Shown here piece after piece: positions 1 to 64,000 of a stretch of DNA of 64,000 nt. Source of the DNA: Paramacrobiotus metropolitanus (taxonomy: Eukaryota > Tardigrada > Eutardigrada > Parachela > Macrobiotidae); contig NW_026570399.1 in assembly GCF_019649055.1 (NCBI RefSeq), positions 120,942-184,941 on the forward strand. Direction: 5' to 3'. A program made the translations under genes and the position numbers. The notes under the pieces were generated by a model. The model was not told where the DNA came from. It made no database searches and saw nothing but the letters and a program-made list of their open reading frames with translations. The first letter of the stretch is position 1, and the number at the start of each line of letters is the position of its first letter.

Positions 1-2068
1 TTGCAAATTCAATTTAATGAAGTCGTCTTGCGTAAATATTTGTGTGTGCTTTTGTAGCATATACACCCTATATGATGTGTTACTTATGTGGAAGGTTTAA
101 CGCTATGGCCTGCCATGCAGTAAATTATAATTAACTCGTAATGGCCTTTACGATGTCATGCCGTTAAGGGTTAATGTAATTAACACTTGTCTATTCACAT
201 GGTTTTACATGTATCAGTACTAGTATCTGTGCCACGGAGAGGTTATGTCAACTTATGTGTGGTTGTTGTAGCAATTGAACAATGTTAAATGTGCCAGTTT
301 CGGTTCAAAAGCTGCATTCGTATATAAGGACCTGTATAATTATTGATGTTCTATTTTCAGCAGTCGGAGACGTTTTGGATCACTCGCAGAACATTCGCCG
401 CCGCTTCTGCTCATTGTTAATCTCCTAAATTCTTGGTAGCCACTGTCCCACTGAGATCGCATAGTGACATCTCTATCCGGATCAACATATTCCACGAGCG
501 TCTGTGGATCAGTATGCATCTGTTTGGAGAAATGCTTTTGTACATAAGATTTTTTGTTGTTTGATTAGGTACGGAAGCCATTGGTCCGTTTCTTATTACT
601 CCCCGGTCAGTATTGACATCCTCAAGGTTAAACGAGCAGCGCAAGAGTCTGTACTGACACGATAGAGGTGAATTTTGAACGTCAAGCTCCAATGGGAGGA
701 CCGGTTATGCCTGAGCGATGTCCAAGTGCTGCGAACTGGACGAGAAAATTTAATTTTATGAAGAATGTTTTATATCATAACGAAACGAAAGTATAATTCT
801 CTATAGTGTCAAGGTGTCTTGCCAGCTATAACATGTGCGTACTGCGTACTATCTTATTCTGTACCATATGTACGTGCGCACGATATCAATTAAAAACAAA
901 CAATCTTAAATTCAATGTGGGATTGCGCGAATACCGTTTATGAGAATATGTATCACAAGCTTCGGCTAACTCAGACGAAGTGTGCTGTGTTGCCTTCCGA
1001 TCCCGCTGTCGACTCTGGTTGTGCGACGAACGGCTTTCTTTGACTCTTAAATACAGAAAACTTGGGCCTGGTTCTCAACTACTATATGTAATAATTATAA
1101 TAGTTCAGAACCAAGCCCAAGTTTAAAAGAATTTTTAAGCAAGAAGCTTCCCTAGTTTACAGTTATGAGCCATGTAATTTGGTACTGTATACTATAGCTA
1201 CGTTTTACATACCAGTCTTAACAGAAGGGCCGGTCTGTACTGTACAATAATAGTATGTACAGTATAAGAGCTCTTTTAATATTGATAATTCACTTCTTAT
1301 TATTTTAAACATGAAGCGCACAGGCTATGTCAATCAACTGATTCAAGCTTAATACAATCCATGCAGACATTTCTTAAGTACTTAAGTAAAAAATTTCAAA
1401 CGTATAGAATTAATTTATTCTGTAAATTGTTTCTGTACTTAATTAGTTATATGCTCTGTACTTCAACCTCAAATTTACTGCTACCGCTCCTGTGATATAA
1501 GAAGCGTACGCCCAGCTGCGCGCTTCCGTAACAAAGCAAAATATAATAAAAATTATTACGCACTTCGGTAACGTTTACAAAGAAACTGCTAGTTATTATT
1601 ACGGCCTAATTGCTCATATATTAGTATGCTGGTCTTAAGTTAAACCATCCTCAGTGGACCTGCAAGTAAGTTGTATGCACAAAGCCGTAACTGGATTGCA
1701 AGTAACCGATCAAGCTCGCTAGAAAACGTTTTACAAAGTTGCGCCACCGGCAAGAAAGAACCCAAACTAAATCTGGTAGTTACATACTTATATAACCAGT
1801 GCATTAGCCTGCTCTGTAATTTTCCGCGGTTTGCGGTACACCCCACACTTGATCAATGTCAAAATTATCCCACAAATTGCGGTTGTTGGAAGAAAATTTG
1901 TGACGAGCTGTCAGTGTCTCACCTAAAAAGCAATCACAATGTACAAGAAATTGATTCCTGGCACAAGAACAAAATATTCTCGATACCTCGGCCACTCTTC
2001 ATTTCCCTAAAGGCACAATTAAATCGCAATTAAGAATTTTCCGAGGAAGATATTACCTGTGCACGTTC
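1..2068. other. Upstream intergenic DNA without a recognisable gene
   Basis: AT-rich sequence. Reading frames are short, and I recognise no protein family in any of them. The only structured element seen is the long hairpin at 1058-1124. From about 1816 onward the sequence is the promoter-side part of a tandem duplication, because it matches 4443 onward. Confidence 0.6.
1058..1124. repeat. 67-nt near-perfect hairpin (inverted repeat)
   Basis: Arms 1058-1075 and 1107-1124 are 18-bp reverse complements with one mismatch (core CTTGGGCCTGGTTCT against AGAACCAAGCCCAAG). The pairing continues inward for about nine more bases (AACTACTAT against ATAATAGTT, one mismatch), leaving a small AT-rich loop. 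The size and shape resemble a microRNA precursor or a tiny foldback transposon. No flanking target duplication is obvious. Confidence 0.7.
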
Positions 2069-2069
2069 T

Positions 2070-2082
2070 GAGTATATATAAT
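2070..2082 (+). promoter_or_regulatory. Putative TATA box of the 2155-3572 gene
   Basis: The string TATATAATTAAT lies about 80 bases before the start codon at 2155. The duplicated copy has a comparable AT-rich string upstream of 4762. This is a position-based call only. Confidence 0.4.
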
Positions 2083-2154
2083 TAATGTAACATTATCCAT
2101 AAAGCCTTGTTGAGAAACGCGATCATCTACCGACTGTACCACCATACCGCCATA

Positions 2155-3572
2155 ATGTTCGACATCCGGCACCTGGCTTTTCTGTTGCTTTGCGCTGCAC
2201 CGTTGAGTTACGGAGGCCTTACGATCATCAAGAATGCTTTCGAACTTCCCAATGTGGCCAACACCGGCGTCACACTGACCGGTCGCACCCTGAAATACCA
2301 ATGCCGGCATCTGCAGCCCGATTTCGGAGGGCTCTCCGCCGTATGCCAGACCATCACGAAATGCCCGGCTGGATCAGCGCAAGTGCGTGTCAAAAGCACA
2401 ATTCCGGAGGAGTTCAGTAAGAAGGCGGCAAAATACCATTTTGACTGGCAGTGCGAAGGCGACAATCGCGTTATGTTGGTTGACTACCAGCCAGGTAAGC
2501 CTAGGTTAAACTTTCGCGATTTTGGCATTTATATAATTTCGGAAAAATATCCGGCACAATTTTTCCTTCATTGCGCACTAGAACAGCAGTTTTTTATTGC
2601 TGCATAATTAAGCATGATATCTGCTGAGAAAATTAATTCAAGGACAAACCGCTATTATAGTAAAATGTAAAGTTATAAAATTAGGTAATAAATATCTAAT
2701 TCGGTATGAATCTACGAATTTAGCATAATATTATGTGCTTTAATAATTACGTAATAAAATAAACGATTTTATTCAGATAAGGGTACAGTCGGTTTGAAGG
2801 ATGCCAACAACGGATCTAAAGTGATCCGCCAAGACACACCTTATTTCGCCACGTGCGCTTACTTCGAAGACCAAGCCAAGAAGAACATTCTGGAATGCTA
2901 CAATTTCGAGTACTGTTCGTATCAGAGTGGAAAACTGGTATGCGCCGGTATCCCAGCCTACGGCGGTACATGGACCGGCGACATGAAAAGCGGTACAGAG
3001 CACCTATTTTACCATATATACCGCAGTTATGATTCACACTAATTCTTATTCCACTTTATTATTTATGGTGTTTTTTTTTATAGGATTGACGGGAAAATTT
3101 GACACAGTATTCCGTAAGCACAAATTGACACAAAACAATTTTCAAATCAATTGAAAAATCAATTTTCAAATATTAACCTATTTCCGGTTTTGCAGAACCT
3201 AACCGACGCAATACTTGCGATCCACCGGCACCAAAATCTAGCGCAAAAAGCAACGCCAAGCCGAAGTGCACGTGCAAGCAGGCACGCGACGAAGCGTTCG
3301 TACCGCTGGGTAGGATTGGAAATTTCTAGTTCCCTTTTAAATTAAACTTGTGCAGAAAGCATTGTATGTCTTCAACACTTTGTTGGAAATAACCGGTAAA
3401 TTCCTTTTCAGGACTGGATAGCTTCGGACCAAGCTGCACTAAAGAGGGCAAATATAACAAACTGCAGTTGGATTCTCACGGTTCGAGCGCGTTTTGCGTC
3501 GATGAGAATTACGTTATGACATCATCTACGCCGGCTTCACTACCGGCGGAAGCGGTGCCAACTTGTGCTTAA
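2155..3572 (+). CDS. Secreted cysteine-rich protein with C-terminal thyroglobulin type-1-like domain, five exons
   Basis: Exons by eye: 2155-2494, 2777-2992, 3084-3113, 3196-3309 and 3412-3572. All four introns are GT-AG and phase 1, and together the exons give 287 codons without a stop. The start is the ATG that opens a clear signal peptide (MFDIRHLAFLLLCAAPLSYG). Residues ~20-190 are an unrecognised cysteine-rich region (CRHLQP, CQTITKC, CAYFED, YNFEYCSY). The last two exons hold CTCKQAR, then CTKEGKYNKLQ and AFCVDEN, the pattern of a thyroglobulin type-1 module. It is split by an intron where the 30-50 kb cluster genes are also split. Such modules often inhibit or bind proteases; that role is inferred. 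The neighbouring copy at 4762-6384 is broken, so this is probably the working member. Confidence 0.75.
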
Positions 3573-4761
3573 ACATATCGCGGAAACGTTAAGCTGCTGC
3601 CTTTTATAAATGCCATAATGGCTACCACTTTGGGTGGATGTCTACTGTAGATTCGTAGAAGCATGATGGATTGTGAATACGAGAAGAAGACGCCGGAAGA
3701 AAACAAATCATATCACCCTTGACAATAATCAAACCCTTATGTTTCTGGACGAAGCAATTCAAGTAATAATAAAGGTATCATGCATGGTACCCTACACCGT
3801 ATTTACAAAACTAGTGAAGTAGGAGAACTTCACATTTGAGCTTTATTTCCACTTATAGCATATGTAAAAGGCGTTTATATTCCATATTGCGCGAAATAAC
3901 GATTCCCAGTACATTGGTAGGAAAGTCTGTCGTTGGTGTAGTGGTTCCACTCAACCCTACAATTATTTTTCTGAGAACGTGTATGAGCGTACAAAAACAA
4001 ACAAAATATATTATACGATGCTTATAAGTTGAATATGTATATACAGGTACTGGTAAGTACGTACAGAAGGTACAGAAAACTGCAATAATTACAATGTACT
4101 TCACACAAAGAAATGCTGTTTGCTGAAAGATTTATTTACTATCCAGCTACATATATTACGTGTGTTATAAAAGTTTTGCGGGCACGGTTTGTCTCTTTAC
4201 TTGCACTATCATTTCCGGCGCAAGAATGTTGCACCCGACGCTTTTTGCTGCCGTTGATTCCAGTCTATTTCACCAATAAATTCGGTAAGGTCCAGATCGG
4301 TGGTGCTGCATCGTGGTAGTTGCGGGTATGAAAAATGGTCGACCATTTTTCAGAGCCAGGTGAAATGTAAGAGTCGGATCCAGATATAAGGGGGAGGAAC
4401 GTGGGCTCTCAAATTATAACCGGTGCATTACATTTCTTTATTATTCCGCGGTTTGCGGTGCACCTTACACTTTGTCAATGTCAAATTACACAATTCCGGC
4501 TGGCAGAAGAAAAATTAACCAGCTGTCAAATGCTTCAGCCTAAAAAAGCGTCCATAACGTACCAAAACTGGTCCCTGGCACCAGAAGAATGCATTCTCGA
4601 CACCTGACCATTTTTTATTTTCCTAAAGGCACAGTTATACCACAATTAGCTGCTTTCCGAGGAATATATCTGTATATGTTTTTGTAATATTCTAAATTAA
4701 GCCGGCCTTTTTCTGAACAGCGAACGTTTACCGACTGTTCGTACCACTGCACACCACCATA

Positions 4762-6384
4762 ATGTTCGATATCCGGTACTTTGCTTTTGTTCTGCTCTGC
4801 GTTACACCGTTGAATTACGGTGGCCTTACGATCATCAAGGATGCTTTCGAACTTCCCAATGTGGCAAATACCGGCGTAACGCTGACCGGGCGCACACGCT
4901 GAAATACCAGTACCGGCATCTGCAGCCCGAATCCGGAGGGCTCTTCGCCGTCTGCCAGACTATCACCAAATGCCCGGCTGGATCAGCACAGGTGCGTGTC
5001 AAAAGCACCATTCCGGAGGACTTCACTGCTAACACGTCCAAATACCATGTTGACTGGCAGTGGGAAGGCGATAATCGTGTTATGCTGGTTCAATACCAGC
5101 AAGGTAAGCATGTGTTGTGCTTTCCCGATTTTGGCATACAGATGGCAGCCGGTAAAGATAAAAAAATGCCGCCATGTAATCTTCACTGCACTGGTTCATA
5201 AGAAAATAATTTTTACAACCGCTTTTATAACATTATATCGTAACAGCTGAGAAAATTCAATGCAGAGCATGCAAGCTATAAAAAAGTATAACAAAATGTA
5301 CTGCAGTAAAAATGATGTTGAACGTTTCTATAAAAGAAATTTCAATTGCACATTCTGACAAATTCATATTTATTTAAACCCCTTATTTATTTAAGCCGGA
5401 CGCTTCTTTATCATCATTTTATTCGGCATCATTTTAACAGAATTTTCAAACTTTGCCGCGCAGCTGATTTCAAAAACATTAGAACTAAATTTTCTGTTTC
5501 AGAAAAAGGTACAGTCGGTTTGAAGGATGCCAACAACGGATCTAAGGTGATCCGCCAAGACACCCCTTATTTCGCCACGTGCGCTTAATCTGAAGATCAG
5601 GCCAAGAAGAACGTTCTGGAATGCTACAACTTCGAGTACTGCTCGTATCAGAGTGGTAAATTGGTATGCGCCGGCATACCTGCCTACAGTGGTACCTGGA
5701 CTGGTGACATGAAAACCGGTACAGAATATCTAATGATGCATGCCGCAGTTCGATGAATTTCTGTGTCATTTTTCAGGATTGACGGCAAATTCTGGCACAA
5801 AACTTCGTAAGCTCAAATAAAATTGCAAAATATGTAACAGATAACTACAGTTGTAGTGATAATCAACGATGATGAATGATATACTGTGAATGATATATTA
5901 GTAACAAATGTATAAGGAGGTATACAATAGATATTAAATTAATTTTATTTAATTTATGTTAATGATTTATCTGGACCTTCTTTGATTTTCCAGAACCTGG
6001 ACGCCGTAACACTTGTGACCCGCCGGCACAAAAATCTAGCTTAAAAAGCAATGCTAAGCCGAAGTGCACGTGCAAGCAGGCACGCGAAGAACTTTTTCTA
6101 CCATTGGGTACGAACTACGAATCGTACGATGGGAAAAGTCTGATTCGCGTAGAAATTAGAACTTGTGCGACTGAATTTTTCACCGTCACTATAGTATTAT
6201 AAATAACCTGAAATTGTTATTTCCAGCGTTGGATAGCTTTGGACTAAGCTGCACTAATGACGGGAAATATGCCAAGATGCAGGTGGACCCTCACGGGATG
6301 TCGGCGTTTTGCGTCGACGAGAATTACGTTGTTACAGCACCCATGGCTACGTTACCGGCCGAAGCCGTACCAACTTGTCCTTGA
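4762..6384 (+). pseudogene. Broken tandem copy of the 2155-3572 secreted protein gene
   Basis: Exons correspond to 4762-5103, 5503-5718, 5777-5806, 5994-6107 and 6227-6384, with the same phase-1 splice sites as the first copy. Two lesions disrupt it. Near 4891-4903 exon 1 has two extra bases relative to copy 1 (GCGCACACGCTG against TCGCACCCTG), which shifts the frame. In exon 2 the codon TAC of copy 1 is TAA (5586-5588). The thyroglobulin-like end (CTCKQAREE, CTNDGKYAKMQ, AFCVDEN) is intact, which argues for fairly recent loss or for a sequencing error at one lesion. Without both repairs the protein would stop early. Confidence 0.75.
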
Positions 6385-6904
6385 ACAAATCAAGTGAACG
6401 TTTAACCGCTGCCTGTTACGAATGCGATAGTTGCTATCATTTGGGGGATTGTCTGCTATAGAAATACGAAGGATTGTGACTGTAACGCGCCAGACGATAC
6501 ATTTCGCCATCATCAGCAATACTAAAAACATTTTATATGCCCGGACGTGGCAGTTCTAGGTAGTGTTCGACGATAGTACGCTAGTAACCCTATGCCATAT
6601 GTACCGGTAGTGTACACGACAGTGCCCGACACAAAAAAGTTTTGCAGGTGAACAATTTGTTTACCAGCCCGAAATTAACTTTAACTGCTTAGCCTTTGTT
6701 AATTACTGTCGCTAATTACCAATCATTGAGCGAATAACAGACAGCAGTAGAAACCGGTTTGTTAGCTGTACATGTGGCCAGTTTTGAAGTTTAATGACAA
6801 CCAGCTGAACAACTGATTATGAATATTCTGCTATATTTGGATTGGCATTAGAGTTACGGGCTTTGACGGTATTTGCGTTCCGATTTCCAACAGTAGCCGA
6901 ATTT
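6385..6904. other. Intergenic spacer
   Basis: About 520 bases between the broken gene and the 3' end of the convergent alpha-2-macroglobulin gene. No coding or RNA feature is seen. Confidence 0.5.
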
Positions 6905-9900
6905 TTACACTCTCGCTTCCTTCTTTCTAGAGAAAGAAGGAAGAGAGAGTGTACTTCCCTCCCCATAATCGATGATATCATCTTCGATGTCTGTGAGGGA
7001 GTACTCGAGCATTGCCTTCACCACAGTGGGCTCGTACATTCGGTATGCTTTAATCGGCCGTGGCGCTGGATTTTCTGTAAGGCTGTGCTGGAAAAGATAA
7101 AGGGTCACGCATACAGAAGCTTCCGAGCCAATCTGCAAAGCAGCGTCTTGCATGAGTTATAAACGAGCTTGTCTGCACGAAGATTGTTGCCGCATACCTG
7201 ACGAATATACAGTTCGGACTTGTCGTTTTGACAGACGACATTATCCACATCCGTTTGATTTTTCAAAGATGCGGCATCTTCTTGATCGAACTCGTATCCG
7301 GTTAATGCGACGATTTCGACCATAATCATTCCACTGGGAATGTTTCCCGAGTACCTGGAACAAGGATGACCGCTGATGGAAGTAAAATGGTTGTTGGCCA
7401 ATGCAAAACTATCGACCATTTTTCCGGCCGTGTTTACACTTTTAAATCATGAAATCATGGCAGCAAAACTGAATTTGTGGCACTTACGATGGGCAGATTT
7501 GGATTTGCAGTCGCTTATTATCAAAATCGTGCGAGCTGAGCGTAAAGTTTAAACCAATATTAGAGACTGGAGGCTGGTTGGGCGTTAGAGATACTGTATT
7601 AACAGGGAGCGGCGGAGGTGGTGATATCATCTTTTCTTGGTATCGGTATTCCAACTGGCACCGCGCTGTGCCTTGACCGGAAGTTTTGATTACCACATTG
7701 TCCATCGTCGAGGGAAGTTCAACGCTCTTGGGCGCCAGACTGTCCGAGGTAAGGGAAAACTTGCCTTCTTTGACACCGACGACTTCCACATCCAGCCGCT
7801 GCGACTGGAAACTGGTTTTCAGCTCGCTCAGCGCATTAAGCGCCACAATGGTATCCTGTCAAAGCATTATACGATTACGTATAATTATTATTGTGATGCT
7901 AATCAAAGTTCCAGATACGCTCAAATTGTTGTATAGTCAGGCTAATAAACCAAAAACTAAATTTTTATTAACAAAGCCTACAGCTGCTTTGTTCGCACCA
8001 TGAAACCGTTTTAGTGTTCCTCCGAAACGGGTTTTCAGGTCATTTTGAATGCTTACTTACGTTTTGAACGAATGCAAACTAAATTACCTGGTTGCGATTT
8101 TACCATAATGTGTGGCGGAAACGCAACGGTGCCTTGAGTTGTAGAGTTATAAGAAAACAATTTTATTGAGCCTCTGGTAATATCAGGGTACCCTCACCTG
8201 TGTTGATTTAAAGCCTCCTTGACCGTTTCGTTGGGACAGCAGCCACTCTACAACCGGCGTTAAGTCTTCACTATAACTGCTGTTACACAGCGCTAACAAC
8301 GCATACGACGTGGTTTCCACGTCCTTCGCCGTGAACTGCCGACCGGGACCTTTCAGGTTTTTCTTATCCATCCAGCAACGCTTTCCTGGTGACGGTTCTA
8401 TCGCCAGACTGTTCAACTTGCGACTACACTCGCCGGTCTTCGCGCTGCCCATTCGACTGAGCACGTAGCATGTTAAGCCAAGAGCAAATGTATCCGTCGT
8501 CTTATCCAGCATGCTTTCCAAATACTGTCGTGCTTTATTCGTGATATCGGTAGTGCGCCCGTTTTCCACATACGCCAACAAAACGAAAGCGGTCAAAACA
8601 TCACCATCGGCCGCAGCGCCGGCCAGATGCCGATCAATAATGAAGCCGTCTTCGCGGAACGATCCGTCTAAACTGTTTTTGGAATCCAGAAATGCTAGCG
8701 CCTTATTAATCTGGTTACGGTCCACGGAAACGAATTCGCTGGCCAGCGCCATACCGCGCACAATGTAGGCTGTAAGCCATGTCGATCCGTTCTGGCTGGC
8801 TCGGCCAAAGGTACTGCAGTTCAAATGCATTTCTTTAAAAGTGAGAGATTATCGTTATATGTACAGGTTTCCGAGCGCGCAAACCAGTTATGCAAAATAT
8901 TAAATATTAATTTTCTTTCCTGGGTTTCCCTTACTTGTACGACCCGTCTTTCAGGCGGTAACTGGAGATTTTCTTAAATCCTGCAATGGTAGTCACTTGT
9001 GTGTCGTGTTGCAAGGTTAGCGAAAGTCCATAGTTATGTGATGCAAAACTCTTAAAACTTCCTTCCAGTTAATGTTTTACATAATGACCTTTAAGTATAT
9101 TGTCCTGCAGTTTCTTCTCGCGCTGGTTGACAGTGAGGGCGTTTCCTCCAAGTCTTCTTAAATATCTGGCGAGAAACACGTTCGGCATGAGAACAGACAT
9201 TGCCTGTTCCCCGCATCCGGTTGGAAGTCGTATGAGTCCCTCGAATTCTCGACTTATGTCGGGTATGAACAGCTGCTTCGTAGCGGGTGCCCACATATCG
9301 CCTGCAACAATATTATCGTTCGACAGTCCTCTTTTGCAAAGTAAAAAACTCAGTAAATTTTTGTACGTACCAAAGACAGTCAAAGTAACCCCGAGCGATC
9401 CAGGCACCACATTGGCCGGGATGATGCTTTTATCCACGGGGATATTTACAGTGGGCGTGACTGACGATAAAGTCACTGCATCCGACGTCTGGGTAACAGG
9501 CGAGCCCGGCTGGATGATTTGAATTCTCTTCTGCATCTTGTCGACAATGACACCACCACGCTCGAAAACTTCAGCGGTGACAATGACCACGCCCTTTGAA
9601 AAGGGTCCCAACGGAATCGGGAAATGCTGAAAAGCGTTTTGCTGCTTCACTTTCAAGTCGGCATTCCTGGCTTGGCCCCGATTGGCCGTGACCGAATAGC
9701 GAAACCCCAGGGTGGTCGAACGGGATTTTGGGCGGAAATTGAAAAGCGTGATGTTGACTAAAGTTGTTTCGCTTTCGACCATCGTATGCGGGGTGTCCAT
9801 GTGAATATAGAGCTCTTGATAAACTCGCAACTGTAAAGCCAAAGCGTTGCAATTATGCAAGGTTTTCCTCAGTGTAACATGTTTATTTGAAGACATTTTC

Positions 9901-12900
9901 TTAAAAATTTTGAATAAAAATTATCCTTATATTTGTGATTTTAACTTGTTAGGGTATACATGTATTTACCTCGCTTGGTTTCTTCGTCAAGCCGATCGGA
10001 TGCTCGGCACTGACGGCAAATGCCGTGATCACCCATGTGGTAATGGAATCCGGTACTATCTCCAAATGAGATAATTTTCCGTTTCCACTACAACGGTATT
10101 CTGTAGCAGCGGTATTGAGTAAATTAAATAGCAGTCTTACTCAGTTTGTTTGGTGACGAACATGAAGCTATCACGGAAGTCTTTGCGCACCAGATCTGAA
10201 CTGGCAGACTGCTGGCCTAAATTACCAAACCACGTCTGTGATGAATCTATGAACCGACATCTCGAGCAATAATGACACTCTGTAATAGTAAAGGAGCACC
10301 TTTTGATGCTGCCCCAAACGTGGAAGCCGAAAACGTATCAAAGACCGAAACCATCAGATTTCCGACCTGTGAAAAGAATTTTCATAAGTATACCTTACAT
10401 TACCAATACTGCTTAAGATAATTATATTATATGATGGACTTACCTGAATCCAGTTTTTGTTATCTAACGTCCGCTTGGGTGTCTGCGCAGCCGTCCGCAA
10501 CAGCTTCTGCAGAATCTGTAATAATGGCGAATTGTGCTTTATGCCATAGCAACCTCCCAAAAGACCCTGGAGGCCCGTTTACCTCTTCCGGGGAGAGATC
10601 ATGTCCGGAGGCCAGTTGTAAGAGATTCTTGTCAACGGCCAATAAGCCCACCAAAGAGTTAGGGTCAGCTGTCACTGTGATCTGGGCTTTATTTCCTAGA
10701 CCAGGGACAACGTAATCCCGGCGAGTATCTTGTGGACCGACAGTTAAACTGACCTGAATATTTTAATATTTAAAAGAAGACGAATAAAAACCACCGACAA
10801 TGCGATAACGAAGAAATATTATGAATTATTGGCATATTAATGCATTTGTAGTTCTCTATATTCAAAATACAGAGGTACTCAAAATTACGGTTGTATTGGA
10901 TAATGTGCCGGTACATGGTGCTAAATCGTGTGAAGACGCGGGGACTATCGCTTTTGCACACTTCAAAACGCTTTTTTGTACTGTTGTTTGCCATTGTGCA
11001 ACCAACTGATTGGTTTACCTTCGTAAGAATCGATTGCACAATTATGTTAGGGTTTAATGGAAATGACTACATAATTATAGGCACCATATGGCTAGAGCAG
11101 AACGGAGTGCAAAAGATGTGCTGTTTTGAACGGGGGAAAAAGGGGTATCTAAGTACGGCACCCTTTTAACATTTTGGAATCTTGTTTCGTCTCTATCTCT
11201 CCAACTAGAAGCCGTGTGCACAAACGGTTTCACGCCCAAATAAAGAAATCGTTTGGATAAGGGATGGTGTCGCAAGAAAACGGCAAAATCTGTTTATCAG
11301 TGCACCAACGCAGAAATTCCCATGCATGTACACGAATTATCGAATACAATGTATGTTCGATGTATTTGTACCGCACCGATAAATGTTTCTAAACGCACAT
11401 TTAGAGACGTTTTGCTCTGACGGCAAAACTTGAAAAAACCCTAAAAGAACTAGTAAACTTAAGTAGTACAAGTGCAACTTAAAAAATACTCACATCCTTA
11501 ATTAGTGATCGCTGGTCAGTTGTAATTTCTGCGCTATCGATTTCGATGCCGTACAAACCGAAGAAATAGCAGATAATGGTTGCCGATGGCGACATATCGG
11601 CAGTTACTTTGAAGGACAGACGGTCGCTCTTCTCGTCCACCATCGTGGCCGATTTTGATAATGCCACGCCTTTTCCAGAAACCACCTGCAACGTGTACAT
11701 AAAAGCTCTCCTTGACATTTTTTAAACTTTTTGCAAAGTAAAGCTCCGCCACCATGACGTTTAATTCACCGCGTAATGCATCAGCGAACAATCTTGACTG
11801 CACTCCAGCATAAACTCTACATCTTCGCCAACCATGTACGTTTTGCTCCCAAAGATCCGGACATGCGCAGCCCCACTAAAGGCTGTCATGGGTCGCCGTG
11901 TAACATTGACGGTCCTAACTAGATCTTTCACGGTCGCCGTAACGACCATCACGTGCGCATCCGACGATGAAAGTATCTGCAGTAGCACCATGCCTTTCTC
12001 TAGATCCACCTTCTTATCAAGTATCTGGACAGGTCTTTCTTGGGGCGTATGCAGGTCGTGGGTAGGGTAGTAGACCTCGCTGGCGGTGAAGAGAGCGGCC
12101 GTTAGCGCGTTCGTATTGGGGCTGCCGTCGTGATTGGCGATGCGGATGGTGATGGTGCTTTCGAAACCGGCTCGAAAGGTGTCCGACGCAGCACCCAGTT
12201 GGATGGTGAATGGGCTGCAGTAATAGGGGATGCGCTTTTCGGCTGTTTCAGTTTTGTTGGTGAGGCGTTCTTTTGCGGTGGCGATTAAAGCGATGTAGCC
12301 GTCCATGTCCTTCTCGCAGAATTTTCTTTGCATCGCTTGATGATTCAGTTTGTAGCTGTGCAATGGGCTGACACTGGTCATTTCCGCTGTCTACAAATTA
12401 AATAGAAAAAGGGAAATAATTTCTACACGGAGGTGTGTATATACAGTACGAGTATAATTTAAATGACATATTTATTATAATATATTGGTTGAGTAGATAT
12501 TGCATAAATATCGACTTCCGTGTACAAAAGTCGAAGAATGAAACAAAAACTTTAAACACAGTCGGAGATACAAGTACCTACATAATTTGTTTGACTACAG
12601 AAGGACTATACGATCTTGTACACCAGTGTCACGATCTTGTACATCAGTGCTCAGTATTTGCATGCCACATAACTTACAAAAAAATCAGATTTTAAAAACT
12701 CATTAAATATTCTTTGCATGAATCTCTTAGCTTAGGGCTTATATGCACGCAATTTGGATAAAGAGAACTGTGTACCTGTGTTGGCAACACTTTATCAGCG
12801 GAAGCCGAGGGATCTTTTATGACAACGTCAACCGATCCCACGACAGGATTTCCGGTTTGATCTCTGAAAACAATTTCCTTGAAAACTGAACTTATTCGGT

Positions 12901-15114
12901 ACATTTAGCTTCTTTATTAGTAAGCGGAAAACAACAAGCGACAATAAATTAGTTAGAATAAAAGATCCGCTAATTACCTAATGATAACATTCAGCGGCAA
13001 CGTGGAATCATCCCTGGTTATCCATTCCGGGGTAGTGAAGTATACCCCAAACCGGGGAAGACCTAGTTCATAAAAAGTATGACCGGCCAAACATTTTTAA
13101 AAAGCCTAAATCAAATGTTCTAGGTCTGTACTTTATATCCGCAAAGCTTATCGTTTCGCCATAAATCACATCATTTCCACAAAACAAAGCAGTAAATTTG
13201 CGGGACCACCGGAACCAGCTTTTAAAGAGCCGCACTCAAATGGTGTCATGACGTTTTTAATAAAAAAGCTTGCTGCAGAGTACCCACTAAAGTTAACTCG
13301 CCCACGATAAGCACATATATGCGAATAAAATTTAGTGCTTTTATTTTTTTTAATAATTATCGCAAAACATCGCGTTGCTATCCTGGTTCCTTCGGCATAC
13401 GCAAATAAAGCATTTCTAGCACTTGCATACAGTTTGTTTGTTTGAAAGATTGTAATTTATTCGGTATTATTTGCTATCTCTTCTGATTCGAGCAAATAAT
13501 TTGCAGGCAGAAGACTTACGATAGTCGGCCACTCGCAGCATTTTCGAAGCTCTGTGATCCTTGGCGAGAACCTCCACACTCCAGTTGCCGATTTCCGGTT
13601 CAAACGGCAACGGTTGGAAGCTGCCTTCGAAGTAACCAGGGCCTGCAAGAAAGCCGAGAGGCGCAATGTACCGGCATCACCTATTTGAAATGAGCAAATG
13701 CACCGGAAGTGCATTCATACTGTTGGTGTTCGCGTATGTAATGCCGGTTTTAGTCTCCACGCCAACTCCATCGGCGCCCTAAATCGCCGAAAACAGCATT
13801 ATCAGCGGCGAAAAAGTTGACTTTCCCCATTAAGTATATAAAAAAACCCGGAAGGAAGCAATATTTAATTAATGAGTTCATAAATTTCATGATGTATGAT
13901 TGTTTTCGATAAAAATACTTATTTAACATTAAATGAGCAGCTTTCCGCTTTTCTCTGAAAACCGTAACAGACTTCTTTTTTCAAGAGCGCTCGAAAACTG
14001 ATAACGATATATATAGCAACATTAAAGTAAAAATATAAAAACATTGCGCGCTAACACGTCAACCGGTATGCGAGAATTAGTTTTTTCTATAAATTAGCTC
14101 CGAATATCATGCGATTGTCGCTGCCGGGTTAAAGTAAATACAGTGCAGAATTTTACCTTAAGAATGACCGTAATTGTCTTGAAACTGGTGGACAATCGCA
14201 GATTTTGATCCAGTACCAACACTCGAAAGCGGACAGTGTCGGCCGCCCGGTACATAGGTTTGTCCAGTTGAATCAGGATGATGTCGTCACTAGGCATCGG
14301 TTGGAGGTAGGTTTCCGAACTGTGTATCCTTTGACGACCGTCCAGTTCGTTATTGCTGTCTTTGTAGACAAACTTGACCATTAATTTGACGTCGCCGGTG
14401 TCCGGCAAACTGAAAACCTTCAAACACAAAATATTTCTTCAATTTTATTTATACCATATATTATTTTATTTATTTTCTTTAATTTCTGCATGTTTCATAA
14501 GCAAACAATTAAGTGTTCCAATACGGCTTGTAGCTTTTAGCAATTGATGTCAGACACTAAACTGAAGAACTTTCCCAATGATTAATGATTTTTTTATGTT
14601 TACGTTTCAGTGTTCGCTGGACAATTTAAATAACATTTGGCATCAATTATATTCCAGCTTACTTTTACGTACTACAATAAAATTCTACTCGTGGAACAGC
14701 AACAGCTAGAAAAAAGCCCAGGTAAAATAGTTTATCAACAATAATTTTCAAGCGTACGATATTTTATTTATTTTTTAGCAACTGCGGTGGATTCGAAAAG
14801 TATTACATGCTTTTATTACGTATTTTACAGGAAAGCGTTCCACATTTTTAATTTACCTTAAGTCGCAACTTTTTCTGTTCTCCCTTTCGCAGCGTGACGG
14901 TTCCCCCTTTAACGGATCCCGCGGACGTGGAGATGCTGGCGCTGATGTCGGCGTCGAATTTCTGTTGGAAGGATTGCGCAACAATTTCATAGTCGGCATT
15001 TGGGCGGATTTGCCGGTGCGAATAAACAATGGTCTGGCCATCGTCACGGGCGGCACACAAGGCCGTTAACGCCAGCAAAATCACGAGGGAAAATTTCCCA
15101 GCCATTTTTAGCAC
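6905..15114 (-). CDS. Alpha-2-macroglobulin / thioester protein (TEP) family, secreted, ~16 exons
   Basis: Large secreted protease-trap or complement-like protein of about 1,500 residues. Approximate exons on the minus strand: 15114-14857 (signal peptide MAGKFSLVILLALTALCAA), 14417-14157 (MG1-2), 13778-13681, 13642-13520, 13062-12978 (RLPRFGVYFTTPEW), 12863-12776, 12386-11770, ~11720-11495, ~10755-10441, ~10365-10143, ~10100-9970, ~9860-9086, ~9040-8936, ~8832-8202, ~7860-7485 and ~7425-6905. The thioester motif GCGEQ is intact (9203-9220, context RLPTGCGEQ). It is followed by the alpha-alpha toroid (GSTWLTAYIV) and the receptor-binding domain (SGMIMVEIVALTGY, then KAYRMYEP). Several exon joins only keep frame if very short introns are accepted (7164-7133 is 32 nt). 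The joins at 13681/13642 and 11770/11720 do not resolve cleanly by eye. The gene points away from the gene at 16556. Confidence 0.85.
6907..6952. repeat. 46-nt palindrome at the A2M stop codon
   Basis: Arms 6907-6928 and 6931-6952 are 22-bp reverse complements with one mismatch, purine on one arm and pyrimidine on the other, with a 2-base centre. The minus-strand stop codon TAA (6907-6905) abuts it, so the palindrome encodes the last residues of the protein. Confidence 0.8.
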
Positions 15115-16555
15115 TAAAGAGTTAACAAATAATTAAAAGCTGTATGTCTTATTTTCACAGGACAAGAGCATAGTGAGCCCTGATTTGCCGCGAAATACTG
15201 GAGAATGGATATTACTGAAAATTTAGATTAATCTACAGAAGTAGCGACGTTTCCGTCGTGATCGTTGTCGTCCGGTCGAAGGTCCTCTACTTCGGCATGA
15301 CGGCAGTTGTTCGTGGGTAGCAGAAATGTGCGAAACGCTTGACGGAAAGCCGCAGCATTGCAACTTCGTTTTTAGCCGTGACCCTGGAGCTCCATCTCAC
15401 ACTGCTCGCTGACGCCTGCATCTGATAATCTGAATAATTATCTGATTATGAAAACTTTAGTTTTGAATCAGACTGTAAAAAGTGCAGTGCATGGCTTAAC
15501 GCTAAACACTTGTACCGGCATATTTGTGCAACGGTAAAAAATTCAAAATAGGAAATATAATAAATACGAAGAACGTTACACGAATTCTTCTAAAATATCG
15601 CGCTGAAGTTAGATTTCTGATAACGTTCTGTACGATAGTAGTTCTGCACCGCAGTAAGTGATGAACATGGAGAATGACGACAATACCGAGGCGCCAGCTT
15701 CTGGAACGTACAACTACTGGAACGTATACGCCTACTTCAAAATTTAATTTGATGCTAATTCATTTTAATTTAATGATTTAACGTTTTCACGCGACGGGAC
15801 ATTGTCCACTAAGAGCGGAAGCCAGACAAAATTTTTATAGAATTACGACGTCATTCGCCGCATTTAACACGATTTAAATTTATAGTTAAGGTAGATTTGA
15901 CAACGAGGTAAGAAGCTAGGACTATAAAGAGTTCAACAGAAAATCAACTGCATGGCGCTTAAAAAGTTCCGGAAAATGAAAATAATTCCTTCGTAATGTT
16001 TATTTACTGCTGTGTGCGTAGTACTGCGTAATAACCATGTTTATACCATAATACCATTTACATCGTAACGTGCTTATATGCTTATGTGGCCTGGAAACTA
16101 ACGGTAGTCATGCTGGTAGATACAGTATTTACAATTTGTAGCATTCACATACACTTTATCTGATAATTTTTAAATTTCTGCAGACATTCTTTGACACATT
16201 ACCCGTGCTAACAATGTGGCCAACAGCTCTAAAGCTAGCGCCCTTTGGTGGAAATTAGTCACGAACTTCACTCGTCAGTTTTCGTACTTTAGCATTATTG
16301 AGATTTTGATCCCCAGGGATGATCATGACGTTGATTTTTGTCAAGTGGCTGTTTCATGCGAAGCTCAAGCTAATAGAGCGCTGAAAACTAAAGCATGCTG
16401 TCGTATCTGTTACATAAATAGAGTAGTTACGATATTCTTAATTGTGATGCCGGTTGTAAGGTTTGGTAAGCCATTAAAGCTGTTATAGGTTATAATTAAT
16501 TACAAACGCTGTATCTAACGAATAACAAGCCCGCAAATTCCTCCTTCGCGCAACC
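15115..16555. promoter_or_regulatory. Shared upstream region of two divergent genes
   Basis: About 1.4 kb lie between the start of the minus-strand A2M gene and the plus-strand cupin gene. It presumably holds both promoters. No conserved element, repeat or ORF stands out. Confidence 0.4.
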
Positions 16556-19500
16556 ATGAGGCGCAGTCAAATTGTGTTGTTTACTATAATACTGGCGGCA
16601 TGTCTCTGCGCTTTGGCCTGTAATGCTGTGAAGATACCCTCGGATAATGAAGGTAAAGAAAACATAAAACAATAAAATTACTATGTTATTCTTCTGCCAG
16701 TTATATAAAAAACTAATCAGTGTCGGTCTCGATGTTACGTTTTCTTCAGCCCTTGGTGATTAACAGTTTTAGGTACATTCGTACATATGCGTTTTGCGTA
16801 CTGTAAACTCGTAAATTGCGCAGTCTGCGCTATACGCTGGAAAAGAAATAAATAAAAACATCGAACAAATAGTTCTTTCCATAGGCCGACCGTACGCCGC
16901 AACGGTCGGAAACGGATATCGTTTTATGAACGATTTTGGTTCTCAAAGAATAACCGGAAATATAGAACTGGCTAGTTTTAAATTTTACAATGTGTTATTT
17001 TTTTATGTGTGTTTTAGTTCGACTTGAAAAGTTTTGTGGTGGTACCTATATTCTGCCTTGTCCCGAGTCTACGGAGGCGGACCGCCGTGCTGGACGACTG
17101 GGTTTTTTACACGTTCCGAAAAGAAACTGCAGTGTAGTACTGGCTATGCCCAGCGATTGCACAACGGAATCAGCCATATACCTCCATATTCCGTAAAACA
17201 CTACTTACACAAACAACTTAATTTTTTCTGCAAAAGGGCAAAAGCATTAATACATTATATATTTGTTTAACATATAATTATTTCTTCAATACTGCACATG
17301 TATGTCCAGCTGTAATAACGTTGCTTTTGGCAGAGTTTCTTATATTGGCCAAAACCAGACGCTAGAAATCTTTGAGACGAAGGATGACCAGCTCGAACTA
17401 ATTAAACAAATTCCAGGCGGCGAAATCCTTAACATCCCCAACAGTCCCTTTCTATCTGTAGCGCAAGTACGCTCCCGTTATGACCGGACTCCGTCCCTGA
17501 CGATCTTCATAGGAGGCGGACCGCAGCAGAAAGACAATCCGTATCACGAAATCTGGATGGACTACACGCTTCTGACCAGCGAAAGTAAGCGACACATTGA
17601 GAAGGGCAAACCTGTTACGAAGAGCCAATAAATACATATATGTCTGACACGGTACTTGAAAATTTAATTACGTTACAGGCAGCAAACTGCCCAACGAAGC
17701 TCTGTGTGAGGCACTTGAAGGATACATTCCCAAGGCCATTATGTGTAATGACGCTGATACTGGCCGAGTCAGCTGTCCCGAGGCATACGTCGAACGGCTG
17801 GATCCCAACAGTGTACTAGAAGTACAACGTTGCGGTATGTACATAGCTGCAGATCGTGAGTGTAAATGTGATTCACAACAATATGAAGTACAAGATCTAT
17901 ACCACGCGCGGCGCCCATAGTTTTCAGATCTCAATAATCAAAACGACTTTTTTTAAAAACTGACAGCGCCAACAGGTTCTACCACAGTCCAGTCCATGCG
18001 TGGTTAATTTATTGCTGCGCTAGTGAAGTAAAGCAGGAATGACGCAAAGTGATTATGCCGAATACTATCGAACATAAACGCTGCGTTTTCATACATTACT
18101 ATTTTTGTTTTTATATTTCGCATCATTCTCAGATGAACAGGACTGTACATGGTGCAAACCGGATCATTCAAAATCCACAACAAACGAGCCGGGGACAACG
18201 CCACCAACCACTCGGAGACCACCCGAGACTGGAACCACAGCTGTGCCACCGGTGGAAGTGCAACATGTTGACCTTAGCCCAACCAATGGTAATCACACTT
18301 ACCTATTTGTCACGACTTGACGTGGGGGTAATATTTTAAATATGTTTCCCGCGAATGAGAGCGCACAAACCCAACAAAACATCAATAACATAACAATAAC
18401 GTCAGTTTGGCATTCTGCTACCGCAGTCGCCATGGTGGACACAAAGGTCACCACAGATACTGTATCTCGTGACATCACACTACGCCGCACGCCCTGCTCT
18501 TCTGAAGTACAGTACACACGAAGAAGCACAAATCCTCACAACACCAGGTAGCGAAGCATTTGCAGGGCTTGTACTTGGTTTCACTGCAACCTATCATGCT
18601 TTCACGACGTTCCTCACTCATCATTCTGTATGACTGCTTTCCTTGTCACTGGAACCGTCACTGGCGACGACGGCTCTCTGGGTTTGCTCGTCTCTGTTCC
18701 ATGAGGAATTCACTGGTATACAGGTCACGCTCTTTTCCCTTGGCGCGCAGCCGAGACCCTTCCCATGTCATGATTGGGCAGCCTTAAGCAGACATAGCAT
18801 AGTCAGGAGCCTCCCGGAGGAACGACACTCGTTAATTTCTCCACAATCGCGGCTTACTCAACTGCCTCCACAGGTGTAGCACGTCCCTCCCGCTATACTT
18901 TCTCTAGTGGATCCCATCCACGATTCCGGCTGCCGTTGCGAGCAGTGGCACGTTACATCCGATGGATGGAGTCGGTGTGCCCCTCCCGCTCTCGTCGATC
19001 GCATCGTTCCGACAATAAAGCAGCCTTCATTAACATTTATACGCCACTGATACTGACATTCGACACTATGTCGACTAACACGAGATCTACCGTCACGGCG
19101 CAATGGCTAAGAAAACCACAAAAACTAAGAGCACCTAAGAAAAGCCTAAGCAAACTGAAACGGTTTAGCAAACGCTCTCCACGTTTTGACGGGCGATCGG
19201 CTTCATATCTCTTCGAAGTAGTGACGGTTGACGAAACTCAGTCGAGAAAATGGTGGGTTAGAATTTTGTGTAAGAATGTGCTACCGATTCACGTATGTAA
19301 TCCTCTAAAATGTCCCGACGATCCTGTCTGACTGCAATTTCGATTCCGGTCGCCTCTGCCTGAGTCGTATCGTGTCCGAATGTGCAAATTCGTATCCAAA
19401 AATTTCGTAAATTCGTAACCGGACGTTTCTGACGAAATTCCGGGTACAAATTTAATTTTTATTTTCATCATTCTTGTTAAAAAAGCAAAATAACAACGGG

Positions 19501-20904
19501 TGGGCAAAATTTACGGCCGACGTTTTTGGCGGCTTAAAGGTTGAAGCGTCCGGTACACGTTTTAAACGTCTGGACGTTGCAAACGGTTTGCACCCGTGCA
19601 AACACAAATGTGACCGGTACGCGGCCTACAGCACCGTACTGATCACAGCGGAAAGTAATTAAATTTTCATATAGTGCAGGGTTCCTGCACAGTTCCTTAT
19701 CTTCACCTTAAAAATTAATTGTACGCCATGGCCGGTTATTTTCAGGGAAAGGAACCGTAACATTTGTCCTAAAACCGCTTTCACGTGGACAGAGCTTTTA
19801 CCGTATTCTACTGGGCGAAATTATCCTGTACGTTAAGGACCGCGAGGTCTGTGTGGGTGAGGAAGGCCCCCATGACTATATGGAAAAGAGACAGCGCAGC
19901 CCGGTCTATAGCCTAATCCATCCCAACTGTTCGCAGATAACTCACTGGGTAACCTTTTCCTCTCGCCGCGAAGGCGACATACCACCGTTTATTAAATTCG
20001 GATGGGGCTATCACATGACCAGCAACGTCCTCTTCGAGTTTGCGTCGACGGTAGGCGGCAACCACGATCAGCCTATCAATAACATCGGCCGTGTGGCCGT
20101 GTGCGACAATGTCGCGCTAGTTGATGCAATGAAAAAGCAAGACTTGCCGTTGTTGCTGGATTACTCGCCGGTTATCATTAAACCGAAACAGCGGACCCGC
20201 GAGCACACGTTATCCAAAACGGAGATCTTCCTCACGGTCGCCAGTCAGGCCTTGATAGGCGATATCCTGGAGAATATTGAAGCAGAAGGCTCTTCCGGTC
20301 TAATAACACCGGAGGAACTTAGCGCCATCAACTACTCTCTGGAAACTCCTGGCTGCACTCTGGCCAAGATTCTCGAAGCTAAGACGAAAAACCTGGTTTT
20401 GGCAGTAGCAAGTCGACTTACATCCGCATTCCATCCGAGCCCCAACTCGGTGCACCGGGCCAGGAGTACGTCGTGGAGATATGGCCGCCGGGACATTTCA
20501 GCCCGGTGCACAACCACGGAAACACGACCGCGGTGATTAAGGTTCTGCAGGGCTCCATCAAGTCGGAATGGTATAATCCCATTGTCGATAAGAGTTTCGA
20601 GCAGCCGGTGTTGGTCCGATCGCAGATGTTCTATGCCAGGAATATCACTTGGATGTGGTCGGATATGTACCAGACACACAAGCTGCATAATGTGGATCCA
20701 CGTGTAACCGCTATCACGATTCAGGCTTATCGTTATGAAAGTGAGCAACACAGAAAGGAAACAGTGAAGGAGGACTTCTTTTATTATGTACAGCCGAATA
20801 ATTCGTCTCTGGGAAGATTCTTCCCAACCACCGATCTAAAGATTGCAGAAATTCTCAGTCCTAATGGCAAGGTTTTCCAAGAGTACCGCAACAAGCGCTG
20901 TTAA
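16556..20904 (+). CDS. Secreted multidomain protein: CUB-like, Thr/Pro linker, beta domain, cysteine-dioxygenase-like cupin
   Basis: Exons by eye: 16556-16652 (signal peptide, IVLFTIILAACLCALACN), 16885-16974, 17018-17192, 17310-17584, 17679-17834, 18133-18288, then after a ~1.2-kb gap ~19484-19660, 19746-~20390 and ~20430-20904. Exons 3-4 look CUB-like (EKFCGGTY, then RNCSVVL, then SLTIFIGG). Exon 5 is cysteine-rich and only loosely LDL-receptor-A-like. Exon 6 is a Thr/Pro-rich linker. The C-terminal half has a beta-rich domain, tentatively farnesoic-acid-methyltransferase-like (THWVTFSS, KFGWGY), and a cupin with PVHNHG and MYQTH, matching the His-X-His...His iron site of cysteine dioxygenase. 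The frame breaks near 20390-20430; a 35-nt intron (from GTAGCAAG to CATCCGAG) would restore it. The exon entering at ~19484 is not phase-checked. It shares its C-terminal half with the convergent gene at 22314-25985. Confidence 0.65.
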
Positions 20905-21264
20905 TGTGTTAAGAATGCCATTAATTCGCTTATATGCAGTTTGAATGCACCATGTTTTCATTCTTAACCAGAAGCAATGTTGGTTGATTAGGTTTTTCTT
21001 TTATTCAAGCAGTGTCACAACAACGCATGCTACAAGTCCATGAAAAATCCAGTAAATTGCTACAAAAATTTGATCGGCCTACTGGTTATATGCTGATAAA
21101 TGTGTGTCCAGGGTCCAAACCGAACCTTTTTGAAACAGTCTGTAACAGAAATACAGGAAACAAAAAGTAGGTTGGTGTTGCACTTTATAATCTGTAAATT
21201 TTATTTCAAAAGCAAGTGTACAGAACAAATCAAAAATACACAGTAGTTAATCACAATAGCAAAA
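20905..21264. other. Spacer between convergent genes
   Basis: Untranslated or intergenic DNA downstream of the cupin gene; nothing recognisable is seen. Confidence 0.4.
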
Positions 21265-21420
21265 TCTCGTTTAGCGCTGCTGCTCCTTCCATCGTCCTGA
21301 GTACGGAAGCGGCGTTGCCTGTCTGAATTTCCAGCGACTCGTTGGCGGAGGAACTCGTGCGAAGGAGGTTGTTACCGATTTCTTTCACTAAGACGGCAGC
21401 TGACTTTCCCCATGGTCCGA
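21265..21420 (-). pseudogene. Remnant of a retroelement polymerase C-terminal tail (minus)
   Basis: The minus-strand reading contains FAPLAFETLGPWGKSA and ends in QTGNAASVLRTMEG. This is the pattern of a module seen after reverse transcriptase in many non-LTR-type elements (PL.FETLG.WG...NAA). It is a short relic with no upstream polymerase, and it faces the related plus-strand relic at 21590-21815. Family assignment is from memory of the motif and uncertain. Confidence 0.45.
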
Positions 21421-21589
21421 GTGTTTCAAAAGCTAGTGGTGCGAAGACGTACCTACTTCATATTTAAAAAGACTGTATCTGGTGCTGGCCTGGGATGTAA
21501 CCAGCCGCAGCAACATGGCCTTGTCGTACATCGCAGCCATATCTATTCGAGCCGGACTGAAGCAGCGCCAGCCGAGCGGAGCAGGACCG

Positions 21590-21815
21590 AGAAATACCGC
21601 AACTTCACCCAGGATTACTGGTTGTCTCCTCTGGCCTTCGAGACCTACGGACCATTCGGACCAGAAACCACCCGGCTGCTTAAAGTGCTAGGAAAGATGA
21701 TCCAGCAGCAATCAGACGAACCGCGAGCACTAGAGTTTCTGCATCAACGGATCAGCATCGAAATTCACCGAGTAAACGCAGCATGTACAGCATCTCTTTA
21801 TAATGGGAGCAGCAC
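21590..21815 (+). pseudogene. Remnant of a retroelement polymerase C-terminal tail (plus)
   Basis: It reads KYRNFTQDYWLSPLAFETYG, then EFLHQRISIEI and NAACTASL. This is a better preserved copy of the same module found inverted at 21265-21420. It is part of a longer open frame beginning at 21412, but the upstream part has no recognisable similarity. The two relics sit head to head about 170 bp apart. Confidence 0.45.
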
Positions 21816-22313
21816 CACCGGCGGCGAATTTAGACAAAATCTTTTCTGTTATTCGCCCGCCTGTGTCTGTAGATGTTGCTGTGTAATTCGCTTTGTGTTT
21901 TCAGCTTCTCACGAACTTATGTAGAATGTGTGGAAGATTTTATTGCTCATAACAAAATGCAAAACATGTATCTGTAACTGCCTTGTCTTGACACATCAGA
22001 ATTATAAAACTGGATCAGAATGTAACGCACTGCACTGAAATTCAAGCTTCTATGCGAATAGGTAGCTATTTGTTTTTGGTATAACAATTATTTGAGATAC
22101 TTGCTAGGCTTATTCTCAACACCACACCAATCCAGCGAAGCAACTTGATTCTGCTCATAATGCACTGTATACTCTGTAATCATATTTACGTATTTGATTA
22201 ATTTTTCGTTACCCCAAAAGAAAGATTCTGATGTCAATCATCCGACTTCGCAATTCCTGAATAGATCGATAAGCGTAGATGCGTAAAACATTGTTGATAT
22301 TTGCAAGTAGTTT

Positions 22314-25300
22314 TTAACATTGTTGAGTCCTGTATTCTTGCATAATGTCGCCGTCCATTTTAGAGTATGGTATATTCCACGCGGATGATATATCATCAGT
22401 GTATGGGCTACCCGATTTTCCTTGGTATCGTTTCACGTGATCTCTGAATCCTGCATTTTGGTAGAGTTGAACAAAAACGACGACAGTTTTACCGCCTTCA
22501 TTGGTCACCCGGTGTGTTTGGTACATATCGGGGTTCGTCCACGTGAGGTCACCCTCAGAAAACTCCTGCGATTTTACTAGCACAGGCTTCTCGGAACAAC
22601 TGGCGATCGGATTGTACCACTCCAGTTTAATCGTGCCGTGTAAGATCTTGATCACTGAAACTGCACGACCATGATCATGCACGCCGCTATAGTGCCCCTT
22701 GGGCCAAATCTCCATTACCATGAAACCTTCCGTTAGATGTGCTGGTATGAAAGTGTAAAAATACACGTGCCTGTTGTCGGTTTGGTTGGCCAAGATCTTG
22801 TGCAGTGCGCAACCCGGAGTGTCCATTGAATATGTGAGGGCCGAGATCGCCTCATCAGGCAGTTGAAATGGCTTAACCTCTTCGTAGAGCCAAGCAGTGA
22901 CAGGGTCGATCAGGCCCTCACTTCGGTCTAATAGAGGATGGAGTAGCGTAGGCTGATTTGTGTCAAAAAGGAGAGGGGAAAGGTCTTCCATAAGTGGTAG
23001 GTTGCTCCAACCGGATTTACCAACAAAAACGACATTATCGGCAATGCTTACGACGTCCGGTTCGCCGGTCCACCAGGTCCTCGGGTTGGTAAGAGTTTTC
23101 GTGTTGAGGGAAAAATAAAATAAAACATTAGCTTCCACAACTTCACCGTATCCAAATTTGAGATATGGAAGGTCAAGTCCGGACGAAAACGACAACCAGT
23201 GTGTCAATTTAGAACAGTTAAAACGAATCAGACTGTGTGCAGGTGTTCGTATTTGGTGTTCATACACGAAGCGGGAATCTCCTTGTCCTAAAAGGACCTG
23301 ACGATCGAAGACGTACAATACTAACCGACCCAAAGCTATGCTATAAAAGTTTTGTCCGGCTGGGAGTGGTCGGAAACTGTAGTAGACGGTTCCCTGAACT
23401 GCAATCACATTGATAACGTTGATAAACTACTAGCATAAATTTCGGATCTAAATGGATCCGAATAGCTGAGTGCTTGTCCACATGCATGGGCAAGTAGTAC
23501 TCCCAATTACTCGGATCCACATTAAATTTTTTAACAACATCAGTGGCCCTCACTGGAAATTGTTGGTTGAGTGCGGGTAATTCTTTAAAATTTGGCACAC
23601 TAGTCAATATCTCCGCATCCAGGTTGGACGTCACATGATCGTCACTAGAAACACGGTTGCTTGGCGCGGAGTTAGTCGTGGATGTCCTGCTGACTGTAGA
23701 GAGTTTTTTCGGAACGGCGGTAGTTGTGGTTGTCCTGGATATAAAATGTGGTTTAGGAGAACTAGTAGTGGATGATGTGTTTATTGTGGTAGATGTGAGA
23801 AGTTGTTCAGATGAGTTTCCTGGTATTCCGCCTTCACTGGTGGCCGGCTGATCTTCTCAAAATTATCGTCAATACACTTGTAGGCCCTCTTCAATTTCAC
23901 CTCATCGAGAGGGCTTAATCTCACGCGTTGACCCATTTTATACTGGCCGTATCTGGGTACGATGGCTGGCCTGCTATGGTTTACAGGTTTGAGGGCGAAA
24001 TCCCATGGTGCATAATGCAGGATAGACTCAAAGTCATACAGTAACCCGTAGGTTGGCATGTGGGATAATATAATAATTATCGTAGTTGTTTTTGTACATG
24101 TCCGGTTGAATGTGCTTGGGGCACACGTGGACGTACTTGTCACGGTCAGGACGATTTTGTTCATGGTAAAATCCTAATGCATGAAGCAATTCATGGAGAA
24201 TAGTGCCCTGGTCCAAGCAACCTTTTCCCAGGTTGGTGCGTGTTGCTCTGCCGATCTTCCGGCCAATTTCGGATTCACAGCTGCAACAAGCAGAAATAGC
24301 TTGGACAACAGTGTAAAGTTGCTAACGATTTCAGCGTCTGACAGCTACTGAGCCGTTAAGCTACGGTGTTTTTGTGTCTGTGGACTGTGGTTGACGCAAT
24401 CAAAGCCCCTTGGCTGACCTTACATCCTTGTCCAACCTAGACAGCTGGAAGAGCCCAAGCGCTGCATATTTCGAGTAACAGCAGCATTTTTTATGCATGC
24501 AGCCGTCCCCACCTACCAGCTACAGTGCTACTGTCGTAGTACATACAGCGCTCTGCCGACTCATACACGTACTGCTTTTACTCCCTGTTAACTTCGATTA
24601 TAATTCAAAGTGGTCAAGTAATGAACTACCGATGAACTGGATAAAACAGTAGCTGGTTCTTCTGCTGCCGAAGGACCACCAATGGAACATTTTGCCCAAG
24701 GGCCAAGTCGTAAATCGTAAGCGCTTTGATAGGTCAAACGTGGTGCCGCAGATGGAATTTCGAATCACCCCATATCGACCACAAATTTCAAACAAGTGTG
24801 GTGGTGCAACAGAAGTATGGTTATCGACCTTTCTGCCGGATCACATCCACCTTTTCCAGTGGTTGTTAACCTTTCTGCCGGCTACTGACGCGTGCAGCTG
24901 GTTAACTCGTCCGGACGGACGACCGCGAAGGCTATCTTTTTTATTGTGACGGTTTGGTTGTGCTTTTAATGCAACGCGTGCTTGGAATCGCCACAATTGT
25001 TAGCCACTGTAGACTTCTCTGATAAAGTTGTATCTTACCCTTGCCTTTCATACGAGGTGATCTGAATGTACTCGGATTCATTGGTACGTGGCGTGAAGCT
25101 CAAGCATTCTGTCCGTCTTTCAATTGTTTTCATGGCAGTTTGTATTTGCATCCGGAGACTGTGATCTGCAAATTACAGATTATTTATGTAAACTGTCGTC
25201 GATCAACCGTGAAGATAACTGATACTTGCATCACATGCTAAAAAGTTTTAAGGGTTTGTACAGATTACGCTCCACTACTGTACATACAGATATGTTGTGA

Positions 25301-25985
25301 TCTTTTCCCCACTTCCACCGTCGCTACCGTAGGCACAGTAGCTTTCCTGGTTTGAGCTGATTTGGACAAATAGCTATTGCAGCTTATAAGCCTTTTGCCA
25401 AATTTTGTACAACTAAACTGCTTGAAACTGCAAAAAGCTGTAATTTCCGGCGGTAGGGCAAAAAGCTGTAATTTCCGGAGGTAGCTTATAAGTCGATAGT
25501 TACGGTACACTGCACAACCGGTATTCGATAGTACGGCAGTCTCAAGGCATTTTGCGCTTCCGTTTGTTTACCTTGTTTACCTTCCCGATATTTCAAAATT
25601 ATTTATCCCACACCATTAAATGGAGCCAATGGGTGTTTATATGGGCGAGAGGGTGCTGTTAACTCTTCTAAGGGCTGCTTAATTAAATCACGGGCGGCTT
25701 AAATTTCTGGGGAGAGCTTCTAAATCAATTGTTTCGGTATGCTGGCAGTCGGTATATGCGGATTTCGCAACGTATTTAACGTCGACGAGGTACTAAGCAT
25801 AAAACAATTACATAAAGCGATACGGCCTTTGATAACTGACCAACGGAAGGATGTAATGAATAAGGTATGCAACGTCCGTTCCGCGGCCAATAGAGGCTGC
25901 TGCTGGCTGTATCGTTGAGGCTGGGTGCCGCAAACATTCCGTTATCCATGGTATCGTTGACCCAAATGATATCACTCTGTGACAT
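22314..25985 (-). CDS. Astacin metalloprotease fused to beta domain and cysteine-dioxygenase-like cupin
   Basis: The N-terminal piece (25985-~25810) contains LYWPRNGRCIPYSLHP, the start of an astacin catalytic domain. The exon from ~24286 has the zinc site HELLHALGFYHEQNRPDRD and, further on, the Met-turn region as SILHY (Leu replaces the usual Met). A Ser/Thr-rich linker follows (~23830-23650). Then, from ~23394, comes a long open frame with a beta domain (LTHWLSFSS, LKFGYGE) and a cupin with GVHDHG and MYQTHRVTN. The Tyr of the cysteine-dioxygenase crosslink is kept (QLY), but the Cys position is Ser. The middle of the astacin domain (between ~25800 and 24290) was not found. Two single-base frame breaks (near 24060 and near 23845) interrupt the reading, so this is either a recent pseudogene or an assembly problem. 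A 34-nt intron near 23430-23395 would join linker and beta domain in frame. Confidence 0.6.
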
Positions 25986-26471
25986 GCGTTTTTCGGATGT
26001 TATGGATGGGTGGAGCCTGTTCCGCCAGTCTGCAACGAACGCCAGTACAGCAAACCGGGCACAGATAACAACAGTCGATCGTGTGGAGCTGGCCCGTGTA
26101 AGTACGTAGTACTAATACTAAAGTAGGTTCCCTGTATCTGATGCGCCTGTATGTTTTTATATTCGTAAACCAACAGTGAAAGAGATCAGCTATAAATTTG
26201 TAGATGATCCTATACGTGTATTTTGACATTGGAAATATTCAGACGTAGATCCATAAAATCATGGAAAATGTATGAAAATTCATGAACAAAGCAAGGGAAC
26301 AGCTGGTACGGTGCGGAAGCAAGGCTAGTCCCCAAGTTAAACAAAACGTCTGCCGGTCGGCCGTAATTGACATCACAGCTCCACATAAATCGGTGTGAGG
26401 CATTCATGCTATATAGTTCATGCCGATTTATTGGAGCAAGTGCAAAACATTTACGGGTTAACCCGTTCCAC

Positions 26472-26845
26472 ACCATGCGTGTTAGACCGACATGGTGGAG
26501 GACTTCCTCTCTATAACCCGTTGTTATGATCGTAGGTTGTTTTTATTGGTTTTATTTCAAGGAAGAGATGTTAGACGACAATTTAAAGTACAGAACTGGT
26601 AGCTTCACCGAGTTCATAAGGTCCTGGGGATGACCAAACATGGTCAAAAATGAACAAACTGGGCTCCCGGAGGTCCTGCTTGTCTTGACCGCCAGCCACA
26701 CATCAGATTATTACCAAAAAAATCACAGGAGAAGTAATTGCTCAGCTTTATAAAATAATGAAGAAACCTTCAGAGAAAAACCGCTCACTGGTCAGTGATG
26801 GTCAATTCAAAATACCATGTCGGTCTTGACACGGTTGGGCATGGT
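26472..26845. repeat. Possible small inverted-repeat element
   Basis: 26472-26496 reads ACCATGCGTGTTAGACCGAC followed by ATGGT. 26814-26845 is a related sequence in inverse orientation, with the shared core AGACCGACATGGT. A third copy in direct orientation lies at 28085-28109. The pair could be the ends of a 374-bp MITE. No target duplication was found. Confidence 0.4.
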
Positions 26846-27822
26846 TCTAATTAATTAATATTCTTTAAAAATTCGTAACTATTGGCAGAAGCATCGTACA
26901 CGGTACAACAGACAATCAAACGAAAGCCCATAAAAAGCTGTATTAACTGACTGGAGCATAGCGGTCAGCAAAGTGACCACTGGTCAGCACAGACGAGAAA
27001 TCCGAAAAATCTATTTTTTGACTGAATGCCATTAGAATCAATGTGATTAAAATGCAAAAACAACTGCGTAATGACTGTTTCGGCAGCTCTGAAATAAATA
27101 TGGCCCGTACTCTCTACCGTGGACTGCAAAATTGACTCAACGTCGGGCTGTACAAATGACGCAAATAGCTGTATCTGCTGTGCAATGCATTTGCCTGTAT
27201 GTAGAACGTTATTATTGCCATGCACCGCACTGGCTACTCTATTGTTCCTGGGAAAATTCGTATGTTCTTTGCTAATTGCAACCGAATTAAACGGTAGTAA
27301 TGAGAGAGAAATCTTGTAATTGTTATTAAGCTCGCGTTATTAATACTGTTCCAGTTGAGCTTGCCCTTGCATCAAATTCATTTGGACCTTCCGGTTCTGA
27401 GCGCTCGTGCCTCGTAACCTTTAGAAATCAATCTGTGCAAATTTTAGCGGAGAATTTATCGTATGGGAGAAATGGCTTAGAAGTCATGCCTTCCTTTCTG
27501 AATACTAAAATCTGTAGATTTGTAGAGACTTGAGTGACCGGTTGTTTTTAGCAGAACTTTACTGACCTTGCTGTGCGATACTTCCGTATTTCTCAATATT
27601 TGTTCGCTTTACTCACTTGTGAAACACTTTGAAGAAGTTGGACACTGGTCAGTTAACGATGGTGATCAGCGCAAACATGTTTCCTGTTATTTATCTCCGG
27701 TATCCCATTCAGTTTCACGACCGGATACAGCATTACTTTCACTGTACACGTCACTCGGACTGCGTACAGTACGCGTTATCTACACTAAAGCCGATGACCA
27801 GTTGTCCCAGAAATAAGCAAAG

Positions 27823-27854
27823 CAGGACGAACTCTATGTATAGAGTTCGTCCTG
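27823..27854. repeat. Perfect 14-bp-arm palindrome
   Basis: CAGGACGAACTCTA, a TGTA centre, then the exact reverse complement. It may be a foldback tip or a fold-over junction of an older element. Confidence 0.75.
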
Positions 27855-28524
27855 GCAAAAGTGACCACCTATTGCGAAATGCCCAAGTAGCTACGTAATG
27901 GTGCATATCAGTGCTTTTTTGTTTAAAAATTTTCCTTGACCACTGGTCATCTTGATGACCACCACAATACTCCCATCTTGAAGTACTCGTTGAGATCTAT
28001 CGTTTGAGCTATTGACATATTCTATGCGATTTTTTTATCAGTTGTTATAAACGGCAGTGAATAACATGTCGGCGCAACATGGTTACCATGCGTGTTAGGC
28101 CGACATGGTCATCTCCTGCTTGACCTATGGTCGCTAAAATTTTGAAAAAAATATTTTTCTCTTAATTGAATTTTTTTGTCCCAGACTGCCAATTTTCAAA
28201 ACTGTAGTCCCATCCCTTCTAGTACCCGGTTTTCCTGGGTTAATATCCAGCTCATTTCCCGATTTTGTCTGTGTGCTGCTTCTCTGGGAACATTTACTGA
28301 TTTTCTGTTACCGCTAAATATATAAAATTCCAACATTTACGTTTTGATAACAATTTTTCTGTCGGCGTACATGTATATTTCGATTATTTACCTGTCGGTA
28401 GCTCGTCGGATACTGATAGAACACATTGTGACATAAAGTACCAAACTAAAGCAAAACATATCAATCCGCGAAACATTTTGAGCAGACGGAAGGAACTCTA
28501 AGTGTGAATTGCGAGTGTGCGTAC

Positions 28525-29753
28525 CAGACCTGGGCAGTTATGAGATTTCGACTCATAGTTAGAGTTAAGAATTAATCGCAGCTCGCGAGTTACGCTATGA
28601 GTTAAGTTAGCCGCAATAACTAGAGTTAACTGGAGTTAACTTCTAATAAAAAAATTTATGATTTTAGTAATCAGCTTCAAGTAGTCTTTTATGCATGCCG
28701 ATATCAGTTTTTCCAGACTTGCGACACAGACCATTATTAGTTTTTCAATCTTAAAACTGATTTTTTAAATTCATGCTTTTCTCTTGTTTCTTTTTCATGC
28801 TTTTCCTGAGGAGAGAGCGACAGACGCAGTGTTCTTGAGAGAAGAAGATAAAGTATAAATGAAACATAAGAAAGAATAAGAATGAAACAAAAGAATGAAA
28901 CATAAGAAAATATAAATGAAACAAAAAGAAAGAATAAGAAACAAAAGAATGAAACATAAGAAAACATTCTTGTGTTTTTTGTGTTTTGTTCTTATTGTTT
29001 TTCCTGCCTGTTTTCTCTCTCCCTCAAGAAAAAATCAAACATAAAAAAGTTCTTATCTGATAAAATTCCTCCTTCTTTTTAACCACACAAAAATTCCTCC
29101 CTCTCAAAAGTTCTCTCTCTTTTTGACCCTGGTTTTTTGGGGCCGAGCGCCGGCAACGCTGAACTTTTTTTTATGATTTCGCTTCACAATGGCTACCGAA
29201 GTTAGTGTAGCTGTTTGACAGCGTTGACCGCATTATTACGCTTCCCTTATGGGCAGGTAGCGAAGACGCATAGGCGATCAATTCCCGTGTGATTTTGGTC
29301 GAACATGATTTGTGCTCTCGATGACAAAATTTTGAAAAATACGTTCTCTGCACGCTGTTAATTAAGCTCAAATTGAACGACCACACTCACTGTCAGCATG
29401 GACTCCCGATGCATATTCACCTAGTCAAAGCCTTGGGCGGTCGTAGTGTACGTCGGCTCGAGGAATTGTATGCACATACTTTTGTACACACATACTTTTG
29501 TAATTATGGCAATTTATGCGATCCAAGGTTAAAATAACATTTTTTCTGATATTTTCTATATTTTAATTTCATTTTTGCTTTCAACTGAAATCCGCAGAGT
29601 TACGCTAAACTCGAGTTGCGCTTTATTATTTCTGAGTTGCGCTAGAGTTAAGTTTTCGTCCTGGCGAGTTAAGCTTCAAAGTTAAGTTATAACTCGTTAA
29701 CTCGAAAAAAACTCGCGCTAAGTTAAATAGTTGAAATTAACTGCCCAGGTCTG
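28525..29753. mobile_element. hAT-type non-autonomous DNA transposon (1,229 bp)
   Basis: The ends are perfect 16-bp inverted repeats (CAGACCTGGGCAGTTA at 28525). They are flanked by an identical 8-bp duplication, GTGCGTAC, at 28517-28524 and 29754-29761. The 8-bp duplication and the CAG...CTG ends are hAT hallmarks. The interior near both ends is full of GAGTTA/TAACTC repeats, as expected for subterminal transposase sites. The middle (28855-28975) is a purine-rich AGAATGAAACATAAGAAA tandem. There is no transposase. Confidence 0.9.
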
Positions 29754-29761
29754 GTGCGTAC

Positions 29762-30660
29762 TGTCTTTAATAAAATTGGCTTGAAAAAGCATAATCGATT
29801 ATGCTACCTTAAACTCTTAAACCGTCTTTGATTGTCGAAAGGCGATAGCTACCGATCTGCGATGCGATATTTTATCTTGACGCAATAATCTCCTTTGCAT
29901 AAGCTCAGAGACTGCATGTGGCGCGGGACAATATCGGGGTTGGTGCTGCTGTATTGTATACCAGTAATTTGTAAATGACGGTTGTACCACATGCCGTACG
30001 CAGTAGATTACACAACATTAATTTTTATTATACTTAGCGGAGGTGCAAATATTCAGTTTTACCATACCGGCATAATATGTATGTCTCCATAGCTTGATAT
30101 GCGTAGCTTTACCTATCGAAGTACAGATACATACTTAGGTACTTAGAAGTTACAATAAATCTGGAAACTTTCCATATCAATAATACTTTATAGCAATGCT
30201 TTGTATCCGCATACACTGACCGATGGCATTGAATGAAATCTGAAGGATATACATGTCTTAAATTGTGGGAGCGGTTCTAAGCGAAAGATAGCTTTTTACC
30301 TATTTCCCGTTCCCAGCAAGTAATTTTGGAGATTTCGTTTACATTCGATGGCATTACACCGAAACAGCAGTAAATTTCTGCGCAGTAGTTTTAATATGTC
30401 TGTTTTGGGCCTGGTAGAGACGTACACCGGTATTGGAATTGCAGAGCTGCGCATTGCACCTACACGTAAAACAATTACAGTAAGTTAACGAAGTCTGACT
30501 CGCGATAACCTGAAGCGGCATCGTAACGAGCCGCCTAACGCTTGTTGAATGATCCACTGTATACTGGAGTTTCCACAAAACAACTGGCCAACCTAAAATT
30601 ACTCTGAAACACTGATGATTTTAGCCAAAGATTGCTGCTCCCAGACTGATCGTAAACCTC
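29762..30660. other. Intergenic DNA
   Basis: Nearly 900 bases without a recognisable gene or repeat. The right end is the promoter side of the gene at 30850. Confidence 0.4.
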
Positions 30661-30663
30661 AGG

Positions 30664-30674
30664 GTATAAATAGA
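30664..30674 (+). promoter_or_regulatory. Putative TATA box for the 30850 gene
   Basis: GGTATAAATAG lies about 180 bases before the start codon, a good TATA match in an otherwise non-coding stretch. The distance implies a 5' UTR of about 150 nt. Confidence 0.5.
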
Positions 30675-30849
30675 CAAGCACGACGCTTTAAGCGCCGCGA
30701 GAGTTACAGTACAGCATTTCTTAAAAACACAAGGCATCCAGACAATCGAGACACATTCAGTATTGCAATTTCAACTGAGCGCTATACGATTTTTTGTGAC
30801 ATAATTTGTTTAAAAATTTCCTTATTTATTTACTTGCATAGAAATCAGA

Positions 30850-31606
30850 ATGGAGACGATAATTAGTGTTATCCTACTGCTTCTGTCCGTAGCCGGATTA
30901 AACGGTAGTCCACCGAAAAAAAAATGCCTGGTTCAAGGACCAATAACGCTGCCCGATGGAAAGAATATTACCGGATCGAGGAATGTGGGCGGATGCACAT
31001 GCAAGGAAGTGTTTGACCAAGAGTTTAATCCTAACGGTAAATATTTTTTCTTTGTTAGACTCAATATGTCACCATGAAATTTTTGCAAGGGATTTTTGAG
31101 TACTTCGTCGTATCGCTATAATGCAAATTATAAAGCATCAGTAATTACATTCTACATTTAAAAAAAAAAACATTTATAGCCGTAATAATGCATGGCGACG
31201 GAAAATAATTTAATAATTTCGACGTTTATTACCTGCATAGTGTGCATATACGTAATAATCCTAAGTTTCTGGTTTTATTTTGTTCTGGTGCCTTTGTTTC
31301 TGTTTGCGATGAAAGTTTTCATTTAATGGCAGTGATACAGTTATGTGAGATACTATGATATTAATAGTGCAAGACGATGTGGGCGTCACGTGTAACAAGG
31401 ACGGCTCCTGGAGTCTGAAGCAAGATCGTTGGCAGTTCGCATACTGCGTGGACAAGCAGGGCAACCAGGTCAGCGAGGTGGTCGTTCAGGAGCACTGGAG
31501 TCTCCAGTGCGATCCGGTTCCGCGTATGCCGGGAACAGTACCGCCCCTGCGTCCCCGGAAGCCGACTTCCCGCCGTCCATCCGCTGGCGCGGCCTCGCAT
31601 AGCTGA
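30850..31606 (+). CDS. Small secreted thyroglobulin type-1-like protein, two exons, with basic/proline tail
   Basis: Exons 30850-31036 and 31374-31606 (phase-1 intron) give 139 residues. A signal peptide (ISVILLLLSVAGLNGS) precedes KKCLVQGPITLPDG, RNVGGCTCKE, TCNKDGSWSLKQ and YCVDKQGNQVS, then LQC. This six-cysteine order resembles a thyroglobulin type-1 module, lacking the first Cys of the usual CWCV. After the final Cys it carries a Pro/Arg-rich tail (LRPRKPTSRRP) that the sister genes lack. Exon 1 is exactly as long (187 nt) as that of the gene at 32721-33339. The 3' splice site (GTGCAAG) is weak. A protease-binding or defence role is possible but not shown. Confidence 0.7.
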
Positions 31607-32720
31607 AAGCCGTGCAGAAACAGAAACATTAACCCAATTCATGCATAGGCTTTCTGCTATCAATGTTTATTCAATAGCATCAGTCGTTGTGGTTTCTCTT
31701 ATCACCGAGAGTCCGAGACCAGAATTAATGGGAAAGCAGAATACTTAATCATATGAAGTTTTAAAGCAATCCGTTATTCTTGCGTTGAGTGTTTGGTAAG
31801 CTCTTTTGCTAGGTACTTACTTGTGTTAGCCCATACAGTATACTTGTGTTATACGATTAAATGATAGAAGATAATTCCAAAGGGTGGTCACCGGCGCTCG
31901 TTTTGAACTGGTTGTCTGCATGTGCCTTCTGTTTTGTCTTTGATTGTTGAATTCGGGCGACTGTATTACTTTAGTGCTTAAGTTCTCTTTAATATTCGCA
32001 TTTTACTAATTTTATCCAGTTCATCCTGGGAACAATATCTAAAATTTTTATTTAATGTAAAAAAAATATTTCTATCGGCTCTAAATCAGATACTGGTACT
32101 CGTAATACGACTGACATAGTAGAAAAACATATGGGAATTCGATGGCGAATAATATTTTTGAAAATCATATATATTTTTTGTTTTAGTGTCAAGGTCAACA
32201 AAGTCATTTGAGAGACATAATTATTACCCTACATTATGTACAATCGCTGATGCCGTTTTGCCAGATCGTGCATAATTGGCTTTCAAACTTGAATAAGTCG
32301 CAATTGTTTGTGACAGCAATTTTGGACTTCCCATTTTACTGTGATTCACGATGTTACGCAATCTTCTTGTTGTGTGTATACTGTATACCGTAGTACGGTC
32401 GTTAATAAATCATTAGGGTGCAGTAAATGCAGCCGTTCTGCCGCATTCAGTTTGTTAAAGAAACATTAACAGTATTCAGGATGAAATTTCGTAGCGCTGT
32501 CACCAACTCCACCGCCCAAACAGAAAAAAATTATTGTTATTGAGTAAACATTCGGCATCCATAATCAAAATAAGCAACCAAATTAGGACTCATCCAAATT
32601 TTTAAACACACTGATCAGCAATGTTATTGCATTAAATATTGTTTAGGATATCTTCTGAAGTTGCCGCAGACGGCATCAAATTAGATCGGTCTACGGAGTG
32701 GTTCATGAACGGCGTGCAAC
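31607..32720. other. Intergenic DNA between convergent genes
   Basis: Nothing recognised; AT-rich sequence with no repeat seen. Confidence 0.4.
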
Positions 32721-33339
32721 TTAATCGCATTTCAGCTCCCCAGGACGCTCGATTTGCTTTTCGGTAATCTGGTTACCGTTCTTATCCACGCAATACGCCG
32801 ATCGCCACTGCATCTGTCGCGGTCGCCATGTCCCGTCGTCATTGCACTGCGGGAACGCTTTGTCCGCAACTGTACAGTGCACATAAATATTACGTATCAG
32901 AACGACTATCAAAACCACATTAAAACAAAGTATTTATAGTACTTAACATACTTAATTAGTTGCTTATAGCACTATAGTACTTAATTATAAATACTTCTGG
33001 TACTTATAGTAAGTACTTAATTAGCTGCTCTCGGCATGTTCCCATATATATTGGTTGTACCGGTTATTGAATGAAAATATAATTAATATCACGTGCGTAA
33101 GAAGCTGCTACGAAGCACATGTGTATTTTGCAGTGCGTGATCAAAAGCGTACTTCGTGGGTCAAACTCCTCCTTGTAAGCCTCCTTGCACGTGCAGCCGC
33201 CCACATTGCGCGTTCCCTGGATTGCCTTCCCATTGGGTAAAGTCATAGGTCCGAACACCAGGCATTTCTTCTGCGTTGGGGAAGCGCACAACGCTACTCC
33301 CGCCATCAATAAAAGCACTCCTAGGATTGCGGTGTGCAT
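32721..33339 (-). CDS. Small secreted thyroglobulin type-1-like protein, two exons
   Basis: Exons 33339-33153 and 32869-32721 on the minus strand (GT-AG, phase 1) give 111 residues. The start is the ATG that opens a signal peptide (MHTAILGVLLLMAGVALCAS); an upstream in-frame ATG (33357) would add six residues before it. The cysteine pattern is KKCLVFGPMTLPNG, RNVGGCTCKEA, QCNDDGTWRPRQ, YCVDKNGNQIT, LKC, and the stop directly follows. A minus-strand GGTATAAAATACC at about 33444-33456 is a likely TATA box. This is an intact member of the family also seen at 30850 and 34438. Confidence 0.75.
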
Positions 33340-33443
33340 GTCGGAAATGGTTGGCACGCTTTTAATTTAGCACTTGCACGATTCGACGGAAATTTGTTGA
33401 ATGTGAAAAATGTAATATTTGACACAAACCAAATCAAAGGCCC

Positions 33444-33456
33444 GGTATTTTATACC
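33444..33456 (-). promoter_or_regulatory. Putative TATA box for the 33339 gene
   Basis: Minus-strand GGTATAAAATACC, about 105 bases upstream of the start codon. Confidence 0.5.
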
Positions 33457-34360
33457 GTAAATTGAAATTTATTACAACACACTGTTTGAATTCCAGGACA
33501 GCTGACTTCCGTCTGCTTTTTTTGCTTCCCAGAGGCGGTAATAATTACTGTTACTTTCGACATGCATATCATTAAGCATTGGGCAGAAAGCGTATAGTGA
33601 GTGTATGAGACGTTCTGGCACTTAAGCGGTCCGATTTCAAGTTTTTATATACGAGGAACTGATTGTAATTAAAATATGGCAATCGCAATTGCGGGCGGCG
33701 GAATACACGGAAATTATGTTATAAACTGCACTGAATGACAGTTATAGAGGTTGGTCAGAAATGATTGACAGCTGTTACGACTTGTTCACTTTTGCGCGGA
33801 AGTAAACCTCGCAAGCCAGGAGATCGCAACCCGCATTGCAGTTAATACTGGAAGCATATTTGGGCTAATTGTAAATTCAAATTATATTCTGTCATATTTA
33901 CATGACGAAACGAAACAGGACACCGTAAACTGATATTTTATTTTTCGAAGAGTTGCGCATTTTTAAATAAAGCAAAATTTATCTCGTTTACGACCGATTA
34001 TCTGCCAGTTGTTGCTGCCGCGCACTGCACCCTCTTTCTACTCTTTCATACCTCTCGGGCACTGGGTATAGCACAATTTAGGGAGACCTCTCGGAAATGA
34101 GTTATCTATAACTCATTTTGTTCAGAAAAAGTCAGTATATCTTATTTACTGTACATCGCCGCATTACTCATCCTAGCTGACAAATTACACAAAGCTGTAA
34201 CGACACGTGTCCTTCCGTAAAATTCTCCGTAAGTACGTGAGAAGAGCTGCCGGCTTACCAAAATCCGGCACATTAAAAGCAATTAAACCGTCTGTGGTTG
34301 CCGCAAGGTAGGATTGCAAAAATGTAGAAACGCGAAGCCTGAAAGTGGCAAGTATAATAG
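33457..34360. other. Intergenic DNA between divergent family members
   Basis: About 900 bases; no gene or clear repeat seen. Confidence 0.4.
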
Positions 34361-34362
34361 AA

Positions 34363-34370
34363 TATAAAAA
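34363..34370 (+). promoter_or_regulatory. Putative TATA box for the 34438 gene
   Basis: TATAAAAA lies about 70 bases upstream of the start codon. Confidence 0.4.
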
Positions 34371-34437
34371 ACTCCACATCAGTCGGTATGGCTGCGTCCA
34401 TTCTTAAAATTAAAAGCTATACATTTTCCGCGATACG

Positions 34438-34888
34438 ATGAATACCGCCATTACCGCCATTTTAATTTTTATTGTTACGGTAGCATTAGATGCCGTGCCG
34501 GCGCCGCCAACAAGGAGTCAGTGTATGGTTTTTGGACCACTGACGCTGCCAAACGGGAAAAAGACCAGCGGTTACCGCAATCTTGGTGGATGTGTATGCA
34601 AAGAGGCACATGATCAGGAACTGAGCCAGCCAGGTACAATCTAACCTGTTGTATAAAATCTGAAGAAATATACCCATTACTGATCAAATAACTATTGTTT
34701 TATATATGAGTCATATGACGCATTTCTGTTACGTCCTAGCGATGGATAAATATATCCCGGCGTGCGAAAAAGATGGAACTTGGACTAAACGCCAAACGCA
34801 GTTTCTCACTGCATGGTGCGTCGACAGACAGGGAAACCAGATCAGTGAGGAAAACCACGAGCAACCATCGAAACTACAGTGCAAATAA
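34438..34888 (+). CDS. Small secreted thyroglobulin type-1-like protein, two exons
   Basis: Exons 34438-34633 and 34740-34888 (106-nt intron, GT-AG, phase 1) give 114 residues. A signal peptide (ITAILIFIVTVALDA) is followed by QCMVFGPLTLPNG, RNLGGCVCKEA, ACEKDGTWTKRQ, WCVDRQGNQIS and LQC. The second exon is the same length (149 nt) as that of the gene at 32721. An eroded copy of this second exon is present at 48890-49015. Confidence 0.75.
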
Positions 34889-35370
34889 ATTTTTTACCCT
34901 TAGTAAGCTTTTAACCGAAAAAGATAATAAAATGCACTAGCGCCTAAAATACATTTGCGTGTACTCGGGAAATAAACTATCTGCAGCTGACCAACACTTC
35001 GAATTGTCTACAGACACTCAGAGTCTAAGAGCAAGTACTGTAATAATATTTAGTCGACAAAGTAATAATTATTGCGGGCGCGGAATGTGAACTCTGAAGT
35101 ACTCGTAACGTAATTGCTAGATAAATTAATGCATGCTCCGATGCTCGCTTATAACAGTGTACCAGCGATCACAAAAAATTCACTGAAAATCCCTGGAAAG
35201 CTCACTGTCGTTAATCAAGGTCTCAGAGTATCTGCATTATTCACAGCGTGCTCCAGTCTGTAATTATGCTGTTAGCATTAATATTAACTGAAGAAGGCCA
35301 ACGGCATTGTATAACAGAGGTGAAATACGGTATATGCCACAATTAAATATGCCACACACTTTCAGTCAGT
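34889..35370. other. Intergenic DNA
   Basis: No feature recognised. Confidence 0.4.
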
Positions 35371-35829
35371 TTAATAAATCACAGTGTTGTCACAAGCACA
35401 CTGAAGTCTGGAGGGTTCTGGTTGCCGCTCGCTGATTTGGTTACCGTTTCTGTCGACAAAAAATACGGCTTGGTGTTTCGTACCGATATTATACGAGCTC
35501 TGAAGTGGACTCTATGATCCGTTTTTCTCGCACGAATGCAGTCCTGGCCTACAGAAAATGGTTTTCCTAACGCTATAAAATTAAATAAAACATTGCTGTA
35601 GTACTACGGAACGACATCGTACAGCACCAAATATTTTATGCCGTGAAGTTTACGTACCTTGCCTTATCTGTTCACGAGCTGCTATACAGCCTATACACGT
35701 GCATCCATCCATATTGCGTCGTCCTTGAATTGTTTTTCCATTGGGTAATGTAACTGTTCCCTTTCTAAGGCACAGTCTGGCGTTGCCTACTAATATCAGG
35801 ACGAGTACAACCAAAACTGCGGTTTGCAT
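35371..35829 (-). pseudogene. Broken thyroglobulin type-1-like gene
   Basis: Exon 1 (35829-35658) is intact with signal peptide MQTAVLVVLVLILVGNA and RLCLRKGTVTLPNGKTIQG. It has a 9-bp insertion giving CTCIGCIAARE instead of CTCKAARE. Exon 2 (35548-35371) is damaged three ways compared with 47820-48001. About 7 bases are missing before the TCGTGCGAG block (frameshift), the conserved Trp codon after KNGS is TAG, and the FCVD cysteine is Phe (FFVD). Confidence 0.75.
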
Positions 35830-36604
35830 TCTTCAGTGTTTAAAGGTAAACTTTCTAACCACGAACGATCTGCTTTTTAAACCTTCGCAAAGCAAGATGC
35901 ATGCCACATAACGAAAGAAGGCCATCCTTTATGTACTTGCAAAATTCAAACGCGTAATTATTTCTGGAGGGGACGTTCAGTCACGTTCTGTAGTCTGATT
36001 TCGTACTGATAATTAGGTAGGACGCTCAGCCAATTATAAAATTTTCGCACTAGCCAACGTGCATGATATTGCCAGGTAATTTGCTGTGCTTCTACAATTT
36101 TGTTTTCTACAAAATTCGGAAACAATCTGTCGCTAACTGGATTAACGCATTTCATAGCAAAAACGTGCTGGTACTCACTGAGAAAAAATCGTTATTATCT
36201 GTAGTTAGAGAGCATTGGCTTTTTTTTCTGCGGAAGAAATATTTTGTTAGCACTAACTGGACAAGGCATTTCGTGGTAAATCACTGCGTCGTCGAAGTAC
36301 ACTGAATGTTTGAGGACTGCGGGCGCCGCTAGCTTATCTGGTTGTCGTTCCTGTCGACACAGAAAACACCAGTGCTTTCCGTCCGGACATTCCATGACTT
36401 TTGAAGTGTCTCCATGATCCATTCTTTTCACAGGAAGCAGCGTGTGGTCTTGGTCTACTCGTATAGAAAACAGATCTCTTAATTTCCATAAAATTTGATA
36501 AATATTGCCATCTTACTACGGAACGATAACGTGTATAGCACATAATACATATATATTTTATGGAGTAAAGGTAACGTACATGTCATTAATTTTCTTCTTC
36601 ACGA

Positions 36605-36864
36605 TGTAACGTGGGGCCTTATGGGCGCCCACGTACCTTCGACGGCGAAACAGCGGAGAACCCGGATTGAGGCTTTAATGCCGAAATCTAAGGTGCGCAC
36701 CGTGGCGCAGCAAACACCGACTAATGAGATCGGATCCTACAGCCAGCGCAGCTGTGCTGTAGGTCCGTCAAACACCACAGAAATGTGTGGGATGGAAATC
36801 CCCAGAAACAGCGAAACACAACGGCGAATGGCCAATCGTGAAGGCGGAGCTATCGGCCTTCACA
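36605..36864 (-). repeat. 3' LTR of the TRIM-like element
   Basis: By eye identical to 37784-38043. The minus-strand element enters here last, and the host duplication ACGA adjoins it at 36601-36604. Confidence 0.85.
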
Positions 36865-37771
36865 TCCCTGTACTGTCCAACACTGAGCCCCTGCGAAGTG
36901 CATGAAAATGGCGGTATGCGCCGTAAATAAGAAAATGTACGAAGTCATGTCAGTATGCATGCAGTACAAGTAACATAAAATCAAATGAGAAAAAACACTG
37001 CGTAGTACAGGCCCGTCCCTGTACTACGTCCAATTGACTTTACTACCGGATACACGGTTCCACTTCGGGCGGCTTACGGTCCGGCTCGGTCAGTCCAGGT
37101 CGGGTAAGGTGATCCGGTCGGCTCAGTCTTGTCGGCTCGAGTCCGGTTCAGCTCAGGTCGGGTTCCGGGTCAGGTCGGCTCCGGTTCGGTCAGAGGTCGA
37201 CCTATTGGGTCAACGCACTGTCGCGAAAGATCCAGGGTCCAACCCGGAAACAGGAAAGTTCCGTGGTTTCTTCAGCAGGGAAAGGTCACGTTCTGGGAAA
37301 ATTTGGGCAGGGGTTTGGGGCATCGGTACGCTCGTGACCCTGCAAACAAACAAATACGCTGCTCCGGTGGGGATATTCCACTGCTCCGTCAGGGTGAAGA
37401 TCGCCATCCCAGGAAATACGGGCAGGGCTCTGGTGGGGGGAATTCTTCGGCGTGATGCTGGTGGTCGATCCGGCCGTAGGGATCGGAGTTGGTGCTGCTG
37501 GTCGCGGTGTATCCGTTCTGGTTTCCCGCTGAATCCGGGCCGCGTCCGCCGTCGGCATCGCAGGAGGCGATTCTCGCTCTGCGGCATCTCCATCGCCTTC
37601 TGGTGGAGGCATCCAACGCGGTCCGCATTGGGGTGCGTTCTGCACGGCAGGTGGGTTTCCCGGGGGGCTACGGATGGAGCTCCACACTCGGGGGTTGCAT
37701 TGGCAGCGATCCGGTCCACAACCCAGAAGTGCTGCGTGCGCGGGAGCGCGCGTAGCTGGGACTGTCAGCCA

Positions 37772-37783
37772 GCTCTGCTACCA
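37772..37783 (-). other. Primer-binding site complementary to initiator-Met tRNA
   Basis: Minus-strand TGGTAGCAGAGC starts at the first base after the LTR. On the plus strand it reads GCTCTGCTACCA, ending like a mature tRNA with CCA. Confidence 0.85.
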
Positions 37784-38043
37784 TGTAACGTGGGGCCTTA
37801 TGGGCGCCCACGTACCTTCGACGGCGAAACAGCGGAGAACCCGGATTGAGGCTTTAATGCCGAAATCTAAGGTGCGCACCGTGGCGCAGCAAACACCGAC
37901 TAATGAGATCGGATCCTACAGCCAGCGCAGCTGTGCTGTAGGTCCGTCAAACACCACAGAAATGTGTGGGATGGAAATCCCCAGAAACAGCGAAACACAA
38001 CGGCGAATGGCCAATCGTGAAGGCGGAGCTATCGGCCTTCACA
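37784..38043 (-). repeat. 5' LTR of the TRIM-like element
   Basis: By eye identical to 36605-36864. It directly abuts the tRNA primer-binding site at 37783-37772. Identity of the two LTRs implies recent insertion. Confidence 0.85.
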
Positions 38044-38361
38044 ACGAGCTGCTCTACAACTGCATCCGCCAACACTGACTTGACCGTGAATTGTATTCCC
38101 ATTGGCTAAGGTAACGGTTTTGGTAGTCAGACGCTGATCTGCGTAAGAGCTGACCACTGACACAAGAACGAGTGCAGTCAAAACTGCGCTTTTCGCTTCA
38201 GTAACAAAATTTCAAGTATGACACATGTACGGTTTCGTGTGTTAACCAAGCAATACAAGATATGTGCCACATAATGGCATAAGCCACCCTTATTTATTTC
38301 CCTGAAAAATCGTAATTATCTCTCGAGGGCAGCTTTCTTAGATAGGTTTCCGTGCTAATAG

Positions 38362-38385
38362 AAGTTAGCGATTTATCGCTAACTT
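38362..38385. repeat. Palindrome near the left end of the YR element
   Basis: Perfect 11-bp arms (AAGTTAGCGAT / ATCGCTAACTT) around TT, followed by AGGTTAACGCAG. It resembles the TTTAACGC-ACAA-GCGTTAAA palindrome plus AGGTT(A/C)ACGCAG at 43301 and 46621. Confidence 0.7.
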
Positions 38386-38696
38386 AGGTTAACGCAGTCA
38401 AGAGAAACGCCGGCCTCCTTTTCAAAGCTGCCGATTTTTCCGCAGAGCCTTCGCCATGACAAGTGATTGGTTGACCTTTTAGCCGGACGCCATCTTGCTT
38501 TTCATACTGGCGCAGCATATATCGTGCGGTGGTTTAATTAGCTAGCATTTTGACCGTTTGCTGTTTTTGAAGTTTTTGTGGTTTGGTTTTAGATTTCGGA
38601 ATTTTATGTGCCCTAGGTTTTCCTTTTCCGAAGTTTACATGCATTGTGTTATTGGCGATCATCGTTAATTTGTTTTCTTGATACAGCCGCAACAAA

Positions 38697-39780
38697 ATGC
38701 CTCCAAAGCGGGCAGCACCAAAGGCTGCTGCGCAGCGTCGTAAACGGGTCACAGGTTCGGGAAACATCAGGATCCTTGTTGAAAATTTGGCATCTCTACC
38801 GGGTAGTTGTCATATCGTCCGTACCTACCGTCAGTGTTCCAGTCGTGTCGACTACACCAGAAGCAAATATCGAGCAAGAAATTGCAGCAGCGCAGCGGAA
38901 CCTTCAAGATTTGGTGGCTCGTCGAGATGCTGTTTCCCGTGCTGATCAAGAGGTTGTAGTAGTGCCGGTTTCCAGTGTCGCACAGCCGTCTGTACCAAAT
39001 GAAACGAGCGTGCTGATGCAGCTGATGCTCAGTCAACAAAATCAGCTGATGTTGCAGACACAGAAAGTGAACGATTCTGAATCCTCGGGATCGCAAACAA
39101 GCACAAAGACCCGTGGCAAGAAACCGCCTCCTTTGCCAGCAAGTTTTCCGTTCGTGAATGACAAATGTTTAGAGGAACTGTACGACTTGACAGTGAATGT
39201 TGACCTGGATAAATTGCTCAGAGCCAATAGTATCGTGTCGCCGATATAAGGAGAAGCAAAAATCGAAATCAGAGACGGGAATTATGTTTTGTCAGATTCG
39301 AAACCTCGAAGGTCACTATTACTTCACTGAATCAGTGGAACGAAGCTTTCATTGTTTTTCGGCGTGTGCGGTCTTTTTATTACCCGAAAGTACGTGATCC
39401 ACTGGACTCTTATCAGACCATCGTCAACGAACTGGCAGGCGTTCATTCGGCAGTGGTATGGCTTGAAAACGATAAAACCTTCCGTGCAAATCGTATTCGC
39501 AACACCAACAGTTATGACGAGTGGAGCAGGTTGGATCGAAGCCTGCTGGATCGTTGAGTTGCTCGCCTGCCAAACCGTGCTCACCTTCCACTGTGCAACA
39601 CCTATCTGCTGGCTGACCACACGGTTCAAGAGTGTCCCAAGAGTCTCCAGTTGCCTGCTCACGGTCGTACTGACATGGCGGGCCGGCCCTTTCGACACAT
39701 CCCGCCAGATGTGTGCAGGAACTGGAACTACGGGAATTGCACGAAAGGATTAAACTGCCGATACAAGCTTCTTCGTGGCG
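38697..39780 (+). pseudogene. Gag-like region of the YR retroelement (degenerate)
   Basis: It starts MPPKRAAPKAAAQRRKRVTG, and the reading shifts frame several times. A coiled-coil-like stretch (NIEQEIAAAQRNLQDLVARR) is followed by a Ser/Lys-rich segment. It ends in a cysteine cluster (DVCRNWNYGNCTKGLNCRY) like the gag end of DIRS elements. At least three frameshifts are needed to read through it, so it is non-functional. Confidence 0.55.
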
Positions 39781-40371
39781 AATGTCGAGCATCCGATCAC
39801 CCCGCGTTTGAACACACTGGAAATCGCAACAAGTCTACCAGCCAAGCCACCTTGCCTGGGATCCGACCCTCGCATAACAACATCAGTTTCCGCCAATAGA
39901 CTGGCAGAACGTTTGGTACTGCAATACCCTGATATTGACGATCTGCAATTTCTTTTACAGAGGTTCCGATACGGCTTCAGTATTGGTTACGAAGGTCCGA
40001 AGATTCGCCGGTTCACTACGAATGCGCAATCAGCTCTAGCAAGCCCATCCATTTTAACAGCCATGATAGCAAAAGATTTAGCAGCACTCCATTGTTCTGG
40101 CCCTTTCAATGAACCGCCGCATCCGGACTTCGTAACAAATGCTCTCGGACTGCGACTAAAGAAGCCAACTGGCCATCGGAAAATCATGGACTTATCTCAG
40201 CCATTTGGATTCAGCGTGAATGATTTCATCCCTAAAGATAAGTATTCAATGTCTTATGTAAGCGTTGATGACGCAATTCATTTAATCATTCAGAAAGGAC
40301 GCGGTGCATTGATGGCTAAATTAGATATCGATAACGCATTTCCCACCTGTCCGTCCTGATGAGTGGCATTT
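39775..40371 (+). pseudogene. Reverse transcriptase, N-terminal half (YR retroelement)
   Basis: The open frame (194 codons) includes PPHPDFVTNALGLRLKKPTG, RKIMDLSQPFG and LDIDNAFP, typical of RT fingers and motif A in DIRS-like elements. The frame breaks just after motif A at about 40343-40350. The expected PVRPDEWHL continues in another frame up to the pogo insertion at TA 40371-40372. Confidence 0.7.
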
Positions 40372-40372
40372 A

Positions 40373-42368
40373 CTGTAGCCGCTAGATGAAGTGGCTCCAC
40401 TGTTAGATCCGGGCGCTGCCTTCCCCTTGTCGGGCATTGAGCACGGTGCTTACCGCCAACGGGCAGCGCACACGTAAAGTTTACTTTCGTTCATTTTATT
40501 TTAGTACAGCACTCTTTTACTTTGGTAAACCGTTTTCTATCTCACAGGTACCATCACTCTCTAAAATACTATCACTGAATAAACTAATCTCCATTTCAGA
40601 ATCGCTTTCATAAACTAGATTTTCCTTATCCATTTCAGAGCTCTCATAATCATTTTCAGAGCTCTCATAATCATGATCTCGGTCATCATTCTTAAGCACC
40701 TGAGCAGCGAAAAACGATTTACGGACAAGATCTGGGGTTACGCTTTGCCATGCACGAGAGATCATATCCAGGAAGTCTTGGCGCCCTGGCTTCTTCAGAT
40801 ATCCCGATTTTGTTACTTCATGATGAGTTGCTCTCCAAAGCTGATATTCGCTGCGAAAAGAGGCCTTCATTGCTTTGTTAACGCTGACGTCAAGGGGCTG
40901 ATAATCGCCTGTGCGACCAGCAGGCACGAAGATTTGCTCGACATTTCGTTCTCTAAGTAGGAGCTCCGATGGTTCTTTTTTGTGGACAGGTGCCTGGTCT
41001 CGAATTAAAACACGCTCCTGCTTTTCTTCTGGAAATGTATACTTTATCCAGTCCAGATCCATCTGCTCCGTCCACCAAGTAGAATAAGAGCTCTCAACAA
41101 AAATATTAGGAGGAACTTTCAGCTTGTTCATTATCCCTTCTGACAGCTTCCCATTCTTTCCCCCCTTTAGCACCACTACAGCAGGATATTTTCCACCATC
41201 CGCACGGATCGTGAGAGACACAGTTATTCCTTCTTTTTCGCCAGGAGGCTGTTTAACAGTAACCTACAAAGCCGTCCACAGTCAGCTTTCCAGAGGAACC
41301 CCCCCCCCCGCTGGTTGCCAGGGGCACCCCAAAAACCACAACAAACCAGATTCATAAAATTAATAAAAATATCAGAGCTCTCATAATTCTCATATCTTTT
41401 GTTATAAATGTTTGTTATAAGTTGATTAAAAGCTATAGAATTACTTCTTTCACTCCAATGGGAGAAAGTGTTTTCGGTTTCGGCGCTACAAGGCGAATCA
41501 TCGTCTGATCGAAATTGAATACGCGGTCAGCGAAAATTTCATCCAGAACGATGGAATTGTGTAAGCGGAGAAAATACTCTAGCTCTTCTTCCTGTTTTTT
41601 AAAAAAATGGTCAGAGCTCTGATTTATAATGTTAAAAAAATTCAACTTACCAGATCTTCCTCTGTGAATTCAGACTTGCGAGCATGTCGAGTTGGGACAC
41701 GATATCGCAGGCATTTTCTCTTTAAAAAGCAAGTAAGCCAACAGTCTGAAGCCTTGAAGGTAGGAGCTCCTTTCGCCTGGGCTAACTCCAGCGCTCTTTT
41801 TTTCAGCTCCAGACGTGTCACAATAAGACCCTTCTTCCGCTCGGCCAGGAGAAATTCGTACAAGGCGTCCTCTATGCCTGAGTGCTCCGGCTTTCGCTTG
41901 TGTTTCTGCTTTCGAAGAGGCTCGTTCTTCCTCAACCTGCTGCAGGTAGACTGGCTGCTTCCAAGAAAACGCAAGAAGATAATTAATTAAAAATCTAGCT
42001 GTACCTTTTCCAGCGCGTGAAAGTTCTCCATGGAACTCCGATGTTATTTGCGTAACTCCGTGCGCTCACATCAGCGGCAGCAAAACCGATCAGAAATGCA
42101 CGAATCTGTTCCTCTGTATAACCACGCTGCTTTCGGCCCATTACGACAAATTAGAGCTCTGATTTAAATGCTATCCACAGCCGAAATGCAATTATTCACT
42201 ATAAAACCAAGCTCAGGTTCACAATTTTGGTGTAAAAACCCGTTAAAATGAATTAAAATCAAAATGCAGCAAAAATTCAATTTTTTTATTCAATTCAGCG
42301 TATGTATATACGTAGTGCCTTTTCTCGTACACCAAACTCTGTGGAGCCACTTCATCTAGCGGCTACAG
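40373..42368 (-). mobile_element. Pogo/Tigger-like DNA transposon inserted in the RT gene
   Basis: Perfect 28-bp inverted repeats (CTGTAGCCGCTAGATGAAGT... at 40373 and its complement ending at 42368) are flanked by TA (40371-40372 and 42369-42370), the Tc1/mariner-pogo target. Removing the element and one TA joins the RT reading frame (CAT TTA TTA GGT; HLLG). It carries a multi-exon transposase on the minus strand. Confidence 0.9.
40517..42141 (-). CDS. Pogo-like transposase (HTH, CENP-B-type DNA binding, DDD domain), four exons
   Basis: Exon 1 (42141-42005) encodes MGRKQRGYTEEQIRAF and a helix-turn-helix (ARSYANNIGVPWRTFTRW). Exon 2 (~41966-41642) encodes the CENP-B-type HTH (ERKKGLIVTRLELKKRALE, CWLTCFLKR). 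Exon 3 (~41630-41440) holds the first catalytic Asp in VFNFDQTMI. Exon 4 (~41262-40517) holds the second in VLIRDQAPVH and the third in YQPLDVSVNKAM. The order of domains and the DDD triad fit pogo/Tigger. No inactivating change was seen, so the enzyme may be active. A run of 11 C at about 41303-41313 lies in the last intron. Splice sites of exons 2-4 are approximate. Confidence 0.75.
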
Positions 42369-42370
42369 TA

Positions 42371-43305
42371 TTAGGTTATCTTTTGGAAGAAGCGTACAAT
42401 TTTGACACTGTGGTGTCGTTCGGCTTAAGATCTGGTCCATGGTTATTGGATGCATTCGCTATCGTGCTAGAATGGGTTTTTCGTACATGCACAGGAAACG
42501 ACTCGTTTTTGCATTACCTTTATGATTTTTTCGAAGTAGACGAACCAGAGAGTGACAGTTGTCGTAGAGGAATGATGCAGTGTGTTTCGGTCTGTAATTA
42601 TCTAGGCGTTCCCGTTAGTTTGAAGAAATTGGTAGGGCCCACAACAAAAATTGAATTCCTTGGCATTGCTTTAGATAGTGACGATTTCATCTTGTCAGTG
42701 TCAGATGGTCGCTTGGAAAAACTAAAATCATTACTACATTCTTTTTCTGTTAAGGATCAGTGTACGAAACGTGAATTGTTAAGTTTGATCGGGTGCTTAT
42801 CTTTTGTAACAAAATGCATCCCAGCGAGTCGCATATTTCTTAGACGTATGATTCAGCTGAGCTGTGCTGCAATCCGCTTGCATCACAAAATAGATCTGTC
42901 GGAAGAGTTCAGGCGAGATGTTTATTGGTGGCAGGAGTTTCTGCCATTGTGGAATGGAACAGCTAGTTTTCTTAGCCCAATGTGGGAAAGTGCTGAATCT
43001 TTGCACTTTTTTACTGACGCATCTGGTTCTGTTGGCTATGCAGGTGTTTTTGAATCTGAGTGGTTCCAAGATAGATGGCCCAGCTGGTTGCTTAATCAGC
43101 AAGTATCGATTGCTTTTTGGAGTTGTATCCAATATATATAGCATGCGTTTTCTGGGGTAAACGTGTGTCTACGCAAAAAATTGTGATTCATAGTGATAAT
43201 ACTGGTACCGTAAAGGCGTGGTCTCGTGGTAAATGCCGAAACATCGGTATCATGGAAGTAATAAGGCGTATTCATTTTGTTAGTTCACATTTTAATCCCA
43301 TTTAA
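42371..43305 (+). pseudogene. Reverse transcriptase C-terminal half and RNase H (YR retroelement)
   Basis: It continues the RT across the pogo insertion with FGLRSGPWLLDAF. The catalytic motif expected as YLDD reads YLYDFF, so one essential Asp is replaced by Tyr. The connection domain (LGVPVSLKKLVGPTTKIEFL) and RNase H follow: FFTDASGSVGYAG (first Asp), ELYPIYIACVFWGKR (Glu) and IHSDNTGTVKAW (second Asp). A one-base frame break at ~43115-43120 splits the RNase H. The frame ends at 43305 inside the terminal repeat. Confidence 0.75.
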
Positions 43306-43365
43306 CGCACAAGCGTTAAATGAGGTTCACGCAGAGCGAGAGAGGGTGTCTTGGCAACAACGGAA
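43292..43365. repeat. Terminal repeat alpha, copy 1
   Basis: 74 bp, matching 46610-46683 with one difference. It contains the palindrome TTTAACGC-ACAA-GCGTTAAA and ends ...CAACGGAA. Here it is joined to repeat beta; at 46683 it is joined to repeat delta. Confidence 0.85.
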
Positions 43366-43509
43366 TGGATTCCGACGGACAGAGGAATCCGGGTATTACG
43401 ACAAACGACACGCCCCTTTAATAGTTGTCTCTCTGTTAGAGTTGAATGCTAGGTGAACTGGTATGAATTGGAGGATGTACAGCGCTAACTTGTGTCACTT
43501 GCCAGAGTA
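43366..43509. repeat. Repeat beta, copy 1
   Basis: 144 bp, nearly identical to 45413-45556. It contains the small hairpin GGATTCC...GGAATCC. Confidence 0.85.
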
Positions 43510-43578
43510 AAATTTATCGATCGCTGTTTTTTACGTTACCGTTTTCGCATTTACATATCATCATGTCTGTTACACTCG

Positions 43579-44652
43579 ATGAATCTGAAGAAGTTGGGCC
43601 GTCTGAATCTCACAGAGGTCAAACGGCTCATCGTCGAAGTTGAAGGCGAGCAAGCGTTCGATGAAACGAAATCTGCTCTTGTCCAGCGATTTCATGACCT
43701 GTTCCTTCCGGAAGAATCTCTGGATTTGGAAGTCGATGCTGCAGCAGGTAAAGGTGACTCCCCATCTGACCTCGCTACAGCCATCGGCATTTCCGCGGCG
43801 TCTGTTTCCTAGCTGTACGACAACGGATATAACTCCATTGACGATGTCATCTTGTTGGCAAAGGTTAAGAATTTCCCCGACAACTTGGAATTCATCACGA
43901 ACACCCGCGATCGCAACAAGCTTGAAGTGTTTGTTATGCCCCACGTTACCATGTCTTCTTTCGTGACATCCGCAAGCGACAATGTTGCCCCCGTCGGAGC
44001 CGTTCGTTCAACTACACGTACAAGCAATTACCACCAGGCAGCCTCTGACGACGAGAGTTCCGGCAGTCCAGTTAGCGCTCACCGCAAATCCAACAGCGGC
44101 TCCAGTACCTCCACTCAGGCCCGAAATCTTCCAAGACCGCATACAAGCCCATTCGTGAAAGCAGCCCACAAGGCCGCAAACGATGTTAAGCCGCATGAAA
44201 TTTCATGCGACGAACTTTTTGCCGGCAACATCATGGCAGCGTTGGATTTGGCAAGGAAGACCAACGCCTTACCAACCCTGATCGAGTTCCTGGAATACCA
44301 GGTCTTTTTGGCTCGCAAACGTTGCATGTATGATGATGAAGCCATTGTGCAAGCGAGTTTCGCGAAGCCGCTCAGACTGAGGACTTTGACCTTTCCGACA
44401 TTTCGCATCGCGACTCCACGGCTGATGCATATTTTTCGGCGGATTCCGTCGAACGTCGGGTTTCAAGTTTGTAGCCCAAAGGTCACTGTTGCACAGGCGA
44501 AACGTTCAGCCACCGTGGAACCCCGTTTTCCGAATTACTGCTGTTTCAACTACAACGAAAACAGACCTTGCCGGGATATCCCTTGCCGTTTCCCACACAT
44601 TTGCGGTTTCTGCCGGAAGGACCATCGCGCCACGGCCTGCACCGAGCAATGA
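43579..44652 (+). CDS. Gag-like protein with SAP-like start and C-terminal CCCH/zinc cluster; one in-frame stop
   Basis: The first ~45 residues (MNLKKLGRLNLTEVKRLIVE, then TKSALVQRFHDLF) look like a SAP DNA-binding fold, as in DIRS-type gag proteins. A Ser/Thr-rich middle follows. A folded helical stretch then reads SCDELFAGNIMAALDLAR. The end holds a cysteine/histidine cluster (CCFNYNENRPCRDIPCRF, then HICGFCRKDHRATAC). A TAG at 43810-43812 interrupts the otherwise single frame, so this is either readthrough or a recent nonsense mutation. It belongs to the gag-only element at 43366-45412. Confidence 0.65.
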
Positions 44653-45320
44653 CCTCCATTCAGCATGACCTGTTGAATTCCGGGTTGGTTACCTCTGCCT
44701 ACATTTTTCCGAGACGATTGTTTTCTTTAACTTTTGACCCGGATTTGCCTGCTTCGTGCTGTAACCTTTCCATGCATCATTATTCCCCCATATCCTGTGT
44801 CCGCCCCGCATTGTGCCTGCCTGCTTTTATATTACATTGGACATTTTTTCAGCCCCGTTGCGTATACTCTTTGCCTTCTTGAATGTAACTACTCACTTGT
44901 GTATGCCTTTTTGCGGTTATAGCCTTCCGTATCTGCTTGGATTTACGTCAAACTGTGGAATTCCCAGTTCGACTACAACCTTCATTTGCCTTGCTATATT
45001 CCGTGGGATGCGACAGGACTTCCTTGCACCCTGCTTTATGCATGCGATCTGGCGACTGCTTGCATCCTTAAATGCCGTACAGATACTGCGCTGGCTGCTT
45101 TAGTTACTGCTTTTGTGGATCCCTTAATTTGGTATTACTTTCGCGAATGCCGAACAATGCGCGGAATCCCGCGCCTTTGGTATCGTGATTAGCTGTTTCC
45201 CTTGAATTCAGGGAATCGGCCTACTTTATCGTTGCAAACCTATCGCACTTTCGTTGCTCTCATTACGCGGTACTGGATCGCCTCCCGTCTTTCTTGTGTT
45301 TTTGCCTTGGGTTTTTGGGG

Positions 45321-45412
45321 TTGGGGCCGTTTCCGGCCATGTTCGGCATATCTGCCCAAAGGAAGTAAATTCCGAGCCCACCTTTCTTGCGTGACGTGTA
45401 GGAGTAATGGAA
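45321..45412. repeat. Repeat gamma, copy 1
   Basis: 92 bp, matching 45600-45691 and ending GGAGTAATGGAA. Here it is joined to beta. Confidence 0.85.
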
Positions 45413-45691
45413 TGGATTCCGACGGACAGAGGAATCCGGGTATTACGACAAACGACACGCCCCTATAACAGTTGTCTCTCTGCTAGAGTTGAATGCTAGG
45501 TGAACTGGTATAAATTGGAGAATGTACAGCGCTAACTTGTGTCACTTGCCAGAGTATAATTTTTCTTGTTTTTGTTGTGCTTTTTCTCTGTTTGATGGCT
45601 TGGGGCCGTTTCCGGCCATGTTCGGCATATCTGCCCAAAGGAAGTAAATTCCGAGCCCACCTTTCTTGCGTGACGTGTAGGAGTAATGGAA
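45413..45691. mobile_element. 279-bp deletion derivative of the gag-only element
   Basis: It consists of beta (45413-45556), 43 bp of T-rich filler and gamma (45600-45691). It sits directly after the full-length copy with no bases between, so the two copies form a tandem at the same target. Confidence 0.85.
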
Positions 45692-46683
45692 AATATCCTG
45701 CTGATACTTCATGACCTCACTGCCACAAAACTTTTCGTGAACGCAAAAATTTTTGTATGAGAAGACAACGTACACAGATGTTAGCGATATCGCCTGGTAT
45801 AGGGAAGATACGGCCATAATGGCAGACGTTATCCGAACAGTCCGATGCCCGATCCTACTTCCGTGTCAGCTGTTACAACTGCGCAGTCGTCGGGCATTCC
45901 ACCTTATGGTTGCTTTATTTGCAAAGACGCGCACCGTTATGCAAATCAGTGTCCGCAGCGGATGACAGGCTCCTCCAGCATGCCACCAGCTAACCCTACC
46001 CCATCCAGCCAGAGCCAAGCAATCCTGCAGCCACCCCGTTCCCCGCGCATTGTAATCTGTCGCGATTACAACAACGGACGTTCCAAACCCATGTCCGCAT
46101 CGTCGCATTCATGTCTGCGACCAGTGCTACGACACTTTCCAAATCCGTACATTCCATAGCTCAATTCCCGCCTAACCACCATTCTTTCTCATCGTTACTC
46201 CTTGTTAATTCCTTCTTTTATCATCCTCTCTTTCCTGTTTACCTCTACTCCAATCACATTTGCTTACTTCCTCGCTTAATACAATCCTTCCATTTTATTA
46301 CTGATTATTCTATAATGCACGCTTCTATCATATTTCTAACAATTTTCCTTGCTAACTTTCCCTTCCTTGCAATAAAATCTTGAAACTTCTGTTACCGATT
46401 ATTATGTTTATAAGTTTTTTATGCCCGTTTGCTGTTCTCCGCGCGGTTGGGGCTGCCTGTCGGTTTGGAGGTGTCCGGCGCGGCTTGTATCAAGACCCGG
46501 TGACCAGCGGCGCCCTTCAGTGCGTCGTCTGGACATTGCCGGGTCTGATCACTTGCCCCGGCATCCTCAAGCGGCAAAAGGCGGCGTTCGCGAGCGAGCT
46601 CGACAAGCGTTAATCCCATTTAACGCACAAGCGTTAAATGAGGTTAACGCAGAGCGAGAGAGGGTGTCTTGGCAACAACGGAA
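45692..46683 (+). mobile_element. YR-element segment bounded by repeats delta and alpha, with gag zinc-knuckle relic
   Basis: It begins with repeat delta (45692-45758), which matches 46684-46750, and ends with repeat alpha (46610-46683). Between them a frame at ~45840-46160 carries CFICKDAHRYANQCP (a CCHC-type knuckle) and ICRDYNNGR, the end of another gag whose frame then breaks. The rest (46160-46440) is T/C-rich and non-coding. Confidence 0.65.
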
Positions 46684-47005
46684 AACATCCTGCTGATACT
46701 TCATGACCACACTGCCACAAAACTTTTCGTGAACGCAAAAATTTTTGTATCCCTCCCACCCGCCGCTTATCACACGCACAGCAGATGCGTTTTTCCTTCA
46801 TACGCGCAGCAGATGCGTCTTCCTTCTTTCTTACGCACAGCAGATGCGATAAATGTTCTGCACATTGCAAATTTGTCAAATTCGAAATGTTGTTTTTTTT
46901 ATGTCATGGATGTTGTTGTGATATATTGTTCAACAAAGGGGTGTCCCGCGCGGCTTGTATCAAAACCCGGTGACCGGCGGCGCCCTACAGTGCGTCGTCT
47001 GGACA
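46469..47005. repeat. Pair of 66-bp direct repeats (epsilon)
   Basis: 46469-46534 and 46940-47005 share GCGGCTTGTATCAA, CCCGGTGACC and GTGCGTCGTCTGGACA, with few differences. They bracket the alpha-delta junction at 46683/46684. Confidence 0.8.
46773..46850. repeat. Three-copy minisatellite
   Basis: ACGC(A/G)CAGCAGATGCG occurs three times about 30 bp apart, separated by T/C-rich spacers. Each unit has CGCA...TGCG dyad symmetry. Confidence 0.75.
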
Positions 47006-47012
47006 AGTCATT

Positions 47013-47644
47013 TTGGAAGGTGCTAGGAGACTGACTCCTGCAAAGGTGGATCAGCGGTTGCCAATAACGATGAATCTTCTGCGACAATTGTGTTCTCGTC
47101 TGCATTACGCGTCCCTGGATCTCTACGACCAGAACATGTTTGGGGCGACTTTTTCGTTAGCGCAACATTTTCTTTTACGTGTCAGTGAATATACCAGCGC
47201 TGCACCTGGACATTTTAACCCTGCTGTCACGTTATGCCTGGAAGACGTATATTATGATAGCTTTTGTTGCGTATCACCATTAAGCAATCCAAAACGGACC
47301 AGCGGCGGGATGGAATCACATTGACAATGACTCGGGTCGAATCACCAACTGTTCATGACGCTTGTGTAGCCTATGGTGACGTTCGCCGCAGCCTGCATGC
47401 AACGCAGTTGCCTTTCTTCATACATGCCAGTGGACGATTCCTTACGCGCACTGACGTTACCGATGCACTGCGGAAATGTCTGCCGGATGGATGTGATCGC
47501 ACGCGTTATTCTTCACACAGCTTCCGCATTGGCGGAGCAACATCAGCCGCAGCGGATGGCCAATCAGTTGATGCCATTTGCCGGAGAGGAAGATGGAAAT
47601 CTACATCGTTTCAGCGCTACATTCGACCATCAGGCAACACCTAA
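47013..47644 (+). pseudogene. Tyrosine recombinase of the YR retroelement (one frameshift)
   Basis: It catalyses strand exchange for integration of DIRS/Ngaro-type elements. The first frame contains AQHFLLRVSEYTS (catalytic Arg). After a one-base frame change near 47265 the second contains ITIKQSKTDQ (Lys), SSHSFRIGGATSA (His-X-X-Arg) and FQRYIRPSG (Tyr nucleophile). All catalytic residues are present, so only the frameshift makes it non-functional. It ends 180 bp before host sequence resumes. Confidence 0.8.
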
Positions 47645-47819
47645 TTGTCTGGGGCACAACTCAACTCACTGCTCTCTCCCGCCACGGTACGCACGGAACC
47701 GCACCGGAAGGAACAACCGCAAGCACGCGCATTCACATATACACCCTGGCCACGAATCAGGGTTCCTGGAGCGAGCACGCACCAGGGCATTCCATAAATA
47801 ACGTGGTGTTATTTGTAAA

Positions 47820-48280
47820 TCACTGTCTCGTGGAAGCGCATCGAAGCCTGAAGGATTGCGGTTGTGGTAGCCGTTCGCTGATCTGGTTGCCGTTCCTGTC
47901 GACGCAAAATACGTCGTGGTCTTTCGTATCGAGATTTCACTCTCTCTGAAGTGGACTCCATGATCCATCTTTCTCGCACGAAGGCAGGGTACCGTCTTGG
48001 CCTACAGAAAACGGTTCTCTTAAATGCTATGGAATTCTTTAGAATGCTGTCACGTACTTTGTACTACGGAGCGACATCTTGTAGTACTTACTATCTTATG
48101 CTGTGAAGGTAACGTACCTTGCATTTCCTGCTCACGAGCTGCTTTACAAGTGCATCCGTCCATATTCCGGCGTCCTTGAATCGTTTCTCCACCGGGTAAC
48201 GTAACGGTTCCGGGCCTAAGACACATTCTAGCACTGGCCACTGACATCAGAGCGAGTACGACCAAAAGAGCGATTTTCAT
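47820..48280 (-). pseudogene. Thyroglobulin type-1-like gene with a single nonsense codon
   Basis: Exon 1 (48280-48118) has signal peptide MKIALLVVLALMSVASARMC, then GTVTLPGGETIQGRRN and GCTCKAARE. Exon 2 (48001-47820) has SCEKDGSWSPLQ, FCVDRNGNQIS and LRC. Splice sites and frame are good, but the conserved Trp codon is TGA (47939-47937). Everything else looks intact, so the loss is recent, or the stop is a sequence error or is read through. Confidence 0.75.
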
Positions 48281-48889
48281 TCTTCAGTATGTAAAGATAA
48301 AATTTTTAACCGTGAACGAAACCGTGAAACGCCTGTGAAACCGTCGCAATGCAAAACATGCCAAAATAACGAAGAATGCTTGTCCTGTATGAAGGTACCT
48401 GCTAATTGTAAGAGCGTAATATCTCCGCAGGGAATGTTCTTTACATTCTATACGTTCTCGTAATCCGGTACCGTGCTACAAATAGGTAGGGCGCTAAGCC
48501 AGTTTTATAATTTTTGTGTTAACTAGCGTGTATGAACTTGCCAGATAAAGTATGGTACACTTATACACAGTTAATCGTTGTCCACAAAACTTGGAAGCAG
48601 ATTTTACTAATAAGTCGGCATATCTGCACCTTTGTAGTCACCGACGCACATTGCACTAGACAGATCTAATATAACGAGAGGTTTTATAATTAAATTCCTT
48701 GCAGACTACAATTAGAATAAAACAGCCAAACAACAAAATTTATTTGACAGACCGTAAAATATAACCAAGCGCTACTACAGTCCGTCGCTTTCCTTCCACC
48801 TTTAAGATACAATAAGAAGAGATTTAATAATTACTGGTTCGATAATTATTTTATAGTAAAACAAACGTGAGAATGATCGTTATTTTTAG
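48281..48889. other. Intergenic DNA
   Basis: Upstream side of the gene at 48280. No other feature seen. Confidence 0.4.
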
Positions 48890-49015
48890 CGACGGATTGT
48901 CAGTTTCCGGCGCACGGAAATGTCTGAAATCTGGACTAAACGATAGACGGAATTTTCATTACTTGGTGCATCTACGAATACGACAACCGGATCAGCGCAG
49001 AGTGCCACAAAGAAC
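48890..49015 (+). pseudogene. Eroded second exon of a thyroglobulin type-1-like gene
   Basis: One frame gives IWTKR, a TAG, then TEF. Another frame continues FITWCIYEYDNRISAE. These match KDGTWTKRQTQF and WCVDRQGNQISEE of the gene at 34438. A stop and a frameshift show decay. No first exon is nearby. Confidence 0.55.
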
Positions 49016-49703
49016 TGTAATAACTAAAGGGGAAATAATAATTTTCTCCCTTGCAAAAGATTCTGGTCCAAAGAAATTCCGTAGTTAGCGCCCAAGAAGC
49101 GTGTACGTGCACTTAGTGAAATCCACATTTTGTAATGGATTATAGTACTATACTCTGGATCGCATGCAAGAGGATATTACAACTTTACTCTTAAAGCATC
49201 TCAACTCAAATTGCTTACTCAGCGCTTCGAGGGAGCTTGCGACTGTCAAGGTTGGAAAAAGATGTGAGGTCACGAAGCAGCTGTGATTATAATAATATTA
49301 CCAGAATCGAGAAACACCAGTTTACTGTGCGCGGCCAGATCGCAGGCCTAATTTATTAGACGTCGTCCCGTAAGAACGGAAGAAGAAACAAAACTAAAAT
49401 CATGTTTAGAAATTTTTATGCTCTTCACTTTATTTCACAACTTGTACAAGCAAATGCCATTTAAATTTAAAACTCACATTTCCAGCAGCTAAAACAAATG
49501 AAAAAGCTCTTCTAGCTCTTTTGAACAACGAACAGTTCCCAAAACAGAAGTTATTGTTATTTTAAGAGTTTGCAGTGGCTTTATTTATCGTGCCTAAACA
49601 GTCGTTATCTCTAACCGAACGAGGCATTCGATGGCTACAGAAATGATGCACTGTATATCGAAGTGAAATGTGCCGCACAATATCCCCGCGATTTTATCAA
49701 TAA
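49016..49703. other. Intergenic DNA
   Basis: No feature recognised. Confidence 0.4.
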
Positions 49704-49874
49704 TCACTGTGTCGTCGAATTACACCGAAGTTTGAAGGATTGCGGGCGTCGTTCGCTTATCTGGTTACCGTTCCTGTCGACACAAAACACATCGTGATTT
49801 TCCGTCTGGACATTCCACGACTTCTGAAGCGGACTCCATGATCCCTCCTTCTCACACGAAGGCAGCGTGTTATC
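49704..49874 (-). pseudogene. Orphan second exon of a thyroglobulin type-1-like gene
   Basis: It is open from a good acceptor (GACCAG) to a stop: TLPSCEKEGSWSPLQKSW, FCVDRNGNQISERRPQ, LRC. It is the best preserved exon 2 of the minus-strand subfamily, but no exon 1 follows upstream. Similarity to the other copies stops at about 49990, suggesting a deletion or rearrangement breakpoint there. Confidence 0.65.
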
Positions 49875-49989
49875 CTGGTCTAAGCAAAACAGTTCTATTA
49901 ATTCCTGTAAAATGCGGTTAAAGTTGTCATCATATTACGGAACGATACCGTGTAGAGCTCTTTATAATATATAATGTCGTGAAGGTTAT

Positions 49990-50600
49990 CTAATGCTAGA
50001 TCCAACTGTGATCCAGATACGGAGACCTAAACGGAATAGATCCCGTGGAGTGAGCTATGCGATTAGTATAGCGAACTACGCGTAATCACGAAACGTCGCA
50101 CCGCTAATAGCTGACTTTTAATTAATTGAAAATTCCGACAACAGAAAATCAATAATGATCGGCACAGCTCGATCGTAAAGCGTGGAGCCCATTCAACAGT
50201 GTGTAACACTGTGCAGCACGTGCTATGCCGCGCCCACTGACACAACTCAAGCCAATCAAAAGAGACACAACACAGACACGTAATCCAGTGGCGTAGCGTT
50301 GCGGACGTGAACGCTAGTGAACCCCCGCTCACATGCCTCTGGGGGGATGCCGAGCTCCTGTGAGGCTGGACACACTCCCGAATCCACGAAAACGACGGTC
50401 GCCGGTGTCTGTGTGTGCTCAAAAACATCAAATTCTCTTAATCCATTTTATCACATCAATTCCATAAAGGCACAATTCCATTTAATACAATGTGAAATAA
50501 AGAGATCCAATTATAAAAATACTATCAAATCGTTAGGAACAGATCAACAGTAACAGATCAACAAAAGTATTAATCAAATTGTAGACTAGGATCCTCCATT
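49990..50600. other. Breakpoint and intergenic DNA
   Basis: The similarity to the small-gene cluster ends near 49990, and the octamer-rich retroelement region begins near 50610. No gene was recognised here. Confidence 0.4.
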
Positions 50601-50604
50601 TCTG

Positions 50605-51125
50605 ACTCGCAAAGGTCACAGGTCCTGTCCACCGTTTTCCGCACTTTTAATCCATTCCGCTCCGTTGAGCAATTTCGCGCATCCGTAATGCGACTTTCAT
50701 CACAATCCGCTTTGAGAATCGGGTGCGTATCAAGTACGACTTAGAAATACTGCTTCATCTTTGGAATATGGTGCGTATCAATTGTACGACTTCAAAATGA
50801 GATCCAATAAAGGTCATGGAGGGACGTCAATGAAGACAAGCGTAGTTCGCTTCCTCCCTAGTAAAGGTCATCCTTTGTTGAGATGATCCGTTGAGATGTG
50901 CGACTCGTTTTGGGTTAATGGTCCCAAAGGTCATGCGGCTTGAATTCCGATACGGTGACTCTGTTGGGCAATTGATGATCCCAAAGGTCATCCCACTCGT
51001 CAAAACTTCCATTAAAGGTCGTGGAGGGACTTAGCCAATTTTCTGCGGCTTTCAAGCACTTCTTCGCTTGCCTCCCTGGTAAAACTTGCAGTTTGACCTT
51101 TCCGTCGCACATCCAACTTCAGTAT
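50605..51125. repeat. Non-coding region dense in AAAGGTCA and GGAGGG/CCTCCC hairpins
   Basis: Exact AAAGGTCA occurs at 50611, 50809, 50863, 50926 and 50983, and TGACCTTT at 51094. Two related stem-loops (GGAGGG...CCTCCC) occur at about 50818-50860 and 51023-51083. In the first, AAGCG-TAGTT-CGCTT forms an inner stem. This is the 3' non-coding part of the minus-strand retroelement. Confidence 0.65.
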
Positions 51126-51137
51126 GCCTCGAGCGGC

Positions 51138-51600
51138 CAGAGTGCCGGCGAGTTTACCATGTTTATCTCTGATGGGGCCGGCTAGTTACCGCATTAAGTT
51201 TACCCCATGAAATTTCCACATTTAATCTTTTACTCTTGTTCGCCGCTTGTGGCTTACGTTAGTACGAGAAATCCGGCTTGATTACCGTAGTTTTTCTCGT
51301 TTTAATTATAACACTGAATCGCTTGAAAAGAGTGCCGGCATAGTTTACCGTAACAACTCTAATGAGGCCGGCTAATTGCCGCATTAAGTTAACCTCATCA
51401 ATATTCCACCTGTTGTCTTTCTCTTTTTCGCCGCTTGTGGCCCCGTTTCGTGTTCAAGAGATCCGGCTTGATTACCGTCGTCTCTCTTGTGCATTTATAA
51501 CACTGAGTCGCTTAGAGAGGAGGGCCGGCTAACTGCCGTAGCAACTCCCTTGGGGCCGGCTTTATAGACCGAATCAATTTCAACCCCAATAGATATTCCA
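51138..51600. repeat. ~190-bp tandem repeats (2.4 copies) forming eight covarying hairpins
   Basis: Hairpins by eye: 51138-51171, 51172-51208, 51264-51300, 51329-51360, 51362-51398, 51455-51489, 51519-51548 and 51550-51589. Equivalent hairpins are 188-191 bp apart. Each encloses a core like CCGGCT..TTACCG, where CGG can pair with CCG, and has an outer stem whose bases change in pairs between copies. The unit also holds CGCCGCTTGTGG and TATAACACTGA(A/G)TCGCTT. Confidence 0.85.
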
Positions 51601-51775
51601 CATGATTTCTTTTAGGCAATTCTGTGCTATAAACGCTGCAAACAACAAATACACGAATGTAATTAATGTTAATATGTCATGTGTCACGCCCTTTATACAA
51701 CACCATTTTTATCTTTGTGACGTACCGACAAAATGCCGTAGACGTCCTTCGATAGTGTGATCCTAAAGATCAACA

Positions 51776-54700
51776 CTATTCCATTTCATTTGAATCGCCC
51801 TCGCCATCTCTCGGCGGGCGTTTCTTAGCGCTTTCCGGTTGGTTTCGATCGGAAGTTCGGTCAACTGGTTCCGTCGAGTCAACTTCCATGACCTTTGTCG
51901 GGTCAACTTCGCGCTGGCCACGACCTTTACCTTGGCGACTTCGCTTAACCGCCTCAAGTCGATGGCGTGCGTCATTTTCTTCGAGTCGCAGTCTTCGGTT
52001 ATCAGGGTCTTCCGCCAATCGACGCTGCACGTCGGCGAGATTATCCCGCAGCTGTTGGTTTCGGATGCCGCGTCGTCCCATCTGGTTAGGCGCACGGTCT
52101 GGGCGACGGTCACTTTTCTTCACTAAGAATTCATCAATGTAAGTTTCGATTCCGTCCACCGGTTCGACGTAATCGCTTCCCAGAGAATCTTTGATCTTAT
52201 TAATCCTTTCTTCTACTTGGGATGCGTGGCGCTGTGTCAAGTTGCCCTTTCCATCCGTGTCTTACATTTCTTCCAGCGCCTTCCGAGCCGTATGCGCTAT
52301 GCTGATATGTTCCATCGGTTGTCCCAACTTGGCGACATGAGCTCGGAAGAACGGTGGAATGTCGTCCTTCATGGTATTAGACACTAATTGATTCTGTGTC
52401 TTGTAATGTGCCAGTCTCGCAGCAAAGACCTTTTGCCCCATCCTTTTTGCGGCATAGTCCTTAGGATCCACCTGTAGTCCTATCGATGCCCTTGCTGCAA
52501 GCAACTTGAAGGCTGGATTCACATGTCGTAAAACAAACTGAGCCACATATTCTTGTCGTTCGGGATAGTCTCTGTAGTAGAACTGTGTCATCCCGATTGG
52601 GTCAGTTGTGTCCAGCGGTACATCCAATAAACTTAAATCCACCAAACTGTGTAGCCCATTCCGTCGGATAGGGAGATAACAGTCCGTACTGAATCGCGGT
52701 GGATGAATAATCGACGAAAGTTCCTTGTTCCACTCCCTGTTTAATCTCTCTCGCATAACCTGAGTCAAGTAGGAATTGGCTCAACTGTCTCAGAATTGTG
52801 AGGATCTTGTTAGCTTCGACCGAATCCGATTCAATACCAAAGTATCGACAAATTTCGACCGTTTGCTCATCGATATCAGTCGTGTTGTATTCCATATCAA
52901 TACTTTCAGGACGTCGGTTGTCAAATCTGGAGTTCTGTCGCTGATCAGCCTGGCGATAATTATCCGGTTCTCGTTGACCTTCCAGTTCACGTTGTTCTCC
53001 TGACTCAGGCTGCAACGGTTCGTTACTCGCCGGTTGTTCCGGTTGGAGGTCACTATCCAGAATTACATTTCGTCGATGGGTCACGTTCTCTTGAGACGTT
53101 TCCGCAATCGAGCTGGTTCCTTCCATCGCATCGTCTTCTTGTACGACACTCACAATTGGATCCACGACGTGAACCATTGACTCTACCCGCTGATACTTTG
53201 AGGTGAATCTTCCGTTCAGTGCTTGATGACCTTTTGCTTGCGCCTGAGTCAAAGGTCGCATAAAATGCGGCTCTCTGTTGCCATCTTTATCCTGTGGGTC
53301 AGGCGTTCGATTTCGCGTATGTTCACGTCTTTATCCCATGACCTTTCGGGTGTTGACATCCTGACGTTACGATTCCGGAATGCGACTCCCATCGGCACCT
53401 GATGCCCTTGCTTTTCAGGCTCTGTACGGAATGTCTCCGCACGCCGTTTTTCTTCACGTCCTCTCGTCGCCGCCAAAATCTTTGCCGTATCGATTTTCCT
53501 TTGAATACTCATTTCTGTAACTTCGTCTCCATGGCGCAACCATGATAGGTATGCCCGCTCATATTCTCGTGAACCGCGTGACCTTTCTCTATGCGGGGCG
53601 AACGTGGTCGTATAAAAGCCTTCGTCCCGTTTAAATTCCTGAATGCCTGCAGCACATCGCTTTCGGTCGGCGAGATTTACGTAGGTCATCCATACGTCTT
53701 TCGACTTCCTTCTTTATGTAGGGTGCCGGCGCGAACCCGTCTTGAAGTCGTTTCTTCTCCCGCAACAGCATTTTGAATACCTCGTCTGACATGGCAGCTG
53801 GATCTTTCGTTATCGTTTCAATTTGTATGATAAGTGATTGTCGTACAAGTTGCATTTCGTCTTTAAGGCTGGCCATGCCCGTAGGTGCAACTAAACTCGA
53901 TGGCAGGCCTCTCGTGCAGCCTGTTCACTTGCTCTCTTATTTTCCGCATTAATTTTCGCGCGGATTTCGTCTTCCATCTGCTGAGCTCGCATCTTCGCTT
54001 GGTCTTCTTCAAATTTCTTCCGATACGCGTCTGTCTGTGGACACTTCAACGGCTCCAAGGTGTCATCCCAGCCAGGTTCGTTGTTTCGGATCGCTTCGAT
54101 AACGATCTTCGAATAGCATTCGCTCTTCTACTGGGATGCTGCCGTAATTTCTTGCGCTTATGAGATTTCGAAAACGTCCAAGTTCCCACGTTTGGCTTCC
54201 ATGATCCCAACAAGCGTGACGGTATGTGGGTCTTCCAGCTTGTGAATACAAGTGTAGCAAGGGAATTTCTTATCAACCTTTTGTTGTTCCTACAGTCCGA
54301 CACTTTGGATTATAGCCCGTAAACTGATCGATGTCTGCCGCCATTCCTGAACGTTTAGAAGTGGCTTGACCTTTTGTGCCATCTTTCTCTTCAATCTGCA
54401 ATTATAAAACAATCCATCATAGTAACCTTTTCGACGTTAATCCTTTCCATGTTAAGGCTTTCTATCATTTTTACGCCTATTCCGTTACTGAGCCGAGACT
54501 TTCCAGCTCCTGTTGCCTTTTCATCACTGTAACGTGGTGACCTTTCTCACGTTATCAGCACTTTCTGACTACTGTGACCTTTTCTATTAGTCCTAGTACT
54601 GCTTTCAGTTGACCTTTCGTAACACTTTTTCTTTCGTTTTAAACTGTTTTATGTTTTTTCTGTAATATGCAGGGTTCATTACTCGCTGCATATTACACTA

Positions 54701-57700
54701 GATTAGTTCACTCGGATTCTTTCTATCGATGGCTTATACGGCTTGAAATCGATTCGGCCATCTGCTTAATATGAAGCACTTCGTCCGAGATCAAGGCTTC
54801 AACGGCATTCTTAATCCACTCCTTATCGCTTTCAATATTCAATTCTCCCAATTCGTACTGACGCCATGAAGTTCGAAAGGTCATTCCATGACGCGCCATT
54901 GGTACCGCCAATGGCGTCCAGAGCCACATCTGTGATGGCTATCTTCCAGGCCTCCAGTTCCATTTTCAGTCTGGGCGTTCGTTCCGTGCCCTGTTTCGGA
55001 AGGTAGTAGACGACTTTGTTGTCCTTGTTGTATTTACATCCCAACTTTCCTTCCTTATATGCTCGTTTCAAGACTCGTTCAGTCATGTTAAGTGACGACC
55101 TTCCGTTCGTATTTATTGCCACTTGTCTCTTCAGATCTGTACCAAGCATCTCTTTTTCGGATGATCTGGAGCGCGTTCTGACTTCGTTCCATGTACGATT
55201 ATTCACGTCCAATGCCGGCCCTAACATGTAATCTGTAGCCTCCTTAGCCGGTGTACCGCTACTTTTCTGGGAGGATGTCGAGTCCGTTGGGTCAGCTGTC
55301 GCTGTCTGTCGATCCTCAGCTTTGCCAGTGATCCTGATGATGACCCCGCCGATTTTGGTTCGGCTGTCTTTCTCCTCCTGTGGCAAAGTCTCTTGACCTT
55401 TAATCGCCGACCGACTTCGATCGTTCTTCAAAGACGTCCCTTTAATGGTATGAACAGTGATTTAGAAACACCTGGCGCGCCGAATCCGCTTCAGCTTCTG
55501 CCGCTGCCTTATCCATCGGGAGCATGACCTTTTCTTTCTCCCGTTTATCTGAAGTCTCATGACCTTTCGGTTGATCTTCTGCGGTAGTTCCAGATGTTTC
55601 TTGACCTTTCGACTGTTCACCTTTTCTGTCGCAGGTCCAGAAGGAGCGTTGTTGTAGTATCGTCATCACTTCCGATTCCGAATCCATTGGCCTTTTGTCT
55701 TCGATGAAACTGTGACCTTTTCCATATCCTGACTGTTTGACATATTACAGTGGATCTGTCTTTCCGGTGGTATTAGACCAACTCTCGTGTATCGGATCGG
55801 GTGTCCTTTATGTGCGTTTGTCGTGGCAAGGACGTTCTGTTTAATCAACTTTGGCAATACGCGCTCGGTTGCCGTGTCGATCTCCTTTAGCATTCCATTT
55901 CCGTCGTTCCAAACTGCGTTGATGTATTGGCTAATCCGGTGACTCGTTGATCCTAACGGGCTTGTCATTCCCTGCGATTGCCCTTTCTACTCGCATTGGG
56001 ACCGCTTCATTCGGAGTTGTCAGCGCTTTATCCGAACTGGCTGGTCTGAACAACTTGGCCTCATACGAGAAACTCGGGTGCTTCTGTATAAGTTTTCCTG
56101 CGTTCCGCGCGAATTCCAATACGACGTCGAACTTTGTTTAGTGAAGCTACGATGTTGTTTCTTCAAATACGTCTTCAGGCCTGCTTTAAATTTGATGTCA
56201 CCGATGCTGTTCTTATTCGTGTGAAATTCTTTTCAGCCCATTATACGCTCGACTATTTCATCGACCGTGTTCAAATTATCATCATCGGGACCATCAAATT
56301 CTTCGTCTGAGGTGAAGTCCAGTTCACTCTCCATCTGGTTCAGTGTAATTAACCGTCGCTAATGCATCGATTTTCGTGACTGTTTGCCCTTTCCTTGGTC
56401 TTAACGGGTTCGCTCTTTGCTTTTTTCCTTTATCCAGAGCTTCCGCTAAGCTTCTTGGTTCAGTGGTCCTTGATCGTGTCGTTTTCGAGTCCGTGTGTGA
56501 CCTCGCACTAACCGTCGAAGTGCTTGAAGGCTCACTTCCGATGCCTCCGATTCACGCGACGTCTCCCGTTTCGCTTTTTCGGATCTGTTTATCCTTGCGC
56601 TCCTTGGCGTGGACGCGGAAATGACAATAGGACAGCTTGTTTCACCGCTATGACCTTTCCTTTGGTTTTGATGGCTCTGCTGTAGCCGATTGATAACTTT
56701 CTTTGACTTCGTAGGTGTCGATGACCTTTCTTCGACTTCACCAACTGACTCGTCCAATATCTCCACATCGTGAGACGCCGGTTCATCTTTTCTTCTTCCC
56801 GGTGCTTGTGCTATCGCTTTCATCACCGCTCTTTTCTTCTTATCGTCTTCCTGTCGTTTCTTCTTATCTTCTTCCTCCCGTCGTTTCTTGAGAAAATCGC
56901 CTTTCTTAACCTTGTCCCGGTTCATGGCCTCTTCCAATCTGGGCGCTTCCTCGGTTTGACTTTTGAGGCTTGACCTTTAAGGGCTTTTATGTTTATCGGC
57001 CGTTTCTTCGTCTGAGCCTTCTTCCTCAGGTGGGTCCTCGTCTTCCGACTCTGGTTCTGTCGTCACCAGGTGGATTACAATGGGCACAGTTTGGTTCATC
57101 ACACTGAAGGTGCTCGTGACTTCCTTGGGCAATCTCAAGTACTCTTGTAGCGAACGTCTGGCCCCTCCTGTTTCAGTTACATTTGCCGACGTGCCCTGCG
57201 CCTCTTCCGTCTCTCCGGCTCCGCCTTCTTGTGCCGGGGATGAATTTCCAAGTGTCTGTCTCTTTCGAGATCCCTGTGAGGCGACCTCCCACAAAGGGAT
57301 TCTTCTTAGCGTCGTAAAATACCGTTTTGTACGTTCCATCTTCCATTCGTCTTGTGAGTCGGAAATGTGCTCCATCGATCTCCGCTCGATGCCGCATCAT
57401 GCTGATGAGTGTGCTTGCTTGAACCACGGCATCTTTTCGGTCGCTTTCAGGTATCAGATCCCATAGCTGGTCGATAGCTGCCTGATTCGCATTTCGCGCC
57501 TCTCTTCTGATACATCCCATGGGGCATATGGGACCGGGTCTCCTGTTAGTCAACTATCACCGCAGTTATGGTTTCGTAGCTTCTCCATTGTCAGCGAAAA
57601 GTCTGAGGGTGACCTTTCTGCTTGTCGCCTCTGTATACCTCGGGACCGACTCATAATCATCTGACGATCGTTTCTTCGGATCTGGATCCGCCGTCGGTTT

Positions 57701-59417
57701 TGAGCGAGTTCTCTCTTTAATCAACAGTTTGCCGTCCGTTGTGTATGTATATGCCAAGTGGTCATCATCTGTGCCCACTTTGATACGGATCCATGCATCT
57801 TCTTCGGTTGCAACTTTAGATACCACGTGCTTCATCATCTGAACGATAACTTTGGGTTATGACGTTCTTCTGGGGAATAAACTGTAGCGCCTCATTGACT
57901 ATCGTTTTGACTCTTTCCCAATGGCATCCTTGACTGACCTATCCGCGAGGGGATTATACGAGTCGATCTCTTTGTTCGTTTTCTTATCGACTATTCGTGC
58001 AGTGACCTTTCGTTCTTTATGATCTTCCCCAGTGTACTGGCCGTGAAACTTCTACACTTCGGGAATCGAATCTGACCTTCTGTTCCTTTCGGCGTGGGTG
58101 GTACACTCTTCTACCCACTGGAATCAGCCTGTGGCTTTGCCGGCTCAGCTGGTGTTGCTTTTGCTTTCTGTGGGCTTCTTTGTTCGCTGCCCTTTCTTAT
58201 CAGTTTCTTTGGGCTTGTCGTCGGTGATCTCACTCTTTTTCCACTCTTCGTGGTGCCACTGGATGGTTCTGTGACCGAACTAGTACGTCCACGTCCTGAT
58301 CCTGCAACCGAGCTGGCCGTGACCTTTCTGCTCTCCGTTAATACGGCATCAATCTTCGCTTTGTGGCCAAAAGGTCCTCGTCCGTCATTTCATCAACCGG
58401 GGCATCTTTTTCAGCTCTGGATTTAGATGGTCCCGCGACGCTGGTAGGATGCATCTGTCTTGTTTCCGGGAACACTTTAAGATACCTAAGGATCTTTTCG
58501 ATAGTCGAAGGCCATGGCCTACCATTTAGCGACGGGTGGTATTGCCACATCGACGCAACTTTATCGCGTATTCCTGCGCTCTTTTCAATCAGTTTTGTCT
58601 TTCCTTCAGGGCGATATGACATGGTTTAATAACGGCTTCCAGGCTGATCAACTTTCCGTACCATGCGTGTTCATCTTCAACCCGCATGAATTCTATAAAG
58701 TTCGCGGCATTTCGATTACCTCGGATAGCTTCAAAATCGTTTTCCGTCAGTTTGTCCTCCTTATTCGAATCATATTTAAGCTTGCGTCGTCTTCTCAAAT
58801 CCAAAGGAAGCTTCGGTGTATGCGTGTATTGAAGGTTCACCTGAGGCGTAAGCCGTAAACCATCTGGTCCAGTCTCGTCCAAGTTTACCCATGACGGTAA
58901 TGCCTCTCGGTCGCCTTCCTCCTCTGTGGCGATTACGATGAGGGCGCTGCGCCCAAGTTGCTGCGGTGTTCTCACGAGGCGCTCCGATGTCCGACAGTGA
59001 CAAGCCTCCCGTCTCCGGAAAAGGCGGTAATATCGAGATGACCTTGTGACTGTACTGGGGTCACTAACATTCCGCTGAATCCTCCATGTCCGTAAATCGA
59101 TCTGGTGGAGTCTGTTGTGGGTGCATCAACATTCTTGCCGGTCCCCATTATCATCTGCGATGGTCCCGCCGGTGGGGTATACGATCCTGGATACGGTTGA
59201 TAAGGGGCGCTCGTTGCTTGTCCCGAATACTGGGTTCCGGCAGGTGAGCCGTGGTGCACCCAGTTAACCGTGTCCTGATAATCGTCTGCTGTCCTGGATC
59301 GTGGTACACGTAATATCCCTGCCTCCGTAGTAACCTCCTTGGGTTGTTCCAGGTTCGTTCTCCTGTTCCCACTGACGACGTCGATCCTTCACCATATGAG
59401 GTCATAACCGTATTCAC
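51776..59417 (-). pseudogene. Long unrecognised, frameshifted coding region downstream of the gypsy-like integrase
   Basis: About 7.6 kb of minus-strand sequence has good coding character (charged, codon-like) but a frame break about every 300-500 bp. Long pieces: 59259-58972 (Pro/Gly/Tyr-rich, YPGSYTPPAGPSQM), 58975-58589, 57838-57566, 57553-57173, 57375-56977 (acidic EPESEDEDPPEEEG), 56937-56446 (Lys/Arg/Asp-rich, coiled-coil-like), 55968-55666, 55431-54832, 53876-53631, 53689-53249, 53261-52602, 52768-52262 and 52240-51776. The last two are the same frame separated by one stop. I recognise no domain. It may be a very large structural protein, captured genes, or the gag of a second decayed element. 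Confidence 0.45.
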
Positions 59418-59835
59418 CTTCCATTCTTATAGGTGTTGATGCTTTTAGTGGGTTTCGATACTTTCCGAGTCTGAATTATCCGAGTTTTGTCGTTCCAATC
59501 TGTCCATTAACTGTGCTTACCTCTATAAAACGAAACAATAAAGGTTACTTGCACTTTGTCTTTCTTGCCTTCCCAACTCCTATCTTTAATTTAAGTGACC
59601 CCTTATTTATGTCTATGTGGTTATTTGTTCTTCGTCCTTTAGTTATCCGATCAAGAGTTCTTCTCGGCTGCATCCTCAGGTTCGCCTTTTGGGTCAATAA
59701 GTCCAGGGGTCGGTTTCTTTTCTCGGTTTGACTTTCCGCTCGTTAATTGCTTTCGCTATATCACGGCCCAATTGTTCAGCTTTTGATTTGACCGCTTCTA
59801 TCTCCTCTTCTCTTTTATGAGGTCACTCATTACCG

Positions 59836-60220
59836 GTAACAGTGCGTGGTTCGAAAAATTGGGTCACGCTCTGACATCTCAGCGTCCGTACGCTGTTCGA
59901 AAGGTCATCCTATCTGGTAGCAGTGCGTGGTCTGAAAAGGATTGCAGGTCCTTTTTGAGGTACACTCTGTACTTTAGAGGTCGGTTCGTTGTCTTGTTCC
60001 AGTGACCTTTCTGCCAAATTACCAGCCTCCGCGTTCAACTTGATTGTGACTGCTGTTTCGGAAATCCTTATCCTCTTTCTTCTTCTTCCTTTTCTTTGTA
60101 GATTTGTTTTCTTTTTTTCCATTTCAGGTAGCGGAGGTGGTCTGAAAAAGGTTCTTTTGAGGAGTATGCCTGCGCCCTTATCCACTTTTTTCCTTTCAGG
60201 TAGCAGAGGTGGTCTGAAAA
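59836..60220 (-). repeat. Four degenerate repeats encoding an FRPP.LPE-type peptide
   Basis: GGTAGC(A/G)G(A/T)G(G/C)TGGTCTGAAAA-like units occur at about 59836, 59918, 60128 and 60196. The two best translate on the minus strand as FRPPLLPERKK and FRPPPLPEMEKK. They lie at the C-terminal end of the integrase-containing frame. Confidence 0.6.
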
Positions 60221-63200
60221 TTGATTGGTACCATTTTCGAGGCAAGCTCGGCTTCTTCCGTTTCTTTTCGTTCACCGTTCGTTGCGAATCTTTCTCGTCG
60301 GTAATGGCGGATGCCACGGTTTAACCGATCAATGGAAACCACTTTTGATCCGCTTCCTTCTTCGGATTCTGCTCGATGACCTCCGCTTCGTTTGTTCGCG
60401 GAACCAAGAATTTTCCACACTTTATCGTATTTCGACTTGAAACCGACTGATTTTCTTTTTTTCCCTTGTTTAGTATCTTGAAGTCGTATAAGTACCAAAT
60501 CGCCCACTTTGAAATTCGGCTCCGATTTCTTCTTATTATAAATTTCCGCATTTTTCTCATATGCGTCTTTGATGTTACATCTCGCCACTTCTTCGGCAAA
60601 GGTCAAGTTCTTTTCATGGTCTCCACCCATTCGTCTGGAGTTCCGTAATCATCGGGTATATTCGTTTTTGTAACCACATCTTCCGGCATTGTCATTTCTG
60701 CCGTGTAGCATATAGTATGCTGAATATCCTGTTGTGGCGTGCACGACTCTGTTCATCGCCGAAATAACATATGGAGATACTTGTTAAACTTTCGCTCATT
60801 TCCGCTTTTAGGTATTGCGCCAAGCCATCAGCAATCGTCTGCATCTGTCTTTCCAACTTGGCCTTGACCTTCTGGGTGATGCTGTTCCATGTGTGTTTAA
60901 TTTTAAACACATTGGTGACCTGCCAATACTTCAGCTGTAAAGTGTCGTCCGCGATCCGTATGCAGGATGTGCGGTGCTCCGTGTACCAATATCACGTGCT
61001 TCACGAACACTTTAGCGAATTCTTTAGCCGTTGCCGTTTTCATTCGGTACCGCAATCACATATTTCGTCAGTTGATCGATAAACACCGCTATGTACTTAT
61101 ATCCACGTTTCTTGGTCGGTAACAAAGGTCCTTCAAGTCAGCATATACTCGGAAGAACGGATGTCCCACTTAATCTCTTGCAATTTTCCAGGTGGACATT
61201 TCTCGGTGTTTTACGGAACTGACATCCTTGACAGGCGAGTATGTAATTCTTCACGTCTGTACTCATCCTGTCCCAGTAATATCGGAGTCTTATTGCTGAC
61301 AATGTTTTTCAAATCCCAGATGTCCTGCTGCTTTCTCGTCGCAATGCGTGGATTATTGCTCTTCGTATTGACAACGGTACAACATATGACCTTTCAAGTT
61401 TTCCATTTTATCCTTTACTCGTATAATATACCATTCCATAACTGGTAATGCACTTCAAATTTCGATCTTGTTTCCGCGTCTGGTAGATGTCTCCAATTCG
61501 TCTATGATCATTGCCAGATGGGGATCTTTCAACTGTTTATTCCGCAATTGTAAGTTTGAGTCATCAACCTCTTCTTCGTCACCTTGCAGGTTGACAATGC
61601 GAACTGTCGCTGTACTAAGTTCATTCCAACTTTGATGACCTGCATCGTGGTAACGGTTTATACCCTTTCGCTGCCTGTTTTGGGAATCTCAACAGTTTGA
61701 TTGGGCATCTGTTCAACGCTTGTGCCACTTTGTCCGTTTCCAAAGGTCATCTCTATTCTCCGCTCTATCATCAAGTCCCGTGACCTTCCATTCTGCATTT
61801 GAGATTCCGCGTCAAGTCCGGTGACCTTAAGTCACAACGGCGGGCAACCAGCTTCACCGGTTCACTTTTGCTTGTCAGCCGACTTGTTCGCCGTAGCTGA
61901 AGTGACCTTTAATCGTTTCTCCCTCTGTTCCACCATCTGCAGGAACAGCTGTCCAACTTCAATTGCCGGTTCCTTCGTATCAAACCTTCTTGTAATCCTC
62001 GAAATTGGAATCTCGTCAAATTTTCTTCGTGACACGTCGACCTTCAATTGGCGTGTTTTGATAACGCGTCCGCGTTGTCACAATATTTTCCCGGTTTGTA
62101 TTCGATTTTAAATTGCGACCTTGTAATGCCATTGCCCATCTTGTCAGGCGTGGGTTCATTCCTGACTTTATTCGTCTCTGACCTTAACAAATTGGTGAGC
62201 GCCTGATGATCCGTCCTTACGGTGAATTCAGCATAATCAATGTACGGTTTGAATTTTCTGACAGCAAACACGACTGCCAGACATTCCCATTCTGTTACAC
62301 CGTAATTTTCTCCGCTCCATGTAGGACACAATGACTGGCGTACGCGATCGGATGTCCATCTTAGACAGTACGGCTCCGATTCCCTTGCTCGCGTCGCATT
62401 CAATAACGGTCGGTTTTGCGGGTCAAACTTTGCCAGTACTGACCTTCACACAACAACTTTCAAACTATTGAACTTTTCTTCATGTACTGCAGTCCAGTCC
62501 TTTTTCACGTGTTTATCTTGTCTCAGCAACTATACAAGTGGCAAGTCTTCTGTGCGTATCCCATTATGAACTTGCGATAATAATTGCCAGTCCAAGGAAT
62601 GACCTTAACTGCCTTTTGTTTGAGGCCGTTTGAACTTGACCGCGGCACCTTTTCCGGGTCCATGCGAATTCCGTCCTCGCTGAGTATATGACCCAGAAAT
62701 CCCATTTGTCTCATTCCAAATTCGCATTTCTGCTTAGTTTAATCGTGAATCCTGCTTCCGCTCCAGACTCATTAAACATTTCGCAGATTCTGCATGAAAA
62801 TTTCCCAAGTTTTTCCGGCGAAGATCACGTCGTCGATATACCCGGAAAACGCAACCCTTTCTTTTCGCTTTCGAGTACTTTGTCCATACACAATTGAAAT
62901 GTTGCTGGTCCGTTGCATACGCCGAATGGCATTCTTTAAATCGGTACATTCCATCTTGTGTTACAAAGGTCGTCTTGTTGATTGACGCTGGATCCATTGG
63001 GATCTGCCAGAATCCACTTTGTAAGTCCATTTTTCCGTAATATTTGTTGCCTGCGCACGTCGAGCAACTCATCCGGATTCTGGTAACGGGTAATTATTCT
63101 TTCTCGTTAGCTTGTTAAGCATGATGTAATTGACGCAAAATCTTGTTCCCATTGTTCCGTCGCCATTTTTTCTTTACTGCCAATACGACTGGGAAACTCC

Positions 63201-63750
63201 ACTCGGCGTCTGACGGTTCAATTACATCTTGTGCCAACATCTCTTCGATATGCTTTGTTATAAACTCGCGGCCTGTCCAACTCGTTCTGGCCGGGTTACA
63301 TTTTACTGGTTTCGCATCTCCGTATCAATTACGTGAGTGACCCCTTTCACATCTCCATACGGTTTCCTTTGATGTGGGTAAGACTTTCCAGAATTCCCAA
63401 AACGCGTTGTACACGTCGTTTTTCTGCTCTTGGGTAAGGTCAGGTCCCACTTCAGTTTTCGATTATCTTTTAAGTTCAGCTGTTGTCTCATCCACCTCAG
63501 GGTCTTCGAGTACGTTCTTTACCGTCCCTGCGTTGACCTTTACATTCTCCATATGTTCGTACGGCTCAACGTAGCCGAGAAGCTGATTTTTCTTCACGAT
63601 CCGGTATTTGCTACTGTGATTTGCGATAACGATTTCGAAGTATTTTCCCCTGTGGTCCGTCACTCCTGCCAACGGTTGCACTTCAGTTTCCACTTGTGGG
63701 ACCGGTGTAAACATCAACTTGTTTTGAGCCGGTATATTTTCCCATCTTGA
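59910..63750 (-). pseudogene. Ty3/gypsy-like pol: RT, RNase H, integrase (degenerate)
   Basis: Order on the minus strand: a pre-RT segment (63717-63463); the RT at ~63330-62520 with KMDLQSGFWQIPMD, KTTFVTQDGMYRF, the intact catalytic box GYIDDVIFAG and MGFLGHILSEDGIRMDPEK; RNase H at 62403-62044 (TEWECLAVVFAVRKF, RTDHQALTNLL, IEYKPGKYCDNADALSK); and integrase at ~61450-60600 (zinc finger remnant CQGCQFRKTPR, core KKRGYKYIAVFIDQLTKYV, HTWNSITQKVKAKLER). The integrase C-terminal domain is at 60630-59910 (FKVGDLVLIRL). Many frameshifts separate these pieces. The 5' part (protease, gag, LTR) lies beyond 64000 or is lost. Confidence 0.8.
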
Positions 63751-64000
63751 CCTTTACACGTGCAGTTTGACGGTTTCAATTTGATTCGCTGGTCGCTGTA
63801 GACTTTGATCACGTCCTTCGACATTCTAGCTTTTCCACTTTCAATCTTCTGACTTTAATATCCTTTTTCTTTTTCCTCATCTACTTCGTCATCCTCATCC
63901 AAGTCCATTAAATCCTCTTGCTCCGAAAGGTCACTACACCTGAATCTTCCGGTTGTTGAGTTATCGCTTGAACTCGTCCACTCAAGTCGGAGTTACTGCT
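63751..64000 (-). other. Upstream part of the gypsy-like element, cut by the window edge
   Basis: Minus-strand coding-like sequence continues (SDQRIKLKPSNCTCKG), but no protease motif can be identified before the window ends. Confidence 0.4.

What the first reader, a model, noticed from the sequence alone, without database searches (positions are those of the whole stretch)
43292..46750. Four-way junction swap (alpha-beta, gamma-beta, gamma-delta, alpha-delta) at a shared GGAA point
Four repeated blocks meet in all four combinations at exactly the same base: alpha|beta (43365/43366), gamma|beta (45412/45413), gamma|delta (45691/45692) and alpha|delta (46683/46684). Both left-hand blocks end in GGAA. 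The simplest reading is that alpha-delta is an empty target, still intact at 46683. Into a second copy of it two [beta...gamma] elements (2,047 bp and 279 bp) inserted back to back without a target duplication. That is what conservative tyrosine-recombinase integration would produce, and it shows a gag-only element hitch-hiking on a DIRS/Ngaro-like recombinase and homing to the terminal junction of another YR element. Repeat copies and coordinates are seen directly; the mechanism is inferred.
Basis: partly seen in the sequence, partly recalled or inferred. Interest (0 to 1): 0.88.

Follow-up and report, generated by a model that had tools for sequence, protein, structure and literature searches.

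The report
Nested gag-only Ngaro-like retrotransposon in tardigrade
In what appears to be a tardigrade genome, the four-way repeat junction is the normal end structure of one jumping element that carries only a coat-protein (gag) gene, sitting inside another such element; the gag-only family looks old and seems to have been selected to keep its gag gene.

Summary
The four repeats and all four junctions are real. They are not two elements inserted back to back. Beta-gag-gamma|beta-gamma is one element with the split direct repeats (A1-ORF-B1A2-B2) known from Ngaro/PAT/VIPER tyrosine-recombinase (YR) retrotransposons. Paired B repeats of this kind occur at 17 loci of a genome that is probably Paramacrobiotus metropolitanus. 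The 'empty site' alpha-delta is the second A repeat of another split-repeat element whose first A repeat was hit; that element sits in a third, RT/RH-YR element, whose relative L076 shows the uninterrupted site. GGAA is the element's own left end plus microhomology: 2 of 28 right flanks begin GGA. The target preference seen is three bases, RAY, like the B tip AAT (22 of 26 left flanks). A lineage with matching ends and Gag, RT/RH and YR was found, though no intact copy. Gag-only subfamilies share a ~650-bp noncoding block not detected in the one autonomous copy compared; their gag shows dN/dS 0.15-0.32 at dS 0.79-1.43: an old gag-bearing satellite. I saw no gag-only YR retroelement in my paper searches. 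Mobilisation in trans is inferred.

The parts
43362..45687 (+). Gag-only non-autonomous split-direct-repeat YR retroelement (whole insertion, 2,326 bp); equivalent to 43366-45691 because of GGAA microhomology
   Evidence: boundaries from other copies
43362..43518 (+). A1 repeat (begins GGAATGGATTCC, with a 7-bp inverted repeat GGATTCC/GGAATCC seen by eye); 150 of 157 identical to A2
43563..44652 (+). gag (ORF1) remnant, broken by stop(s) and frameshift(s) in this copy; start placed by eye; ends in a Cys/His-rich motif (by eye). Open frames of 383 aa hold the gag in copies C148 and C1:1006k
44653..45310 (+). Noncoding post-gag block alignable with other gag-only and with gag-less family members; no match detected in the autonomous copy C63
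45311..45408 (+). B1 repeat
45409..45565 (+). A2 repeat, abutting B1 (B1A2 junction ...GTAAT|GGAATGG...)
45590..45687 (+). B2 repeat, right end of the element (...GGAGTAAT); 94 of 98 identical to B1
43297..43361 (+). Host SDR element, left part of its A1 repeat (alpha)
45688..45758 (+). Host SDR element, right part of its A1 repeat (delta), displaced by the insertion
45759..46469 (+). Host SDR element internal region, with a zinc-knuckle-like fragment in ORF 45803-46159 (motif by eye)
46470..46614 (+). Host SDR element B1 repeat (ends ...GCGTTAAT)
46615..46750 (+). Host SDR element A2 repeat, uninterrupted; serves as the empty-site control
46940..47005 (+). Host SDR element B2 repeat, truncated (66 of about 140 bp)
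42257..43296 (+). Third (carrier) element, RT/RH part; aligns with relative L076 up to 43296 (...TTTTAAT)
47006..47644 (+). Carrier element tyrosine recombinase, frameshifted; about 440 bp of carrier missing between RH and here, by comparison with L076

Best explanation
Three nested YR elements. A DIRS-order RT/RH-YR element was hit by a short split-direct-repeat (SDR) element, and the first A repeat of that element was then hit by a gag-only SDR element (A1-gag-B1A2-B2, 2,326 bp). The four-way junction swap is the B1A2 junction of the inner element plus its two ends, together with the host's own second A repeat. The inner element encodes neither RT nor recombinase. It most likely moves when the RT/RH and YR of a lineage with matching A/B ends (copies at C63 and C109:334k) act on it: reverse transcription, a circle whose B|A joint reads AAT|GGAN, then recombination of that joint with a 3-bp RAY site, leaving no target duplication. 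The gag-only form arose long ago and has kept its gag under selection. Shown: the repeats, the layout at other loci, two uninterrupted sites (host A2; carrier relative L076), the target bias, matching ends on an RT/RH-YR lineage, low dN/dS in gag. Inferred: the circle, cross-mobilisation, one origin of the gag-only form, and that Gag works for its own element.
For: Repeats and spacing. 59 B-core sites at up to 3 mismatches against 0 for the reversed control: 17 loci with B repeats 275-303 bp apart (one a triple) and 24 single sites. A1/B1A2/B2 order in other copies. C63: A1, 412-aa Gag, RT/RH, 377-aa YR (PF00589 31.1 bits, cutoff 27.1), B1A2, B2; B 87-88% identical to gamma over 65-71 bp. C109:334k: A2 100% identical to C63's A over 164 bp, B repeats 95-96% to C63's B, and an RT stretch of about 300 bp that C63 lacks. 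Left flanks: RAY in 19 of 23 tabulated against a background of 0.060-0.085; with C4 and C109:298k and C109:334k, 22 of 26. Right flanks of 28 B2 ends show no fixed base. L076 reads ...ATTTTAAT|TTTGC where the window reads ...ATTTTAAT|CCCATT. Gag dN/dS 0.15-0.32 at dS 0.79-1.43 between gag-only subfamilies and 0.34-1.23 within subfamilies. Shared post-gag block, reversed control empty.
Against: No intact autonomous copy was found: C63 lacks part of RT; C109:334k has only the first 93 bp of A1 before it departs from C63, stops in gag and YR, and a rearranged second A/RT stretch; C79 and C379 are fragments. Beyond the tips the A repeats of gag-only and autonomous elements match weakly (37 bp at 76%). 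In the gag tree the autonomous copy falls outside only by midpoint rooting; several nodes have supports of 44-71, and in the unrooted tree C63 pairs with C35 at 46, so gag exchange with autonomous elements, or more than one origin, is not excluded. dS near or above 1 is close to saturation, comparisons with C63 were saturated, and stops were skipped, so dN/dS values are rough. Four of 26 left flanks do not fit RAY. No RNA, circle or transposition data were available.
Confidence: 0.87

Rival explanations
1. One reading: two [beta...gamma] elements (2,047 and 279 bp) inserted one after the other into a GGAA-marked junction, homing to it.
For: All four junctions exist. Solo A-B units of about 275 bp occur elsewhere (C30, C13, C131, C129, and C102 with an insert of about 200 bp), and C85 has one extra A-B unit in tandem, so A-B units can stand alone or multiply.
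Against: The paired-B arrangement recurs at 17 loci, and the RT/RH-YR relatives C63 and C109:334k have B1A2-B2 too. GGA follows B2 in 2 of 28 cases.
Confidence: 0.04
2. The gag-only elements are simply decayed internal-deletion products of autonomous copies, with no life of their own.
For: The window copy is itself broken, within-subfamily dN/dS is 0.34-1.23, and the gag tree does not place the autonomous copy with support.
Against: Three subfamilies compared (window/C1/C61, C4/C109:298k, C148) share the same post-gag block, with no match detected in autonomous copy C63, and keep low dN/dS at high dS. C148 and C1:1006k both hold the gag in an open frame of 383 aa.
Confidence: 0.12
3. Assembly collapse or mis-joining of similar repeats created the pattern.
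For: Repeats this similar can mislead assembly; no reads were available to check.
Against: The same architecture with different flanks recurs on different contigs.
Confidence: 0.02

Closest known systems
Ngaro-like YR retrotransposons (split direct repeats A1-[ORFs]-B1A2B2)
   Same: Same terminal architecture (PMC8547959, section 11 read; PMC9210276, passages), B1A2 downstream of YR in the autonomous relative, solo AB units as in Cafeteria. Ngaro elements are already reported from tardigrades (PMC4157794, passage: Hypsibius dujardini; PMC11071193, passage)
   Different: The window element keeps only gag; RT/RH and YR are absent and a ~650-bp noncoding block lies there instead
VIPER and its short derivative SIRE (trypanosomes)
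   Same: A1...B1A2B2 order; SIRE corresponds to the region of A2 and B2 (PMC6681497, passages), like the solo A-B units here
   Different: SIRE as described there carries no gag; different host group
TR-GAG and gag-only Copia elements
   Same: Non-autonomous retroelement with a single gag ORF (PMC12477816, passage on Copia-N1 of Ectocarpus; TR-GAG seen in search listing only)
   Different: Those are LTR elements (integrase-dependent, recalled); this has split direct repeats and a YR-encoding relative
DIRS1-like integration model
   Same: Circle joint recombining with a 3-bp genomic match, no duplication (PMC3266345, passage)
   Different: DIRS1 has inverted terminal repeats; here direct split repeats, and a degenerate RAY rather than an identical triplet

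Membership tests
Ngaro-like YR retrotransposons | Split direct repeats A1-ORFs-B1A2-B2 | tested here: met
Ngaro-like YR retrotransposons | RT/RH and YR encoded | tested here: not met
   The window element has gag only. In the relative C63 YR matches PF00589 above cutoff; RVT_1 matches below cutoff (18.0 bits, cutoff 29.6) over its C-terminal third, C63 having an RT gap; C109:334k has the missing RT stretch. The window element is filed as a non-autonomous relative, not as an autonomous Ngaro.
Ngaro-like YR retrotransposons | No methyltransferase domain | tested here: met
   In C63 the RT/RH frame (1999-3321) and the YR frame (3083-4213) overlap, leaving no room between; no MT among Pfam matches of the Gag, RT/RH and YR frames
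Ngaro-like YR retrotransposons | RT/YR phylogenetic placement within Ngaro | not tested
   No named reference set was aligned; placement rests on layout
Ngaro-like YR retrotransposons | Insertion without target duplication | tested here: met
   Window insertion compared with the host's own A2 repeat: no duplication beyond the AAC/AAT and GGAA ambiguity
DIRS1-like | Inverted terminal repeats and internal complementary regions | tested here: not met
   Direct, not inverted, repeats
PAT-like | Methyltransferase domain with split direct repeats | tested here: not met
   No MT in the relative C63
TR-GAG (LTR gag-only elements) | Long terminal repeats | tested here: not met
   Ends are split A/B repeats

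The most novel reading that the evidence does not exclude
A long-lived Gag-bearing satellite of a tyrosine-recombinase retrotransposon: an old lineage that gave up RT and recombinase but keeps its own Gag under purifying selection, outnumbers the autonomous-lineage copies found in this genome (about 11 gag-only loci against 4, both lower bounds from capped searches), and has spawned gag-less sub-satellites with the same ends. It would be the YR-order counterpart of TR-GAG, in an animal.
Probability: 0.55. Interest if true: 0.6.

Novelty: new variant of a known kind. Interest (0 to 1): 0.45.

Why it matters
SDR elements carry their own empty-site control (the second A repeat), so a nested insertion like this one shows the integration joint of a Ngaro-like element to the base. 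It gives a concrete target rule (RAY next to AAT|GGAN) that can be tested. A gag-only YR lineage that keeps its Gag under selection raises a testable question in a poorly studied order: does Gag act mainly on its own RNA, and why would a satellite keep a structural gene while discarding the enzymes?

Tried and rejected
Considered and rejected: homing to GGAA (right flanks); two successive insertions; an autonomous partner among the carrier-type YRs (of 24 YR loci examined, 0 carried gamma/beta-like ends; only part of the 150 listed YR places was fetched); Pfam identification of gag (0 families); PDB relatives of gag (one hit at E 0.65, tristetraprolin). NCBIfam gave nothing for RT/RH or YR. 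Gag homologues in the large protein set: 2, both from Paramacrobiotus metropolitanus. Structure prediction was not used. In one search the post-gag tree did not run (files absent); only the gag tree did. One search failed by a wrong pattern and was redone; one spurious row (L022, second match) was dropped, leaving 28 of 29; its base counts still include it. The gag-relic reading of the gag-less elements is by eye, not scored. 'No gag match' in gag-less loci refers to about 1.5 kb upstream of B1, not to A1-proximal DNA beyond it. Left flanks of several copies (C40, C42, C85, C233, C1:1006k, C9:1351k, C41) were not read or not usable.
Full report
What is in the sequence. The order is alpha | beta - gag - gamma | beta - gamma | delta ... 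alpha - delta. Written as A and B repeats, beta-gag-gamma|beta-gamma is A1-gag-B1A2-B2, the split direct repeat layout described for Ngaro, PAT and VIPER elements (PMC8547959, section 11 read; PMC4157794, PMC6681497 and PMC9210276, passages read). It is one element of 2,326 bp, not two.

Genome copies. The window lies in an unnamed 170-Mb genome. Two gag relatives named Paramacrobiotus metropolitanus sit on contigs of 4,484,719 and 455,855 bases, the lengths of C1 and C109, so the genome is very probably that tardigrade. A 33-base B core occurs 59 times (up to 3 mismatches; reversed control 0): 16 pairs and one triple spaced 275-303 bp, and 24 single sites. I read the full A1-gag-B1A2-B2 order in six copies: the window, C1:382k, C61, C4, C109:298k and C148. 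Nine of the 17 paired loci (C154, C81, C254, C17, C42, C169, C57, C40, C85) gave no gag match in the roughly 1.5 kb read upstream of B1. Solo A-B units also occur (C30, C13, C131, C129, and C102 with an insert), as reported for Cafeteria Ngaro elements and for SIRE. C85 has an extra A-B unit in tandem.

Boundaries and target. In other copies GGAN stands immediately before TGGATTC at A1 and at B1A2 (GGAACGGATTC in C148, GGGACGGATTC in C4 and C109:298k, TGAT in the C85 joints), while B2 ends in ...AAT (ATT in C42) and is followed by unrelated DNA. So GGAN is the element's left end. In the window the target happened to read AAC|GGAA, giving 4 bp of ambiguity. Of 28 B2 ends, 2 are followed by GGA (window and C42). 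The bases just left of the element are not random: RAY in 19 of 23 tabulated left flanks against a background of 0.060-0.085 in the window, and in 22 of 26 when C4, C109:298k and C109:334k are added. The exceptions are C13 (AAA), C9:643k (ATC), C53 (GTC) and C57 (TAT). RAY resembles the B tip AAT, as expected if a B|A circle joint recombines over about 3 bp, the model described for DIRS1 (PMC3266345, passage).

The nest. The host is a second SDR family: A1 (alpha+delta), an internal part with a zinc-knuckle-like fragment (by eye), B1 46470-46614, A2 46615-46750, and a truncated B2 to 47005; relatives have a B of about 140 bp. Its A1 and A2 match at 133 of 136 positions, those of the inner element at 150 of 157, with B at 94 of 98; these counts do not resolve the order of insertion, which follows from the nesting. 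B-like repeats of the host family lie just downstream of YR genes (C209, C32). The host sits in a carrier RT/RH-YR element. Its relative L076 runs through ...ATTTTAAT|TTTGC where the window has ...ATTTTAAT|CCC, and about 440 bp of carrier plus the end of the host B2 are missing on the right.

The partner. Gag and YR searches (capped lists) found a lineage with gamma-like B repeats. C63 has A1, a 412-aa Gag, RT/RH with an internal RT gap, a 377-aa YR above the Pfam cutoff, B1A2 and B2. A copy at C109:334k-339k has an A2 identical to C63's A over 164 bp and B1A2-B2 beyond its YR and the RT stretch that C63 lacks (about 300 bp). But only the first 93 bp of its A1 match before it departs, its gag and YR matches hold stops, and it contains a rearranged second A/RT stretch. 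C79 and C379 hold fragments. No intact copy was found among these four.

The gag-only lineage looks old. Gag-only subfamilies (window/C1/C61; C4/C9/C233/C109/C41; C148/C1b; C35) differ by dS 0.79-1.43 with dN/dS 0.15-0.32; pairs inside a subfamily give 0.34-1.23. I read this as constraint along the lineages and decay after insertion. The dS values are near saturation, comparisons with C63 were saturated (dN 0.32-0.41), and stops were skipped, so the ratios are rough. C35 and C41 showed no gamma-like B repeat in the stretch read, and C9:1351k has a single B, so not all are complete. The post-gag ~650 bp is alignable between the three subfamilies compared (e.g. C148-window 61.5% over 673 columns, E 1e-28) and partly to five gag-less members; it found no match in the 4,003 bp of C63 used, and the reversed control gave none. 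It was not compared with the C109:334k copy. The gag tree puts C63 outside only by midpoint, several supports being 44-71, and unrooted pairs C63 with C35 at 46, so repeated gag capture is not excluded.

Literature. In the listings of searches (YR elements; TR-GAG, tardigrades), and in the passages I opened, I saw no gag-only YR retrotransposon; most listed papers were not opened. Gag-only Copia families are described in Ectocarpus (PMC12477816, passage). Ngaro elements are already reported from tardigrades (PMC4157794 and PMC11071193, passages). Much subscription literature, including the primary Ngaro/PAT papers, is not held, so novelty is provisional.

Verdict. The four-way swap itself is ordinary SDR anatomy in a nest. 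What is worth keeping is the apparently selected, long-lived gag-only lineage and the base-level target rule.

Noticed in passing
window 40517-41526 (-): A DDE_1 transposase remnant (PF03184, E 4.6e-19; pogo/Tigger type by recall) lies within the carrier element's RT region, a further layer of nesting.
   Followed up: partly
G000 C85:573622-574283 (L029): B-A-B-A-B: one extra A-B unit in tandem, 278 bp spacing, with TGAT instead of GGAT at both A joints.
   Followed up: no
L013, L016, L026 and relatives: Gag-less family members (about 1.84-1.90 kb between A1 and A2 where both were listed) share the ends and part of the post-gag block; by eye they begin with a relic of the gag N-terminus, possibly a retained packaging region.
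   Followed up: partly
G000 C109 (place within the contig not determined): A public gene model named spermine oxidase-like (P0002) includes a stretch 85% identical to this gag over 23% of the query; perhaps a gene-model artefact or an exonised fragment.
   Followed up: no
L074, L075, L076, L081, L084, L088, L093, L094: YR loci in this genome with 97-100% identical direct repeats beside the YR, mostly ending in TTAA(T): probably recently active SDR families.
   Followed up: partly
window 36601-36881 / 37780-38060: 281-nt direct repeat, 97% identical, upstream of the carrier element.
   Followed up: no
window 35416-35589, 47862-48035, 49740-49913: Three copies of a 174-nt repeat (67% and 76% to the reference copy) on both sides of the nest.
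   Followed up: no
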